Shown here: positions 1 to 64,000 of the stretch, one piece after another
Position numbering within the stretch: position 1 is the first letter of the stretch
Layout of the letters: every line of letters starts with the position of its first letter
Assembly: GCF_026125785.1 (NCBI RefSeq)
Contig: NZ_JAHCKL010000004.1
Coordinates: 1 to 64,000, forward strand
Length of the DNA: 64,000 nucleotides
Direction of reading: 5' to 3'
DNA from: Hydrogenophaga sp.
GTDB taxonomy: Bacteria; Pseudomonadota; Gammaproteobacteria; Burkholderiales; Burkholderiaceae_C
Program-made: the position numbers and the translations under genes
Notes under the pieces: model-generated
Told to the model about the DNA's origin: nothing
The model's input: the letters and a program-made list of their open reading frames with translations, nothing else
The model's database searches: none

Positions 1-1
1 A

Positions 2-70
2 ACAGGTTGGCGTACCGAGATGTTCTGCAACAACGGCGAGACTTTCGTCTCCCCATCCGGGCCACCATAA
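2..70 (+). CDS. Possible 3' end of a gene cut by the window edge
   Basis: One plus-strand frame is open from base 2 to a TAA at 68–70 and encodes about 22 residues ending in SGPP. No start codon with a ribosome binding site is visible, so if real this is the C-terminus of a gene that begins outside the window. The translation is too short to assign to a family. It would converge on the minus-strand YidD-like gene. Chance openness of a 23-codon GC-rich frame is equally plausible. Confidence 0.25.
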   Translation, partial: TGWRTEMFCNNGETFVSPSGPP

Positions 71-250
71 GAGGAAGGCTCAGACGAAGAAGAAGAAGAT
101 GGCCGCATCGCTAAAGCGCTGCAGCCATCTCTTCAACACAGAACATCTTCAGGACGCCAATCCCGGTCGCACGGATGTGTACGACGGAAGGAGTATAGGC
201 GTGGTTCAGCGGCGTCCATACGCCCCGCAGTGTTCGAGGCGGTGTGCGGT
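71..250. other. Intergenic stretch with no recognisable gene
   Basis: Between the possible gene end at the window edge and the stop of the YidD-like gene I see no frame with family-like protein sequence and no RNA-like structure. The overlapping open frames here are rich in Arg, Pro and Ala and look like GC-frame artefacts. Confidence 0.4.
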
Positions 251-712
251 TCAGGCCGTACTGCGGTGGGGTGGAATGTGCACGCCGGCCTCGGTGTCCG
301 CGCCGTGCGGAGGGTGTTTCTTGCGAGGCCACTCGCAAGAGCAGGCATCGCAGCCGTCAAGGACGTGGGGGCGGCAGTTGCCGTCGAACCCGTGGCAACT
401 GTCGAGCCCAAGGGCTTGGCCGCACGCACCGTCGGTGGGGATGTCGCAGCAGTTCAGGTCGCAGTCGCCTCTTTGCGCCGCGGGTGGCCGCGGCACGCTG
501 GGGCTGTAGCGGCGGTGCGCCACACCGCAAAGGACGAGGCGACGGCGCAGTATCCGCAGGCCTTTGAGCAGCCCGTGGCGCCGGATGCTGCGCCGGCCCA
601 GTTCCGAGCAACTGGCGTGGCCCGTGTGCTGGCGGTAGGCGCAGCAGAAGCCTTTGTGGGGCGAGAGGTGGCGCTGGTAGAAGGCGATCAGGATCAGGGC
701 CAGTTTCTTCAT
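251..712 (-). CDS. YidD-family membrane protein insertion factor with Cys-rich tail
   Basis: The first ~65 residues of this 153-residue protein match the YidD/DUF37 family: a short hydrophobic amphipathic start, then FYQRHLSP, and a Cys/Ser-rich loop (CCAYRQHTGHASCSELGRRS) followed by a basic helix. YidD assists insertion of membrane proteins with YidC. It normally sits between rnpA and yidC and is about 70–90 residues long. Here it lies alone, downstream of a small membrane protein and injection-system genes, and carries a C-terminal extension with nine cysteines between residues 84 and 126. The extension has no function I recognise. It is therefore probably a paralogue rather than the housekeeping yidD. 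Confidence 0.75.
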   Translation of the reverse strand: MKKLALILIAFYQRHLSPHKGFCCAYRQHTGHASCSELGRRSIRRHGLLKGLRILRRRLVLCGVAHRRYSPSVPRPPAAQRGDCDLNCCDIPTDGACGQALGLDSCHGFDGNCRPHVLDGCDACSCEWPRKKHPPHGADTEAGVHIPPHRSTA

Positions 713-865
713 GGGCGATGTGGCACGGTCTGGGACTGGGCTCGGAAATGGCCGAGCATCGCAGTCCTCCCGCGCAGCCGCCTCAGGCTGGCATGAAAGA
801 TCGACAGGGTGGTTCGGAACGGCGGTTTTCTGGATCAGGCGCCGGCGAGGGAACCGCCTGGGTCT

Positions 866-1147
866 TCACTCGGCGTCCTGCCCTCTGGCCTCGAACTCGA
901 CGCCGCCGATGTACCGGAACATGAAGTTGTAGATGATGCAGCCGACGGAGACCATGAGGTAACAGACGACGAGGTAGAACAGCGGCATCAGCAGAAGCCC
1001 GAACGCGGGAAACTGCGGTCTCCCGGAGCCGCTCACCAACATGATGAGAAAGGCCGGGACGATGACGACCAGGGTGCCGAGGGCGGCGAGCACCGCGAAG
1101 ACCTTGCCATTCTGGTGGGGAGACAGGCGGGCGATTTGTTGTTTCAT
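866..1147 (-). CDS. Small two-helix membrane protein, DUF3566-like C-terminus
   Basis: This 93-residue protein has two hydrophobic segments (about residues 17–38 and 48–73) and ends in YNFMFRYIGGVEFE. That C-terminal pattern (YN…GG[VI]E) resembles DUF3566-type small membrane proteins, but the assignment is from memory of the motif and is tentative. A good ribosome binding site (GGAGG) lies about 11 bases upstream of the ATG. The gene follows the tail-sheath gene by 51 bases on the same strand and is probably co-transcribed with it. The function is unknown. Confidence 0.7.
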   Translation of the reverse strand: MKQQIARLSPHQNGKVFAVLAALGTLVVIVPAFLIMLVSGSGRPQFPAFGLLLMPLFYLVVCYLMVSVGCIIYNFMFRYIGGVEFEARGQDAE

Positions 1148-1198
1148 GGCAGGGCGCCTCCTCGCGCCGCAGGGGGTTGGGGATTCATTCTCGCGGGT

Positions 1199-2332
1199 TC
1201 ATGCGGTTGTCTGCACGACGCGGAAGATCACGAATTCGGCGGGCTTCAGAATCGCCACGCCGATCAGGCAGACCATGCGGCCGTTGTCGATGTCGTTCTG
1301 GGTCATGGTGCTGCGGTCGCACCGCACAAAAAAAGCCTGCGCCGGCTGGTCGCCCCGCAATGCGCCGTTGCGCCACGCGTCGTGGAGAAAGTCGCTGATG
1401 GCTTGCGTGGCACGGGCCCAGAGTGGCTCGCCGTTGGGTTCGAACGCGGCCCAGCGGGTGCCGCGTTCGATGGAGGCTTGCAGGTAGCTGGCGCAGCGCC
1501 GCGTGTTGACGTATGTCCACTCGGGGTCGCGTCCCAGGGTGCGTGCGCCCCAGACGCGCATGCCCCGGCCTTCGAGGAAGCGCAGGCAGTTGATGCCTTC
1601 GGGGTTGAGCACGCTCTGTTCCTGCTCGCGGATGTCGCGCTCGAAGCGCAGCGCGCTGCGCACCACTTCGTTGGCGGGCGCCTTGTGCACGCCGCGCTCC
1701 ACGTCGGAGCGGGCGTAGATGCCGCAGACGAAGCCGGAGGGCGGCAATGTGCGCGTGGCGCTGCCCTGGCCCCCGGGGTCGGCGCTCACCACCCAGGGGT
1801 GGTACAGGGCCGCGAAGGGGGAGTCGAGCGCGCGCCGGTGTTCGCGCACCTCGTCCAGGGTGGCGGCCAGCGGGGCGTCGAGCACGGCGAAGCGCCAGAG
1901 GCCGGGGCGCGTGGCGTGGGCCATGAGGGCCCGGGCTACGGCGAGCGTGGTGTTGCCGGGCGCGGCCACGGTGGCGATGTCGGCCAGGGTCTCGGTGGCG
2001 GCCAGCGCTTCTTCGTAGCGTGCCGGGCTGTCGTCGCCGGTGGGTGTGCGGGCGATGTACAGGCGCTTGCCACCTTCGGTAAAGAAAACGCGCGCGGCGT
2101 GGGCGACGTGGTTGGTGGCGGGAGGCTGGCCGTTGCCGGGGTCGATGTCGCCGAGGCCACCGTAGTGGCGCTCGAAATGATGGAAGCTGGTGAGCAGCGG
2201 CGGGGTGTTGGTCTCCGGGCCCTGGAGCGTGGGGCCCACGAAGGCGGTGGTGGTGGTGCTCACGCCTTCGATGCGCTTGTGCCGCGGGCTCACCTCTTCC
2301 ACGTAGGTACCGGGGGCGCGGTAGACGGGCAT
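1199..2332 (-). CDS. Phage tail sheath family protein (contractile injection system)
   Basis: The protein (377 residues) begins MPVYRAPGTYVEEVS, the typical opening of contractile tail sheath subunits of phages and extracellular contractile injection systems. The C-terminal part ends with FVIFRVVQTTA, as expected for the strand that links sheath subunits. The frame is open further upstream, but the ATG at 2332 is the conserved start, and the upstream extension is Arg/Pro-rich non-conserved sequence. Length is within the range of short eCIS sheaths. It lies 19 bases downstream of a Pvc16/DUF4255 gene, a pair characteristic of eCIS loci. No tube, baseplate or spike gene follows on this strand within the window, so assembly of a complete particle from this locus alone is doubtful. 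Confidence 0.9.
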   Translation of the reverse strand: MPVYRAPGTYVEEVSPRHKRIEGVSTTTTAFVGPTLQGPETNTPPLLTSFHHFERHYGGLGDIDPGNGQPPATNHVAHAARVFFTEGGKRLYIARTPTGDDSPARYEEALAATETLADIATVAAPGNTTLAVARALMAHATRPGLWRFAVLDAPLAATLDEVREHRRALDSPFAALYHPWVVSADPGGQGSATRTLPPSGFVCGIYARSDVERGVHKAPANEVVRSALRFERDIREQEQSVLNPEGINCLRFLEGRGMRVWGARTLGRDPEWTYVNTRRCASYLQASIERGTRWAAFEPNGEPLWARATQAISDFLHDAWRNGALRGDQPAQAFFVRCDRSTMTQNDIDNGRMVCLIGVAILKPAEFVIFRVVQTTA

Positions 2333-2351
2333 GTGGGCGGCTCCTGCGGGT

Positions 2352-2933
2352 TCAGCGCGGCCCCAACACCGGCACGACGACGGGCAGCGGCTCGGCCTGG
2401 GCATCGGCATGCAGGCGCACCGCGCGCGCGGTGTAGGCGGCAGAAAGGCGGTACGGCGCGCCCAGCGCGCGCCAGATGTGCAGCATGTCCTGCATGGGCA
2501 GCGTGTCGGGGGTGACCTGCACCACCTCGTCGGCGGCCCAGGCGGCTTCGGCGGTCAGGGTGGCCATGTCCAGGATGGGGTGCAGGTGCAACTGCCGCAG
2601 GGTCCAGGCCAGGGTCACCTGTTCGTCCTGCGCGCTGCGGCTGCAGGGAAACACGAGAAAGTGCAGGTTCAGCTGAAGCAGCGCACGCCGGGCGCCGCCT
2701 CCCGGCTCAAGCGTGGGAGGCAGGCGCATGGGGCCGCCTTCGACCGGGGAGGTGCGGTAGAGGTAGATGCCGATGCGGCTGGCGTCGTCCAGCGGGCCGG
2801 CAAGCTGGCTGGAGGACAGCACCTCGAAGCTGCAGGGCGGCATGGGCAGTTCGGCCACGCTGGCCGGGTAGCTGCCTTGGAGGTAGGCGGCAATGGACTG
2901 GCAGACGGAATGGATGGCGAATACGTTGGCCAT
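2352..2933 (-). CDS. Pvc16-family (DUF4255) injection-system cap/terminator protein
   Basis: This 193-residue protein starts MANVFAIHSVCQSIAAYL and continues with a beta-rich domain containing IGIYLYRTSPV and LQLNLHFLVFP. This is the N-terminal domain pattern of DUF4255/Pvc16 proteins, which cap the tail tube and sheath in eCIS particles such as Afp and PVC. A purine-rich ribosome binding site (AAGGAAG) precedes the ATG. It is the first gene of the sheath pair. It starts 58 bases downstream of the Bug-family gene and might be read through from it. Confidence 0.85.
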   Translation of the reverse strand: MANVFAIHSVCQSIAAYLQGSYPASVAELPMPPCSFEVLSSSQLAGPLDDASRIGIYLYRTSPVEGGPMRLPPTLEPGGGARRALLQLNLHFLVFPCSRSAQDEQVTLAWTLRQLHLHPILDMATLTAEAAWAADEVVQVTPDTLPMQDMLHIWRALGAPYRLSAAYTARAVRLHADAQAEPLPVVVPVLGPR

Positions 2934-2991
2934 GTTGCGGACTTCCTTTCCTTTTCCGGGTGGGAGGAGACTTTCCGCCTGCGCGGCCGCG

Positions 2992-4005
2992 TCAGCCCGG
3001 ACGGATGTTGTTGCGCTGGATGACCTCGGTCATGGCGGCGGTGTCGCTCTTGATGCGGCGTGCCAGGCCTTCAGGGCCGGTGCCGGCCACCTGCCAGCCC
3101 TGGGCAAAGATTTTCTGGCGAATGTCTTCGCGGCGCACGATCTCGGTGAGCAGCGCGGCGAGCTTGTTGACGTGGGCCTTGGGCAGGCTGTTGGGCGCGG
3201 CGACGGCGTTCCAGATTTCGAGTTGGAAGTCGCGCACACCGGCTTCGGAGAGGCTGGGCACGTCGGGCACCAGGCTGCTGCGGCCCAGCGAGGTGACGCC
3301 GATGGCCTTGAGCTTGCCGCCGCGCACCTGGGCCATGGCCAGACCCGGGGGCAGCAGCGACATCTGGATCTGGCCACCGATGATGGCGGCGATCACCTGA
3401 GGGTTGCCTGGGTAGGGCACGTGCACCGGCGCGATGCCGGCGCGGCTCTTGAGCAGTTCCATACCGAGGTGGCCCACGGTGCCCACGCCGGGCGTGCCGT
3501 AGTTCCACTTGTCACCGGCGGCCTTGGCGGCGGCGATGTAGGCGGCGCCGCTCTCGGCCACGCTGGCGGGCACGCTGAGCACCAGCGGCGCCACGGCGAT
3601 GAGCGAGACCGGGGTCAGGTCCTTCAACGGGTCATAAGGGGTGTCCGGGTTCAGGATCTTGGCGATGGTCATGTTGCCGTTGATCATGAGACCGATGGTG
3701 TGGTCGTCGTCGGCGCGCGCCACCTGTGCGGCGGCGATGTTGCCACCCGCGCCGGGGCGGTTCTCCACCACCACGGGCTGGCCCAGCGCCTGCGCCAGCG
3801 GCTCGGCCAGCAGGCGCGCGGTGAGGTCGGGCGAGGAACCACCGGGGAAGCCCACCACGATCTTCAGCGGCCGAGTGGGCCACGCGGCGGGTTTCTGCTG
3901 GGCTTGCGCGGTGGCACCCAGAGGCAGGACCGTGGCGGCGGTGAGCGCGGCGGCGCCGGCCAGGGCATGGCGACGGGTGATGGGGGTTCGGATGTGGTCG
4001 GTCAT
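2992..4005 (-). CDS. Bug/TctC-family periplasmic solute-binding protein
   Basis: The 337-residue product is a tripartite-tricarboxylate-type (Bug) binding protein, which binds carboxylates or similar small molecules in the periplasm. The N-terminus carries a twin-arginine-like signal (TRRHALAGAAALTAAT) ending near an Ala-rich cleavage site. The mature part shows the family hallmarks WPTRPLKIVVGFPGGSSPD, VVENRPGAGGN and VPYPGNPQ. I chose the ATG at 4005 because AGAGGA lies 9–10 bases upstream; an ATG at 4038 is possible. It follows the FAD monooxygenase gene by 29 bases. No TctA/TctB membrane subunits are adjacent, which is usual for the expanded Bug families of Burkholderiales. Confidence 0.93.
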   Translation of the reverse strand: MTDHIRTPITRRHALAGAAALTAATVLPLGATAQAQQKPAAWPTRPLKIVVGFPGGSSPDLTARLLAEPLAQALGQPVVVENRPGAGGNIAAAQVARADDDHTIGLMINGNMTIAKILNPDTPYDPLKDLTPVSLIAVAPLVLSVPASVAESGAAYIAAAKAAGDKWNYGTPGVGTVGHLGMELLKSRAGIAPVHVPYPGNPQVIAAIIGGQIQMSLLPPGLAMAQVRGGKLKAIGVTSLGRSSLVPDVPSLSEAGVRDFQLEIWNAVAAPNSLPKAHVNKLAALLTEIVRREDIRQKIFAQGWQVAGTGPEGLARRIKSDTAAMTEVIQRNNIRPG

Positions 4006-4034
4006 GGTGTTGTCGTCCTCTCGTGAAAAAATCA

Positions 4035-5243
4035 TCATGCGGGCTCGGGCGGTCCGCCGTAGAGCCAGGGATTGTCCAGCAGGCGCTCGCGCAACAGGGT
4101 CATGGCGGTGTTGCGGCCCCAGCGCAGCGGGCCGCTGGCGTGAAAGATGGTGCCGTTGCGCTGCGAACGTGCCTGCACGCGCGCGTTGCGCTGCCAGCGG
4201 GTCTGCGCGTAGCGCGCCAGCAGGGCGGGCCAGTCCCGGCTGGCGTGCTCGTCGGTGCCTTGCAGCAGCCGGCCCAGGGTCCAGGCGTCCTCGATGGCCA
4301 TGGCCGCGCCTTGGGCCAGGTAGGGGCGCATGGGGTGGGCGGCGTCGCCCAGCAGCGCCACGCGGCCGCGTGCGTGCTCGTGCGCGCCCTGCATGGGAAC
4401 GCGGTCGTTGAGCGCCCAGAGCTTCCAGTCGGCCACGGCGTCCACCATGGTCAGCAGTTCGGTGCAGGCCGAAGACAGCACGCGCCGCAGGTCGCTGGCG
4501 TGGGCGTCGTGGGTCCAGGCCTGGGGGTCGTCGCCCGCTGGCAGGCTGCCCTGCACCACCGCCACCACGTTGAACCAGTCGCCCTGTTTCACCGGGTAGT
4601 GCACCACGTGCAAGCGCGGCGCGAGCCAGGCGGTGACGACGTTGGCGCGCAACGCGGGCGGCAGGTCGGCTGCGCGCACCATGCCCCGGTAGGCCAGGTG
4701 ACCGGTGGCGCGCGTCGGCTGCTCGCCCAGCATCTGCGTGCGCACGCGGCTCCAGAGCCCGTCGCAGCCGATCAGCGCGTCGCCCTTCACGCTGTCACCG
4801 TCTTCCAGCCGCGCGCACACGCCGCCGCCGCTTTCTTCGTAGGCGGCCAGGCGCGACGAGAGCCGCAGTTGCACCGCGTCGGCACGGCGCTGCACGGCGT
4901 GCAGCAGCAGGGCATGCAGGTCCGCGCGGTGCAGCGTGGCGTAGAGCTGGCCGTGGCGCACCAGCGCCATGGCGCCGAGCGCCAGCCTGCCCAGCGAGGC
5001 GCCGCTGCGCGCGTCGCGCACGCGCAGCGCCTCGGGGAAGGCGGCGCAGGCCTGCAAGGCATCCATCAGGCCCCAGTCGGAGAGCACGCGCACCGCGTTG
5101 GGCCCGAGCTGCAGGCCTGCGCCCACCTCGGCAAAGGCGGGGGCCTGTTCCAGCAACACCGAGGGCATGTCCGCACGCGCCAGCGACAGTGCGCATGCCA
5201 GCCCGCCTATGCCTCCCCCGGCGATGATTGCTTGGGATGTCAT
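4035..5243 (-). CDS. FAD-dependent aromatic monooxygenase (salicylate hydroxylase-like)
   Basis: This 402-residue flavoprotein belongs to the class A (UbiH/PHBH/salicylate hydroxylase) monooxygenases. The Rossmann GxGxxG motif is at residues 9–14, the DG motif (IGCDGLWSR) centres on Asp161, and the GD motif (LLGDAAHPM) on Asp300. The best family resemblance is to salicylate- and 3-hydroxybenzoate-hydroxylating enzymes, but the substrate cannot be read from the sequence. I chose the ATG at 5243 because it immediately precedes the nucleotide-binding strand; the open frame extends much further upstream without conserved sequence. It forms a unit with the downstream Bug protein and is divergent from the metallo-beta-lactamase gene. 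Confidence 0.9.
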   Translation of the reverse strand: MTSQAIIAGGGIGGLACALSLARADMPSVLLEQAPAFAEVGAGLQLGPNAVRVLSDWGLMDALQACAAFPEALRVRDARSGASLGRLALGAMALVRHGQLYATLHRADLHALLLHAVQRRADAVQLRLSSRLAAYEESGGGVCARLEDGDSVKGDALIGCDGLWSRVRTQMLGEQPTRATGHLAYRGMVRAADLPPALRANVVTAWLAPRLHVVHYPVKQGDWFNVVAVVQGSLPAGDDPQAWTHDAHASDLRRVLSSACTELLTMVDAVADWKLWALNDRVPMQGAHEHARGRVALLGDAAHPMRPYLAQGAAMAIEDAWTLGRLLQGTDEHASRDWPALLARYAQTRWQRNARVQARSQRNGTIFHASGPLRWGRNTAMTLLRERLLDNPWLYGGPPEPA

Positions 5244-5260
5244 CCTGGGATTATTGCGCG

Positions 5261-5290
5261 CCGTACGGCTCCGTACAGCGATGTACGATG
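5261..5290. promoter_or_regulatory. Three GTAC-centred repeats at 10-bp spacing in a divergent promoter region
   Basis: The sequence reads CCGTACGGCT, CCGTACAGCG, ATGTACGATG in three consecutive 10-base units, so GTAC recurs at 5263, 5273 and 5283, one helical turn apart. It lies in the 83-base gap between the divergent monooxygenase and hydrolase genes. This looks like a regulator binding site; the regulator is not encoded next to it. Confidence 0.4.
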
Positions 5291-5326
5291 CAGGCAACGC
5301 CGTCCGGCAGAGGAAACGGAACAAGA

Positions 5327-6466
5327 ATGAAGTCTTTCGGCAAACGCGCACAAGGTCTGCGGCTCGAACGCATGCGGGCTTCGCCGCTCTGGCAGGGCGA
5401 GGGATTCCGCAACATCCACCCGGTGCTGCCGGGCCTGCGCGACCTGTCCGCGCCGCGCCCTTCCCTGAGCGACTTCCTCTGCGGCGAAGGCCGGCGCGTG
5501 CCGGCCGGCCCCCTGCCATCCGTGAACCCGCTGGACACCTGGCACCGCCCGGCCGACAGCGGCCTGCGCGCCACCTGGCTGGGCCACTCCACGGTGCTGA
5601 TCGAGATCGACGGCCTGCGCGTGCTGACCGACCCGGTCTGGGGGGCGCGCGCATCGCCCTCGCAACTGGCCGGCCCGAAGCGCTTCCAGCCGGTGCCGCT
5701 GGCGCTGCGTGCGCTGCCGCCGCTGGACCTGGTGCTGATCTCGCACGACCACTACGACCACCTGGACCACCTGACGGTGCGCGAGCTGGCGCGGCACTCG
5801 GCGGCCCCGTTCGTCACCTCGCTCGGCGTGGGCGCGCACCTGGAGGCCTGGGGCGTGCCGCACGAGCGCATCGTGGAGCTGGACTGGTGGGAGTCGTACA
5901 CGCTGCCCACGGCGGACCTGCGGGTGCATGCCGCGCCCTCCCAGCATTTCTCGGGCCGCGCGCTCAAGGACCGCAACGCCACGCTGTGGTCGTCGATGGT
6001 GATCGAGTCGGCACGCCACCGGGTGTTCTTCAGCGGCGACACGGGCCTGACCAACGAGTACGCGGAGATCGCCGCGCGCCTCGGACCGTTCGACCTGGTG
6101 ATGCTGGAGGTGGGCGCCTTCCACCCGTCCTGGGGCGACATCCACCTGGGGCCGGAGAACGCGCTGAAGGCCCTCAAGCTGCTGGGCGGCGGCGCCTTCC
6201 TGCCGGTGCACTGGGGCACCTTCGCGCTGGCCATGCACGACTGGGACGAGCCCGCCGAGACGCTGCTGACACTGGGGCCCCTGCAAGGCGCGCAACTGCT
6301 GATGCCGCGCCTGGGGGAGCCCGTGGAGCCGGCGCACGGCACGCTGCCCACGCCCTGGTGGCGCGGCGCCGAAACGGTGCCGCCGACCCCTGACCGCGTG
6401 GGCGAGCCGGTGACGCCCGCGGACGCGCTCTCGGTGCCGAAGTCCGTGCCCTGGCCGCTGGACTGA
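5327..6466 (+). CDS. Metallo-beta-lactamase-fold hydrolase, UlaG/NAPE-PLD-like
   Basis: The 379-residue product carries the HxHxDH zinc-binding motif at residues 140–145 (SHDHYDHLD) and a later SGDTG and PVHWGTF, all typical of the beta-lactamase-like superfamily that includes UlaG and N-acyl-phosphatidylethanolamine phospholipase D. The segment WLGHSTVLIEIDG followed by TDPVW is characteristic of this subgroup. I chose the ATG at 5327 because GAGGAAACGG lies upstream; several earlier in-frame ATGs lack a ribosome binding site. No signal peptide is evident. The substrate is unknown. It converges with the BatA-type gene, with 25 bases between the stops. Confidence 0.88.
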   Translation: MKSFGKRAQGLRLERMRASPLWQGEGFRNIHPVLPGLRDLSAPRPSLSDFLCGEGRRVPAGPLPSVNPLDTWHRPADSGLRATWLGHSTVLIEIDGLRVLTDPVWGARASPSQLAGPKRFQPVPLALRALPPLDLVLISHDHYDHLDHLTVRELARHSAAPFVTSLGVGAHLEAWGVPHERIVELDWWESYTLPTADLRVHAAPSQHFSGRALKDRNATLWSSMVIESARHRVFFSGDTGLTNEYAEIAARLGPFDLVMLEVGAFHPSWGDIHLGPENALKALKLLGGGAFLPVHWGTFALAMHDWDEPAETLLTLGPLQGAQLLMPRLGEPVEPAHGTLPTPWWRGAETVPPTPDRVGEPVTPADALSVPKSVPWPLD

Positions 6467-6491
6467 CGGGACCGCCGAGACCGGCGACCCT

Positions 6492-7565
6492 TCAGAGGAT
6501 CCGGTTGAACCAGAGCACCGAGAGGCCGGCCGAGAGCAGCGCCAGCAACGAGGCAGCGAGCGCCAGCAGGCCGGAGACTTCGGTCTCCTTCTTCTCGACG
6601 GTGAGGCGCGAGCTCAGGGTCTCGTAGACCTTCTTGAGGTTCTCGGCGGTGCCGGCGTAGTAGTACTCGGCCTGCGTGGTGCGGGCCACGTCCTTGAGGC
6701 TTTCCTCGTCCAGGCGCACACGCATGGACCAGCCCTCGAAACCGATGATCTCGCCGTCCACCGTGCCCACGCCCACGGTGTAGACGCGCACGCCCCGGTC
6801 GGCCGCCATCTTGGCCGCCTCGGCGGTGTCCACGCCGGTGGTGCGCTGGCCGTCGGTGAGCAGGATGATGGCGGCCGAGCTGTAGGAGCCCGGCGCCACG
6901 GGCGTGAAGGGTTTCTCTTCCCCTCTGGGCTGGTCCAGCGAGCGGCCCTTGGGTGCGAAGGGGTCGGCGTTGCGGCTGTAGGTGAGGTCGGCGAGGTTGA
7001 TGCGCTGGTCGGGGAACAGCTCGGAGAGCGAGACCACGATGGCGCTGCCGATGGCGGTGGCGCGCTGGAGCTGGAACTTGTCGATGGCGGCGAGCAGGTC
7101 TTCGCGGCTGAGCGTCACGGGCTGCACCACCTGGGCGGACCCGGCGAAGGCCACGATGCCGACCTTGACATGGCGCGGCAGTTCCGCGAGGAACGCCTTG
7201 GCCGCGTTCTGCGATGCCACCAGCCGGTTGGGTTTGACGTCTTCGGCGCGCATGCTGCCCGAGACGTCCATGGCCAGGATGATGGTCTGCTGGTTGGACG
7301 GCAGCACGATGGAGGCCATGGGGCGCGAGGCCGCCAGCAGCATGAGTGCAATGGCCAGCAGCAGCAGCACCGGCGGCAGATGGCGGCGCCAGCCCGGCCC
7401 CTTGCCCATGGCCTCGCGCACGATGGACAGGCTGGCGTAGCGCAGCGCCACCTGTTTGCGCCGGCGCAGCAGCCAGACGTAGAGCAGCACCAGCATCGGC
7501 AGGGCCAGCAGCAGCCAGAGCAACTGCGGCCAGAGGAAGGTGACGGGCCAGTTGTTCATCATCAT
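6492..7565 (-). CDS. BatA-type VWA domain membrane protein
   Basis: This 357-residue protein has two N-terminal membrane segments, a von Willebrand factor A domain and a C-terminal membrane segment. That is the architecture of BatA, a protein found with MoxR ATPases and DUF58 proteins in envelope-stress or chaperone-like systems. The metal-ion site DxSxS begins at Asp100 (DVSGSM), with LLTDGQRTTG later in the domain. Three ATG codons occur in a row (7565, 7562, 7559). AGGAG sits 6 bases before the first, so I chose 7565, which follows the DUF58 stop by one base. The usual downstream partners (BatB, BatC, BatD) are absent; the next gene is on the opposite strand. Confidence 0.9.
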   Translation of the reverse strand: MMMNNWPVTFLWPQLLWLLLALPMLVLLYVWLLRRRKQVALRYASLSIVREAMGKGPGWRRHLPPVLLLLAIALMLLAASRPMASIVLPSNQQTIILAMDVSGSMRAEDVKPNRLVASQNAAKAFLAELPRHVKVGIVAFAGSAQVVQPVTLSREDLLAAIDKFQLQRATAIGSAIVVSLSELFPDQRINLADLTYSRNADPFAPKGRSLDQPRGEEKPFTPVAPGSYSSAAIILLTDGQRTTGVDTAEAAKMAADRGVRVYTVGVGTVDGEIIGFEGWSMRVRLDEESLKDVARTTQAEYYYAGTAENLKKVYETLSSRLTVEKKETEVSGLLALAASLLALLSAGLSVLWFNRIL

Positions 7566-7566
7566 C

Positions 7567-8643
7567 CTAGGCTCCTTGAGAGGGGGTGCGCAGGCTCTCG
7601 CGCGTGCGCGCCGGGAGCTGGGTGGGCACAGCGGCGAACTGCCCGCTGCGGCCGAAGCGCTGGCGGCGCTTGCGCAGGTCGATGAAGCGCAGCACGGCCT
7701 CGGCCAGGTCCTCGTCGGTGGCAAGCTCCAGCGTGTCCACGCCAGCGCGGCCCAGGCTCTCGCGCAACTGGGCCTCGCGCTGCGCGGCGATGCGGGCGAA
7801 GCGCTGGCGGAAGCCGGCGTCGTGCGTGTCCACCAGCACCTGCTCGCCGGTCTCGGCGTCGCGGATGGGGATCAGCCCGAGGTCGGGCAGGTCGAGTTCC
7901 AGCGGGTCGAGCAGGCGCACAGCCACCACGTCGTGCCGGCGCGCCAGCTCGCCCAGCGGTTTCTCCCAGCCGGGTTCGCTGATGAAGTCCGACACCACGA
8001 ACACGGTGGAGCGCTGGCGCACGGTGTGCACCGCGGCGCGCAGCAGGTCGGCCAGTTGCGTGGCGCCGCCACCGGCCTTGTCCTTCTCTCTGGCAGCGGC
8101 CGTCGTGGGCGGCTGCAGCACCATCTGCATGAGCCGCAGCACCTGCGTGCGTCCACCGCGCGCAGGCAGCACCGCGTCCACCTCGGGCCGGCCGCGGGAA
8201 CCGTAGAGCATGGCGCCCACGCGGTTGCCGTGGCGGCCGATGAGGCGCGCGAGCACGGCGGTGAAGTCCAGCAGCACCTGGCTCTTGCGCTGCTCGCCGG
8301 AGCCGAAGTCGACCGAGGGGCTGAGGTCCAGCAGGAACCAGGCCGCCATCTCGCGGTCTTCGGTGAACACGCGCACGTGCGGCTGCTGCAGACGGGCGGT
8401 GACGTTCCAGTCGATATGGCGCACGTCGTCGTGCAACTGGTATTCGCGCAGGTCGGCAAGGTCGAGCCCGGCGCCGCGCATCAGCGTGCGGTGGTCGCCC
8501 TGCAGCAAGCCATCGAGTCGGCGCAGCACGGTCCACTCCAGCCGCCGCAGCATGGACTCCGCCCGGCGCGCGACCGGCGTGGCCACGGCGACGGCCGCGG
8601 CCGCCTTGCCGTCACCTTGTCTGCCGAACAGCCGCGCCAGCAT
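7567..8643 (-). CDS. DUF58 domain protein of a MoxR–VWA cluster
   Basis: The 358-residue protein carries the DUF58 region, including GDHRTLMRGAGLDLADLREY and DDVRHIDWNVTAR, followed by a VWA-like fold (FLLDLSPSVDFGS, VFVVSDF). DUF58 proteins are encoded with MoxR ATPases and are thought to be their partners or targets. The N-terminal 40 residues are Ala/Arg-rich and not conserved. It lies 81 bases downstream of the MoxR gene and is almost fused to the BatA-type gene, so the three are probably one transcript. Confidence 0.9.
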   Translation of the reverse strand: MLARLFGRQGDGKAAAAVAVATPVARRAESMLRRLEWTVLRRLDGLLQGDHRTLMRGAGLDLADLREYQLHDDVRHIDWNVTARLQQPHVRVFTEDREMAAWFLLDLSPSVDFGSGEQRKSQVLLDFTAVLARLIGRHGNRVGAMLYGSRGRPEVDAVLPARGGRTQVLRLMQMVLQPPTTAAAREKDKAGGGATQLADLLRAAVHTVRQRSTVFVVSDFISEPGWEKPLGELARRHDVVAVRLLDPLELDLPDLGLIPIRDAETGEQVLVDTHDAGFRQRFARIAAQREAQLRESLGRAGVDTLELATDEDLAEAVLRFIDLRKRRQRFGRSGQFAAVPTQLPARTRESLRTPSQGA

Positions 8644-8724
8644 GTCACCCTCCTGAAGCGTGATGGCTCCACCCGGAGATGCCGAGGCACCGGCTCCGGA
8701 GGTGGCGCGGGCGGGTGGTGGCCA

Positions 8725-9726
<1,002 letters not shown>

Positions 9727-9750
9727 GGAGCGCTCCTGTGGATGGGAAGA

Positions 9751-10683
9751 CTAGAACGGAGGTAGACCGGCGGCGCTCGCCGCGCTTTCGATCGGGACTG
9801 CAAAACCGATGCCAACGAAGGTGCGGTGGCTGGTGGGGTTGAGGATGCCGGTGACGATGCCCACGACCTCGCCGTCCATGGTGACGAGCGGGCCACCGGA
9901 GTTGCCGGGATTGGCGGCGGCGTCGAACTGGATCAGGTTGGAGATTTCCTGCTCGCCTTCGGGCGACTTGAAGGCGCGGCCAAAGCCGGAGATCACGCCC
10001 GCCGACACGGAAGGACCGATACCGAAGGGAAAGCCGACCGCGACCACCTGCTCGCCGGGCGCGAGGTCGTTGGTGGAGCGCATGGTGGCGGCGGAGAGGT
10101 CGTCGGGAATGGTGTGGGCCTGCAGCACGGCGAGGTCGTTTTCGGCCTGCACGCCGGTGACGCTGGCGCCGGACTCGGTGCCGTCGGCAAACACCAGCTT
10201 GATGGTCTGTGCGCCCTGCACCACGTGCAGGTTGGTGAGGATGATGCCCTTGTCGACGATCACCACGCCGGTGCCCACGCCCTGCTCCTGCTCCACGCCC
10301 TTCTTGTCCTTGGCGTAGGACATCACACGCACCACGGCGGGGCGGATCTTCTCGGCCGCGCGCGCCTGCACCGAAGGCAGGTTCTGGGTGGTCAGGGTGC
10401 GCAGCACCGCGGCGTCGATGTCTTTCTGCGTAAGCGCCTTGGGCACGCTGTGCTGCCAGACGCTGGCGCCCAGCAGCGCGGCCAGCAAGGCCATGCCGGC
10501 CCACAGCGCGCGCGGGCTGCCCGCCGCCCGCGCGGCGCCCTGGCGCCAGCGCTTCAAGCGCCCGGGTGCCGGGGCGGCGGCCTCCATGGCCTGTGTCGCC
10601 TGCGCCGCTGCCCCGCCGTCACGCGCACCGGCCTGCGGGCCCGCCGGGCGGCGCGTCGGACTGTACAAGGCAGGTTTTCGCAT
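9751..10683 (-). CDS. Membrane-anchored trypsin-like (DegP-type) serine protease without PDZ
   Basis: The 310-residue protein has a long Pro/Ala/Arg-rich cytoplasmic N-terminus, one membrane helix (about 59–75) and a trypsin fold. The catalytic triad is visible as His153 (TNLHVV), Asp183 (ENDLAVL) and Ser262 (NPGNSGGPL). It ends soon after the protease domain and has no PDZ domain, unlike DegP, DegQ or DegS. A periplasmic location is inferred. It lies upstream of the MoxR cluster on the same strand and may be transcribed with it. Confidence 0.9.
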   Translation of the reverse strand: MRKPALYSPTRRPAGPQAGARDGGAAAQATQAMEAAAPAPGRLKRWRQGAARAAGSPRALWAGMALLAALLGASVWQHSVPKALTQKDIDAAVLRTLTTQNLPSVQARAAEKIRPAVVRVMSYAKDKKGVEQEQGVGTGVVIVDKGIILTNLHVVQGAQTIKLVFADGTESGASVTGVQAENDLAVLQAHTIPDDLSAATMRSTNDLAPGEQVVAVGFPFGIGPSVSAGVISGFGRAFKSPEGEQEISNLIQFDAAANPGNSGGPLVTMDGEVVGIVTGILNPTSHRTFVGIGFAVPIESAASAAGLPPF

Positions 10684-10737
10684 GGCGACTCCCGGTGACA
10701 GTGGTTCGGCACATCATGCCGCGTTGCGGCGACCCGC

Positions 10738-13635
<2,898 letters not shown>

Positions 13636-13640
13636 GTGAG

Positions 13641-13684
13641 GCTCCTGACGGAAACGGTCGAAACCGTTCCATTCTGTCAGGAGC
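13641..13684 (-). promoter_or_regulatory. Hairpin in the acnA leader that encloses the ribosome binding site
   Basis: On the coding strand of acnA the sequence GCTCCTGAC (13684–13676) pairs perfectly with GTCAGGAGC (13649–13641), which contains the AGGAG used for acnA translation. Between them GGAACGGT and ACCGTTTCC form a second stem (one bulged T) closed by a TTCG loop. The ATG follows 5 bases after the structure. If transcription starts upstream of 13684, the ribosome binding site would be sequestered. The structure is seen in the sequence; the regulatory role is inference. Confidence 0.6.
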
Positions 13685-13714
13685 GAGGTTCTCCCTGTTG
13701 CTTGTCGTGCTTTG

Positions 13715-14128
13715 TCAGGCCAGGGAACGGGTACCGGCCCGGCGCAGCGCCATCCACTGCAATTCGGCCAGCACCAGGACCGCCACGGCCTGCACCACGA
13801 TGTAAGCCTGCCCCAACGGCGTGGGCGAGACCAGGCCGCCGAACAGCAGCGCCAGGCAGGCGGCGACCCAGGCGAAGTTGCCCAGCGCCAGCAGCACCAG
13901 CGCGGTGCGCGAGGGCGTGACCTGCAGGGCCAGGCTGCCCGCCAGGGCGACGTAGACCAGCAGCACCGCGCCGCTGGCGAGCAGAAGCCCGGCGGGCAGG
14001 CCCAGCAGGCTGGCCAGGGAACCCGCGAACAGCAGGTGCAACGCGGCCGAGCCGGTGCCGGACAGGGCATCGGCCCAGAGCACGCGGCGCAGGCCGGCGG
14101 GGGATGTGAGGTAGGCGAGAAGGGACAT
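13715..14128 (-). CDS. Small four-helix integral membrane protein
   Basis: The 137-residue product is almost entirely hydrophobic, with about four membrane helices, and starts [21 protein letters not shown] do not recognise a named family. AGGAG lies 6 bases before the ATG at 14128, which decides the start. It is divergent from an XRE-family regulator and is probably its target. The gene ends 79 bases before acnA and could supply read-through into it. Confidence 0.75.
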
Positions 14129-14185
14129 GGTGCACTCCTGGTGGTTGAAAGACACGGACTGGGGAAGGCCCGGCAGCCATGGTCG

Positions 14186-14199
14186 GTGCGGGGCCGCAC
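14186..14199. promoter_or_regulatory. Short GC-rich inverted repeat in the divergent intergenic region
   Basis: GTGCGG and CCGCAC flank a two-base centre. This lies just upstream of the longer inverted repeat that precedes the XRE regulator gene. By itself such a short GC-rich palindrome is weak evidence; it is noted because of its position. Confidence 0.25.
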
Positions 14200-14204
14200 G
14201 GCGT

Positions 14205-14225
14205 CCATGACGTGGGAGGTCATGG
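14205..14225. promoter_or_regulatory. Probable operator: perfect 7-bp inverted repeat with 7-bp spacer
   Basis: CCATGAC and GTCATGG form perfect arms separated by seven bases, centred between the divergent membrane-protein gene and the XRE regulator gene, 24 bases before the latter's first ATG. Geometry and position fit an autoregulatory operator of the XRE protein. No direct proof is possible from sequence alone. Confidence 0.5.
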
Positions 14226-14249
14226 TCGCGCGGCCTCCGGCGTCCTACC

Positions 14250-15059
14250 ATGCCGCCCATGACCGCTGCCCGCACCCCCGCCCCGTTCGGCGAACGCCTG
14301 CGCCACTGGCGCCAGCACCGCCGCCTGAGCCAGCTCGATCTGGCCCATGTGGCCGACGTCTCCACGCGTCACCTCAGCTATGTGGAGACCGGCCGCGCCA
14401 GCCCCAGCCGCGACATGGTGCTGCGGCTGCTTGACCGCCTGGACATTCCGCTGCGCGAGCGCAACGGCCTGCTGCAAGCCGCGGGCTATGCACCCATGTA
14501 CCGCGAGCGGCCGCTGGACGCCCCGGACATGGCCCCGGCGCGCGCGGCGGTCCAGCGCATCCTGGACTGCCACGAGCCCTGGCCCGCGCTGGCCATGGAC
14601 CGGCACTGGAACCTGGTGATGGCCAACCGCATGGTGGCGCCGCTGCTGGCGGGCGCCGCGCCCACGCTGCTGCAGGGGCCGATCAATGTGCTGCGCCTGA
14701 GCCTGCATCCCGACGGGCTGGCACCGCGCATCGCCAACCTGCGCCAGTGGCGCGTGCACCTCTTCGAGCGGCTGCGCCAGCAGATCCACGCCACCAGCGA
14801 CGAGACGCTGACCGCGCTGCTGGCCGAGCTGCAGGGGTACCCCGACGGCTTCGGCGCGGCGCCGGTGGTGGCGCTGCCGGGCGAGCACCATGGCGTGCTG
14901 ATGCCGTTCCAGTTCCAGACGCCGCACGGCACGCTGCAACTGGTCAGCACCACCACGGTGTTCGGCTCGCCGGTGGACATCACCTTGCAGGAACTGGCGC
15001 TGGAGACCTTCTTTCCGGCGGACGAGGCTTCGGCGGCGCTGCTGCGCGGGTTGGCCTGA
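14250..15059 (+). CDS. XRE-family regulator with MmyB-like ligand-binding domain
   Basis: The 269-residue protein has an N-terminal helix-turn-helix of the Cro/XRE type (about 15–70: RLSQLDLAHVADVSTRHLSYVETGR). It continues with the MmyB-like sensor domain (ALAMDRHWNLVMANRMVAPLL … TPHGTLQLVSTTTVFGSPVDITLQELALETFFPAD). This family often represses a divergent or adjacent gene and responds to a small ligand, possibly a lipid. Starts at 14250 and 14259 are both possible; neither has a strong ribosome binding site. It is divergent from a small membrane protein and convergent with the SMP-30 gene. Confidence 0.9.
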   Translation: MPPMTAARTPAPFGERLRHWRQHRRLSQLDLAHVADVSTRHLSYVETGRASPSRDMVLRLLDRLDIPLRERNGLLQAAGYAPMYRERPLDAPDMAPARAAVQRILDCHEPWPALAMDRHWNLVMANRMVAPLLAGAAPTLLQGPINVLRLSLHPDGLAPRIANLRQWRVHLFERLRQQIHATSDETLTALLAELQGYPDGFGAAPVVALPGEHHGVLMPFQFQTPHGTLQLVSTTTVFGSPVDITLQELALETFFPADEASAALLRGLA

Positions 15060-15076
15060 TGGCGGCCTTCACGCGG

Positions 15077-16039
15077 TCAGCGGCCGCCGCCGAAATGCAG
15101 GGCCAGGCCAGGCCGGGCCCAGGGCACGGCCAGCAGGCGACCGGTGCGCGACTGCGTGATGAAGGCGGTGCGCAGGTCCGGGCCGCCGAAGCAGATGTTG
15201 GTGGTGGCGCGGTCGGGCAGATAAACGTGTTCGACCAGACTTCCGTCGGGCGCGACCACCGTGATGCCCGCGCCGCCGGGCGTGGTCTGTCCGGCCACGC
15301 CGATGGTGGCGATGCAGACGTTGCCGCCAGCCTCTACCGCGAGCGAGTCGAACATGCAGTCGTGCGGCGCGGCGTAGAGCAGGCGACCGGGGTTGATGGC
15401 CGGCGGCACCTGGCGCAGCGCCAGTTCACCCGGCGCGGCAACGTCGAACGCCCACAGGCGGGCGGTGACGGTCTCCACCGCATAGAGCGTGCGGCCGTCG
15501 GGTGACAGGCCGATGCCGTTGGGCGTGAGCATGGGCTGCACCGCCACGCGCGGCGTGCCGCCGCCAGCCGGCGCGTAGCAGATGCGGCCACGCTCGATGC
15601 TGTCTTCGCCGATGTGCCCGAGGTCGGTAAACCAGCAGCCGCCGGTGTGGTCGAAAACGATGTCGTTGGGACCGGAGAGGGTGTGGGTGAGACTGCGGTC
15701 GTGCAGGCGCTCCACGCGGCCGCTGGCCAGGTCGACGCGTTCGATGCGGCCACCGGCGTAGTCGTGCGCGCGGCCGGCCGGGATCATCTGGCCCTCGCCC
15801 GCGGACTTCCACTCGAAGCCCCCGTTGTTGCAGACGTAGCAGGCGCCATCGGGGCCGAGGGCCGCGCCGTTGGGGCCGCCGCCGGTGCGCGCCACGGTCT
15901 CGACGCGGCCGTCCGCGTGCACGCGGGTGAGCTGGCCGGCACCGATCTCGACCAGCAGCACCGAGCCATCGGCCATGGCGATCGGGCCCTCGGGAAACTT
16001 CAGGCCGGTGGCCAGGGTGTCAAAAGAAGCAAGGGTCAT
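15077..16039 (-). CDS. SMP-30/gluconolactonase-family hydrolase
   Basis: The 320-residue protein is a six-bladed beta-propeller of the SMP-30/gluconolactonase/LRE family: FPEGPIAMADGSVLLVEIG near the start, GPNDIVFDHTGGCWFTDLG in the middle and LTPNGIGLSPDGRTLYAVET later. These provide the metal-binding Glu, Asn and Asp residues of the family. Members hydrolyse sugar lactones or other lactones. Its start overlaps the stop of the upstream Bug-type gene by four bases (ATGA), so the two are translationally coupled. The gene is the last of the leftward arm of the AraC-controlled catabolic island; ring opening of a lactone intermediate is a plausible role. Confidence 0.9.
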   Translation of the reverse strand: MTLASFDTLATGLKFPEGPIAMADGSVLLVEIGAGQLTRVHADGRVETVARTGGGPNGAALGPDGACYVCNNGGFEWKSAGEGQMIPAGRAHDYAGGRIERVDLASGRVERLHDRSLTHTLSGPNDIVFDHTGGCWFTDLGHIGEDSIERGRICYAPAGGGTPRVAVQPMLTPNGIGLSPDGRTLYAVETVTARLWAFDVAAPGELALRQVPPAINPGRLLYAAPHDCMFDSLAVEAGGNVCIATIGVAGQTTPGGAGITVVAPDGSLVEHVYLPDRATTNICFGGPDLRTAFITQSRTGRLLAVPWARPGLALHFGGGR

Positions 16040-17022
16040 GAGTCGATCTTCACGCGGCCGGATTTGAACAGGGACTCCAGCACCTTGCCGGCGCCGTCGA
16101 CGTAGTCGTTGAAAGCATTGCCGGTAACCGCGAAAGGTTCGAAGCCCATCTCGCGGATGCGGGTGGTGATCGCAGGCGTCTGGATGATGCGGGCCATCTC
16201 GCGCGCCAGGTCATCGACGATGGCCTTGGGCGTGGCGGCCGGGGCGAACAGGCCGTGCCAGGCCGGCAGGTCGAGCTGGGACAGGCCCTGCTCGCCAAAG
16301 GTGGGAATGTTGGGCAACAGGGGCAGGCGCTTCTCGCCATTGACGCCCAGCACGCGCACGCGCCCCGAGGCCTGCTCCTCGCGCGAGAACAGGCCCACGT
16401 CGCCAAAGGCGACGCCGATCTGGCCACCGATGAGGTCCATCATGGCCGGGTTGCTGCCCTTGTAGGGGATGTGCCGCATGTCGATGCCGGCGGCGGCGTT
16501 GAGCGATTCGCCCATGAAGTGCGCGACCGAGCCCACGCCGTAGCTGCCATAGCTCACGGTCCTGGGGTTGCCCTTCACGTAGGCGATGAGCTCCTGCATG
16601 TTGCGCGCGGGCACGTTGGCGTTCACCGCCAGCCCCACGGGCGAGAGCACGGTGGAGGTGATGGGTGCGAGGTCGCGCCACTTGTAGCCCGGGTTGGGCA
16701 TGGTGATGGTGTTGAGCTGCACCGCCGAGTAGGTGAGCAGCAGGGTGTGGCCGTCCGGCACGGCACCCGCCACGAAGGCGGCGGCGATGGCCGCATTGGC
16801 GCCGGGCTTGGACACCACGACGGTGGGCTGGCCATAGTGTTCGGTGAGGTGCTGGCCAAACAGGCGGGCGAAGATGTCCATGCCGCCACCGGGTGCGGTG
16901 GGGATGACGATCTGGATCGGCTTGCTGGGGAACTTGCTGCCTTGCGCGTTCAGGGGGAAGGCGCTGAGCCCGGCGGCGGCGCCGGCGGCAGCGCCCAGAA
17001 GGTGGCGGCGCGAAATGTTCAT
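16036..17022 (-). CDS. Bug/TctC-family solute-binding protein of the catabolic island
   Basis: The 328-residue product has a twin-arginine-like signal (SRRHLLGAAAGAAAG, cleavage after FPLNAQ) and a Bug fold marked by PSKPIQIVIPTAPGGGMD, VVVSKPGANAAIAA and HIPYKGSNPAMMDLIGGQI. Such proteins bind carboxylated compounds in the periplasm for uptake or sensing. I chose the ATG at 17022 from the signal peptide; the open frame runs further upstream into the regulatory region. It is the first gene of the leftward arm, overlaps the SMP-30 gene by four bases, and lies downstream of one copy of the shared 37-bp element. Confidence 0.93.
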   Translation of the reverse strand: MNISRRHLLGAAAGAAAGLSAFPLNAQGSKFPSKPIQIVIPTAPGGGMDIFARLFGQHLTEHYGQPTVVVSKPGANAAIAAAFVAGAVPDGHTLLLTYSAVQLNTITMPNPGYKWRDLAPITSTVLSPVGLAVNANVPARNMQELIAYVKGNPRTVSYGSYGVGSVAHFMGESLNAAAGIDMRHIPYKGSNPAMMDLIGGQIGVAFGDVGLFSREEQASGRVRVLGVNGEKRLPLLPNIPTFGEQGLSQLDLPAWHGLFAPAATPKAIVDDLAREMARIIQTPAITTRIREMGFEPFAVTGNAFNDYVDGAGKVLESLFKSGRVKIDS

Positions 17023-17096
17023 GCCTGTGTCTCCGTGGATGTTGTGGGGCGTGGCACGACCGGCGCCGCGCTGGCGGCCCCGGAAGCACGGGGCGC

Positions 17097-17155
17097 AATC
17101 TAGAGGCGCAGGCCACATGCGTCTTGCATGAACCTGTGCCGGGGCTTTGGAGATT
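17097..17155 (-). promoter_or_regulatory. Shared activator site and promoter, leftward arm of the P450 island
   Basis: Read toward the Bug gene, AATCTCCAAAG (17155–17145), twelve variable bases and TTCATGCAAGACGC (17132–17119) are followed exactly 16 bases later by TAGATT (17102–17097), a -10-like hexamer. The same arrangement occurs in front of the rightward operon at 18141–18198. There is no good -35 box, which fits an activator-dependent promoter bound by the AraC-type protein encoded alongside. Confidence 0.65.
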
Positions 17156-17233
17156 TGCGGCACGCCGGCTGCAAAGACCCCACGGGCTAATACCGATTGG
17201 GGGATCTTGAATGGTTCAGCCAAAATACCAGCC

Positions 17234-18115
17234 ATGCTCACCATCAGCCACCGCGACATGCTCCAGCACGTGCCCGGCCAGACCTGGCTGGCGCCCGCCG
17301 CACCCGCGCAGGACGGCATCTCGGTGAGCGGGTTCACCTTCTCGCCCAGCACCTCCAACGTCCACACCGGCAGCCACGTCATCATCGTCTACCGACAACA
17401 CCGCTCGACCATGCGGCGATGCATCGGTGGGCAGGTGCACTGCACCGACGTGGTGGCCGGCGACATCTCGCTCAAGCACTGCAGCAGCGCGGGCGAGTGG
17501 GCCTGGACGGACGCGATCGACGTGGTGCACATCTACATCGAGCCCGCGCTGCTGGACCGCGTGGCCACCGAGCTGCACGGCCCGAGCTTCGGCAGCTTCC
17601 GCCTCAACGATTGCGTGAAGGTCCGCGACGACAGCGTGGCTGGCGTGGTGCACGCGCTGGCCGACGAAGCCGCCGCCGCACGGGCGGGTTCGCGGCTGAT
17701 GGCACGCTCGCTCGGCCTGCAGCTCGCGGTGCATCTGGTGCGCCACCACGGCCAGGTGATGCCGGCATTGCGCACTGGCGGCTTCGATCCGGCGCAGTGC
17801 CTGCGCATCAGCGGCCACATCGCCGCGCACCTGGCCGATGACCTGTCGGTCGAGGTGCTGGCGGAACTGGCGGGCGTGAGCCCCGGCCACTTCAGCCGCC
17901 TGTTCCGGGCCTCTTTCGACTGCGCGCCGCACCAGTACGTGCTGCGCGCCAGGCTGGAGGCGGCCTGCGAACTGCTGCGCGACCCGGCGCGGCCAATGGC
18001 GGAGATCGCGGTGGAGACCGGCTTCTTCGACCAGAGCCACCTCAGCCGCTGGTTCAAGCAGCACTACGGGCAGTCGCCCGGGCTGTGGCGGCGCCAGAAC
18101 AACGGCACCGCCTGA
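17234..18115 (+). CDS. AraC/XylS-family transcriptional regulator of the catabolic island
   Basis: The 293-residue protein has an N-terminal sensor region and a C-terminal AraC double helix-turn-helix (about residues 190–290), with LSVEVLAELAGVSPGHFSRLF and PMAEIAVETGFFDQSHLSRWF as the two helices and a closing PGLWR. I chose the ATG at 17234 because the protein family usually starts close to the sensor domain; no convincing ribosome binding site is seen. It lies between two divergent transcription units that share an almost identical element, so it most likely activates both. One copy of that element also sits 78 bases upstream of its own start. Confidence 0.92.
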   Translation: MLTISHRDMLQHVPGQTWLAPAAPAQDGISVSGFTFSPSTSNVHTGSHVIIVYRQHRSTMRRCIGGQVHCTDVVAGDISLKHCSSAGEWAWTDAIDVVHIYIEPALLDRVATELHGPSFGSFRLNDCVKVRDDSVAGVVHALADEAAAARAGSRLMARSLGLQLAVHLVRHHGQVMPALRTGGFDPAQCLRISGHIAAHLADDLSVEVLAELAGVSPGHFSRLFRASFDCAPHQYVLRARLEAACELLRDPARPMAEIAVETGFFDQSHLSRWFKQHYGQSPGLWRRQNNGTA

Positions 18116-18124
18116 CACCCCGGG

Positions 18125-18141
18125 TCCGGGCCATGCCCGGA
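18125..18141 (+). terminator. Hairpin after the araC-type gene
   Basis: TCCGGGC and GCCCGGA flank a three-base loop, ten bases after the regulator's stop codon. No T-tract follows, so termination would be weak or factor-assisted. Its last base is also the first base of the shared activator element, so it may insulate the rightward promoter. Confidence 0.4.
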
Positions 18142-18198
18142 ATCTCCAAAAGCGCCGACGGTTTCATGCAAGACGCCAGCGCGCTGGCTGCCTACAGT
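18141..18198 (+). promoter_or_regulatory. Shared activator site and promoter, rightward arm of the P450 island
   Basis: AATCTCCAAAAG (18141–18152), ten variable bases and TTCATGCAAGACGC (18163–18176) are followed exactly 16 bases later by TACAGT (18193–18198), a -10-like hexamer. The first aldolase codon is 29 bases further on. Both conserved blocks and the 16-base spacing match the leftward promoter. No -35 consensus is present. Confidence 0.65.
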
Positions 18199-18227
18199 CC
18201 CGCCTGATTTCCATCAGCGGAGACAAG

Positions 18228-19037
18228 ATGACACCAACCACGAAGGGCCGCGAAGCCGTACCGCCCTCCCCCATCCTCGCGCTCTCGCAACGCCTGCGCA
18301 GTGGCGCGGCGGTGCTCTCGGCCTGGGTGTCCCAGGATCCCCACGCCGCCTCCACGCTGGGGCGGCTCGGCTTCGACGCGGTGTCCTTCGACCTGCAGCA
18401 CAGCCGGCTGGACCTGGCCGACGCGGTGCTGGGCATCGCGCTGGCCAGCGCGGCGGGCCAACCTTCGGTGGTGCGCATCCCGGTTGGCGAGTTCCAGACC
18501 GCATCGCGCGTGCTCGACGCCGGGGCGGCTGGCGTGATCGCGCCCATGATCAACTCCGCCGACGAGGCCCGCGCCCTGGTGCGCTTCTGCAAATACCCGC
18601 CGCAGGGTGAGCGCAGCTTCGGCGCCTACGCGGCACTGGCGATGTCGGGCCTGGACCGCAAGGTCTATCTGGGCGAGGCCAACCGCTTCGTGCAGGTGTT
18701 CGCGATGATCGAGACGCGCGAGGCGTTGGCCGCGCTGGACGAGATCCTCGCGGTGGAGGGCCTCGATGGCGTGTTCGTCGGTCCCGCCGACCTGTCGATC
18801 GGCCTCTCGGATGGCCAGGCCATAGACCCCGACAGCGCAGCAGTGCAAGCCGCGCTGGCTCGCGTGGCCCACAGCGCCCAGGCCGCCGGCAAAGTGGCCG
18901 GTGCCTACGCGCTGACCGGTGAGTGGGCGGCGCGCGCAGCCCGGGCCGGCCTGCGTTTCCTGGCGGTGGGCAGCGACACCTTGTTCATGGCGGCCGGTGC
19001 CCAGCATGCCTTGGCCGCCGCCCGGGCTGGCGCCTGA
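18228..19037 (+). CDS. HpcH/HpaI-family class II aldolase
   Basis: The 269-residue protein belongs to the HpcH/HpaI pyruvate-dependent aldolases, which split 4-hydroxy-2-oxo acids into pyruvate and an aldehyde using a divalent metal. Visible family features are FDLQHSRLD with His58, VVRIPVGE, AGAAGVIAPMINS, MIETREAL and FVGPADLSIGLS. The metal ligands are the expected Glu in MIE and Asp in GPAD. It is the first gene of the rightward operon, directly behind the second copy of the shared activator element. The likely job is the carbon–carbon cleavage step of the pathway; the substrate is not known. Confidence 0.93.
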   Translation: MTPTTKGREAVPPSPILALSQRLRSGAAVLSAWVSQDPHAASTLGRLGFDAVSFDLQHSRLDLADAVLGIALASAAGQPSVVRIPVGEFQTASRVLDAGAAGVIAPMINSADEARALVRFCKYPPQGERSFGAYAALAMSGLDRKVYLGEANRFVQVFAMIETREALAALDEILAVEGLDGVFVGPADLSIGLSDGQAIDPDSAAVQAALARVAHSAQAAGKVAGAYALTGEWAARAARAGLRFLAVGSDTLFMAAGAQHALAAARAGA

Positions 19038-19054
19038 GCATGGCCGGAGTCGGC

Positions 19055-20263
19055 ATGAGGACGATCGCCGTCGTCGGGGCCTCGCTGGCCGGGCTGCACG
19101 CGGCGCGCACGCTGCGCGCCGAGGGCTTTGAAGGGCAACTGGTCATGGTGGGCGAGGAGTGCGCACGCCCCTACGACCGGCCACCGCTGTCCAAGCAGTT
19201 CCTCTCGAAGGGCTGGACCGCCGAGCAGGTGGCACTGGAGGACGCCCAGGCACCGCTGCAGGCCGAGTGGCGGCTGGGCTGCCGTGCCACCGGTCTGGAC
19301 CTGGGCCGGCGCGAACTGGCGCTGGATTCGGGCGAACGCCTGGGCTTCGACGGGCTGGTGATCGCCACCGGCACGGCGGTGCGGCGCCTGCCGCTCAACG
19401 CGGTGCCGGGCACGCACGTGGTGCGCACGCTGGAGGACGCCACGGCCCTGGCCGCCGCGCTGGACGCACAGCCCGAGCGCGTGGCGGTGGTGGGTGGCGG
19501 CTTCATCGGCCTGGAAGTGGCCGCCAGTTGCCGCGAGCGTGGCCTGGCGGTCACGCTGATCGAGCCCGCCGCGGTGCCGCTGGGGCGCGTGCTGGGTGCC
19601 GCCATGGGTGGTGCGATCACGGCGCTGCACACGGCGCGCGGCGTGGACTGCCGAACCGGCGTCTCGGTGCTCGGCCATGAGGTCGATGCGCGCGGCCGCA
19701 TCAGCGCCCTGCGGCTGTCCGACGGCAGCCGCGTGGCCGCCAGCGTGGTCGTGGTGGCCATTGGCGTGGTGCCGGCCACCGATTGGCTCGAAGGCTCCGG
19801 CCTGCGGCTGGACGACGGCGTGTTGTGCGACGAGACCTGCCTGGCCGCCCCCGGCGTGGTGGCTGCGGGCGACGTGGCGCGCTGGCACAACCGGCGCACC
19901 GGTGAGACGCGCCGCGTCGAGCACTGGGACAACGCGGTGCGCCAGGGCCGGCACGCGGCTCGTCGCCTGCTCGATGCCGATGGCAGCCGCACGGCGCCTT
20001 TCGAGGTCCTGCCCTGGTTCTGGTCGGATCAGTACGACCGCAAGATCCAGCTCTACGGCTCGGCGCTCGCCCACGACGAAGTTCGGGTCGTGCAAGGCAG
20101 TGCCGAAGACGGCCGCTTCATGGCGCTGTACAGGCGGGGTGACCGCCTGTGCGCGGTGCTGTGCGTGAACATGGCGCGCGCCCTGCCTCCGCTGCGTTCC
20201 CTTCTGGAGACGGGCTGCGCCTTCGACGATGCGGTGGCCAGCGCAAGAGCCGTTGCCGCCTGA
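19055..20263 (+). CDS. FAD-dependent ferredoxin reductase for the P450 system
   Basis: The 402-residue flavoprotein resembles BphA4/putidaredoxin-reductase-type enzymes, which pass electrons from NAD(P)H to a ferredoxin. The FAD site is GASLAG (residues 8–13), the second nucleotide-binding motif is VVGGGFIGLEVAASC, and PYDRPPLSKQ and VVAAGDVARWHN are further hallmarks. I chose the ATG at 19055 because GGAG lies five bases upstream; an ATG at 19040 is also possible. It is directly followed by a ferredoxin and a P450, which completes the electron chain. Confidence 0.92.
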   Translation: MRTIAVVGASLAGLHAARTLRAEGFEGQLVMVGEECARPYDRPPLSKQFLSKGWTAEQVALEDAQAPLQAEWRLGCRATGLDLGRRELALDSGERLGFDGLVIATGTAVRRLPLNAVPGTHVVRTLEDATALAAALDAQPERVAVVGGGFIGLEVAASCRERGLAVTLIEPAAVPLGRVLGAAMGGAITALHTARGVDCRTGVSVLGHEVDARGRISALRLSDGSRVAASVVVVAIGVVPATDWLEGSGLRLDDGVLCDETCLAAPGVVAAGDVARWHNRRTGETRRVEHWDNAVRQGRHAARRLLDADGSRTAPFEVLPWFWSDQYDRKIQLYGSALAHDEVRVVQGSAEDGRFMALYRRGDRLCAVLCVNMARALPPLRSLLETGCAFDDAVASARAVAA

Positions 20264-20310
20264 ACACCTTCCACCCCTCTTTTTCTTTCGAACCCTTCAG
20301 GAGTTTTCCT

Positions 20311-20511
20311 TTGCAAGTCAAAGTCCACACCCACAAGTGCATCGGTGCCGGAGCGTGCGTGCACGCCGCGCCCAAGGTTTTCGACCAGGACGACCAGGGC
20401 ATCGTCATCGTGCTGCAGAAACAGCCAACCGCCGACCTGCACGCTTCCGTGCACGAAGCCATCGAGGCCTGCCCCGCCGCCGTGATCCAGTTCGAGGCCG
20501 GCGATGAGTGA
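20311..20511 (+). CDS. Ferredoxin of the P450 system, probably [3Fe-4S], TTG start
   Basis: The 66-residue product has Cys10, Cys16 and Cys54 (CIGAGAC … EACPAA). Ala13 occupies the place of the second cysteine of a normal [4Fe-4S] motif. This three-cysteine pattern is typical of the small [3Fe-4S] ferredoxins that feed bacterial P450s. There is no suitable ATG; TTG at 20311 follows AGGAG with a 7-base gap and precedes the conserved start QVKVHTHKCIG, so I chose TTG. Its end overlaps the P450 start by 8 bases, indicating translational coupling. Confidence 0.9.
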   Translation: MQVKVHTHKCIGAGACVHAAPKVFDQDDQGIVIVLQKQPTADLHASVHEAIEACPAAVIQFEAGDE

Positions 20512-21709
20512 GGCGGTGCGGCAACCCCGGCTGGACGTGGACCTGTACACGCAGGCGATCTTCCGCGACCCCTATCCCGAACTGGAACGCATCCGCGCCG
20601 CCGGCCCGGTGGTCTGGAACGGCCTGGCGCAGGGCTGGATGCTCACCAGCGACGCGCTGATCCGCAGGACGCTGACCAACTTCGACCGCTTCACCCTGAG
20701 CGGCGCACCGCCGCAACGCCTGTTCGGCGCGGAAGCTTTCATCGTCATCGACGACAAGCCTCAGCACGACCGCCTGCGCAACGTCTGGGCACCGGCCTTC
20801 CAGCGCCAGGCGGTGGCACGCCTGCAGCCGGCGATCGAGAAGATCGTCGACGACATGCTGGCCCCGGTGGAAGAACGCCTGCGCGCCGGTGAGACGGTGG
20901 ACGTGTTCAAGCACTTCTGCCGCGACATCCCGGCCTATGTGATCGCCGCCATGCTGGGCCTGCCCGACAGCGCTCGGCCCGACATCGTGCGCTGGAGCGA
21001 CCTGATGGGCGCCGCGGTGATCAGCCCCCCTTCGGCCGACGGCAGCATGACACCGGCCTGGATCGCCGGCGAACAGGCCAAGCAGGAACTGGGTGATTTC
21101 CTGGTCGACCAGATGAACCACCGCCGCCGCCACCGAAGCGAGGACCTGATCTCCCAGATGGTGCACTCGGAACCCGCGCAGGAGATGTCCGACGACGCCA
21201 TCATGAAGAACTGCCGGCAACTTCTGTTCGCCGGCAACGAGACCACCGCCAAGTGGATGGGCCACATCGTGGCCGTGCTGCACGACCACCCGGACGCACG
21301 CCGTGCGGTGGCCGCAGACCCCGCCCTCCTGCCCGACGCCAACGAGGAAGTGATGCGCTTCGAACCCGTGGTGCACCGCAGCCACCGCCGCGTGCGCGGC
21401 GGCCCGGTGACCATCGAAGGCGTGGACATCCCCGATGGCGACCTGATCATCCTGCTGATGGGCGCGGGCAACCGGGACCCGCAGCGTTACGAGCGCCCGC
21501 AGGAGTTCGACATCCGGCGCACGCCCATGGGCAACCTGGGTTTTGGCTTTGGCATGCACAGTTGCCTGGGCATCAGCCTGGCACGGCTGGAGGCCACCAT
21601 CGCCATCCGGCGCCTGCTGGCGCGTCTGCCCGACTACCGGGTAGCGGGCGAGATCGGGTACGAAGGCCTGGGCCTGCGCGGCCCCAGCCCGCTGCCGGTG
21701 GCGCTGTGA
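20504..21709 (+). CDS. Cytochrome P450 (class I, soluble bacterial type)
   Basis: The 401-residue protein has all P450 signatures: the I-helix oxygen-activation motif AGNETT (residues 243–248), the K-helix ExxR at Glu282–Arg285, and the haem-binding loop FGFGMHSCLG with the thiolate ligand Cys354. It lacks a membrane anchor. Reductase and ferredoxin genes directly upstream make a complete three-component monooxygenase. The family number and substrate cannot be deduced; organic acids, terpenoids and methoxylated aromatics are all possible. The gene context (carboxylate-type binding proteins, alpha-hydroxy-acid dehydrogenase, aldolase) favours an acidic substrate. Confidence 0.96.
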   Translation: MSEAVRQPRLDVDLYTQAIFRDPYPELERIRAAGPVVWNGLAQGWMLTSDALIRRTLTNFDRFTLSGAPPQRLFGAEAFIVIDDKPQHDRLRNVWAPAFQRQAVARLQPAIEKIVDDMLAPVEERLRAGETVDVFKHFCRDIPAYVIAAMLGLPDSARPDIVRWSDLMGAAVISPPSADGSMTPAWIAGEQAKQELGDFLVDQMNHRRRHRSEDLISQMVHSEPAQEMSDDAIMKNCRQLLFAGNETTAKWMGHIVAVLHDHPDARRAVAADPALLPDANEEVMRFEPVVHRSHRRVRGGPVTIEGVDIPDGDLIILLMGAGNRDPQRYERPQEFDIRRTPMGNLGFGFGMHSCLGISLARLEATIAIRRLLARLPDYRVAGEIGYEGLGLRGPSPLPVAL

Positions 21710-21749
21710 TGCACCGCCCGCGGGGACAACAGGTGGGAGGGCCGCGCTG

Positions 21750-22961
21750 ATGGCTGGCTCTTTCCAGTACCGGCTGCGCGCCGAGCGCCGGCCCATCAGT
21801 GTGGAGGGCTACCGCCAGGCCGCGCGGCGCGCCTTGCCCGGTATGGTCTGGGCCTATCTGGACGGCAGCGCCGACGACAACGTGACGGCCGGCGACAACA
21901 CCGGCTCCTTCCAGCGCTGGCGGCTGCGCCAGCGCGTGCTGACCGGCCACGCGCGCGTGCAACTGGCCAGCCGCATGGCCGGTACCGGGCTGGCGATGCC
22001 GCTGGCCCTCGCGCCCACCGGACTGACCGGCCTGTCGCACTGGAGCGGGGACCCGGCCTGCGCGCGCGCGGCGGAGGCGGCGGGCACGCGCCTGGTGCTG
22101 AGCACCGCGTCTTCGTACACGCTGGAGGAGGTGGCGAGCGCCACCGAGCAGAACCATTGGTTCCAGCTCTACCCCTTTGGCGACAAGCCCTTCGTCGGCG
22201 GCCTGCTGCGGCGCGCGCGGGATTCGGGCTACACCGCCTTGTTCGTCACCGTGGATGTGCCGGTGCGCGGCAACCGTGAAGGCGAGCGCATCAGCGGCAT
22301 GACCGTGCCGCCGACCCTCACGCCGGCCAGCGTGCTCGACGCCGCGCTGCACCCGCGCTGGTGGTGGAACCTGCTGCGCCACCGCCGCCTGGCGGCGGCG
22401 AACTATGTGTCCTCGGGCCTGCGGGGTGCGGCGGCGGCTGTGCAGTCGGTGCGCGCGCAGGAGCGCTTCATGCAGGCCGACCTGCACTGGGACGACCTGG
22501 CCTGGATGCGCGAGCAGTGGAAGGGGCCGATCTACGTCAAGGGACTGCTCGATCCGGACGACGCCGAGCGCGCGGTGGACCGCATCGGCGTGGACGGCAT
22601 CGTGGTCTCCAACCACGGCGGCCGCCAGCTCGACAACGTGCAGGCCAGCGTCGATGCATTGCCGGCCATCGCCGCGCGCGTGGGCGACCGTTGCGAAGTG
22701 CTGCTGGACGGCGGCGTGCGCCGGGGCACCGACGTGATCAAGGCGCTGTGCCTGGGCGCGCGCGGCGTCTTCATCGGCCGTCCCTACGTGTACGGCCTGG
22801 CGGCCGACGGTGAGGCCGGCGTGCGCGACGTGCTGGCCATCCTGCGGGCAGAAATGGAACGCGCGCTGGTGCTCATGGGCTGCCCGTCGGTGGCCGAGCT
22901 GGACCGCGGCTGGCTGCTGCCCGCGCCGGGTTGCGCCGACCACACGAGGAGCGAAGCATGA
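21750..22961 (+). CDS. FMN-dependent alpha-hydroxy-acid dehydrogenase
   Basis: The 403-residue product belongs to the LldD/glycolate oxidase/mandelate dehydrogenase family. It carries the active-site motif SNHGGRQLD with the catalytic base His289, followed by LLDGGVRRGTDV and GRPYVYGLA for phosphate binding of FMN. Near the start are ALPGMVWAYLDGSADD and LALAPTGL. Such enzymes oxidise 2-hydroxy acids to 2-oxo acids. Following a P450 and sharing an operon with a 2-oxo-acid aldolase, it probably oxidises the hydroxylated intermediate. Its stop overlaps the start of the TRAP small subunit by four bases. Confidence 0.94.
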   Translation: MAGSFQYRLRAERRPISVEGYRQAARRALPGMVWAYLDGSADDNVTAGDNTGSFQRWRLRQRVLTGHARVQLASRMAGTGLAMPLALAPTGLTGLSHWSGDPACARAAEAAGTRLVLSTASSYTLEEVASATEQNHWFQLYPFGDKPFVGGLLRRARDSGYTALFVTVDVPVRGNREGERISGMTVPPTLTPASVLDAALHPRWWWNLLRHRRLAAANYVSSGLRGAAAAVQSVRAQERFMQADLHWDDLAWMREQWKGPIYVKGLLDPDDAERAVDRIGVDGIVVSNHGGRQLDNVQASVDALPAIAARVGDRCEVLLDGGVRRGTDVIKALCLGARGVFIGRPYVYGLAADGEAGVRDVLAILRAEMERALVLMGCPSVAELDRGWLLPAPGCADHTRSEA

Positions 22962-23479
22962 AGAACGCGTTGAGCCGGGCCGTTGGCCGCTTTTTCCACA
23001 CCGTCGAAAGCCTGCTGGCGCTGCTGCTGGTGGGCATGGTGGTGCTGGTGTTCGGCAATGTGGTGCTGCGCTATGGCTTTGACACCGGCATCATCATCTC
23101 GGAAGAAGTCTCGCGCTTCTTCTTCATCTGGCTGGTGTTCGTGGGCGCGGTGGTGGCCATGCGCGACAGCCAGCACCTGGGCATGGACACCCTGGTCTCG
23201 CGACTGCCACGCGGCGGCCAACTGGCCTGCGCGGTGTTCACGCAACTCATGATCCTGCTGTGCTGCGCCCTGCTGTTGCAGGGCTGCTGGCTGCAGCACG
23301 AGTTCAATGCCGACAGCGCGGCCCCCGTTACCGGCCTGCCCATGATCTGGGTCTATGGCGTGGGTTACGTCACCGGCACCGGCATCGGCCTGATCGCCCT
23401 GCACCGCATCTGGCGCATTCTCACCGGCCGCGCCTCGCGCGCCGAGCTGGGTCTCTCACCCTCCGGGGACATCACGTGA
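22958..23479 (+). CDS. TRAP transporter small membrane subunit (DctQ type)
   Basis: The 173-residue protein has four membrane helices and the DctQ pattern VVLRYGFDTGIIISEEVSRF and MRDSQHLGMD. The ATG at 22958 overlaps the stop of the alpha-hydroxy-acid dehydrogenase (ATGA) and is preceded by GAGGAG. The subunit links the periplasmic binding protein to the large permease for sodium-driven uptake of organic acids. Confidence 0.94.
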   Translation: MKNALSRAVGRFFHTVESLLALLLVGMVVLVFGNVVLRYGFDTGIIISEEVSRFFFIWLVFVGAVVAMRDSQHLGMDTLVSRLPRGGQLACAVFTQLMILLCCALLLQGCWLQHEFNADSAAPVTGLPMIWVYGVGYVTGTGIGLIALHRIWRILTGRASRAELGLSPSGDIT

Positions 23480-24753
23480 CCATCGCGATCTTTCTCGTCT
23501 CCATGCTCGGCGCCATGGCGCTGGGCATTCCCATCGCCTTCGCCCTGCTGCTGTGCGGCATCGCGCTCATGCTGGCCCAGGGTGGCGTGGACACGACCAT
23601 CTTCGCGCAGAAGCTGCTGGAAGGCGCGGACAGCTTTCCGCTGCTCGCCATTCCGTTCTTCATGCTGGCGGGCGAACTCATGAACGCGGGGGGTCTGTCA
23701 CGGCGGATCGTGAACTTCGCGCTCGCCTGGGTGGGCCACCTGCGCGGCGGCCTGGGCTTCGTGGCCATCTTCGCCGCCGTCGTGCTGGCCGCGATCTCGG
23801 GCTCGGCCGCGGCCGACGCAGCCGCGCTGGGCACCATGCTGATCCCCATGATGCGCAAGGCCGGTTACGACGTGCCGCGCGCGGCAGGCCTGATCGCCGC
23901 CGGCAGCGTGATCGCGCCGGTGCTGCCCCCCTCTGTGGCGCTGATCGTCTTCGGCGTGGTGGCCAATGTCTCCATCGGCAAACTCTTCATGGCCGGCATC
24001 GCACCGGGCCTGATGATGGGCGCTGCGCTGCTGCTCACCTGGCTGCTGGTCTCGCGCCGCGACAACACGCAGGTGCTGCCGCGCCAGCCGATGCGCGCCC
24101 GCGTGCGCGCCGGCCTGGACGGCTTGTGGGCCCTGCTGATGCCGGCGGGCATCATTGGCGGCATGCGGTTCGGCGTGTTCACGCCGACAGAGGCCGCCGT
24201 GGCTGCCAGCGTGTACGCCTTCGTGGTGGGCATGTTCGTCTACCGCGAACTCAAGTGGGGCGACCTGCGCGAGCTGCTGGTGCGTTCGGCCAAGGGCACG
24301 GCGGTGGTGGTGTTCCTCATCGCGGCGGCCCTGGTCTCGGCCTGGATGATCACGGTCTCCAACGTGCCCGACCAAGTGGCCGGCATCCTGGGCCCCTTCA
24401 TGGACAGCCCTCGCCTGCTGATGTTCGTGATCATGCTGCTGGTGATCGTGGTCGGCACGGCGCTGGATTTCGCGCCGACGGTGATGATCCTCACCCCGGT
24501 GCTCATGCCGGTGATTGCGCAGGCCGGCATCGACCCGGTGTACTTCGGCGTGCTGTTCGTGATGAACAACGCCATCGGCCTGATCACACCGCCCGTGGGC
24601 GTGGTGCTCAACGTGCTCAGCGGTTCGGCGTCCATTTCCATGGATGCGGTCACGCGCGGCGTCTTCCCGTTCCTCGTGGCCGAGATCGCGGTCCTGTTCC
24701 TGCTCGTGGCCTTTCCCCAACTGGTGATGGTGCCCCTTCGCTGGTTGACCTGA
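23476..24753 (+). CDS. TRAP transporter large permease (DctM type), GTG start
   Basis: The 425-residue protein has about twelve membrane segments and the DctM signatures GIPIAFALLL, PLLAIPFFMLAGELMNAGGLSRRI, GSAAADAAALGTMLIPMM and NNAIGLITPPVGVVLNV. Translation starts at the GTG at 23476, which overlaps the stop of the small subunit (GTGA). No ATG fits the conserved N-terminus. It forms the translocation pathway of the TRAP system. Confidence 0.95.
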   Translation: MTIAIFLVSMLGAMALGIPIAFALLLCGIALMLAQGGVDTTIFAQKLLEGADSFPLLAIPFFMLAGELMNAGGLSRRIVNFALAWVGHLRGGLGFVAIFAAVVLAAISGSAAADAAALGTMLIPMMRKAGYDVPRAAGLIAAGSVIAPVLPPSVALIVFGVVANVSIGKLFMAGIAPGLMMGAALLLTWLLVSRRDNTQVLPRQPMRARVRAGLDGLWALLMPAGIIGGMRFGVFTPTEAAVAASVYAFVVGMFVYRELKWGDLRELLVRSAKGTAVVVFLIAAALVSAWMITVSNVPDQVAGILGPFMDSPRLLMFVIMLLVIVVGTALDFAPTVMILTPVLMPVIAQAGIDPVYFGVLFVMNNAIGLITPPVGVVLNVLSGSASISMDAVTRGVFPFLVAEIAVLFLLVAFPQLVMVPLRWLT

Positions 24754-24805
24754 GGCCTGCTCCCGCTTTTGCTTCCCCATCCCCAGAACCTACCAAGGAG
24801 ACTTC

Positions 24806-25825
24806 ATGAAGTTCGCAAGCCGTCTTTCCCTGCGCGCCGTGGCCCTCGCGGGCGCCGTGCTGTCCCTGGCGCTGCCCGCCCACGCGGAGTTCCAGGAGCG
24901 CACCATCAAGGTGTCGACCACCGTCAACAAGGAGCACTCCATCGCGCTGGGCATGGTCAAGCTCGCGCAGTGCGCCGCCGACAAGTCCGGCGGGAAGATG
25001 AAGATCCAGCTGTACCCGGGCGCCGTTCTCGGCTCCGACCCGCAGGTGGTGCAGCAGTTGCGTACCGGTTCGCTGGACATGATGTCGGTCGCACCGTCGA
25101 CGCTGGTGGCCTTCCTGCCGGCCGCCGGCGTGCTCGACCTGCCGTTCCTGATCCAGAACGAGAAGGAGGCCGATGCCTTGCTCGACGGCAAGGCGGGCAC
25201 CTACTTCGGTTCGCTGTTGCCTGCGGTGGGCCTGGTGCATCTGGCCTGGACGGAGGCGGGCTTCAAGCACATCACGAGTTCGCGCAAGCCCGTCGCGCGG
25301 CACGAAGACATCCAGGGCCAGAAGCTGCGCGTGCTGCAGAACAGCATCTTTGTCGATGCCTTCGCCAACTGGGGCGCCGTGCCATCGACCATGGCCTTCA
25401 GCGAGCTCTACTCCGGCCTGGAGACCAAGACCGTGGACGGTCAGGAGAACTCGCTCAACGTGATCGACACCGGCAAGTTCTTTGAGGTGCAGAAGTACCT
25501 CTCGCTCACGCGCCACGCCTACCAGTCCACCATGACGGTCTACTCCAAACGCCTGTTCGACCGCCTCTCGCCCGAGGAGCAGGCGACGCTGCGCGACTGT
25601 TCGGTGCAGGGCCGCGACGAGCAACGCCGGCTCAACCGCGAACAGGAAGCACGCAACCTGGCGAAGTTCAAGGCCGCTGGCATGGTGGTCAACGAGATGA
25701 CGCCGGCCGAAGTCGCGCGCATGCGCGAGAAGGCCCAGCCGATCTACGACAAGTACGCCAAACCCATCGGCGAGGACACACTCAAGCTCTTCAACGACGA
25801 ACTCAAGCGCCTGCGGGGCGGCTGA
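24806..25825 (+). CDS. TRAP transporter substrate-binding protein (DctP type)
   Basis: The 339-residue product has a Sec signal peptide ending in LPAHA and a DctP fold: LGMVKLAQCAADKSGGKMKIQLYPGAVLGSDP (split between two strands) and LRVLQNSIFVDAFANWGAVPSTMAFSELYSGL. The latter contains the Arg that binds the ligand's carboxylate in this family. AAGGAG precedes the ATG. It follows the large permease by 52 bases and is the last gene of the rightward arm. It converges with the glycosyltransferase cassette. Confidence 0.95.
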   Translation: MKFASRLSLRAVALAGAVLSLALPAHAEFQERTIKVSTTVNKEHSIALGMVKLAQCAADKSGGKMKIQLYPGAVLGSDPQVVQQLRTGSLDMMSVAPSTLVAFLPAAGVLDLPFLIQNEKEADALLDGKAGTYFGSLLPAVGLVHLAWTEAGFKHITSSRKPVARHEDIQGQKLRVLQNSIFVDAFANWGAVPSTMAFSELYSGLETKTVDGQENSLNVIDTGKFFEVQKYLSLTRHAYQSTMTVYSKRLFDRLSPEEQATLRDCSVQGRDEQRRLNREQEARNLAKFKAAGMVVNEMTPAEVARMREKAQPIYDKYAKPIGEDTLKLFNDELKRLRGG

Positions 25826-25838
25826 TCACAGGTGGGGT

Positions 25839-27146
25839 TCAGGCGGGCGGCCTGCGCTGGCAGGCCAGCCAGGCCATCCAGGCCAGCCCGCCCGCCAGCA
25901 CCAGCGAGGTGCCGGTGCGGGCGTAGGCCTCGGCCAGCGCGGGCAGCTGCGGCGGCCAGCGGATGGAGATGACCGGAATCGAGGTGGCCACGAGGGCGAA
26001 CCAGCCCAGCACCTGGGCCATGCGGTCCGTCCCGATGGCGGGTTCGTCGAGCCGCTGGAAGAAATGTGCGGCTGGCAGCAGGAACCAGCAGAAGTAGTGC
26101 GACCACGACAGCGGGCTGGTGACGCAGGCCAGCGCCAGCACCAGCATGAATTCGGTGTCGCTGCCCGAGGGCCGGGACGCGGGCAGCGCCGCCGCCACCG
26201 AACGGGTGCGCCAGAGCCAGAGAAAGACCCCGGCGTACAGCAGCACCACCCATGCGGCAGACAAGGGCTTGCCCCAACCGCTCAGGGGAGTGACCTCCCA
26301 CAGGAAGAGCCCCTGCGCGCCCACCTGCAGGCGCAGCACGAAGGCCTGGATGGACTGCACGTTGAAGGCCGGCATCGGGTCCTGGCCGTAGGGCTTGATG
26401 CAGAGTTCGTACCAGCGAACGTGGGTCTCCCAGCCGAACACCGCCAGCGAAGCCAGTACCGCGAGCGCGCACACCACGGCCCCGCCCAGCGCCACGCGCC
26501 AGCGGCCACGCAGGAAGTAGTAGACACCGAAGAGCAGGAAGGGCAGCTTGATCACCGCCAGCGCGCCCAGCAGACAACCGGCGCGCAGGTCTTGCCCGCG
26601 CCGCAACTGCAGCATGGCGACGGCCAGCGGCCAGAGCAGGAAATGGGAGATGTTGCCTTCGCGCACGCTGTAGATCAGCGGGCCGGAGGCGGCGAAGGCC
26701 AGCAGCAACAATGCGGCTGACCGGCGTTGCAATTCCAGGCCGCGCACCAGGGTCACCCAGGCACCGAAAGCGCAGGCCAGGCCGATGAGAGAGAACAGCA
26801 CCGCCGATGCCTTGAACGGCAGAAAGGCAAACGGCCAGAACAGGTAGGCAACGATGGGCAGGTTGACGAAGCCGTTGATGCCTTTTTCAAACAGCGGCGC
26901 CAGCGCTTCGCGCGACTCGCGCACCGCGATGCCCCCCTCCAGATAGGCCTCGCGGAAATCCTCGAACAGGCCTTTGGGGTCCGACATGGCGAAGACCGCC
27001 ACGGCCATGAGACCCGCCATGGCGAGCGCGCCGATCGCGAAAGCCGCCGTGCCCTGCCGCTCGCGCGTACCCCAGGCGAGCAGCACGGCCAGGCCGGCGG
27101 CGAACGCAAGGAGATGAACGCTGTGGGCGAGCCATGCGCCCATCAT
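25839..27146 (-). CDS. GT87/DUF2029-type polytopic glycosyltransferase
   Basis: The 435-residue protein has about ten membrane helices. A conserved acidic pattern occurs in the first periplasmic loop (FEDFREAYLEGG), followed by PIVAYLFWPFAFLPF and YSVREGNISHFLLWPLA. This is typical of DUF2029/GT87 polyprenyl-phosphate-sugar-dependent transferases. It lies last in a gtrA–gtrB-like–GT87 series and overlaps the GT2 gene by four bases. That order fits the third, strain-specific transferase of a glycan-modifying gtr operon. The sugar and acceptor are unknown. Confidence 0.85.
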   Translation of the reverse strand: MMGAWLAHSVHLLAFAAGLAVLLAWGTRERQGTAAFAIGALAMAGLMAVAVFAMSDPKGLFEDFREAYLEGGIAVRESREALAPLFEKGINGFVNLPIVAYLFWPFAFLPFKASAVLFSLIGLACAFGAWVTLVRGLELQRRSAALLLLAFAASGPLIYSVREGNISHFLLWPLAVAMLQLRRGQDLRAGCLLGALAVIKLPFLLFGVYYFLRGRWRVALGGAVVCALAVLASLAVFGWETHVRWYELCIKPYGQDPMPAFNVQSIQAFVLRLQVGAQGLFLWEVTPLSGWGKPLSAAWVVLLYAGVFLWLWRTRSVAAALPASRPSGSDTEFMLVLALACVTSPLSWSHYFCWFLLPAAHFFQRLDEPAIGTDRMAQVLGWFALVATSIPVISIRWPPQLPALAEAYARTGTSLVLAGGLAWMAWLACQRRPPA

Positions 27147-28210
27147 CGGACCGGGACCCTCGCATCGGCCAGCGCCGTCGTGGCCGCCACGCCCAGCAGG
27201 TCGGCCGCCGCCCCAGGCTCCGGCTGCGCGGGCAGCAGGTCCTTGAGCAGGTACAGGGGCCGGCCCTTGGTCTCGTCGAACATGCGGGCGACGTACTCTC
27301 CCAGGATGCCGATGGTCACGAGCTGTATGCCGCCCAGCATCAGGACCACCGCCATCAGCGAGGGATAGCCTTGCACAGGATCACCGAACAGCAGGGTCTT
27401 GCCGACGATCCAGAGCAGGTAGAGGAAGGCGACGGCGGCGGTCAGGAAGCCGACGTAGGTGGCGACCTTCAGCGGCGCGGTGGAGAAGGAGGTGATGCCT
27501 TCGAGCGCGAAGTTCCAGAGCTTCCAGTAGTTGAACTTGGTCGTGCCGGCCACGCGCGCCTCGCGGTGGTAGCGCACCGCGCACTGGCGGAAGCCCACCC
27601 AGGCGAACAGGCCTTTCATGAAACGGTGCTGCTCGCGGCACAGCTTGAGGGCGTCGACGGAGCGCCGGCTCATGAGGCGGAAATCGCCCGTATCGGCCGG
27701 AATGTCGACGCGGCTGAGCTTGCGCATGGCGCGGTAGAACAGGAACGCCGTGACTTTCTTGGTGGCGCTCTCGCCGTCGCGCTCGATGCGCTGGCCGTAC
27801 ACCACGTCGTAGCCGGCCTGCCATTTGGTGATGAACTCTCGGATCAGCTCGGGCGGGTCCTGCAGGTCCACGTCGATGACCACCACCACCTCGCCGCGCG
27901 CATGGTCGATGCCGGCCGACAGAGCAATCTCCTTGCCGAAGTTGCGGCTGAGGCTGAGCAGCGCGATACGCGGGTCCTGCTCACGCAGGGCCTGCACGTC
28001 GCGCACCGTGCCGTCGGAACTGCCGTCGTCGACGAACACGATTTCCGCCGGGCAGCCGATGTCTTCCAGGATGCGGCTCATGCGCGCATGGAAGTGCTGG
28101 ACGACGCCTTCCTCGTTGAAGACTGGCACCACCACCGACAGCAGCGTCGGCAGGCGGGCGCCCGTGGCGGCCGAGGGCGCCAGCGTTGCGGTATTGACCA
28201 GGCTGTTCAT
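27143..28210 (-). CDS. GT2 family glycosyltransferase, GtrB/DPM1-like
   Basis: The 355-residue protein has a cytoplasmic GT-A domain (LSVVVPVFNEEGVV, EIVFVDDGSSDGT, DVDLQDPPELI) and two C-terminal membrane helices (about 240–260 and 275–300). This is the layout of GtrB- and ArnC-type polyprenyl-phosphate glycosyltransferases. These load a sugar onto undecaprenyl phosphate in the inner membrane. The ATG at 28210 overlaps the GtrA stop by four bases; the open frame upstream of it is an overlap with gtrA. It cooperates with the GtrA flippase candidate and the GT87 protein. Confidence 0.92.
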   Translation of the reverse strand: MNSLVNTATLAPSAATGARLPTLLSVVVPVFNEEGVVQHFHARMSRILEDIGCPAEIVFVDDGSSDGTVRDVQALREQDPRIALLSLSRNFGKEIALSAGIDHARGEVVVVIDVDLQDPPELIREFITKWQAGYDVVYGQRIERDGESATKKVTAFLFYRAMRKLSRVDIPADTGDFRLMSRRSVDALKLCREQHRFMKGLFAWVGFRQCAVRYHREARVAGTTKFNYWKLWNFALEGITSFSTAPLKVATYVGFLTAAVAFLYLLWIVGKTLLFGDPVQGYPSLMAVVLMLGGIQLVTIGILGEYVARMFDETKGRPLYLLKDLLPAQPEPGAAADLLGVAATTALADARVPVR

Positions 28211-28635
28211 CGTTTTCTCCCAAAAGTCCATTTCGCGTTCAGGACGAACCCCAGCAACAGCACCAGCCCGGTGGCGACGACCTGTGCCAGCAGGTAGTGC
28301 AGGCCGAGCAGAGCGGTCAGCACGAACATGCTGGCGGCGTTGACGGCCAGGCCAATCGCCGCGACGGCCATGAAGCGCGGAAACGCATGGCGATGGCCAT
28401 GGCTGCTGCGGAACGTCCAGTGGTAATTGATGGTGTAGTTGATGAGCGCGCCCACGAGGGATCCGCACACGGAACCCACCACGGCGGACAGGCCCAGGCC
28501 CGAGACCAGCACCACCAGCACCAGGTAGTGCGCCGCCGTGCCCACTGCGCCGGCGCTGGCGAAGCGCAGGAACAGCGCCCACAGGCGCAGGCCCTCTCGC
28601 TGGAGAGGGCTCGCCGCGCCGGACGCCCTAGACAT
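28207..28635 (-). CDS. GtrA-family membrane protein
   Basis: The 142-residue protein has four membrane helices and the GtrA signature: FASAGAVGTAAHYLVL near the start, NYTINYHWTF in the middle and NAKWTFGRKR at the end. GtrA proteins are thought to flip undecaprenyl-phosphate-linked sugars across the inner membrane. It overlaps the GtrB-like gene by four bases. Confidence 0.92.
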   Translation of the reverse strand: MSRASGAASPLQREGLRLWALFLRFASAGAVGTAAHYLVLVVLVSGLGLSAVVGSVCGSLVGALINYTINYHWTFRSSHGHRHAFPRFMAVAAIGLAVNAASMFVLTALLGLHYLLAQVVATGLVLLLGFVLNAKWTFGRKR

Positions 28636-28659
28636 CCGGCCTCCCTGGGGAGTGGGGTT

Positions 28660-29826
28660 TCATTGGAAGCGGCCCTTGAGCTTGAGAAACTGGCTCTCCA
28701 TGAGGTGCCAGCTCGCCATGACGAAGACGAACAGGACGACCACCGCGACGGCGATGGAACCGATCATCTCACCCGTGCCGTCGCCGCCGCGCACGCTTCG
28801 CGCGAGTTCGGAATGAAAGATGATCATCCAAAGAATGGGATGCCAGACGTACAGGCCATAGCTGTACTTGCCGAACCAGCGCAGCACGCCGTTCTCGAAG
28901 ACCTGCCGCAGGCGGGTGGTCATCGACAGCACGATGGTGCACACGCCAACCACGGCGACCAGGGAAAAGCCATAGGTCTCCATCGGCAGGGTGTGGGGGG
29001 AGACGTTGCGCGTGGCAGCGACGGTGAGCAGCAGGCCCAGGGCGGCCGCGCCACCCGCCCACATCGCCGGGCGGCGCAGTTTCTGCGGGGCGATGCCCTG
29101 CGCGCCGCCGCGGATGGCCAAGGCCAGCAAGGCGCCCATGGCGAGGGAGTCCATGCGGAAAGGGCTGAGCACGTAGAGCGCGGCAGGATTGTCTTGCGTG
29201 ACGGCGAACGCCGTGCGCATGAGCGGCGCGGCCATGCACATGGCCAACGCCATGGCCATGGCGCCCCGGCGGTTGAGCGCGAACACCACAAAGGGCCAGA
29301 GCATGTAGAACTGTTCCTCGATCGCCAGCGACCAGAAGTGGTCCATGAGTCCGAAGGAGCCGTAGTCCTTCACGGCGATGACGAAGTTGGTGAGGTAGAG
29401 CCAGAGCCAGATGTCGCTCTGGTGGCCGTAGAGACCGAGGTTGGGCCAGGCCGCGCGCAACAGCAGCAGGAACAGCAGAGCGCAGAAGTAGAGCGGAAAG
29501 ATGCGCAACGCTCGGCGCATGTAGAAGTTCTTGAAGAAGTGCGCGTGGTTCTTGCTGTCGTACAGGATGCCGGTGATCAGAAACCCCGAGAGCACGAAAA
29601 ACAGGTCCACGCCCACCCAACCGAAGCTGGCCACGAGGTGGAAACGGTTGACGAAGTCGAACTCGACCGCCAGGCTGCGGGCCAGGTGGTAGCACAGCAC
29701 CAGCAGAATGGCCACGCCACGGATGCCATCGAGCGCGAGCACGTGAGAGTGCGGTGCGCTCGCGGGCTGCGCCACGGCCGTGGCCTGGGGCATCGCGCCC
29801 TGGTGGTGACTACCTGCCTGCGCCAT
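28660..29826 (-). CDS. Acyltransferase 3 family membrane protein
   Basis: This is an integral membrane O-acyltransferase of the OafA/NodX type with about ten helices. The catalytic His motif is ALDGIRGVAILLVLCYH, and SFGWVGVDLFFVLSGFLITGIL and FWSLAIEEQFYMLWP are the other family marks. It probably acetylates or otherwise acylates a surface polysaccharide. The start is uncertain: 29826 overlaps the upstream stop, while 29793 has a weak AGGG site and no overlap. It sits between the beta-propeller membrane protein and gtrA on the same strand. Confidence 0.9.
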   Translation of the reverse strand: MAQAGSHHQGAMPQATAVAQPASAPHSHVLALDGIRGVAILLVLCYHLARSLAVEFDFVNRFHLVASFGWVGVDLFFVLSGFLITGILYDSKNHAHFFKNFYMRRALRIFPLYFCALLFLLLLRAAWPNLGLYGHQSDIWLWLYLTNFVIAVKDYGSFGLMDHFWSLAIEEQFYMLWPFVVFALNRRGAMAMALAMCMAAPLMRTAFAVTQDNPAALYVLSPFRMDSLAMGALLALAIRGGAQGIAPQKLRRPAMWAGGAAALGLLLTVAATRNVSPHTLPMETYGFSLVAVVGVCTIVLSMTTRLRQVFENGVLRWFGKYSYGLYVWHPILWMIIFHSELARSVRGGDGTGEMIGSIAVAVVVLFVFVMASWHLMESQFLKLKGRFQ

Positions 29827-31369
29827 ACGGAACTTTGTAGAGCGCGCCATTGGCGGAAACATAGGCCGTGGCAGTGCGAGGGTCGACCACGATGCTGCGC
29901 AGCCAGGGGCCGAGGTAGATGCGGCTCAGCACCTTGCCCGTGGCCAGTTCCTGAATCTCGATCTGGCCTGTGGCCAGACTGCCGCTGACCAGCCAGTCAC
30001 GCTGGGTGTCGATGGCCATCACACGCACGCCGAACACACTCTTGATCTCGCCCAGCAAGGCCAGGCTGCGGGCATCGAAGCGCAGCACGCTGGAACGCAA
30101 CGGCGAGGCGAGCAGCAGTTCACCGCGTGCCTCATCGAACGCCATGCGGTCCACACGGGCATCGGTGCGCACCTCACCGGAGAACTCGCGACGTTCCAGG
30201 TCATAGACCATGAGGCTGCTGGAATTGCGGAAGAAGCTGAGGTAGAGCAGCGAACCCTGCGGATGCAGCAGCAGGTTGCCTGCGTCCACGTCTCGCTTGT
30301 CGAGAGAGCGGCCGCTCTGGCGATCCACGACGATGAACGGGCTGCCCACACGCTCATCGGCCTCAGAGGCGACCACCAGTGTGTTGGTACGGCCGTCGGC
30401 GGCGATCCAGGGATCTCCGGGGGAAATATCGGGCAGGGGCACTTCGCGTCGCAGCGCCAGGGTGGTGGCGTCGAAGTACTGCAGCATGCGGGTCTGCAGG
30501 TTGAGGGTGTACACCTCGCCAGCGCGTGGATCGTAGGCAAATCCCTGGGCTCCGCCGGTCGATACCTCGGAACTGATCATGGCGTGGTGTGGATCCTGGG
30601 TGTCGATGCGCTGCAGATTGCGCACACCGTGGCCCGTCACATACAGGTAGCGGCCGCCGGGGTCGAGGGCGAGGCCATTGATGTTGCGCTCCTGTAGGAT
30701 TTCAACACCCGCGGGCATGCGCAGCGCGCGTTCTGCCTCGACGAGCCGGGGCCCGCCAACGAGGCCACCCACTGCAGCGGCGGTGATGAGCCACCCGGGC
30801 AGGTAGGCCAGACTGGAGCGCGTGGGCACGACGGGGGCAGGCTCCGCTGGGTGGCGGCGGAACCGCATCCAGGCCCAGTACAACCGGAAAAAGAACAGCT
30901 CGGCCACGCCCACGCCCCAGGCCATGAGCCGGGACCACATGGGGTGCGCACCGGTGACGGGCAACTGGTTGAGCACCAGGCAGAGCATGGGCGGGAAGGC
31001 CCGCCATGGGCTGGTGCCGGTACCGAGGAACAAGGCCAGGATCAGGCCGCAACCGATCAGCACGGTCGCGGCGTAGGCGCCCCAGGCTGACAGCGCCGCG
31101 CTGGCGCGGCGGTACAGCAACCACAGCACCGCCACCGTCAGCGCGAACAGACCGATGCGGGTGAATGGCGTGCTCAGCACGGTGATGCTGAATTCGGTCA
31201 CGCGCTCGATACCGAAATAGCGTTCGGTCAGGTCGAGCAGAGGCCGCCGCAGAAGCACCAGCAGCACCAGCAGCAGCGGGATGCGCAGCAGCGCCCACAC
31301 CCACGTGGCGTAACCACCGGAGCCGGCCAAGCCGGCGCCCGGAATCGGTGGTTGCAAACTAGCCGGCAT
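29810..31369 (-). CDS. Membrane protein with C-terminal YncE-like beta-propeller
   Basis: The 519-residue protein has about six hydrophobic segments in its first ~210 residues. A soluble region of repeated blades follows (NINGLALDPGGRYLYVTGHG, GFAYDPRAGEVYTLNLQTRM, AIDTQRDWLVSGSLATGQ), reminiscent of YncE/SMP-30 propellers. I recognise no named family for the whole. If the membrane part is inserted as predicted, the propeller faces the periplasm or the cytoplasm depending on helix count. It is the first gene of the glycan cassette and overlaps the acyltransferase gene, so a role in envelope glycan assembly or sensing is a guess from context. Confidence 0.75.
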   Translation of the reverse strand: MPASLQPPIPGAGLAGSGGYATWVWALLRIPLLLVLLVLLRRPLLDLTERYFGIERVTEFSITVLSTPFTRIGLFALTVAVLWLLYRRASAALSAWGAYAATVLIGCGLILALFLGTGTSPWRAFPPMLCLVLNQLPVTGAHPMWSRLMAWGVGVAELFFFRLYWAWMRFRRHPAEPAPVVPTRSSLAYLPGWLITAAAVGGLVGGPRLVEAERALRMPAGVEILQERNINGLALDPGGRYLYVTGHGVRNLQRIDTQDPHHAMISSEVSTGGAQGFAYDPRAGEVYTLNLQTRMLQYFDATTLALRREVPLPDISPGDPWIAADGRTNTLVVASEADERVGSPFIVVDRQSGRSLDKRDVDAGNLLLHPQGSLLYLSFFRNSSSLMVYDLERREFSGEVRTDARVDRMAFDEARGELLLASPLRSSVLRFDARSLALLGEIKSVFGVRVMAIDTQRDWLVSGSLATGQIEIQELATGKVLSRIYLGPWLRSIVVDPRTATAYVSANGALYKVPYGAGR

Positions 31370-31597
31370 GAGCCACCATGGGTGTTGAGAGGGACTGTCT
31401 CATCGCGAAAAGCGTGAGCCTGGACAAGGGAAACGTAGGAACTAAGGCCTAACCGCCCGGAGTATATAGACGGGTCTTGAATCCCCAAGGCCCGCAAAAG
31501 CAGGCTTCTTGGGCGATGTCGACAAATGCACACTTCGCGTCGGCGAATCGGGAAAATTCCAACGTTTCGCCGCGATCCGCGCGGATGGCCTGGTGGC
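31370..31597. other. Intergenic region with probable promoter for the glycan cassette
   Basis: This 228-base gap is less GC-rich than its surroundings. A small hairpin (CCCG, eleven AT-rich bases, CGGG) is visible near 31460. The gap should contain the promoter of the leftward glycan cassette, but I could not place -35 and -10 boxes with confidence. No reading frame here resembles a protein family. Confidence 0.35.
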
Positions 31598-32305
31598 TCA
31601 GGGCGATCGCGGAAGGTCGGTGTAGTCCAGTTGCACCAACGAGGCGGGGTCGCAATTCGCGCCCTGCGGCGGACTGGACAGCACCTCGAGATAGGCGTTG
31701 GGAGGCGTTCGCTGGCGCCACGCCAGCAGGGGCCGGGCGAACGCGGCGTCCCTCAGGTCGTCTCCGTGCAGCCCCGTCGACACCACGGCCTCGGCCACGT
31801 CATACGGGAAATCCCGTCCGGCCGCAAAGCCGCTGGCATCGCTGACGACCACGCCTCCCAGATAGCGTTCTCGGTGGGCTGGCCCCCCTTGCTCGGCGCG
31901 TTCGAGCCAGAGCCACTGTTTGGCGCCCTGCGACCACAACCAGGGCCGCCAGGCTGTTGTCAACGCGGGGTAGGCGTCGTGCGCGGGCGCGCCGGGCACC
32001 AGGCCATTCCAGCGCAGCGCCGCCCTGGGCCGGCCTCGGGCCGGCGCAGCGAGCTGGAAAATGCCCGCCGCCAGCAGTTGCTCGTCCGTGCCAAAGACCA
32101 GTTTGAGCCAGAGGGATCGGTCGCGGCGCATCTCCAGCCGGTACCCTGAACACATGGGCAGCGACCACGCCCGCAGCGGATCGCCCAGGCGAGCCATCAC
32201 TTGCGACGAAGGCGCCCCCAGGTCCACGGCGGCGGGTGCCCCCGCGAGGGACGCGGTGGACAGCATGGCAACGGCCGTCGACAGGAGCCAGCCCGGCACG
32301 TTCAC
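31598..32305 (-). CDS. Hypothetical secreted protein
   Basis: The 235-residue protein has a signal-peptide-like start (LLSTAVAMLSTASLAGAPA) and a soluble remainder rich in Trp and Pro (RWNGLVPGAP, WLWSQGAKQWLWLERAEQ). It includes VDLGAPSSQVMARLGDP near the mature N-terminus, which resembles the opening of small outer-membrane-assembly-type repeats, but I would not assign a family. It overlaps the upstream hypothetical gene by four bases, so the two are probably translated together. Confidence 0.65.
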   Translation of the reverse strand: MNVPGWLLSTAVAMLSTASLAGAPAAVDLGAPSSQVMARLGDPLRAWSLPMCSGYRLEMRRDRSLWLKLVFGTDEQLLAAGIFQLAAPARGRPRAALRWNGLVPGAPAHDAYPALTTAWRPWLWSQGAKQWLWLERAEQGGPAHRERYLGGVVVSDASGFAAGRDFPYDVAEAVVSTGLHGDDLRDAAFARPLLAWRQRTPPNAYLEVLSSPPQGANCDPASLVQLDYTDLPRSP

Positions 32306-32700
32306 AGCAGCCGCTCCACGCGCCAGGCCGCCGCGACAAGGCCCTCATCGATGTCCAGGCGGATCTGGCTTCGGTAGATTCCCATATAGGCGTCGTACAG
32401 TTCATCTGGCGGCGCACCCAGGCCGATGCGCAGTTCCCCGCTCACCCACTCCGCCCGCACGGGCTGCCCATGCTTGAGGCGAAACCGGCCGTGCACCGAC
32501 ACCAGCCAGAGTTCGCGTTCGCGCACGGCCCAGTGCGCGGTGTAGCCGCGCTGCAGCGCGGTGGACCCCTCCCACAGCAGGGGAACACGGTCGACCCGCC
32601 GGTCCTCCTCGACCCATTGCGTATCGAAACCCAGGGGCGTGAGCAAGACGCCCGAGGTCTTTTCATCGAATGCGATGGTGTCCAGGATCTGCACGGTCAT
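32302..32700 (-). CDS. Hypothetical protein, first of a two-gene unit
   Basis: The 132-residue protein is soluble, mixed alpha/beta and rich in Trp (WVEEDRR, HWAVRERELWLVSVHG). No signal peptide, membrane helix or known motif is seen. It shares a four-base overlap with the secreted hypothetical protein downstream. It starts 76 bases from the acnB stop, beyond a strong terminator, and so has its own promoter. Confidence 0.65.
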   Translation of the reverse strand: MTVQILDTIAFDEKTSGVLLTPLGFDTQWVEEDRRVDRVPLLWEGSTALQRGYTAHWAVRERELWLVSVHGRFRLKHGQPVRAEWVSGELRIGLGAPPDELYDAYMGIYRSQIRLDIDEGLVAAAWRVERLL

Positions 32701-32730
32701 GGCCCAAGCCTAATGGCTGCGGCCGCAAAA

Positions 32731-32755
32731 GAAAACGGCCCAGAGGGCCGTTTTC
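32731..32755 (-). terminator. Rho-independent terminator after acnB
   Basis: GAAAACGGCCC and GGGCCGTTTTC form a perfect 11-bp stem with a 3-base loop, starting 21 bases after the acnB stop and followed on that strand by a T-rich run. It separates acnB from the hypothetical gene pair. Confidence 0.9.
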
Positions 32756-32776
32756 CTGAAAGCGCGGGGAACCTGA

Positions 32777-35380
32777 TCAGGCCGTCACGCCCTTGGCGGT
32801 TTCCGCGTATTCCTCGATCTGGTCGAAGTTCATGTAGCGGTACACGCTGGCCTTGTCGGCGTCGATCACACCCATTTCCTTGAGGTACTCTGCCTTGCTG
32901 GGCAGGTAGCCCAGGCGCGAGGCGATGGCGGAGAGCTCGGCCGAGCCCAGGAACACGTTGGTGTTCTTGCCCAGGCGGTTGGGGAAGTTGCGCGTGGACG
33001 TGGAAATCACCGTCGCGCCCTCGCGCACCTGCGCCTGGTTGCCCATGCACAGCGAGCAGCCGGGCATTTCGGTGCGGGCGCCAGCGGTACCGAAAGCGGC
33101 GTAGTGGCCTTCCTTGATCAGTTCGTTCTGGTCCATCTTGGTCGGCGGTGCAACCCACAGCTTGACCGGAATGTCGCGCTGGCCGCCCAGCAGCTTGGCC
33201 GCGGCGCGGAAGTGGCCGATGTTGGTCATGCACGAGCCGATGAAGGCTTCGTCGATCTTGGTGCCGGCGACGTCGGACAGGAACTTGGCGTCGTCCGGAT
33301 CGTTGGGGCAGCAGACGATGGGTTCGGTGATGTCGGCCAGATCGATCTCGATCACGGCGGCGTACTCGGCGTCCTTGTCGGCCTCCAGCAACTGCGGGTT
33401 GGCCAGCCAGGCCTGCACTTTCTGGATGCGGCGCTCCAGCGTGCGCTTGTCCTCGTAGCCATCGGCGATCATGTTCTTCATCAGCACGATGTTGCTGTTG
33501 AGGTACTCGATGACGGGTTCCTTGTTCAGCTTGATCGTGCAGCCAGCGGCCGAGCGTTCTGCCGAGGCGTCGGACAGTTCGAAGGCCTGTTCCACCTTGA
33601 GGTCCGGCAGGCCCTCTATTTCCAGGATGCGGCCGGAGAAGATGTTCTTCTTGCCGGCCTTGGCCACGGTCAGCAGGCCCGCCTTGATGGCGTACAGCGG
33701 GATCGCGTGCACCAGGTCGCGCAGCGTCACGCCGGGCTGCAGCTCGCCCTTGAAGCGCACCAGCACGGATTCGGGCATGTCCAGCGGCATCACGCCCGTG
33801 GCGGCACCGAAAGCTACCAGCCCGGAGCCGGCCGGGAAGGAGATGCCGATCGGGAAGCGGGTGTGCGAGTCACCACCGGTGCCCACGGTGTCGGGCAGCA
33901 GCAGGCGGTTGAGCCAGGAGTGGATCACGCCGTCGCCCGGACGCAGGGCCACGCCACCGCGGTTGCTGATGAAGGCCGGCAGTTCGCGGTGGGTCTTCAC
34001 ATCCACCGGCTTCGGGTAGGCCGCCGTATGGCAGAAGGACTGCATCACCATGTCGGCGCTGAAGCCCAGGCAGGCCAGGTCCTTGAGCTCGTCGCGCGTC
34101 ATGGGGCCGGTGGTGTCCTGGCTGCCCACGGTGGTCATGCGCGGTTCGCAGTAGGTGCCCGGGCGCACGCCCTGGCCTTCGGGCAGGCCGACCGCGCGGC
34201 CGACCATCTTCTGCGCCAGGGTGAACCCGGCCTTGGACACCGCAGGCGCCTGCGGCAGGCGGAACAGCGTGGAGGCTGGCAGCCCCAGGAATTCGCGCGC
34301 CTTGGCGGTGAGCGAGCGGCCGATGATCAGGTTGATGCGGCCACCGGCGCGCACTTCGTCGAACAGCACGTCGCTCTTGAGCTTGAACTCGGCCACGGTG
34401 GCGCCGTTCTTCACGATCTTGCCGTCGTAGGGCAGCACGTCGACCACGTCGCCCATCTCCAGCTTGGAGACGTCGACCTCGATCGGCAGCGAGCCGGAGT
34501 CTTCCTGGGTGTTGAAGAAGATGGGCGCGATCTTGCCGCCCAGCGTGACGCCGCCAAAGCGCTTGTTGGGCACGAAGGGAATGTCCTGGCCGGTGGCCCA
34601 GATCACGGAGTTGGTCGCGCTCTTGCGGCTGGAGCCGGTGCCGACCACGTCGCCCACGTAGGCCACCAGATGGCCCTTCTTCTTCAGATCTTCGATGAAC
34701 TGCATCGGGCCGCGCTTGCCATCCTCTTCCGGCTTGAAGGCCGCGTCGGGGCGGGTGTTCTTGAGCATGGCCAGGTAGTGCAGCGGGATGTCCGGCCGGC
34801 TCCAGGCGTCGGGCGCGGGCGACAGGTCGTCGGTGTTGGTCTCGCCGGGCACCTTGAACACCGTCACGGTGATCTTCTTCTCGACTTCGGGGCGGCTGGT
34901 GAACCACTCGGCATCGGCCCAGCTCTGCATCACTTCCTGCGCCTTGGCGTTGCCCGCCTTGGCCTTGACGGCGACGTCGTTGAAGTAATCGAACATCAGC
35001 AGCGTCTTCTTCAGGCCTTCGGCCGCCACGCCCGCCACCTCGGCGTCATCGAGCAGCTCGATCAGCGGGTGCACGTTGTAGCCGCCCACCATGGTGCCCA
35101 GCAGTTCGGTGGCCTTGGCTTTGGACACCAGACCAACCTGGATGTCTCCGTGGGCCACGGCGGCCAGGAAGCTGGCCTTGACCTTGGCCGCATCGTCCAC
35201 GCCCGGAGGCACGCGGTGCGTGAGCAGGTCCAGCAGGAAGGCATCCTCGCCAGCCGGCGGCGACTTGATCAGCTCGATCAGCGCGGCCACCTGCTTCGCG
35301 TCGAGCGGCAGCGGCGGGATGCCCAGCGCGGCGCGTTCGGCGGCGTGGGCACGGTAGTCGGCGAGGAAGGTCGTGGACAT
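32777..35380 (-). CDS. acnB: Aconitate hydratase B
   Basis: AcnB is the main TCA-cycle aconitase in many proteobacteria and also handles 2-methyl-cis-aconitate in some. The 867-residue product has the AcnB domain order: an N-terminal HEAT-like domain (to about residue 160), the swivelling domain with [17 protein letters not shown], and the catalytic domains with [10 protein letters not shown] and [11 protein letters not shown], which supply the [4Fe-4S] cysteines. I chose the ATG at 35380 ([16 protein letters not shown]) preceded by GGAGA; the frame is open a further 24 codons. A strong terminator follows. Confidence 0.98.
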
Positions 35381-35448
35381 GGCGTTCTCCAGAAGAAGGG
35401 ATGGCGTGGGGTTCTTGTGAGGTTCGGTTGGGGCCGGTGCAAGCAAGC

Positions 35449-36447
35449 TCAATGCCGCGTGGATGCCGGCTCCGTCAGGTAAGGCTGCACCGTTTCGGGC
35501 AGGGGCAGGCCGGTCTGGTGCGCGCGCTCCAGCACCTGCCAGAAATAGCGGTAGCTGGCGCGGTCGTGCAGCCGGCCATCAAACTGCACCGGCGCCCATT
35601 CGGCGGCCAGGGCGCGCTCGATGATGGCGGCAGCGGCCTCCACCTCGCGCTCGGCTGGTGCGAAGGCCGCCAGGATGGGACGGATCTGGTCCGGGTGGAT
35701 GCTCCACATGCGGGTGTAGCCGAGTTCACGGGCGGCCTTGCGGGCCGCGGCCTGCAGGGCGTCCAGATCCTTGAATTCGGTGACCACGCAGTGCGCGGGC
35801 ACCTTGCCATGGGCATGGCAGGCCGAGGCCATGTCCAGCTTGGCGCGCAGCACCAGCGGATGCGAGAACTGGCCGGCGACGCTCATGGCCTCGGCGGGAA
35901 TGGCGCCACCGTGCGCAGAGACGAAGTCCATCAGGCCAAAGCTCAGGCTCTGCACACGGGGGTGCGCGGCGATGTCGAAGGCGCGGTGCACGGCGGCGGG
36001 CGACTCGATCAGCACATGCAGCGGCAGCCCGTGCGCGCCTGCGGCATCCAGCGCGTCCGAGGCCCGTTGCACGTCGGCCACCGACTCCACCTTGGGCACC
36101 ATCAGGTGGCACAGGCGATGGCCGGCACGGCCGGCAATGGTGGCAACGTCGGCGTCGAAGCAGGAATGGTCGACCGGATGCACCCGCGCGGCCACGCGGG
36201 CCGAGGGGCCCGCGGCCAGGGCCAGTTCCGTCACCAGCCGTGCGTGCTCGGCCTCGCCACCCACAGGCGCACCATCCTCGCAGTCCAGCGTCACGTCGAA
36301 CACGCAGGTGCCGAATTCCTGCGCCAGCTCGGCCTGCAGCGCCAGGCTCTTTCGCATGCGCGCCTCCACACCGCTGTAGTGGTCACAGACCGGCAGCGCG
36401 AACGCGCCGGCCTGGGCACCGAGCAGGATGGAGCGAGGGTGGGTCAC
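35449..36447 (-). CDS. HpcH/HpaI aldolase/citrate lyase family (CitE-like) protein
   Basis: The 332-residue protein is a CitE/malyl-CoA-lyase-like member of the HpcH/HpaI superfamily. It shows [12 protein letters not shown] near the start, [35 protein letters not shown] and [12 protein letters not shown], which supply the metal-binding Glu and Asp and the CoA-site Arg positions of the family. Stand-alone CitE-like proteins cleave acyl-CoA substrates such as malyl- or citramalyl-CoA. It lies between mdh and acnB on the same strand, with 18 and 68 bases to its neighbours, which ties it to TCA or dicarboxylate metabolism. The exact reaction is unknown. Confidence 0.88.
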
Positions 36448-36465
36448 CGCGCGGTTACCAAGCAG

Positions 36466-37452
36466 TTACAGGAGGTGCTTCACACCGTCCTGCTCGCCTT
36501 GCAGTTCGGCCAGGGTCTTGTTGATGCACTCCTGGGAGAAGGCATCGATCTCCAGGCCCTCGACAATCTTGTACTTGCCGTTTTCGGTGGTGACCGGGAA
36601 ACCGAAGATCACATCCTTGGGAATGCCGTACTCACCGTTGGAGGGCACGCCCATGGTGACCCACTTGCCTTGCGAGCCCAGCGCCCAGTCGCGCATATGG
36701 TCGATGGCCGCATTGGCCGCCGACGCAGCAGAAGACAGGCCGCGCGCCTCGATGATGGCCGCGCCACGCTTGCCCACGGTGGGCAGGAACACGTCCTTGT
36801 TCCAGACCTGGTCGTTGATCAGGTCCTTGACGCTCTTGCCGCCGATGGAAGCGAAACGGTAGTCGGCGTACATGGTGGGCGAGTGGTTGCCCCAGACGGT
36901 GAGCTTCTCGATCTCGCCGACCTTGCCACCGGTCTTGGCGGCGATCTGGCTAGCGGCACGGTTGTGGTCCAGGCGCAGCATGGCGGTGAAGTTCTCGCGC
37001 GGCAGGCTGGGCGCGCTCTTCATGGCGATGTAGGCATTGGTGTTGGCCGGGTTGCCGACCACCAGCACCTTGACGTTGCGGCTGGCGACCTTGTCCAGCG
37101 CCTTGCCCTGGGCGGTGAAGATCTGTGCATTGGCGGCCAGCAGGTCGGCGCGCTCCATGCCGGGGCCGCGCGGGCGGGCGCCGACCAGCAGAGCGTAGTC
37201 GGTGTCCTTGAATGCGGTCATGGGGTCGCTGTGCGCTTCCATGCCGGCCAGCAGCGGGAAGGCGCAATCGTCGAGCTCCATCATCACGCCCTTGAGCGCC
37301 TTCTGGGCTTTCTCGTCGGGAATTTCCAGCAGTTGCAGGATCACCGGCTGGTCCTTGCCCAGCATCTCGCCCGAGGCGATGCGAAACAGCAGGGCGTAAC
37401 CGATCTGGCCAGCGGCGCCGGTAACGGCCACGCGAACAGGCTTCTTGCTCAT
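36466..37452 (-). CDS. mdh: Malate dehydrogenase
   Basis: This NAD-dependent enzyme converts malate to oxaloacetate. The 328-residue protein has the nucleotide-binding start [33 protein letters not shown], the substrate Arg in LRLDHNRA, and the active-site His in [12 protein letters not shown]. Its length and motifs fit the cytosolic-type, about 328-residue bacterial group. I chose the ATG at 37452, with GGAG eight bases upstream. It is divergent from a GntR regulator whose likely operator lies in the shared intergenic region. Confidence 0.98.
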
Positions 37453-37602
37453 GATGAAAACTCCGGAAAAGGGCGTTGGAAGGTAAGCGGGAGGGAAGAG
37501 CGCGTCGCCCGCCGGGGGCGTCATGGAGGCCGGGAAAAACCGTGGTCCCTGATTCGAACTCAGCCGGCGAGTGTACTCTCGCAAACCCTGAGGCGTCAAT
37601 TT

Positions 37603-37623
37603 GTCTTATGTCTTATATAAGAT
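37603..37623. promoter_or_regulatory. Probable GntR operator between mdh and the gntR-type gene
   Basis: TCTTATATAAGA (37611–37622) is a perfect 12-bp palindrome. It is preceded by a directly repeated half-site, giving GTCTTAT at 37603 and 37610 and the inverted ATAAGAT at 37617. ATAAGAC-like half-sites are typical of FadR/HutC-type GntR regulators. The site abuts the regulator's first ATG, so binding should repress its own gene and perhaps mdh. Confidence 0.6.
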
Positions 37624-38457
37624 ATGATTGCACCGCCTTTTCCACCTCATTCCATGGCCCCTCCTTCCCACACCCCTGCCACCGACGCCGTACCTGGCGA
37701 TGCCGGCGTGTCGGTTGGTGCCGAGGGTGCAGCACCCGCCTTCAGCCCGCTGTACCAGCAGATCAAGAACCTGATCCTGCGCAGCCTGCAGGCCGGCGAA
37801 TGGAAGCCCGGGGACATGATCCCCAGCGAGTTCGACCTGGCCGCGCGCTTTCGCGTCAGCCAGGGCACGGTGCGCAAGGCGATCGACGAACTGGCCACCG
37901 ACAACCTGCTGGTGCGCCGCCAGGGCAAGGGCACCTTCGTGGCCACGCACGCCGAGCAGCACACGCAGTACCGCTTCCTGCGCCTGCTGCCCGACGTGGG
38001 CACCCTGCAGGAACAGGGCCAGGCCGAGCGGCGCATCATCGAATGCCGGCGCCTGCGCGCACCTGCGGAAGTGGCGCGGCAGTTGGCGCTTCGCACCGGT
38101 GACGCGGTGCTGCAGGTCCGGCGCGTGCTGGCCTTCGACGGGGTCGCGGCGATCCTGGAAGAAATCTGGCTGCCGGGAGGCCCGTTCAAGGGCCTGACGG
38201 TGGAGATGCTCTCTGGCGACAAGGGGCCGATGTACGCCCTGTTCGAGGCGCAGTTCGGCGTGCGCATGGTGCGCGCGACGGAGAAAATCAAGGCCGTGAG
38301 CGCCGATGGGGATGCCGCCCCCCTGCTGGGCGTGCCCCCGGGCAGCCCGCTGTTGAGCGTGGAGCGCCTGGCCTTTACCTACAACGACGAACCCATGGAA
38401 CTCCGGCGAGGCCTCTACAGAACCGAAACCCGGCACTACCGCAACGAACTGAGCTAG
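37624..38457 (+). CDS. GntR-family regulator with UTRA ligand-binding domain
   Basis: The 277-residue protein has a winged helix (about 45–110: PLYQQIKNLILRSLQAGEWKPGD, SEFDLAARFRVSQGTVRKAIDEL, LVRRQGKGTFVA) and a C-terminal UTRA domain (PLLSVERLAFTYNDEPMELRRG). HutC-type regulators respond to small metabolites. It stands between divergent mdh and the sdhCDAB operon and probably controls TCA genes. The ATG at 37624 touches the palindromic operator and has no ribosome binding site, so translation would be leaderless from there; an ATG at 37654 is the alternative. Confidence 0.92.
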   Translation: MIAPPFPPHSMAPPSHTPATDAVPGDAGVSVGAEGAAPAFSPLYQQIKNLILRSLQAGEWKPGDMIPSEFDLAARFRVSQGTVRKAIDELATDNLLVRRQGKGTFVATHAEQHTQYRFLRLLPDVGTLQEQGQAERRIIECRRLRAPAEVARQLALRTGDAVLQVRRVLAFDGVAAILEEIWLPGGPFKGLTVEMLSGDKGPMYALFEAQFGVRMVRATEKIKAVSADGDAAPLLGVPPGSPLLSVERLAFTYNDEPMELRRGLYRTETRHYRNELS

Positions 38458-38547
38458 AAGCTCCACCAACACCGAGCAAAGCGCTCTGGAACGGCAGGGT
38501 GTCAGCCAACGGCATGGTGCGTTGCAATAGAATTTGCAAGCTCTTGG

Positions 38548-38574
38548 TATAACCGTTGGAAAAAGTTACCAACG
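38548..38574 (+). promoter_or_regulatory. sdh promoter region with overlapping inverted repeat
   Basis: A -10-like TATAAC (38548–38553) is immediately followed by CGTTGG (38554–38559) and its inverse CCAACG (38569–38574) with nine bases between. TTGGT at 38545 and ACCAA at 38568 give a second, overlapping repeat. The region lies 52 bases before sdhC. A regulator bound here would block transcription of the operon; which regulator is not known. Confidence 0.4.
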
Positions 38575-38625
38575 CGTTACAGCGGAGCGACACCGCTTTT
38601 CCCTTCCCTGCAAGAAAGCCCCACC

Positions 38626-39057
38626 ATGACCGAGTTGACCCGAAAGCGGCCCGAGTACCGCAACATCAACGCCTTCAAGGACCTCACCACCTACCGGCTG
38701 CCCGCCGCAGGCTGGGTGTCGATCCTGCACCGCGCCAGCGGCGCCCTGATGTTCCTGCTGCTGCCGCTGATCGTCTGGCTGTTCGACACCTCCGTGTCGT
38801 CAGAGATTTCCTTCGAGCAGTTCAGCGCCGCCTTCTCTGTCGGCCTGGGGTTCGTGCCCGGCTGGCTGTTCAAGCTGGTGGTGCTGGCCTTGATCTGGGC
38901 CTACCTGCACCACCTCATTGCCGGTCTGCGCCACCTCTACATGGACGCGTTCCATGCGGTCAGCAAGGGCTTCGGCAAATCCTCCGCCATCGCCACCCTG
39001 GCGATCAGCATCGCGCTCACCCTGTTGCTGGGCGCCAAGCTGTTCGGCGCGTACTGA
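38626..39057 (+). CDS. sdhC: Succinate dehydrogenase cytochrome b556 subunit
   Basis: The 143-residue membrane anchor of complex II has three helices. The signature RPEYRNINAFK precedes the first helix, SILHRASGALMFLLLPL carries quinone-site Ser/Arg positions, and HHLIAGLRHLYMD includes the haem-ligand His of the family. It begins the sdhCDAB operon, 168 bases after the GntR gene. Confidence 0.96.
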   Translation: MTELTRKRPEYRNINAFKDLTTYRLPAAGWVSILHRASGALMFLLLPLIVWLFDTSVSSEISFEQFSAAFSVGLGFVPGWLFKLVVLALIWAYLHHLIAGLRHLYMDAFHAVSKGFGKSSAIATLAISIALTLLLGAKLFGAY

Positions 39058-39072
39058 GCTCAAGGAATCCCC

Positions 39073-39438
39073 ATGTCTGTCAACTACGGATCCAAGCGCG
39101 TCGTCACCGGCGCCCACTACGGCCTGCGCGACTGGCTGGCCCAGCGCATCACCGCCGCCCTGATGGCGCTGTTCACACTGATCGTGCTGCTGCGCGTGCT
39201 GTTCACCAGCGGCCCCATCGGCTACGAGAGCTGGGCCGCGATTTTCTCGGCCCAATGGATGAAGGCGCTGACCTTCGCAGTCTTCGTGGCCCTGGCCTAC
39301 CACGTGTGGGTCGGCATGCGCGACATCTGGATGGACTACGTCAAGCCCGCCGGCATCCGCCTCGTCCTGCACGTCTTCACCATCGTCTGGCTCCTGTCTT
39401 GCCTGGGCTGGGCTGTTCAAGTTCTCTGGAGGCTCTGA
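39073..39438 (+). CDS. sdhD: Succinate dehydrogenase membrane anchor subunit
   Basis: The 121-residue protein has three helices and the family motifs GAHYGLRDWLAQRITA at the start and YHVWVGMRDIWMDYV, which contributes the second haem His and quinone-site Asp/Tyr. It lies 15 bases after sdhC and 4 bases before sdhA. Confidence 0.95.
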   Translation: MSVNYGSKRVVTGAHYGLRDWLAQRITAALMALFTLIVLLRVLFTSGPIGYESWAAIFSAQWMKALTFAVFVALAYHVWVGMRDIWMDYVKPAGIRLVLHVFTIVWLLSCLGWAVQVLWRL

Positions 39439-39442
39439 AGCC

Positions 39443-41242
39443 ATGTCCGCATCTCTTCCCAAGCGTCAGTTCGACGTGGTCATCGTCGGCGCCGGTGGCT
39501 CCGGCATGCGCGCCTCGCTGCAGCTCGCCCGCGCCGGCCTGAAGGTGGCCGTGCTCTCCAAAGTCTTCCCCACCCGCTCGCACACCGTGGCCGCGCAGGG
39601 CGGCATTGGTGCCTCGCTGGGCAACATGAACGAGGACAACTGGCACTACCACTTCTACGACACCATCAAGGGTTCCGATTGGCTGGGTGACCAGGACGCC
39701 ATCGAGTTCATGTGCCGTGAAGCCCCGAAGGTGGTGTACGAACTCGAGCACTTCGGCATGCCGTTCGACCGCAACCCCGACGGCACCATCTACCAGCGTC
39801 CCTTTGGCGGACATACCGCCAACTACGGCGAGAAGCCTGTGCAGCGCGCGTGCGCCGCGGCCGACCGCACCGGCCACGCCATGCTGCACACCCTCTACCA
39901 GCAGAACGTAGCGGCCCGCACGACCTTCTTCGTCGAGTGGATGGCGCTGGACCTGATCCGTGACGCCAGCGGCGACGTGGTCGGCGTGACCGCGCTGGAA
40001 ATGGAAACCGGCGAAACCTACATCCTGGAAGCCAAGACCACGCTGCTGGCCACCGGCGGTGCCGGCCGCATCTTCGCGGCCTCCACCAACGCCTTCATCA
40101 ACACCGGTGACGGCCTGGGCATGGCCGCGCGTGCCGGCATTCCGCTGCAGGACATGGAGTTCTGGCAGTTCCACCCGACCGGCGTGGCCGGCGCGGGCGT
40201 GCTGCTCACCGAAGGCTGCCGCGGCGAGGGTGCCATCCTGCGCAACAGCGAAGGCGAGCGCTTCATGGAGCGGTATGCCCCGACCCTGAAAGACCTGGCA
40301 CCGCGCGACTTCGTGTCGCGCTGCATGGACCAGGAGATCAAGGAAGGACGCGGCTGTGGTCCCAACAAGGACTACATCCATCTGGACATGACCCACATCG
40401 GCGTGGCCGACATCATGAAGCGCCTGCCCTCGGTCTACGAGATCGGGCACAACTTCGCCAATGTCGACATCACGAAGGACCCAATTCCCGTGGTGCCGAC
40501 CATCCACTACCAGATGGGCGGCATTCCGACCAACATCCATGGTCAGGTGGTCACGCCCGACGGGCAAGGCAACCAGAAGGTGGTCAATGGCCTGTATGCG
40601 GTGGGCGAATGCTCCTGCGTGAGCGTGCACGGCGCCAACCGGCTGGGCACCAACTCGCTGCTCGATCTGCTGGTGTTCGGACGCGCCGCGGGCAATCACA
40701 TCGTCCAGTACAACGACAAGAACAAGACCCACAAGCCGATGCCCGCCGATGCCGCCGATGCCACGCTGGCCCGGCTGGCCCGGCTGGACGCATCGACCAG
40801 CGGCGAGTACGCGCAGGACGTGGCCAACGACATGCGCACCGCGATGCAGCAGCACGCAGGCGTGTTCCGCACGCAGGCCAGCATGGACGAAGGCGTGGTC
40901 AAGATCAACGCCATGCGTGACCGTGTCGCCAACATCACGCTCAAGGACAAGTCCAAGGTGTTCAACACGGCGCGGATCGAGGCGCTTGAAGTGGAAAACC
41001 TGATCGAATGCGCCCAGGCCACCATGACCTCGGCGGCAGCGCGCCGCGAATGCCGCGGTGCCCATACGGTCAACGACTACGAGCGGCCGGCCGACGATGC
41101 CCAGTTCCCGCTGGGCCGCAACGACGCGGAATGGATGAAGCACACGCTGTGGCACAGCGCGGACAACAGCCTGACTTACAAACCCGTCAATCTCAAGCCC
41201 CTGACCGTGGAGTCGGTGCCGCCCAAGGTGCGCACCTTCTGA
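39443..41242 (+). CDS. sdhA: Succinate dehydrogenase flavoprotein subunit
   Basis: The 599-residue catalytic subunit oxidises succinate with covalently bound FAD. The FAD site is VGAGGSGMRASLQLA, the flavinylation His lies in RSHTVAAQGGIGASLGN, and the catalytic region shows HPTGVAGAGVLLTEGCRGEG and RPFGGHTANYGEKPVQRAC. The C-terminus ends in the usual PPKVRTF-like tail. SdhE, its flavinylation factor, is encoded three genes downstream. Confidence 0.98.
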   Translation: MSASLPKRQFDVVIVGAGGSGMRASLQLARAGLKVAVLSKVFPTRSHTVAAQGGIGASLGNMNEDNWHYHFYDTIKGSDWLGDQDAIEFMCREAPKVVYELEHFGMPFDRNPDGTIYQRPFGGHTANYGEKPVQRACAAADRTGHAMLHTLYQQNVAARTTFFVEWMALDLIRDASGDVVGVTALEMETGETYILEAKTTLLATGGAGRIFAASTNAFINTGDGLGMAARAGIPLQDMEFWQFHPTGVAGAGVLLTEGCRGEGAILRNSEGERFMERYAPTLKDLAPRDFVSRCMDQEIKEGRGCGPNKDYIHLDMTHIGVADIMKRLPSVYEIGHNFANVDITKDPIPVVPTIHYQMGGIPTNIHGQVVTPDGQGNQKVVNGLYAVGECSCVSVHGANRLGTNSLLDLLVFGRAAGNHIVQYNDKNKTHKPMPADAADATLARLARLDASTSGEYAQDVANDMRTAMQQHAGVFRTQASMDEGVVKINAMRDRVANITLKDKSKVFNTARIEALEVENLIECAQATMTSAAARRECRGAHTVNDYERPADDAQFPLGRNDAEWMKHTLWHSADNSLTYKPVNLKPLTVESVPPKVRTF

Positions 41243-41279
41243 CACCACCGTTCCCACGACGCTCGGAGAAAAAAACACC

Positions 41280-41984
41280 ATGGCCAAACGCACATTCAAG
41301 ATCTACCGCTACGACCCCGAAAAGGACGCCAAGCCCTACATGCAGACCATCGAGGTGGAACTCGATGGCCACGAGCGCATGCTGCTGGACGCGCTGATGA
41401 AACTCAAGGCGGTCGATCCCAGCATCTCTTTCCGCCGCTCGTGCCGCGAAGGGGTGTGCGGCTCGGACGCGATGAACATCAACGGCAAGAACGGCCTGGC
41501 CTGCCTGACCAACATGAACACGCTGCCTGGCGTGATCACCTTGAAGCCCTTGCCCGGCCTGCCCGTGGTGCGTGACCTCATCGTGGACATGACGCTGTTC
41601 TTCAAGCAGTACCACAGCATCAAGCCCTACCTGATCAACGAGACCATCGCCCCGGAAAAGGAACGCCTGCAGAGCCCCGAGGAGCGCGAGGAGCTCAACG
41701 GCCTGTACGAGTGCATCCTGTGCGCGAGCTGCTCCACGAGCTGCCCGAGCTTCTGGTGGAACCCGGACAAGTTCGTGGGGCCGGCAGGCCTGCTGCAGGC
41801 CTACCGCTTCATTGCGGACAGCCGAGACCAGGCCACCAGCGAGCGTCTGGACAACCTGGAAGACCCCTACCGGCTGTTCCGCTGCCACACCATCATGAAC
41901 TGCGTGGACGTCTGCCCCAAGAGCCTGAACCCGACCAAGGCCATCGGCAAGATCAAGGAAATGATGGTGATGCGCGCGGTCTGA
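41280..41984 (+). CDS. sdhB: Succinate dehydrogenase iron–sulfur subunit
   Basis: The 234-residue protein carries all three clusters: [2Fe-2S] in CREGVCGSDAMNINGKNGLAC (split across a loop), [4Fe-4S] in CILCASCSTSCPSFWWNP and [3Fe-4S] in CHTIMNCVDVCPKSLNP. It passes electrons from SdhA to the quinone site at SdhC/SdhD. It lies 37 bases after sdhA. Confidence 0.98.
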   Translation: MAKRTFKIYRYDPEKDAKPYMQTIEVELDGHERMLLDALMKLKAVDPSISFRRSCREGVCGSDAMNINGKNGLACLTNMNTLPGVITLKPLPGLPVVRDLIVDMTLFFKQYHSIKPYLINETIAPEKERLQSPEEREELNGLYECILCASCSTSCPSFWWNPDKFVGPAGLLQAYRFIADSRDQATSERLDNLEDPYRLFRCHTIMNCVDVCPKSLNPTKAIGKIKEMMVMRAV

Positions 41985-42009
41985 GCCCGCTGCCTCGCCC
42001 AGGAAACCC

Positions 42010-42303
42010 ATGGAAGCTACCCTCCCGCCCGACACCCTGCTCGACGAACGCCGTCTGAGCAAGCTGCGCTGGAGGTGCCGCCGCGGGTTGCTCGAGAACG
42101 ATCTGTTCATCGAGCGTTTTTTTGCCAGGCACGAATCTGGCTTGACCCTAGGTCAGGCCGGTGCCCTGGAGGCGCTCATGGATCTGTCCGACAACGATCT
42201 GCTCGATCTGTTGCTGGGCCGCAAGCCTCTCCAGGGTGACCTGGTCCGTGACGACGTCACGCAAGTGCTGGGCCTGCTGCGTGCGGCCCGGCAACCCGTT
42301 TAA
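42010..42303 (+). CDS. sdhE: SdhE-family FAD assembly factor
   Basis: The 97-residue protein has the SdhE/Sdh5 core [19 protein letters not shown], in which RGxxE is the motif needed to attach FAD to SdhA. It lies 25 bases after sdhB and 22 bases before gltA, so it belongs to the same operon. Confidence 0.95.
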
Positions 42304-42325
42304 GTCAGCCTTAAAAGGAAACCGC

Positions 42326-43636
42326 ATGAAACTCGTAGACAACAAAGCCACCCTGTCGTTCTCCAACGGCAGCCCCAGCGTGGACCTGCCGGTGTACGCC
42401 GGCAGCATCGGCCCGGACGTGATCGACATCCGCAAGCTCTACGCGCAAACCGGCATGTTCACCTACGACCCCGGTTTCCTCTCCACCGCATCGTGCCAGT
42501 CCGCCATCACCTACATCGATGGCGACAAGGGTGAGCTGCTGTACCGTGGCTACCCCATCGAGCAACTCGCCACCCAATGCGACTACCTCGACACCTGCTA
42601 CCTGCTGCTCAACGGCGAGCTGCCCAACGAGTCGCAGCGCACCGATTTCCACAAGCTCGTGACCAACCACACCATGGTCAACGAACAGATGCAGTTCTTC
42701 CTGCGTGGCTTCCGCCGTGACGCGCACCCGATGGCCGTGCTCACGGGCTTGGTGGGCGGGCTGTCGGCCTTCTACCACGACAGCACGGACATCAACAACC
42801 CGAAGCACCGTGAGATCGCGGCCATCCGCCTGATCGCCAAGATGCCCACGCTGGTGGCCATGGCCTACAAGTACGGCATCGGCCAGCCTTACATGTACCC
42901 GAAGAACGACCTGAGCTACTCGGGCAACTTCCTGCGCATGATGTTTGGCACGCCCTGCGAGGAGTACGTGGTGAACCCGGTGCTCGAGCGCGCACTCGAC
43001 CGCATCTTCATCCTGCACGCCGACCACGAGCAGAACGCCTCCACCTCCACCGTGCGCCTGTGCGGCTCTTCCGGCACCAACCCGTTCGCCGCCGTCGCGG
43101 CCGGTGTCGCCTGCCTCTGGGGTCCGGCCCACGGCGGCGCCAACGAGGCCTGCCTGAACATGCTGGAGGACATCCAGCGCAACGGCGGCATCTCCAAGGT
43201 GGGCGAGTTCATGGAGAAGGTCAAGGACAAGAACTCCGGCGTCAAGCTGATGGGCTTTGGCCACCGCGTGTACAAGAACTACGACCCGCGCGCCAAGCTG
43301 ATGCAGGAAACCTGCAACGAGGTGCTGCAGGAGCTGGGCCTGGAGAAGGATCCGCTGTTCGCCCTGGCCAAGCAGCTCGAGAAGATCGCTCTGGAAGACG
43401 ACTACTTCGTGCAGCGCAAGCTCTACCCGAACGTGGACTTCTACTCCGGCATCGTGCAACGCGCCATCGGCATCCCGGTGAACCTGTTCACCGGGATCTT
43501 CGCCCTGGCCCGCACTGTGGGTTGGATCGCCCAACTCAACGAGATGATCGGCGACCCCGAGTACAAGATTGGCCGTCCGCGCCAGCTCTTCACCGGTTCG
43601 CCGCGCCGTGACGTCAAGCCCATGGCCCAGCGCTGA
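42326..43636 (+). CDS. gltA: Citrate synthase (type II)
   Basis: The 436-residue enzyme condenses oxaloacetate and acetyl-CoA. It shows [22 protein letters not shown] at the start (family N-terminal domain), the catalytic His regions [12 protein letters not shown] and [10 protein letters not shown], and [14 protein letters not shown] with substrate-binding Arg. Its length fits the NADH-sensitive hexameric type of Gram-negative bacteria. I chose the ATG at 42326, with AAGGA seven bases upstream. It is the last gene before a strong terminator. Confidence 0.98.
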
Positions 43637-43660
43637 GCCGGCCTTGCGCCTGCAGCAAGC

Positions 43661-43685
43661 AAGCCCGCCTCCGGCGGGCTTTTTT
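43661..43685 (+). terminator. Rho-independent terminator of the sdh–gltA operon
   Basis: AAGCCCGCC and GGCGGGCTT form a 9-bp stem with a TCC loop, followed directly by a T-run, 25 bases after the gltA stop. Confidence 0.95.
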
Positions 43686-43714
43686 GCGGCCACAGCCTGC
43701 GCACAGAGGCACAC

Positions 43715-43739
43715 CAGCCATCTCATTACGAGATGGCTG
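43715..43739. promoter_or_regulatory. Probable LysR-type operator upstream of the LTTR gene
   Basis: CAGCCATCTC and GAGATGGCTG are perfect 10-bp arms around ATTAC. The inner ATCTC-N5-GAGAT fits the T-N11-A pattern of LysR-type binding sites. It lies 61 bases before the LysR start and is not followed by a T-run, so an operator is more likely than a second terminator. Confidence 0.55.
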
Positions 43740-43799
43740 GAATAGGCCTTGTGCAGCAAAATAGCCCTTCTTGTTCGCCGATTGAGAAGCCTCCAGGCC

Positions 43800-44729
43800 A
43801 TGTTGTCCGAACGCAATTTCGCCCGCCAGATCGATCTCACCTCGCTGCAGCTCTTCGTGGCCGTGTGCGAGCTGGGCAGCATCGGCCGCGCGGCGCAGCG
43901 GGAGTTCATTGCGGCATCGGCCATCAGCAAACGGCTGTCCGACCTCGAAACCGCCCTGGGCACACCGCTGTTGCATCGCCATGCGCGCGGCGTGCGCCTC
44001 ACCCCTGCCGGCGAGGGCCTGCTGCACCATGCGCGAGCCGTGCTGTTCGGCCTGGAAAAGATGCAGACCGAGCTGGCCGAGTACGCCGATGGCGTGCGTG
44101 GCCATGTGCGTGTGCACGCCAGCATCTCCGCCATCGTGCAATTCCTGCCAGAGGACCTGGGGTCTTTCGCGCGGCGCCATCCCCAGATCAAGATCGACTT
44201 GGAAGAACACCTCAGCCCTGAGGTGCTGCGCGCGGTCCAGGAGGGGGCAGCGGATCTGGGCCTGTGCAACGGCGCGGTGGGGGCCGGCGGCCTGCAGTCC
44301 CTGCCTTACCGAAACGACCAGTTGGTGCTGGTGGTGCCCCGAGGCCATGCACTGGCCGGAGCCGGCGAGGCGGTGGCCTTCGAAGCCACCCTACCGTACG
44401 ACCACGTGGGCCTGCACGCCAACAGCTCCATTCACTTGGCCACCCACCAGGCCGCCGCGCGCTCGGGCACCACGGTGCGCGTGCGCATCCGCGTCACCGG
44501 ACTTGACGCCATGTGCCGCATGATCGCCAATGGCCTGGGCGTTGGCGTCATGCCAGAACGCGCCTTCGCACTGCTGCATACCGGCGATGCGCTGCAAGCC
44601 GTGCCGCTCACCGATCCCTGGGCCCGGCGCCAACTGGTGCTGGTGGCCCGCGACTTCTCCAGCCTGCCCAGCACGGCACGCCTGCTGGTCGACCACCTGC
44701 GCAGCGAACCGCTTCAACAGGCCGCATAG
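43800..44729 (+). CDS. LysR-family transcriptional regulator
   Basis: The 309-residue protein has an N-terminal LysR winged helix ([21 protein letters not shown] … [38 protein letters not shown]) and the usual effector domain ([34 protein letters not shown]). I chose the ATG at 43800 from the conserved domain start; earlier in-frame ATGs lie near the operator. It precedes leuC by 28 bases on the same strand, so it may regulate leucine biosynthesis or the convergent TCA flux. The inducer is unknown. Confidence 0.92.
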
Positions 44730-44757
44730 AATCTTCCAACCACCACGAGTTTCCCCC

Positions 44758-46179
44758 ATGGCACGCACGCTCTACGACAAGATCTGGGACGAACACGTCG
44801 TCCACACCGAGGAAGACGGCACCTCCGTCCTGTACATCGATCGCCATCTGGTCCATGAAGTGACCAGTCCCCAGGCCTTTGAAGGCCTGCGCCAGTCCGG
44901 CCGCAAGGTCTGGCGTGTGAGTTCCGTCGTGGCCACGGCGGATCACAACACCCCAACCACGGGCTGGGAACTGGGCTACGACGGCATCACGGACCCGATC
45001 AGCAAGGAACAGATCACGACGCTGGACGCCAACATCGCCGAGTTCGGGGCCGCCGCCTTCTTTCCCTTCATGTCCCAGCGCCAGGGCATCGTGCACGTCA
45101 TAGGACCGGAGAACGGCGCCACGCTGCCTGGCATGACGGTGGTCTGCGGCGACAGCCACACGTCCACCCACGGTGCCTTCGGAGCGTTGGCCCATGGCAT
45201 CGGCACCAGCGAGGTCGAGCATGTGCTGGCCACGCAGACCCTGCTGGCCAAGAAGGCCAGGAACATGCTGGTGCGTGTGGACGGTCAGCTCGCCCGCGGC
45301 TGCACAGCCAAGGACATCGTGCTCGCCATCATCGGCAAGATCGGCACCGCTGGCGGTACCGGCTACACGATCGAGTTCGGCGGCGCGGCCATCCGCGCCC
45401 TCAGCATGGAAGGCCGCATGACGGTCTGCAACATGGCCATCGAAGCGGGTGCGCGCGCCGGTCTGGTGGCGGTGGACGAGAAGACCATCGAATACGTCAA
45501 GGGCCGCCCGCTGGCGCCCACCGGCGTCGAATGGGAGCAGGCCGTGGCGTACTGGAAGACGCTGCAATCCGATCCAGATGCGAAGTTCGACGCCGTGGTC
45601 GAACTCGACGCGGCGCGCATCGTGCCGCAGGTCACCTGGGGCACCTCGCCCGAAATGGTACTTGGCATCGACGGCGCGGTGCCGGACCCCGACCGCGAGA
45701 AGGACCCGAGCAAGCGCGGTGCCATCGAGCGTGCCCTGACCTACATGAACCTGCAGCCAGGCAAACCTCTCAACGACATCTTCGTCGACAAGGTGTTCAT
45801 CGGCTCCTGCACAAACAGCCGCATCGAGGACATGCGCGAGGCCGCGGCGGTGGTGAAGAAGCTCGGCCAGCGCGTCGCTCGAAACGTCAAGCTGGCGATG
45901 GTGGTGCCTGGCTCCGGGCTGGTGAAAGCCCAGGCCGAACGCGAAGGCCTGCACGAGATCTTCAAGGCGGCCGGCTTTGAATGGCGCGAGCCTGGCTGCT
46001 CGATGTGCCTGGCCATGAACGCCGACCGCCTCGAACCTGGCGAGCGCTGCGCGTCCACCAGCAACCGCAACTTCGAAGGCCGCCAGGGTGCCGGCGGCCG
46101 GACCCATCTCGTTTCCCCCGCCATGGCGGCCGCTGCGGCCGTGCATGGTCATTTCGTCGATGTCCGTCAATTTGCCTGA
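44758..46179 (+). CDS. leuC: 3-isopropylmalate dehydratase large subunit
   Basis: LeuC with LeuD isomerises 2- to 3-isopropylmalate in leucine synthesis. The 473-residue protein is of the aconitase superfamily, starts [15 protein letters not shown], and carries [23 protein letters not shown], the cluster Cys in [12 protein letters not shown] and the pair in [14 protein letters not shown] chose the ATG at 44758 from the conserved start. It heads the run leuC–ecn–leuD–leuB. Confidence 0.98.
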
Positions 46180-46199
46180 ACCGAAGAAAGGAACTCACC

Positions 46200-46331
46200 A
46201 TGAAAACGCTCGCTTCCCTTCTGATCGCCTCTTTCGTGCTGGCTCTGGCTGGCTGCAACACCGTCCAGGGCGTGGGCCAGGACATCCAGCGGGGCGGCCA
46301 GGTTCTTGAAGACGCGGCCAAGAAGAAGTGA
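46200..46331 (+). CDS. Entericidin-type small lipoprotein
   Basis: The 43-residue product has a lipoprotein signal ([14 protein letters not shown]) with Cys19 as the lipidation site, and a short tail [21 protein letters not shown], as in the entericidin EcnA/EcnB family. These are small envelope lipoproteins, in some bacteria linked to stress-induced lysis. AAGGAAC lies upstream. It is placed between leuC and leuD, and its stop codon overlaps the leuD start (TGATG), so it is co-translated with a biosynthetic operon. Confidence 0.9.
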
Positions 46332-46975
46332 TGAACAAGTTCAACGTGCACAAGGGCCTCGTGGCCCCGATGGACCGCGAGAACGTCGACACCGACGCCA
46401 TCATTCCCAAGCAGTTTCTCAAGTCGATCCGCAAGACCGGCTTCGGCCCGAACCTGTTCGACGAGTGGCGTTACCTCGACAAGGGCGAGCCGGGCCAGGA
46501 CCCGGCAAACCGCAAGCCCAACCCGGACTTCGTGCTCAACCAGCCGCGTTACTCCGGGGCGTCGGTGCTGCTGGCCCGCAAGAACTTCGGCTGCGGCTCG
46601 TCGCGCGAACACGCGCCGTGGGCGATCGAGCAGTACGGCTTTCGGGCACTGATCGCGCCCAGCTATGCAGACATCTTCTTCAACAACTGCTTCAAGAACG
46701 GTCTGCTGCCCATCCAACTGTCCGAGGCCCAGGTCTCGCAGTTGTTCGATGAGGTGGCCGCCTTTCCCGGCTACGAGCTGACCGTTGACCTGGAGCGCCA
46801 GGTCATCGTGAAACCTCAGGGCGAGGAGATTCCGTTCGACGTCCAACCGTTCCGCCGCTATTGCCTGCTCAATGGCCTGGACGACATTGGCCTGACGCTG
46901 CGCTACAAGGACAAGATCGCCGCCTTCGAGGCGGAGCGCCTGGCCACCAAACCCTGGCTCGCGCACACCCTGTAA
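46331..46975 (+). CDS. leuD: 3-isopropylmalate dehydratase small subunit
   Basis: The 214-residue small subunit has the swivelling-domain signature [20 protein letters not shown] and starts [29 protein letters not shown]. The ATG at 46331 shares one base with the stop of the lipoprotein gene; a GTG immediately before it is less likely. It forms the active isomerase with LeuC. Confidence 0.98.
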
Positions 46976-47009
46976 GCCTGCGCCAGAACCAACGTTCAAC
47001 TACGTACCC

Positions 47010-48080
47010 ATGAAAATTGCAGTTCTCCCCGGTGACGGCATCGGCACCGAAATCGTCGCCGAGGCCATCAGGGTCCTCAACGCGCTGGCCTTGCCCTTCG
47101 AGATGGAAACCGCCCTGGTGGGCGGCGCCGCCTACGAAGCCCATGGCCACCCACTGCCGGAATCCACGCTCAAGCTCGCCAAGGAAGCGGACGCCGTGCT
47201 GTTCGGCGCGGTGGGTGACTGGAAGTACGACAAGCTCGATCGGCCTCTGCGTCCCGAACAGGCCATCCTGGGGCTGCGCAAGAACCTCGGCCTGTTCGCC
47301 AACTTCCGGCCCGCCATCTGCTACCCCGAACTGGTCGGCGCCTCCAGCCTCAAGCCCGAGGTCATCGCCGGGCTCGACATCCTCATCATCCGTGAGCTCA
47401 CGGGCGACATCTACTTCGGCCAGCCGCGGGGGCGGCGCACCGCCACCGACGGTCATTTCCCCGGTGCCGAGGAGGCCTTCGACACCATGCGCTACAGCAA
47501 GCCGGAGATCGAGCGCATCGCCCACGTGGCCTTCCAGGCAGCCCGTAAACGCAACCGCAAGGTGACGAGTGTGGACAAGGCCAACGTGCTGGAAACCTTC
47601 CAGTTCTGGAAGGATGTGGTCACGGAGGTGCACCAGCAGTACCCGGACGTGGAGCTCGAGCACATGTATGTGGACAACGCGGCCATGCAACTCGTGCGTG
47701 CACCCAAGAAATTCGACGTGGTCGTCACGGGCAATATGTTTGGCGACATCCTCTCCGACGAGGCCTCCATGCTCACCGGCTCCATCGGCATGCTGCCGTC
47801 GGCATCGCTGAACACGAAGAACCAGGGCCTGTACGAGCCCAGCCATGGCAGCGCCCCTGACATCGCGGGCAAAGGCATAGCCAACCCGCTGGCCACGATT
47901 CTCTCGGCAGCCATGATGCTGCGTTTCAGCCTGAACCAGGAAGCCGCCGCCCAGCGTATCGAGGCAGCCGTGCAGAAGGTGCTGGCACAAGGCCTGCGTA
48001 CCGCCGACATCCACAGCGAAGGCACGACCAAGGTCGGCACGGCGGAAATGGGTGACGCCGTGCTGCGTGCGCTGGACTGA
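47010..48080 (+). CDS. leuB: 3-isopropylmalate dehydrogenase
   Basis: The 356-residue NAD-dependent enzyme decarboxylates 3-isopropylmalate. Visible marks are [15 protein letters not shown] at the start, [31 protein letters not shown] with the catalytic Lys, [19 protein letters not shown] with the metal-binding Asp residues, and [18 protein letters not shown] near the end. A terminator follows 26 bases after the stop. Confidence 0.98.
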
Positions 48081-48105
48081 CGGCACGCCGCCACACCATG
48101 CTCCC

Positions 48106-48130
48106 AAAGGCCATCCGCGGATGGCCTTTT
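48106..48130 (+). terminator. Rho-independent terminator after leuB
   Basis: AAAGGCCATC and GATGGCCTTT form a 10-bp stem around a CGCG loop and run into TTTT. It closes the leu operon and leaves asd to its own promoter. Confidence 0.9.
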
Positions 48131-48131
48131 C

Positions 48132-48160
48132 TCTTGGTTTCAAGCCGCTTCCGCTACAAT
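48132..48160 (+). promoter_or_regulatory. Predicted promoter of the asd leader
   Basis: TACAAT (48155–48160) is a good -10 box. TCTTGG (48132–48137) or TTGGTT (48134–48139) could be the -35 box, with 17 or 15 bases between. The start point would then fall at about 48166–48169, on or next to the ATG of the leader peptide, so the leader may be translated from a nearly leaderless transcript. Confidence 0.5.
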
Positions 48161-48168
48161 CCATACCC

Positions 48169-48270
48169 ATGTTTGCCGCCAGCACGTTCGCCCTGAACAC
48201 CGCACCCGCCGCCATGGCTGGTGTTGCCGCGCGCGCAATCTCCACCAAAACCACGACCATTAAGGGCTGA
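48169..48270 (+). CDS. Putative leader peptide controlling asd (Thr/Ile/Lys-rich end)
   Basis: This 33-codon frame ends in ISTKTTTIKG. The C-terminal ten codons comprise four Thr, two Ile and two Lys, amino acids made from the product of asd. The threonine operon leader of E. coli has a very similar composition (RISTTITTTITITT). The stop lies 99 bases before asd, and alternative hairpins follow immediately. An internal ATG at 48214 would give an 18-residue version with the same end. No ribosome binding site is seen. That it works as an attenuator is inference. Confidence 0.6.
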   Translation: MFAASTFALNTAPAAMAGVAARAISTKTTTIKG

Positions 48271-48274
48271 CCCA

Positions 48275-48344
48275 GTCCCGGTACCGTCGTGCGCCCTCCC
48301 CGGCCAGACGAGCCGGGCAAGTCGGTCCGGTCGGGACCTGTTTT
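48275..48344 (+). promoter_or_regulatory. Attenuator-like competing hairpins upstream of asd
   Basis: GGTCC (48324–48328) can pair with GGACC (48334–48338), followed by TGTTTT: a short intrinsic terminator. The same 3' strand as CGGGAC (48332–48337) can instead pair with GTCCCG (48275–48280), only five bases after the leader stop. A separate CCCGGC/GCCGGG stem (48299–48304 with 48312–48317) lies between. A ribosome at the leader stop would cover GTCCCG and favour the terminator; one stalled at the Thr codons would leave it free. Confidence 0.5.
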
Positions 48345-48369
48345 CTGTAACTTGAAAGGGCGTTTTCAA

Positions 48370-49500
48370 ATGAGCAAGTTGGTTGGTCTGGTCGGCTGGC
48401 GCGGCATGGTCGGCTCCGTGTTGATGGATCGCATGGTCGAGGAAAAAGACTTCGACCTGATCGAGCCCCTGTTTTTCTCCACCTCCAACGCCGGCGGCAA
48501 AGCACCGGCCATGGCGAAAAACGAAACCCGCCTGCAGGATGCCCATGACATCGCAGCCCTTCAGCGCTGCGACATCGTCATCACCGCGCAGGGCGGCGAC
48601 TACACCAACGAGGTCTACCCCAAATTGCGTGCGGCTGGCTGGAACGGCCACTGGATCGATGCAGCCTCGGCGCTGCGCATGGACAAGAATGCCGTGATCG
48701 TCCTGGACCCGGTGAACATGCCGGTCATCAAGAACGCCCTCGCCAAGGGCGGCAAGGACTGGATCGGCGGCAACTGCACGGTGAGCTGCATGCTCATGGG
48801 CGTGGGGGCGCTGTACAAGGCCGGCCTCGTCGAATGGATGAGCACGCAAACCTACCAGGCGGCATCGGGCGGCGGCGCGCAACACATGCGTGAGCTGCTC
48901 ACGCAATACGGCACGCTCAACGCCGAAGTCAGAGACCTGCTGGACGACCCCAAGAGCGCCATTCTGGAAATCGACCGCAAGGTCATCGCACGCCAGCGCG
49001 CGCTCAGCGGCGCGGAAACGGCCAATTTCGGCGTTCCCCTGGGTGGCTCGCTGATTCCCTGGATCGACAAGGACCTGGGCAACGGCGTGTCCAAGGAAGA
49101 ATGGAAGGGCATGGCCGAGACCAACAAGATCCTCGGTATGGGCGAGGACTTCGGCTCTGCGGCCATTCCGGTCGACGGCTTCTGCGTGCGCGTTGGCGCC
49201 ATGCGCTGCCACAGCCAGGCCCTGACCTTCAAGCTGAAGAAAGATGTGCCGCTGGCCGACGTCGAAGCCATGATCGCCGCCGACAACGCATGGGTGAAGG
49301 TCGTGCCCAACACACGCGAAGCCACCGTGCGCGACCTGACACCTGTGGCGGTGACCGGCACGATGACCATCCCCGTGGGACGCATCCGCAAGCTGGCCAT
49401 GGGGCCTGAGTACCTGGGTGCCTTCACCATCGGTGACCAATTGCTCTGGGGCGCGGCGGAACCGCTGCGCCGCATGCTGCGCATCCTGCTCGACGCCTGA
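48370..49500 (+). CDS. asd: Aspartate-semialdehyde dehydrogenase
   Basis: The 376-residue enzyme makes aspartate semialdehyde, the branch point to lysine, threonine, methionine and isoleucine. It is of the E. coli type: [18 protein letters not shown] with the NADP site, the catalytic Cys136 in [12 protein letters not shown], and the substrate Arg in [16 protein letters not shown]. The ATG at 48370 follows AAAGGG. A Thr/Ile/Lys-coding leader and alternative hairpins upstream suggest attenuation by its end products. Confidence 0.97.
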
Positions 49501-49520
49501 TGCCCCTGATGGGCAGGTAA

Positions 49521-49552
49521 CAACGTGATTCGGCTGATGCCGAATCACGTTG
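49521..49552. repeat. Perfect 14-bp inverted repeat between asd and fimV
   Basis: CAACGTGATTCGGC and GCCGAATCACGTTG flank a TGAT loop, 20 bases after the asd stop. The stem is perfect, but no T-tract follows on either side, so it is not a standard terminator. It may stabilise the asd mRNA end, act as a terminator with help, or be a DNA binding site. Confidence 0.7.
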
Positions 49553-49682
49553 CGCCTCTGCAACGCGAAAACCGGCTGTATCCCGACAGACGACCGGCTG
49601 AGAAACTCAAGCGGATTCTCAGCTTGTCACCGTAATCTGTTGATGTTAAGGTCAATTCTCGGTTTTTTACGTCGAGGTCCAA

Positions 49683-52478
49683 GTGCCATCCACCCCCCGT
49701 CACACCCCATCCCCGAAGACGCATCGCGTGCAACAAAGCGTTGGCATGCGAGGTCTGGTCCGGTTGCATGCGGTCGCTGCGGCGGCGATGCTGTGCGCGG
49801 GCTTCCTGCAGCCGACCGATGCCCAGGCCCTGGCCCTGGGTCGCGTGGTCGTCCAATCGGCGCTGGGCGAACCCCTTCGGGCCGAAATTGACGTTCCCGA
49901 CATCAACAACGAAGAGGCATCCAGCCTGCGTGTGAATCTCGCACCCGCCGAGGCCTTCCGTGCGGCCGGCATCGATCTCAACGCCGCACTGAGCACCCTG
50001 CAAATCAGCCTGCAACGCCGCGCGGATGGCCGCGCCTACCTGCGGCTGACCAGCGCACGCCCGATCACCGAGCCTTTCGTGGACCTGATCGTGGAAGCCA
50101 ACTGGGCCTCCGGCCGCATCGTGCGCGACTACACCTTGCTCTTCGACCCGCCCAACCTGCGCGCCGCGCAGCAGCCCGCGCCGCTGGCACCGGGTGTGAG
50201 CAGCACGCCACCCGCCACCACGGCGCAGGCACCTCGCCCCATTCCTCCGGTCGCGCAGGCGCCGACACCACCGGCCACCGCGCCCGCCCCGGCACCGGTT
50301 GCCCGCACAGCTCCCGCCCCCGCGCCCACACCTGCTGCGCGCACCCCTGCGCCTGCACCTGCTCCTTCTGCCGGTAGCGGCAACCAGCAGGTTCGCGTGC
50401 GAGCGGGGGACACCGCTGGCGCCATCGCCGCAGCCAATCGCCCAGCCCAGGTGTCGTTGGACCAGATGCTCGTGGCCATGCTGCGGGCCAACCCGAACGC
50501 CTTCATCGACGGCAACGTCAACCGCATCAAGGCTGGCACGGTGCTGGACATGCCGGCGGCCCAGGAAGCGGCGGCGGTCAGCCCTGGTGAAGCACGCCAG
50601 ACCATCGCGGCCCAGAGCCGCGATTTCAACGAATTCCGCCGCCGTCTGGCGGGCAGCGCGCCAGCCGCGGGCGTAGCCGCTGCGGACCGGCAAGCCGCAG
50701 GCCGCGTGCAGACGGAGGTACAGGAAGCCAAACCTGCCGCGCCCTCACCGGACAAGCTCACGCTGTCCAAGGAAGCCACCGTCACCGGACAGGGCAGCCG
50801 CGAGGACCAGATCGCCAAGGAGCGTCAGGCGCAGGATCTGTCGAACCGCAGGGCTGAGTTGTCACGCAACATCGAAGAGCTCTCCAAGCTGGGTGCTGGC
50901 ACGCCGCCAGCCGCAGCGCCAGCGCCTGCCGCCCCGGCAGCTGCAGCGCCAGCCACTCCAGCGGCGGTAGCGCCAGCGCCCGCCGCACCGGCACCCGCGG
51001 CCGATGCAGGCACCAGCGTGGCGCCAGCGGTGACCATACCGACCACACCTCCGCCCGAAGCCAGTGCGTCGGCGCCAGTCGAGGCGGTCGCCCCCGCGGC
51101 ACCGGCCGCCGAAACCGCCGCTTCTGCGCCATCGACCACACCCTCTGTGGCCACAGCGCCGCGCCCGGTACCCGTGCCGTTGCCCGACGAGCCAACCTTC
51201 CTCGAACAACTGCGCGACAACCCTCTGGTGCTGCCGCTGGCCGGCGGTTTGGCCGTGCTGCTGGCCGCACTCGGCTTCTACCGCATGCGCCAGCGCAAGC
51301 ACGGCGCCAACGTGGACAGCTCATTCCTGGAAAGCCGGCTGCAGCCGGACTCCTTCTTCGGCTCCAGCGGCGGCCAGCGCATCGACACCGCCGAATCGGT
51401 CGCCTCGGGATCGTCCATGGTGTACTCACCCAGTCAGCTCGACGCGGCTGGCGACGTGGACCCTGTGGCCGAGGCAGACGTTTACCTGGCCTATGGCCGT
51501 GACCTGCAGGCCGAGGAAATCCTCAAGGAAGCCATGCGCAGCACGCCTACGCGGGTGGCCATTCACAACAAGCTGCTGGAAATTTATGCCAAACGGCGCG
51601 ATGCACGCGCCTTCGAGGTCGTGGCCACCGAAGCGTACGGCCTCACGCAAGGCCAGGGCCCCGAGTGGGAGCACGCCTGCGAAATGGGCCGCGAACTGGA
51701 CCCCTCCAACCCGCTGTACCAGCCTGGAGGAGCGCCTGCGGTGAAGGCCGCCGCCGCAGCCGGCGTGATCGGTGCTGGCGCCAACACCATGCCCTTCGGC
51801 AGCAGCACGCTGGCCGAGGCCACGGGCGCAGCCACTCCATCGGGCATGGGCAGCCTGGACCTGGACCTGGACTTCTCTCTGGATGAGCCTTCCGCTCCCG
51901 CGCCGCTGGACAACAAGGCCGCTGGCGGCCCCGCCCTGGAAGACCCCGTGTTTTCGGGCATGGACGACCTGCAGATCACCGAAGACCTGACGCGCCAACC
52001 ACCCGTCCAGGACGATGCCCCTTCCTCGATGTCGATGGACTTCGATCTGGACTTTCCCTCTGGCCCGGCGCCGCTGAGCCCCTCGACGGACGCCGCGGCC
52101 GCCAGCGAGACCACGGCCACATCCGTGCGCGGATCCCTCGGGCAGGAGGTGCCTCCGCTGTCCATGGACCTCGACGCGCCGGTCTCGGCCGCTGCCGAGC
52201 CGTTCAGCCAGCCTGCGGTACCGGAATTGATGTCTTTCAACCTGAACGACATCAACCTGGAATTGGACAACCCTGCGGCGCAGCCTGCCGCGGACGACGT
52301 CACCCGTTCGGGACGCCTGACGGAAGAGAATCCACTGGAAACCAAGCTCTCGCTGGCGGAGGAGTTCCGCGCCATTGGTGATTTCGAAGGCGCCCGCTCG
52401 CTGGCGGAAGAGGTGCTTGCCGAGGCCTCCGGCACCCTCAAGACCAAGGCCGGCACTTTCCTGGCTGATCTGGCCTGA
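49683..52478 (+). CDS. fimV: FimV-family peptidoglycan-binding/TPR protein
   Basis: The 931-residue protein resembles FimV, an inner-membrane hub for type IV pilus and polar functions. It has a signal segment, an N-terminal domain opening LGRVVVQSALGEPLRAEIDVP, a LysM-like domain (about 237–295), a long Ala/Pro-rich linker, one membrane helix (about 515–535), an acidic cytoplasmic region and a C-terminal FimV/TPR motif (ETKLSLAEEFRAIGDFEGARSL, near 890–931). I chose GTG at 49683 because GAGG lies five bases upstream; an ATG at 49746 is the alternative. It is followed by truA with an 8-base gap. Confidence 0.93.
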   Translation: MPSTPRHTPSPKTHRVQQSVGMRGLVRLHAVAAAAMLCAGFLQPTDAQALALGRVVVQSALGEPLRAEIDVPDINNEEASSLRVNLAPAEAFRAAGIDLNAALSTLQISLQRRADGRAYLRLTSARPITEPFVDLIVEANWASGRIVRDYTLLFDPPNLRAAQQPAPLAPGVSSTPPATTAQAPRPIPPVAQAPTPPATAPAPAPVARTAPAPAPTPAARTPAPAPAPSAGSGNQQVRVRAGDTAGAIAAANRPAQVSLDQMLVAMLRANPNAFIDGNVNRIKAGTVLDMPAAQEAAAVSPGEARQTIAAQSRDFNEFRRRLAGSAPAAGVAAADRQAAGRVQTEVQEAKPAAPSPDKLTLSKEATVTGQGSREDQIAKERQAQDLSNRRAELSRNIEELSKLGAGTPPAAAPAPAAPAAAAPATPAAVAPAPAAPAPAADAGTSVAPAVTIPTTPPPEASASAPVEAVAPAAPAAETAASAPSTTPSVATAPRPVPVPLPDEPTFLEQLRDNPLVLPLAGGLAVLLAALGFYRMRQRKHGANVDSSFLESRLQPDSFFGSSGGQRIDTAESVASGSSMVYSPSQLDAAGDVDPVAEADVYLAYGRDLQAEEILKEAMRSTPTRVAIHNKLLEIYAKRRDARAFEVVATEAYGLTQGQGPEWEHACEMGRELDPSNPLYQPGGAPAVKAAAAAGVIGAGANTMPFGSSTLAEATGAATPSGMGSLDLDLDFSLDEPSAPAPLDNKAAGGPALEDPVFSGMDDLQITEDLTRQPPVQDDAPSSMSMDFDLDFPSGPAPLSPSTDAAAASETTATSVRGSLGQEVPPLSMDLDAPVSAAAEPFSQPAVPELMSFNLNDINLELDNPAAQPAADDVTRSGRLTEENPLETKLSLAEEFRAIGDFEGARSLAEEVLAEASGTLKTKAGTFLADLA

Positions 52479-52486
52479 ACGACGCC

Positions 52487-53314
52487 TTGCCCCCTGCCCA
52501 GTCAGCGGACGTCCCCGGACATCCGCTCCAGCGCGTTGCGCTGGGTGTGAGCTACAACGGACGCCACTACGACGGCTGGCAAAGCCAGCCGGGTGGCCGC
52601 ACCGTACAAGACCATCTGGAACGCGCGCTCACCCAGTTCACGGCCGACGAGCCGGTGCGCACCCTGTGCGCAGGGCGGACAGACGCCGGCGTACACGGTC
52701 TCATGCAAGTGGTGCACTTCGATACCGCCCTGTCCCGCTCGGACTACGCCTGGATGCGGGGAACCAATCGCTTCCTGCCAGCCGACATCGCCGTGCAATG
52801 GGCCCGCCATGTTCCGGCCAGCTTCCATGCCAGGGCCAGCGCGCTCGCCCGCCGCTACGCCTACGTGCTGCTGGAATCGCCGGTACGTCCCAGCGTGGAT
52901 GAAGGTCAGGTCGGCTGGGTGTTCCGGCCACTGTCCATGGCACCCATGCAGGAAGCCGCGCAGATGCTGATCGGCCTGCACGACTTCACCTCTTTTCGTG
53001 CTGCGCAGTGCCAGGCCCACTCGCCAGTGAAGGAGATGCTGCGGGTGGACATCGCGCGGCGTGGCGCCTACTGGCGCTTCGAGTTCGAGGCCACGGCCTT
53101 CCTGCACCACATGATCCGCAACATCATGGGCTGCCTGATGGCCATTGGCACCGGCAACCGCCCGGCAACTTGGATGGGTGAGGTGCTGAAAGCCCGCAGC
53201 CGCGACGCGGCGGCCCCCACCTTTTCCCCGGACGGCCTGTACTTTCTTGGCCCGGTATACGATCCCGCGCTGAATCTGCCGGACCGTACGCCCGCTTTCG
53301 ACTGGCTGCCATGA
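52487..53314 (+). CDS. truA: tRNA pseudouridine(38–40) synthase, TTG start
   Basis: TruA modifies uridines in the tRNA anticodon arm. The 275-residue protein has the catalytic Asp66 in CAGRTDAGVHGLMQVVHFD, the start LGVSYNGRHYDGWQSQ and the C-terminal FLHHMIRNIMGCL. No ATG precedes the conserved start; TTG at 52487, eight bases after the fimV stop, is the best choice. It overlaps trpF by four bases. Confidence 0.95.
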   Translation: MPPAQSADVPGHPLQRVALGVSYNGRHYDGWQSQPGGRTVQDHLERALTQFTADEPVRTLCAGRTDAGVHGLMQVVHFDTALSRSDYAWMRGTNRFLPADIAVQWARHVPASFHARASALARRYAYVLLESPVRPSVDEGQVGWVFRPLSMAPMQEAAQMLIGLHDFTSFRAAQCQAHSPVKEMLRVDIARRGAYWRFEFEATAFLHHMIRNIMGCLMAIGTGNRPATWMGEVLKARSRDAAAPTFSPDGLYFLGPVYDPALNLPDRTPAFDWLP

Positions 53315-53997
53315 ACAACCCAGCTCACCGCACCCGCATCAAGATCTGCGGCCTGACACGCGAAGGCGACGTGCAGACGGCCGTGCGCGCGGGCGCAGAT
53401 GCCGTGGGTTTCGTGCTGTACGAGAAGAGTCCACGCCATGTGACGCCGCAGCGCGCGGGCGAACTGGCCCGGCATGTGCCCGCCTTCGTCACCCCGGTGC
53501 TGCTTTTCGTGAACGCCAGTCCGGAGTACATCGAGCAAGCCTGCCGCGCCGTACCCCAGGCGCTGCTGCAGTTCCATGGGGACGAATCCCCCGCCGAATG
53601 TGCCGCAGCGACCCGCCCCTTCCTGCGTGCCGCCCGCATTCCCACAGGGACCGCTGGCCAGACCTTCGATCTCCTAAAATACGCGTCTGACTTCTCGGCC
53701 GCCCAGGCCATCCTGCTCGACGCACTGGTGGATGGTTATGGCGGCGGTGGTCAATCCTTCGACTGGACAGCCTTCCCTTGGTCACATCCACTTCTAAACG
53801 CCAGCTCTCGCCTCGTTTTGTCTGGTGGACTCACGCCTGCAAACGTGACCGATGGCATCCTGCGCGTACGGCCCTGGGCCGTTGACGTGAGCTCGGGCGT
53901 CGAAATGTCCAAAGGCATCAAGGACGCCGACAAGATGCTCGCCTTCGTGGCCGCCGTGCGAGCGGCCGATGCGCAGATATCCCGCCAGCCTGGCTAG
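53311..53997 (+). CDS. trpF: Phosphoribosylanthranilate isomerase
   Basis: TrpF carries out the third step of tryptophan synthesis. The 228-residue TIM-barrel protein shows TRIKICGLT with the catalytic Cys13, LLQFHGDESPAEC, the catalytic Asp in LLDALVDGYGGGGQSFDW and LSGGLTPANVTDGI, followed by VDVSSGVEMSKGIKDADKM. It overlaps truA by four bases and precedes trpB by 54 bases. Confidence 0.97.
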   Translation: MNNPAHRTRIKICGLTREGDVQTAVRAGADAVGFVLYEKSPRHVTPQRAGELARHVPAFVTPVLLFVNASPEYIEQACRAVPQALLQFHGDESPAECAAATRPFLRAARIPTGTAGQTFDLLKYASDFSAAQAILLDALVDGYGGGGQSFDWTAFPWSHPLLNASSRLVLSGGLTPANVTDGILRVRPWAVDVSSGVEMSKGIKDADKMLAFVAAVRAADAQISRQPG

Positions 53998-54051
53998 CGC
54001 GCCCTTTATTCGGGGCCCCGGGCGGCGACCGAACCGGAAAGACACCCCTTC

Positions 54052-55316
<1,265 letters not shown>

Positions 55317-55320
<4 letters not shown>

Positions 55321-56126
55321 ACCGCATCGATGCCACTTTGAACGCGCTGAAGGCCCAGAACCGCAAGGCGCTCATCCCCTTCGTCACGGCAGGCTTTCCG
55401 TTTGCCGACATCACGCCGGACCTGATGCATGGCATGGCCGAGGCCGGCGCAGACATCATCGAACTGGGTGTGCCGTTTTCGGACCCCTCCGCCGATGGCC
55501 CCGTGATCCAGAAGGCCGGCGACCGAGCGCTGGCACTGGGCATTGGCCTGACCCAGGTGCTCGCCATGGTGCGCGGCTTCCGCGAGCGCAACAGCACGAC
55601 GCCGGTGGTGCTCATGGGTTACGCCAACCCGATCGAACGCTACGACCAGAAGCACGGGGCCGGCGCCTTCGTGCGCGATGCCAGCGCAGCCGGGGTCGAT
55701 GGCGTGCTGGTGGTGGACTACCCACCCGAAGAGTGCGAAGCTTTCGCCGAGGCGTTGCGCGCCCATGGCATGGACCTGATCTTTCTGCTTGCGCCCACCT
55801 CCACCGACGAACGCATGGCCCAGGTGGCGCGCATAGCCAGCGGTTATGTGTACTACGTGTCTCTCAAAGGTGTCACCGGTGCCGGCACCCTGGACGTTGC
55901 TCAGGTCGAGGCCATGCTGCCGCGAATCCGGCAGCACGTGCACATTCCGGTGGGCGTGGGCTTCGGCATCCGCGATGCCGAAACCGCCCGCGCAATTGGC
56001 CGAGCGGCCGACGCGGTGGTGATCGGGAGCCGGATCATCCAGCTCATCGAGAACGAGCCGCACGAAAAAGTGGTTGCCGTGGCGGCCCAATTCCTTCGCA
56101 CCATCCGAAAAGCGCTGGACGCATAA
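55317..56126 (+). CDS. trpA: Tryptophan synthase alpha chain
   Basis: The 269-residue TIM-barrel subunit splits indole-3-glycerol phosphate. It shows [11 protein letters not shown], the catalytic Glu in [17 protein letters not shown], the catalytic Asp in [13 protein letters not shown] and [15 protein letters not shown]. It partners TrpB. Confidence 0.98.
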
Positions 56127-56166
56127 TCCGCCCACTGTGCCCCCTGGGCATCCGAAAGGAGTACAC

Positions 56167-57045
56167 ATGTCCTGGCTCGAAAAGCTGCTCCCCCCCAAGA
56201 TCACCCCCACCGACCCCACGGAACGCCGCAGCGTGCCCGAAGGCCTGTGGATCAAGTGCCCAAGCTGCGAGGCGGTGCTCTACAAGAACGACCTGGAAAA
56301 GAACCAGAACGTCTGCCCGCACTGCAGCCACCACCACCGCATGGGTGCGCGGGCCCGGCTCAATGCGTTCCTGGATGCGGAAGGCCGCTACGAGATCGGC
56401 CAGGAAGTGCTGCCGGTCGATGCCCTGAAGTTCAAGGACAGCCGCAAGTACCCAGAACGCCTGAAGGACGCGCTGGAAACCACCGGCGAGACCGACGCCC
56501 TGATCGTCATGGGCGGTTCGGTGCTGGGCATCAGTGTGGTGGTCTCGTGCTTCGAGTTCGATTTCATGGGCGGCTCCATGGGTTCGGTCGTTGGCGAACG
56601 TTTCGTCCGGGGCGTCGAGGAAGCCATTGCGCAGAAGGTGCCGTTCATTTGTTTCACCGCCACCGGTGGTGCCCGCATGCAGGAGGGCCTGCTGTCGCTG
56701 ATGCAGATGGCCAAGACCAACGCCGCACTGACGCGCCTGGCCAAGAAGGGCCTGCCTTACGTCAGTGTGCTCACTGACCCCACCATGGGCGGCGTGAGCG
56801 CTGGCTTCGCGTTCATGGGCGACGTGGTGATCGCCGAACCCAAGGCGCTGATTGGATTCGCCGGCCCACGCGTGATCGAGAACACGGTGCGTGTAAAGCT
56901 GCCTGAGGGCTTTCAGCGTGCCGAGTTCCTTCAGACCAAGGGCGCGGTGGATTTCATCTGCGACCGGCGTGAGCTGCGCGGCCGCGTGGCCAACCTGCTG
57001 GCCATGATGCAGCGCCAGAGTGCCGACGCGGTGGTCGACGATTGA
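56167..57045 (+). CDS. accD: Acetyl-CoA carboxylase carboxyltransferase beta subunit
   Basis: AccD, with AccA, transfers the carboxyl group from biotin to acetyl-CoA for fatty-acid synthesis. The 292-residue protein has the zinc ribbon C31, C34, C50, C53 and the crotonase-like core with [24 protein letters not shown] and [14 protein letters not shown] chose the ATG at 56167 from the conserved start SWLEKLLPP. The trpA–accD neighbourhood is common in Burkholderiales. Confidence 0.98.
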
Positions 57046-57719
57046 ATGCCACGCCCGTGCACGGGCCTCTGACGCTTTCGCAGCTTCCGCTGTTCCCGCT
57101 GCAAACCGTTCTTTTCCCAGACGGCTGGCTGCCTCTGCGCATCTTCGAGGTGCGCTACCTCGACATGATTGGGCGCTGCCACAAGGAAGGTGCCCCGTTT
57201 GGCGTGGTCTGCCTGACCGAAGGCAGCGAGGTTCGACGCATGGACCCATCGGCCAGCCAGGGGAGCGGCTTTGCGAAGGAAGCGTTTCATGCGGTAGGCA
57301 CGCTCGCCCGCATCGTGTCCCTGGAGCGCCCGCAGCCCGGATTGATGATGATCCAGTGCCAGGGTACGCAGCGTTTTCAGGTCGTGCAACGCAGCCAGTT
57401 GCCGCATGGACTGTGGATGGCCGACGTGCAACTGGACGATGCGGACAAGGCCGTGCCCGTGCCCGAGCATCTCGCAGGCTGCCGTGAAGCCCTGCAGCGC
57501 CTGCTGCAGAACCTGCCCTCACAACATCCCGATCAGCTCTCGCAATTGCCCCTACAACCACCCTACCGATGGGACGACAGCGGATGGCTGGCCAACCGCT
57601 GGGCCGAGCTTTTGCCTGCGCCCATGGCGCTCAAGCAGCGTTTGATGGCACTGGACAACCCGCTGCTGCGCCTGGAACTGGTGGCCGACCTGCTGGATCG
57701 CCTCGGGCTGGAGCACTGA
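57042..57719 (+). CDS. LON substrate-binding domain protein
   Basis: The 225-residue protein consists of a stand-alone N-terminal Lon (PUA-like) domain: [38 protein letters not shown] and a C-terminal helical part with LLDRLGLEH. It has no ATPase or protease domain. The function of such proteins is not established. No ATG fits; TTG at 57042 overlaps the accD stop, and GTG at 57057 is the alternative. It converges with nagZ, with 3 bases between the stops. Confidence 0.88.
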
Positions 57720-57722
57720 GAT

Positions 57723-58820
57723 TCAGTCCGAGTCAGGCAGCAAAGACAAGGCCTGCATATAGCGTGCGCTGACCATCAGCGCATCCCAATCCAGCGGGGC
57801 ACCGGCTGGCAACAGGGCGAGCCGGCGCTCCTCGCTGGCCGGTTCGGGCTGCCATATCCCCTCCAGCGCGGCACGGGAGAGGCTGTCGATGGCATCGTCG
57901 ATGGGTGAGCCCTCATCCACCACCGACTGGTTGCATAGGAGCACCATATCGCAGCCCGCGTGCAGCGCGGCCAGAGCGGCCGTGGTGAAACTCACCGCCC
58001 GACCGTCAATCTGGCGCGCCGCCGCCATGCTGAGATCGTCGCTGAAGATGGCGCCGGTGAAACCAAGGCGCAACCGCAGCACGTCCTGCAGCCAGCGGCG
58101 CGAGAAACCCGCAGGGCGCGCGTCCACCCTGGAATAGATGACGTGCGCGGGCATCACCGCGCGCAAGCTGGCGGACAGCCAGCCGTAGGGCGCGGCATCC
58201 TCCGACAGGATGGCTGAAAGGCTGCGGGTGTCCACCGGGACAGCCAGATGGGAATCTGCCTGCACGAAGCCATGACCGGGAAAATGCTTGCCGCAATGGG
58301 CCATGCCGCTTTGAAGCATCCCCTGCATCAGGCTTTGCGCCAACAGCGTGACCACACGCGGGTCACGTCCGAAGGCACGGTCACCGATCACCGAACTCTC
58401 GCCGTAGTCCAGATCCAGCACCGGCGCGAAACTCAGATCCACGCCACAAGCCCTCAGCTCCGCGCCCAACACGTAGCCGGCGGCGGTGGCCGCATTCATG
58501 GCCTGCAATGCTGCCTCTCCTTCTCGCGCAGCGGAGGCGGCACGCATCCAGCGCGCGCCGAACGCGGCCATCGGCGGCAGATGGGTAAAGCCGCCGGTGC
58601 GAAACCGCTGCACACGGCCACCCTCGTGGTCCACGGCGATCAGCAGGTCGGCACGAACCGCCTTGATCTGCCGGCAAAGCGCCGTCAGTTGGGCCCGGTC
58701 CTTCCAGTTGCGGCCGAACAGGATGACACCGCCCACCAGGGGATGCGCCAGGCGTTGGCGGTCCACAGGAGACAGCCGATGGCCTGCGACGTCGATGATC
58801 AGCGGAGCGTGGAACTGCAT
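57723..58820 (-). CDS. nagZ: Beta-N-acetylhexosaminidase
   Basis: NagZ removes N-acetylglucosamine from peptidoglycan fragments during cell-wall recycling in the cytoplasm. The 365-residue GH3 enzyme shows LIAVDHEGGRVQRF, the family signature KHFPGHG at residues 178–184, and the nucleophile Asp in IFSDDLSMAAA. It lies three bases downstream of acpS and is the last gene of the lepB operon. Confidence 0.96.
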   Translation of the reverse strand: MQFHAPLIIDVAGHRLSPVDRQRLAHPLVGGVILFGRNWKDRAQLTALCRQIKAVRADLLIAVDHEGGRVQRFRTGGFTHLPPMAAFGARWMRAASAAREGEAALQAMNAATAAGYVLGAELRACGVDLSFAPVLDLDYGESSVIGDRAFGRDPRVVTLLAQSLMQGMLQSGMAHCGKHFPGHGFVQADSHLAVPVDTRSLSAILSEDAAPYGWLSASLRAVMPAHVIYSRVDARPAGFSRRWLQDVLRLRLGFTGAIFSDDLSMAAARQIDGRAVSFTTAALAALHAGCDMVLLCNQSVVDEGSPIDDAIDSLSRAALEGIWQPEPASEERRLALLPAGAPLDWDALMVSARYMQALSLLPDSD

Positions 58821-58823
58821 GGG

Positions 58824-59249
58824 TCAGATGGCGGTGGTTGCGTTAGGTGTCGCTGGCATAGGCCGTTCGACCACCACGAAGCTGGCGGCATAGTCGGTCT
58901 CATCGGTCACAGTCACGTGTGCGCGCAAGCCCTGGGCCTCGAACCAATCCTTGAGATCTCCATGCAGCACGATGACCGGCTGACCTGAAGGCAGGTTCGC
59001 GATTTCGCAGCGCCGCCAGGCCATGGGCATGCGCATACCCAGGCCGATGGCCTTGGAAAAAGCCTCTTTGGCGGAAAAGCGGGTGGCGAGGTAGCGCAGG
59101 CCGCGTTGCGGGTTGCGCGCGGTGCGCCTGCGCCAGACGGCGAGTTCGGCCGGGCACAGGACCTTCTCCACGAAGCGTTCTCCCTGGCGTTCGAATGTCG
59201 CCTGGATGCGGCGGATGTCGCAGATGTCGGTTCCGATGCCGTGAATCAT
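58824..59249 (-). CDS. acpS: Holo-[acyl-carrier-protein] synthase
   Basis: AcpS attaches phosphopantetheine to acyl carrier protein. The 141-residue protein has the metal-binding Asp8 in GIGTDICDI and the conserved [13 protein letters not shown] with its Glu, plus the basic [14 protein letters not shown] region. It follows pdxJ by 12 bases. Confidence 0.96.
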
Positions 59250-59261
59250 GCCGCGCGCGGT

Positions 59262-60035
59262 TCAAGCAAAGGCATCGGCGATGCAGCGGTTGTAATCGAC
59301 GATGGTCGCTGCATAACCCAGTTCCAGCGCATCGCTGATCAGCGCATGGCCGATCGATACCTCACGCACACCCGGCACGGTCCGCAGGAACTCGGTCAGG
59401 TTGTCGCGGTTGAGGTCGTGCCCCGCATTGACCTCCAGCCCGGCATCCAGCGCGGCTTGCGCCGCAGCGCGGAAGCGTTCGAGCTGCTGGCCACGTTGCT
59501 CGGGCATAGGCCATGCGGCCGCATAGGGTTCGGTATACAGCTCCACCCGGTCAGCCCCCACTGCCTTGGCGCCAGCCATCTGGTCGGGATCGGCGTCCAT
59601 GAAGAGGCTCACGCGTACACCCAGGGACTTGGCCTCGGCAACCCATGGACGAAGGCGTTCTGCGTCGGCGGGAAAGCGCCAGCCATGGTCGCTGGTGAAC
59701 TGGCCCTCGCTATCGGGTACGAACGTCACCTGATGGGGCCGGACCGTGCGCACGAAGTCCATCAGGTTGTGGAAGGGATTGCCCTCTATGTTGTATTCCC
59801 GCTCGGGCCAGTCCTTGAGCAATTCGGCCAGATCGTGCACATCGTGCGCGCGGATATGCCGCTGGTCTGGGCGAGGGTGCACCGTGATGCCCTTGGCCCC
59901 CGCCTGCAGACACAGTGTCGCAGCACGCGTGACCGATGGAATGCCAAGATGGCGCGTATTGCGCACCAGAGCAACCTTGTTGAGGTTCACAGAAAGCACC
60001 GTCATGGGTCGTGAGTGAGCGAGGGCCACGGTCAT
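59262..60035 (-). CDS. pdxJ: Pyridoxine 5'-phosphate synthase
   Basis: PdxJ closes the ring of vitamin B6. The 257-residue TIM-barrel protein shows [15 protein letters not shown] at the start, [25 protein letters not shown] and HDLNRDNL. I chose the ATG at 60035 because it overlaps the recO stop (ATGA); an ATG at 60005, immediately before the conserved sequence, is also possible, and neither has a strong ribosome binding site. Confidence 0.96.
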
Positions 60036-60838
60036 GGGGAGGTTGCGGATGGAAGGGACGCGTCCGTGCCGGATCGAGAACGCCGCCGCGTCATGGCTTG
60101 CACATCGAGCATCAACTGGCGGGTCTTGAACACACGCACGCCGCAATGGTAGTGCAGCAGGTTGCGCAAAGGCAGGCGCATGGCCTGAAGGCCATCGGCA
60201 CAGGCACGCAGGGTCGGCAGAAATGGCGCCGGCTCATCCAGCGCGTCTTGCAGCGCCAGCCAGTGTGCGCCGGCCAGGGCATGGGCTTCGCCAGGCTCCC
60301 TTGCCTGATGCAGGCCACTTTCGGGCAACAGCACGTAGTGCAAGGCGGGGTCCAGGCGGGCAAGTGAACTGCCCTCGCGCGACAGGTCCGGCAACAGACC
60401 CACACTGCGAAGCAACAGCCATTCGAATGCCCGCAGCGCCAGTTGCTGCGCATCGCTCTTCTCAGCGAGCAACTCGACCGTCGCCGCAAAATGGTCAAAA
60501 AGGCTCTCGTGTGGATCGTCACGCGCCAGCAAGCGCATAAGCAGTTCGTTCAGGTAGCCGCCCGAGACCAAGGCCTCACCGGTCGGCATGACATGCCCAC
60601 CCTGCCACTGGGCGGCCTTGAGGGTGCGCACCTCCGCATCACCTGTCCAGGACACCAGCAGCGGCTGCAGCGGCAGCAGCACCGGACGGAACTGGGAACT
60701 CGGGCGCTTCACGCCCTTCGCAACCATGGCGATGCGGCCATGATGCCGGGTAAAAACCTCAAGCACGAGACTCGATTCGCTCCAGTCGTACCGATGCAGC
60801 ACGAAAGCGGGCTCGTCGGTGATGCGTTTCAGGGCCAC
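60032..60838 (-). CDS. recO: DNA repair protein RecO
   Basis: RecO loads RecA with RecR in gap repair. The 268-residue protein has the N-terminal OB-fold ([32 protein letters not shown]) and a helical C-terminal half. The zinc-finger cysteines found in some RecO proteins are absent, as in E. coli. It follows era by 50 bases. Confidence 0.95.
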
Positions 60839-60888
60839 GGCGTCGGGCCTCGTCTTGAGGGAGTATCCAAAGAGGCCGGCAAGGCAGG

Positions 60889-61902
60889 CTACTCGTATCC
60901 GAACGAGCGCACGCGTGCATCGTCATCAGCCCAACCCGAGCGCACCTTCACCCAGAGCTCCAGAAACACCTTGCAGTCCCAGAGCTTCTCCAGCTCCTGG
61001 CGGGCCTCGGTACCGATGCGCTTGAGCTTCTCCCCCTTCTCCCCGATCACCATGCCTTTGTGACCTTCGCGCTCGACCACGATGGTGGCCGCGATGCGGC
61101 GCAACTGGCCCTCCTCCTCAAACTTGTCGATCACCACCGTGGATGTGTACGGCAGTTCGTCGCCCGTGAGACGAAACAGCTTCTCGCGCACCATTTCGCT
61201 GGCCATGAAACGTTCGCTGCGGTCGGTCAGGTCCTCCGGATCGTGAATCCAGGCCTGCTGCGGCAGGTATTTCTCGCAGATACCGAACAGGCGCTGGATG
61301 TCCTTGGGTGCCTTGGCCGACATGGGCACGAATTCCGCGAACGCGTGGCGTTCCTGCATGGACCGCAGCCAGGGAGCCAGGTCGGCGCGTCGATGAACCT
61401 GGTCGAACTTGTTGGCCAGCAGGATCACGGGAACCTGGGCCGGCAGCAGAGACAAGGCCTTGGCATCCGCCAGGTTGAACCGGCCGGCCTCCACCACAAA
61501 AAGAATCAGGTCCACATCGCTCACCGCACCGATGACCGTCTTGTTCAGCGCCCGGTTGAGCGCGTTGCCATGCCGGGTCTGGAAACCCGGGGTGTCCACG
61601 AACACGAACTGACTGGACCCCAGGGTGCGGATACCTGTGATGCGGTGGCGCGTGGTCTGCGCCTTGCGGGAAGTGATGCTCACCTTCTGCCCGACCAGCG
61701 CATTCAACAGCGTGGATTTGCCCACGTTGGGCTTGCCCACGATGGCCACGTAGCCGCAGCGCTGCTCGCGCTCATCCACGGGCTCGCGCACCTCGGGCAC
61801 CTCGGTATCGGTGGCCAAAGCCGCCTCCTTGCCGAGCGCTCGCGCCAGCATGGCATCGAGATCGGTATTGATGGCAGGGGATGGAGCAGGTGCAGTGGAC
61901 AT
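60889..61902 (-). CDS. era: GTPase Era
   Basis: Era binds 16S rRNA and aids 30S maturation. The 337-residue protein has G1 GKPNVGKS at 56–63, G3 DTPGF, G4 NKFD and the C-terminal KH domain with [21 protein letters not shown]. About 48 residues precede the G domain, compared with only a few in E. coli Era; this extension is Ala/Pro/Glu-rich. It lies nine bases after rnc. Confidence 0.97.
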
Positions 61903-61911
61903 GGCGGTCGA

Positions 61912-62628
61912 TCAGGCCGTAAGGGAAGCTCGCAGATGTTGCAGCATGGCGGCGGCCGCGGCCTGCTCCGCAGCGCGCCGGGAGGCCCCGATGCCACGCT
62001 CGCAGTGACCCGTTTCAGTCACGGTGCACTCCACGTCGAAAGTTTGCTGGTGCGCCTCACCCAAGGTGGCGACCACCCGGTAGGCAGGCAGTTTCATTTT
62101 GCGCCCCTGCAGCCACTCCTGCAATTCCGTCTTGGCGTCCTTGCTCATCGCACTCATCTGGGCATTGAGCTCGACACCGCTGTAGAGGCGTCGGACCACC
62201 GCCGCAGCCACCTCGAAGCCGGCATCCAGATAGACCGCACCAATCACGGCCTCCAGCGCATCGGCCAGGATGGATGGCCGCTTGTGCCCACCTGAACGCT
62301 TCTCGCCGTCACCGAGGCGCAGGCCCGAAGACAGCCCCAGACCCGTGGCGATCTGCACCAGGGTCTCCTGCTTGACCAGATTGGCCCGAACCCGGGAAAG
62401 ATCTCCCTCGGGCAGGTGGCTCAGCTTCTCGAACAGCAGCCCGGAGACGGCCAGACTGAGCACCGAGTCGCCCAGAAACTCCAGGCGTTCGTTGTGGTCG
62501 GCGGTAAAGCTGCGGTGGGTCAGCGCGCGCTCCAGCAGGCGCGGGTTGGCGAATTCGTGCTGCAGGCGCTTCTGCAGCACGGTCAGTTCCGGACTCAAGC
62601 AGCGCAGCGCCCGCCCGGGCGTGTCCAT
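61912..62628 (-). CDS. rnc: Ribonuclease III
   Basis: RNase III cuts double-stranded RNA in rRNA and mRNA processing. The 238-residue protein has the signature [17 protein letters not shown] in the endonuclease domain and a C-terminal double-stranded-RNA-binding domain with a [21 protein letters not shown] tail (split). It lies between DUF4845 and era, the usual context in this group. Confidence 0.97.
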
Positions 62629-62641
62629 CCGACGATCGGGC

Positions 62642-62989
62642 TCATTTGGAGCGGCCCTCGTACTTCATCACAAGGTGGGCAGGACCGAACAGGGGAATTT
62701 CGCGTTGATAGGCATAGGACACGACCACCCGATCGCCTTCCTTCCCGACAGTGAGATCCTTGCCGGAGATGGTGCGGATGTCGTCGATCTGCGCCGCCTT
62801 GTCGAAGATGGTCCGCACTTCCGACACCGTGGTGCCCGCAGCGGCCTTGTCCACCGCCTTCTGCACGGCCAGGTACTCGATATAGGTCGGCACGACCTGG
62901 GCCAGGATGACGCCGGAATAGGCCAGCAGGATGCCCACGATGAGCAGACCGATGAAAGTCAGTCCTTTTTGTCGACGCTTCAATGCCAT
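62642..62989 (-). CDS. DUF4845 single-span membrane protein
   Basis: The 115-residue protein starts [21 protein letters not shown], a single N-terminal membrane anchor, then a small soluble domain ([18 protein letters not shown]). This DUF4845 protein is conserved between lepB and rnc in betaproteobacteria; its function is unknown. I chose the ATG at 62989 because AGGAG lies nine bases upstream. Confidence 0.93.
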
Positions 62990-63016
62990 GACTTCATTCT
63001 CCTGAGACAAGCGTTG

Positions 63017-63994
63017 TCACTCGAACGACCCGATTCGGCCGAGATCACCGAAGTTCATCCACACGAAAAATGCCTTGCCGACAATATTGGCATCCGGGAC
63101 AAAGCCCCAGTACCGGGAATCGAGGGAATTGTCCCGATTGTCGCCCATCATGAAATAGTGCCCCTCTGGCACTTTGCAGGTCACCCCTTCGACCGAATAG
63201 CGGCATTGATCCAGGAAGGGAAAGTCGGTCGATCGGTTGATGAACGCGGCGCGGTCGTCGTCGTTGAGCGTGTTGTAGCTCCGCCCGTCCATGGTCTCGC
63301 GGAACTGGCGCGAGTAACGCATGGAGTCGTTGTCGAAGAAGTCAGGCTGCGCCACACGTGGCACGGGTTTGCCATTGACCGTGAGCTGCTTGTTGATGTA
63401 GGCCACCTCGTCACCGGGAACACCGACCACCCGCTTGATGTAGTCCAGGCTGGGCTGCGGCGGGAAACGGAAGACGATCACATCCCCTCGCTGCGGCTTG
63501 TGGTTCTCCAGCAGCACATTGTTGAACACCGGCATGCGGACGCCGTAGTGAAATTTGTTCACCAGGATGAGGTCACCGACCCGCAGGGTCGGAATCATGG
63601 AGCCAGAGGGGATCTTGAACGGCTCGAACAAAAAAGAGCGCAGGACAAAGACAGCGAGGATCACCGGGAACAGGCCAGCGGTCCAGTCCAGCCACCAGGG
63701 CTGGCGCAGCACCTTCTGGCGGGCGTTGTCCACGTCGCCCTCGATCTGGCTGAAACCCTGTTTGAGCAGCGCCTCCTTGCGCGCGGTGTACTCGTCTTGC
63801 AACTGCTGGGCCGCACGCCGACGTTGCGGCAGGAACACCAGGCGTTCAGCCACCCAGTACACGCCCGTGACCACGGTCGCCAGCATCAGAAGCACCGCGA
63901 AATTGCCTTCGACCGCACCGGTATACCAGGCCACGGCATACGCGCCGAAAGCCGCGAGGATCACCGCGGTGATCGATCCCATGAGCGCCTGCAT
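63017..63994 (-). CDS. lepB: Signal peptidase I
   Basis: LepB removes signal peptides at the outer face of the inner membrane. The 325-residue protein has N-terminal membrane segments (about 8–26 and 33–52, and 105–122), the catalytic Ser132 in KIPSGSMIPTL and Lys187 in DYIKRVVGVPGDEV, and box E GDNRDNSLDSRYWGFV. The ATG at 63994 lies six bases from the window edge, so its ribosome binding site is not visible; an ATG at 63982 is also possible. lepA is usually upstream. Confidence 0.97.
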   Translation of the reverse strand: MQALMGSITAVILAAFGAYAVAWYTGAVEGNFAVLLMLATVVTGVYWVAERLVFLPQRRRAAQQLQDEYTARKEALLKQGFSQIEGDVDNARQKVLRQPWWLDWTAGLFPVILAVFVLRSFLFEPFKIPSGSMIPTLRVGDLILVNKFHYGVRMPVFNNVLLENHKPQRGDVIVFRFPPQPSLDYIKRVVGVPGDEVAYINKQLTVNGKPVPRVAQPDFFDNDSMRYSRQFRETMDGRSYNTLNDDDRAAFINRSTDFPFLDQCRYSVEGVTCKVPEGHYFMMGDNRDNSLDSRYWGFVPDANIVGKAFFVWMNFGDLGRIGSFE

Positions 63995-64000
63995 CAGTCC

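Follow-up and report, generated by a model that had tools for sequence, protein, structure and literature searches.

A Candidate Thr/Ile/Lys Leader-Peptide Attenuator Upstream of asd, Found Both as a Free Reading Frame and as the C-Terminal Tail of LeuB

Background

In the Escherichia coli thr leader (thrL, Rfam Thr_leader), a Thr/Ile-rich peptide is translated, the position of the ribosome picks the RNA structure, and the output is an intrinsic terminator. In the translational attenuators of ermC and cat, a ribosome stalled on the leader peptide frees the downstream Shine-Dalgarno sequence (SD), and the signal is a drug. The trpL of Sinorhizobium is a leaderless attenuator ORF that acts on tryptophan through transcription attenuation. 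The LEU element of actinobacterial leuA, as described in the accessible part of its report (PMC1262725), has an upstream ORF with a run of end-product codons and a structure involving the SD, and the codon run itself pairs with the SD at the base of a pseudoknot.

Here, we describe a candidate leader upstream of asd, the gene for aspartate-semialdehyde dehydrogenase, in a stretch of 64,000 nt of Hydrogenophaga sp. DNA (the window). As in E. coli thrL, the peptide is rich in the amino acids of the controlled pathway, and the position of the ribosome would select between alternative structures; however, the leader precedes asd, has Lys codons as well, and its conserved output is apparently the SD rather than an intrinsic terminator. 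As in ermC and cat, a stalled leader ribosome would free the SD of the downstream gene, but the predicted signal is a missing charged tRNA and not a drug, and the target is a biosynthetic gene. The leader resembles the LEU element, so far as the accessible part of that report goes, in joining an upstream ORF with end-product codons to a structure involving the SD, and differs in using a separate strand (M) and a competing pairing (2:C), in other taxa and before another gene. With Sinorhizobium trpL it would share an attenuator leader ORF with a leaderless start, whereas tryptophan and transcription attenuation are at work there.

Judged by titles and the beginnings of abstracts, the open-access literature searched contained neither an asd leader peptide nor an enzyme tail acting as a leader, and asd was not mentioned in the accessible parts of PMC2965389 and PMC1262725. 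If the reading given below is true, the entry enzyme of the Lys/Thr/Ile/Met branch is under attenuation in a large group of bacteria, a control for which these titles and abstract beginnings held no example.

Features of the asd Upstream Region

The gene starting at 48370 matches asd family models, and the parts of the locus are listed in Table 1. The 33-codon ATG frame ending in ISTKTTTIKG and followed by TGA, from which the original prediction had started, was confirmed. As had been proposed, the asd of the window also seems to form a separate unit, with a terminator-like hairpin after leuB and a -10-like box before the leader. A generic promoter scan reported no promoter at this box; its spacing to the ATG suggests that the leader ORF of the window is probably leaderless or nearly so. 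The fold of the whole region (48140-48372) was not unusual (z = -0.45).

Table 1. Positions of the features of the asd locus in the window
Feature	Position	Strand	Remarks
leuB (3-isopropylmalate dehydrogenase)	47010..48080	+	TIGR00169 equivalog; no Thr/Ile/Lys tail here
Intrinsic-terminator-like hairpin 3' of leuB	48106..48129	+	10 pairs, then TCTCTTGGTT; divides leuB from the asd unit
-10-like TACAAT	48155..48160	+	8 nt 5' of leader ATG; read from the sequence, recurs in relatives
Leader ORF MFAASTFALNTAPAAMAGVAARAISTKTTTIKG	48169..48270	+	33 codons, ATG start, TGA stop; presumed regulatory Thr/Lys/Ile codons at 3' end
Strand 1, GGGCTGA	48264..48270	+	Gly codon and stop; may pair with start of strand 2 (folds)
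Strand 2	48277..48288	+	Partner of strand C (predicted ON state); C-A mismatch 48284:48311 in the window
Strand M, GCGCCCT	48291..48297	+	Partner of asd SD AGGGCGT (predicted OFF state); covariation counted on relatives with shorter M
Strand B	48299..48304	+	Partner of 3' part of strand C (predicted OFF state); folds, weak covariation
Strand C	48307..48317	+	Common to 2:C and B:C
Hairpin D, terminator-like, T-rich tail	48324..48338	+	Such hairpins in a minority of relatives
asd SD region AGGGCGT	48357..48363	+	
asd, aspartate-semialdehyde dehydrogenase	48370..49500	+	

Conservation of the Leader Upstream of asd

To compare the region among relatives, loci were collected from 80 named genome records. 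The window's genus, in which 56 of 60 genomes searched had asd, added 29 loci, and 120 further stretches were chosen by hand from sites in 160 genomes of the family and 200 of the order. This gave 230 loci including the window, with some genomes present twice. A leader was called in the first 110 loci when a frame ending upstream of asd had at least 6 Thr, Ile, or Lys residues (T/I/K) among its last 12, and the limit was lowered to 5 for the further loci.

Conservation of the peptide C-terminus upstream of asd in relatives had been named as a check of the prediction, and it was found. The leader was present in 106/110 of the first loci, the window included; of the four without it, three hold only 40-120 nt of upstream sequence, and the fourth (L069) has no such frame. 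Among the further loci of the window's family (f1, L111-L207), 84/97 carried a leader, 45 as LeuB tails and 39 as free frames. The C-terminus of the window's frame thus recurs far beyond the genus, and none of the 20 fetched loci from families other than f1 and f31 had a leader. The best T/I/K score in loci without a leader was at most 4, which leaves a gap to the leader-bearing loci. The leader stop lay 72-166 nt 5' of asd (median 96, 190 leaders). Judged by these features, the leader has the look of an attenuator: a short conserved frame before a biosynthetic gene, rich in end-product codons.

Of the 192 leader loci, 190 entered the structure tests, L195 and L223 being set aside for want of the anchor; merging of duplicates gave 169, 171, or 161 sequences according to the stretch compared, and 168 after a length limit. 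The 190 include one f31 locus (L210), counted as a free leader unless filtered out.

The 13 further f1 loci without a leader were L127, L146-L148, L151, L154, L161, L163, L181, L186, L190, L192, and L193. LeuB was found in 12 of them; its C-terminus is ordinary and lies 12-181 nt from asd, and the leader may have been lost there.

An RNA model of the leader matched the asd leader in this genome (next match, E = 8), and the single homoserine dehydrogenase gene found in the genome had no T/I/K frame upstream (best score 1). Against 150 genomes of the order, the model gave four matches, all in the window's family; these 150 may or may not include genomes with f31 leaders. In window positions 40000-56000 and in 11 related loci, matches to Rfam families all stayed below the cut-off, and Thr_leader was not matched.

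Conserved RNA Strands Between the Leader and asd

The region 3' of the leader stop showed a recurring order of strand 2 ending in CGTC, strand M (CGCCC), strand B, strand C, and the asd SD (GGGCG). Strand 2 ended 14-18 nt after the stop in 168/169 leaders, and M lay 53-148 nt from asd. For the covariation analysis, 93 sequences were picked from the 190 (alignment A1), and 51 of these with the short form of M were picked by hand (A2); the other 42, with a long M in another register, stand outside the M:SD covariation count.

In the 93 chosen sequences, 2:C was paired in 90.4% of cells, compared with 34-54% in slid controls, and its covariation score was reached by 0/500 shuffles. By other measures, both-side changes were reached by 28/500 shuffles and pair types by 120/500, the latter not being unusual. 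In a swap test, strand 2 gave -22.3 with its own partner and -20.7 with swapped ones, a difference reached by 0/1000 swaps.

M:SD was paired in 76% of cells over the 51 chosen sequences, with a covariation score reached by 3/500 shuffles (both-side changes 16/500, pair types 260/500). In 161 sequences compared without an alignment, the own M:SD duplex scored -11.1 and swapped ones -10.4 (0/2000), and the preference held for the 61 LeuB-tail leaders (0/2000) and the 100 free leaders (12/2000). The solutions differ between lineages, such as TCGCCC/GGGCGA, GTGCGCC/GGCGCA, and CATTCC/GGAATG. Control pairings of M with codons of asd or of the leader showed no preference for the own partner. In a further control, strand 2 did prefer its own SD over swapped ones (1/500 for all sequences, 16/500 for 40 LeuB-tail leaders), so part of the M:SD swap signal may be relatedness, which the swap and shuffle tests leave in. 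At the pair next to CGCC/GGCG, T occurred with A in 20/21 loci and A or G with T in 89/103 (124 loci with both motifs). In a tree-aware test, one M:SD pair had 2-3 independent changes, nearly all in the right direction and too few for significance.

B:C was paired in 86% of cells with weak covariation throughout (score reached by 16/500). A hairpin of strands 1 and 2 at the stop codon, considered as a further conserved feature, was weak in the swap test, with 16/1000 swaps as good for all leaders and 518/1000 for the free type. The strands whose covariation had been named as a check (GTCCCG and CGGGAC) were not conserved in relatives, where 2:C and M:SD covary instead. These results suggest that the SD has a conserved partner strand that covaries with it, as would be expected of a translational attenuator.

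In three loci (L162, L165, and L166), additional complementarity of ACAAACCC with GGGTTTGT lies 3' of strand C and is followed by a T-rich stretch; the OFF structure may thus take a variant form in this lineage.

Predicted Switch by Ribosome Position and Proposed Mechanism

To model the effect of the leader ribosome, each leader was folded with the bases under the ribosome footprint masked, pairing being allowed again 13 nt past the first nucleotide of the A-site codon. When the ribosome moved from the second-last codon (Lys in most leaders) to the stop codon in 106 free leaders, the predicted SD accessibility fell from 0.40 to 0.13, M:SD rose from 0.27 to 0.80, and 2:C fell from 0.67 to 0.07. 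The window's own SD accessibility fell from 0.52 to 0.03. The switch was gone when strand 2 was shuffled (0.14 to 0.13). The 62 LeuB-tail leaders showed a small switch (0.34 to 0.25) above the shuffled control (p 6e-4). The predicted direction was right in 96/106 free and 42/62 LeuB-tail leaders; 18/62 of the latter switched by more than 0.1 and 3/62 went the wrong way by more than 0.1. In this folding model, mutually exclusive structures chosen by ribosome position are clear in the free leaders and weak in the LeuB-tail leaders.

The predicted switch leads to a model in which a stalled ribosome goes with 2:C and an open asd, and a ribosome at the stop with B:C, M:SD, and a closed asd. A shortage of charged tRNA for Thr, Ile, or Lys would stall the ribosome in the T/I/K run, leaving strand 2 free, so that 2:C would form, M would release the SD, and asd would be translated. 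When the tRNAs are charged, the ribosome would reach the stop codon and cover the start of strand 2, B:C would form, and M would pair with the SD and shut asd. In this genome, a separate and probably leaderless leader ORF with its own promoter-like box would make the decision; in the LeuB-tail relatives, each ribosome finishing leuB would do so. We regard it as likely that the leader peptide is an attenuator controlling asd translation with aspartate-family starvation as the signal. Taken across the loci compared, a widely conserved aspartate-family leader-peptide attenuator is most likely real and its mechanism most likely translational. If this is true, a leader that responds to amino-acid starvation can control the initiation of translation, and the attenuator is directly testable in culturable bacteria.

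A variant compatible with this model is mixed control, in which the switch also governs Rho-dependent termination of the untranslated asd message. It fits both the SD switch and the leaders lacking terminator-like hairpins, but no observation made here demands a role of Rho, and we put it forward tentatively as a possible addition.

Terminator-like Hairpins and Transcription Attenuation

The original prediction held that the leader decides between a GGTCC/GGACC hairpin followed by T residues and an antiterminator pairing of GTCCCG with CGGGAC. The hairpin with its T-rich tail was found (hairpin D). The region 47900-48500 contained two terminator-like sites, the second being the site after leuB, against a shuffle mean of 0.6. 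Both antiterminator strands are also present (GTCCCG at 48275-48280, CGGGAC at 48332-48337), although the first begins four bases after the stop and not five as stated. In the relatives, however, this pairing fell away: GTCCCG followed the stop in 1/169 leaders, that of the window, and CGGGAC occurred downstream in 2/169. We rejected it as a conserved feature, the first strand being specific to this genome among those compared.

By one rule, a terminator-like hairpin was present in 17/108 free and 5/63 LeuB-tail leaders (22/171 in all), with mononucleotide-shuffle means of 3.6 and 0.8, respectively. Another rule, a T run with any adjacent hairpin, gave 25/108 free and 10/63 LeuB-tail leaders, with a stable hairpin in 13 and 2; this rule misses the window's hairpin. 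Intrinsic termination was rejected as the general output, a terminator-like hairpin being missing by the first rule from 149/171 leaders. A Thr_leader-type element has an intrinsic terminator conserved upstream of its first structural gene; no such conservation was found across the 171 leaders, and the window itself has a terminator-like hairpin.

These counts bear on transcription attenuation of the classical kind known from E. coli thr, in which the leader would decide the formation of a terminator from hairpin D and its U tract before asd. The hairpin in the window and the excess over shuffles in both types of leader speak for it, but most leaders lack such a hairpin, the proposed antiterminator strand is confined to one leader, and the conserved 2:C leaves hairpin D out, so that 2:C could not obviously control this hairpin. 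We consider this mechanism unlikely. Attenuation of asd by a Thr/Ile/Lys leader, the core of the earlier proposal, is strongly supported by conservation, whereas its output through a terminator opened by GTCCCG:CGGGAC is not.

Composition and Constraint of the Leader Peptide

The pathway downstream of Asd has Thr, Ile, and Lys among its end products. To characterize the peptide end, the eight residues before the last were counted in 169 distinct leaders (1352 residues): Thr made up 48%, Lys 24%, and Ile 20%, together 91%, and all three were present in 168/169 leaders. Met occurred 6 times, Asn once, Gln 5 times, and Pro 5 times. The leaders had been selected by T/I/K content, so the weight of these figures rests on the near absence of other G-poor residues and on the gap to the loci without a leader. 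Nucleotide composition as the cause of the run was ruled out, other G-poor residues being almost absent.

The order of the residues depends on the lineage and the composition is kept, as in KTTTIKG, ITKTITKG, ITTTKTIKS, ITGKTITTKT, and KTITTITKS, and the 169 leaders had 107 distinct C-terminal 10-mers. The free 33-codon ORF as a whole was weakly constrained (median dN/dS 0.66; 75 distinct ORFs, 298 pairs); its codons 24-33 showed little variation at every codon position and codons 2-23 much more. In the run, ATT made up 64% of Ile codons and AAA 52% of Lys codons, compared with 14% and 20% in the leuB body, whereas the Thr codons did not differ from the leuB body.

The conserved C-terminus could in principle act as an arrest peptide, responding to a small molecule from within the ribosome tunnel rather than to codons for uncharged tRNAs, and KTTTIKG is nearly constant in many free-ORF lineages. 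The changing order and kept composition seen across all leaders argue against this reading, which we consider very improbable, and appear to fit codon sensing better.

The Candidate Leader as a Free ORF and as the Tail of LeuB

The leader occurs in two homes. In the free form, 109/111 distinct leaders have an in-frame ATG that follows a -10-like box by 6-10 nt (66 of them by 8 nt), a distance implying that free leaders are probably translated leaderless or nearly so. In 69/192 loci, the T/I/K run is the C-terminus of LeuB itself, as in Hydrogenophaga sp. 2FB, whose LeuB ends in MGDAVVAAITKTITKG. T/I/K-rich LeuB tails were found in records of Roseateles, Rubrivivax, Methylibium, Aquabacterium, Paucibacter, Ideonella, and Sphaerotilus, and the fused LeuBs end 73-145 nt before asd.

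The tail is present in all 69 of these loci partly by definition, and the contrast with other LeuBs carries the weight. At least four T/I/K in the last eight residues were found in 0/88 LeuBs beside a free leader (maximum 2) and 0/32 without a leader (maximum 3), counting loci with LeuB on the same strand as asd and including duplicates. For one fused LeuB of 362 residues (L004), the match to the leuB family model stops at 350 and that to the nearest LeuB of solved structure (PDB 4iwh) at 355, just before TKTITKG. Given these comparisons and the scarcity of Asn, Gln, and Pro in the run, it is hardly credible that the run arose as a side effect of selection for unstructured G-poor mRNA or that the LeuB tail serves the enzyme, despite the ATT and AAA preference that would suit the former.

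In a quick LeuB tree, the free form required at least 10 changes, of which well supported branches force four, and the count for the three states taken jointly was 17; the tree has 151 rows, and 68/148 inner branches are poorly supported. These results suggest that the sensor probably moved between the LeuB end and a free ORF more than once, although gene transfer or weak branches may account for some of the pattern. Taking the LeuB comparisons together, we think it quite likely that in many genera the LeuB tail is an attenuator leader peptide whose last leuB codons sense Thr, Ile, and Lys and decide asd translation, and that the sensor shifted several times between the LeuB end and a free leaderless ORF. 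This use of the LeuB tail is the most surprising part of the finding. If true, an ordinary enzyme can supply the leader peptide of an amino-acid attenuator with its tail, leaders of this sort escape searches for short ORFs, and leucine and aspartate-family synthesis are linked by one transcript.

T/I/K-Rich Frames in a Second Family

In family f31, 57/60 genomes had asd, and 30 loci were taken (L231-L260). A T/I/K-rich frame (limit 8 in the last 14 residues) ended 78-88 nt before asd in 23/30 loci. TTCCCCG and CGGGGAA lay between its stop and asd in 23/23, in a hairpin arrangement that differs from f1, and CGTCGTGC, a string also seen in f1 free leaders, lay within 30 nt of the stop in 16/23. 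The footprint scan ran opposite to expectation, with SD accessibility rising from 0.41 to 0.53; either f31 would have a different output or the folding model fails there.

Other Features of the Window

Two further places in the window drew attention. At 43658-43749, sub-threshold Rfam matches occurred on both strands (P9, 30.9 bits against 43; Bp2_287, 23.8 against 70), perhaps reflecting just a hairpin. At 46200-46331, a frame between leuC and leuD (45981-46331) has a 43-residue end that we take to have the look of an entericidin-type lipoprotein.
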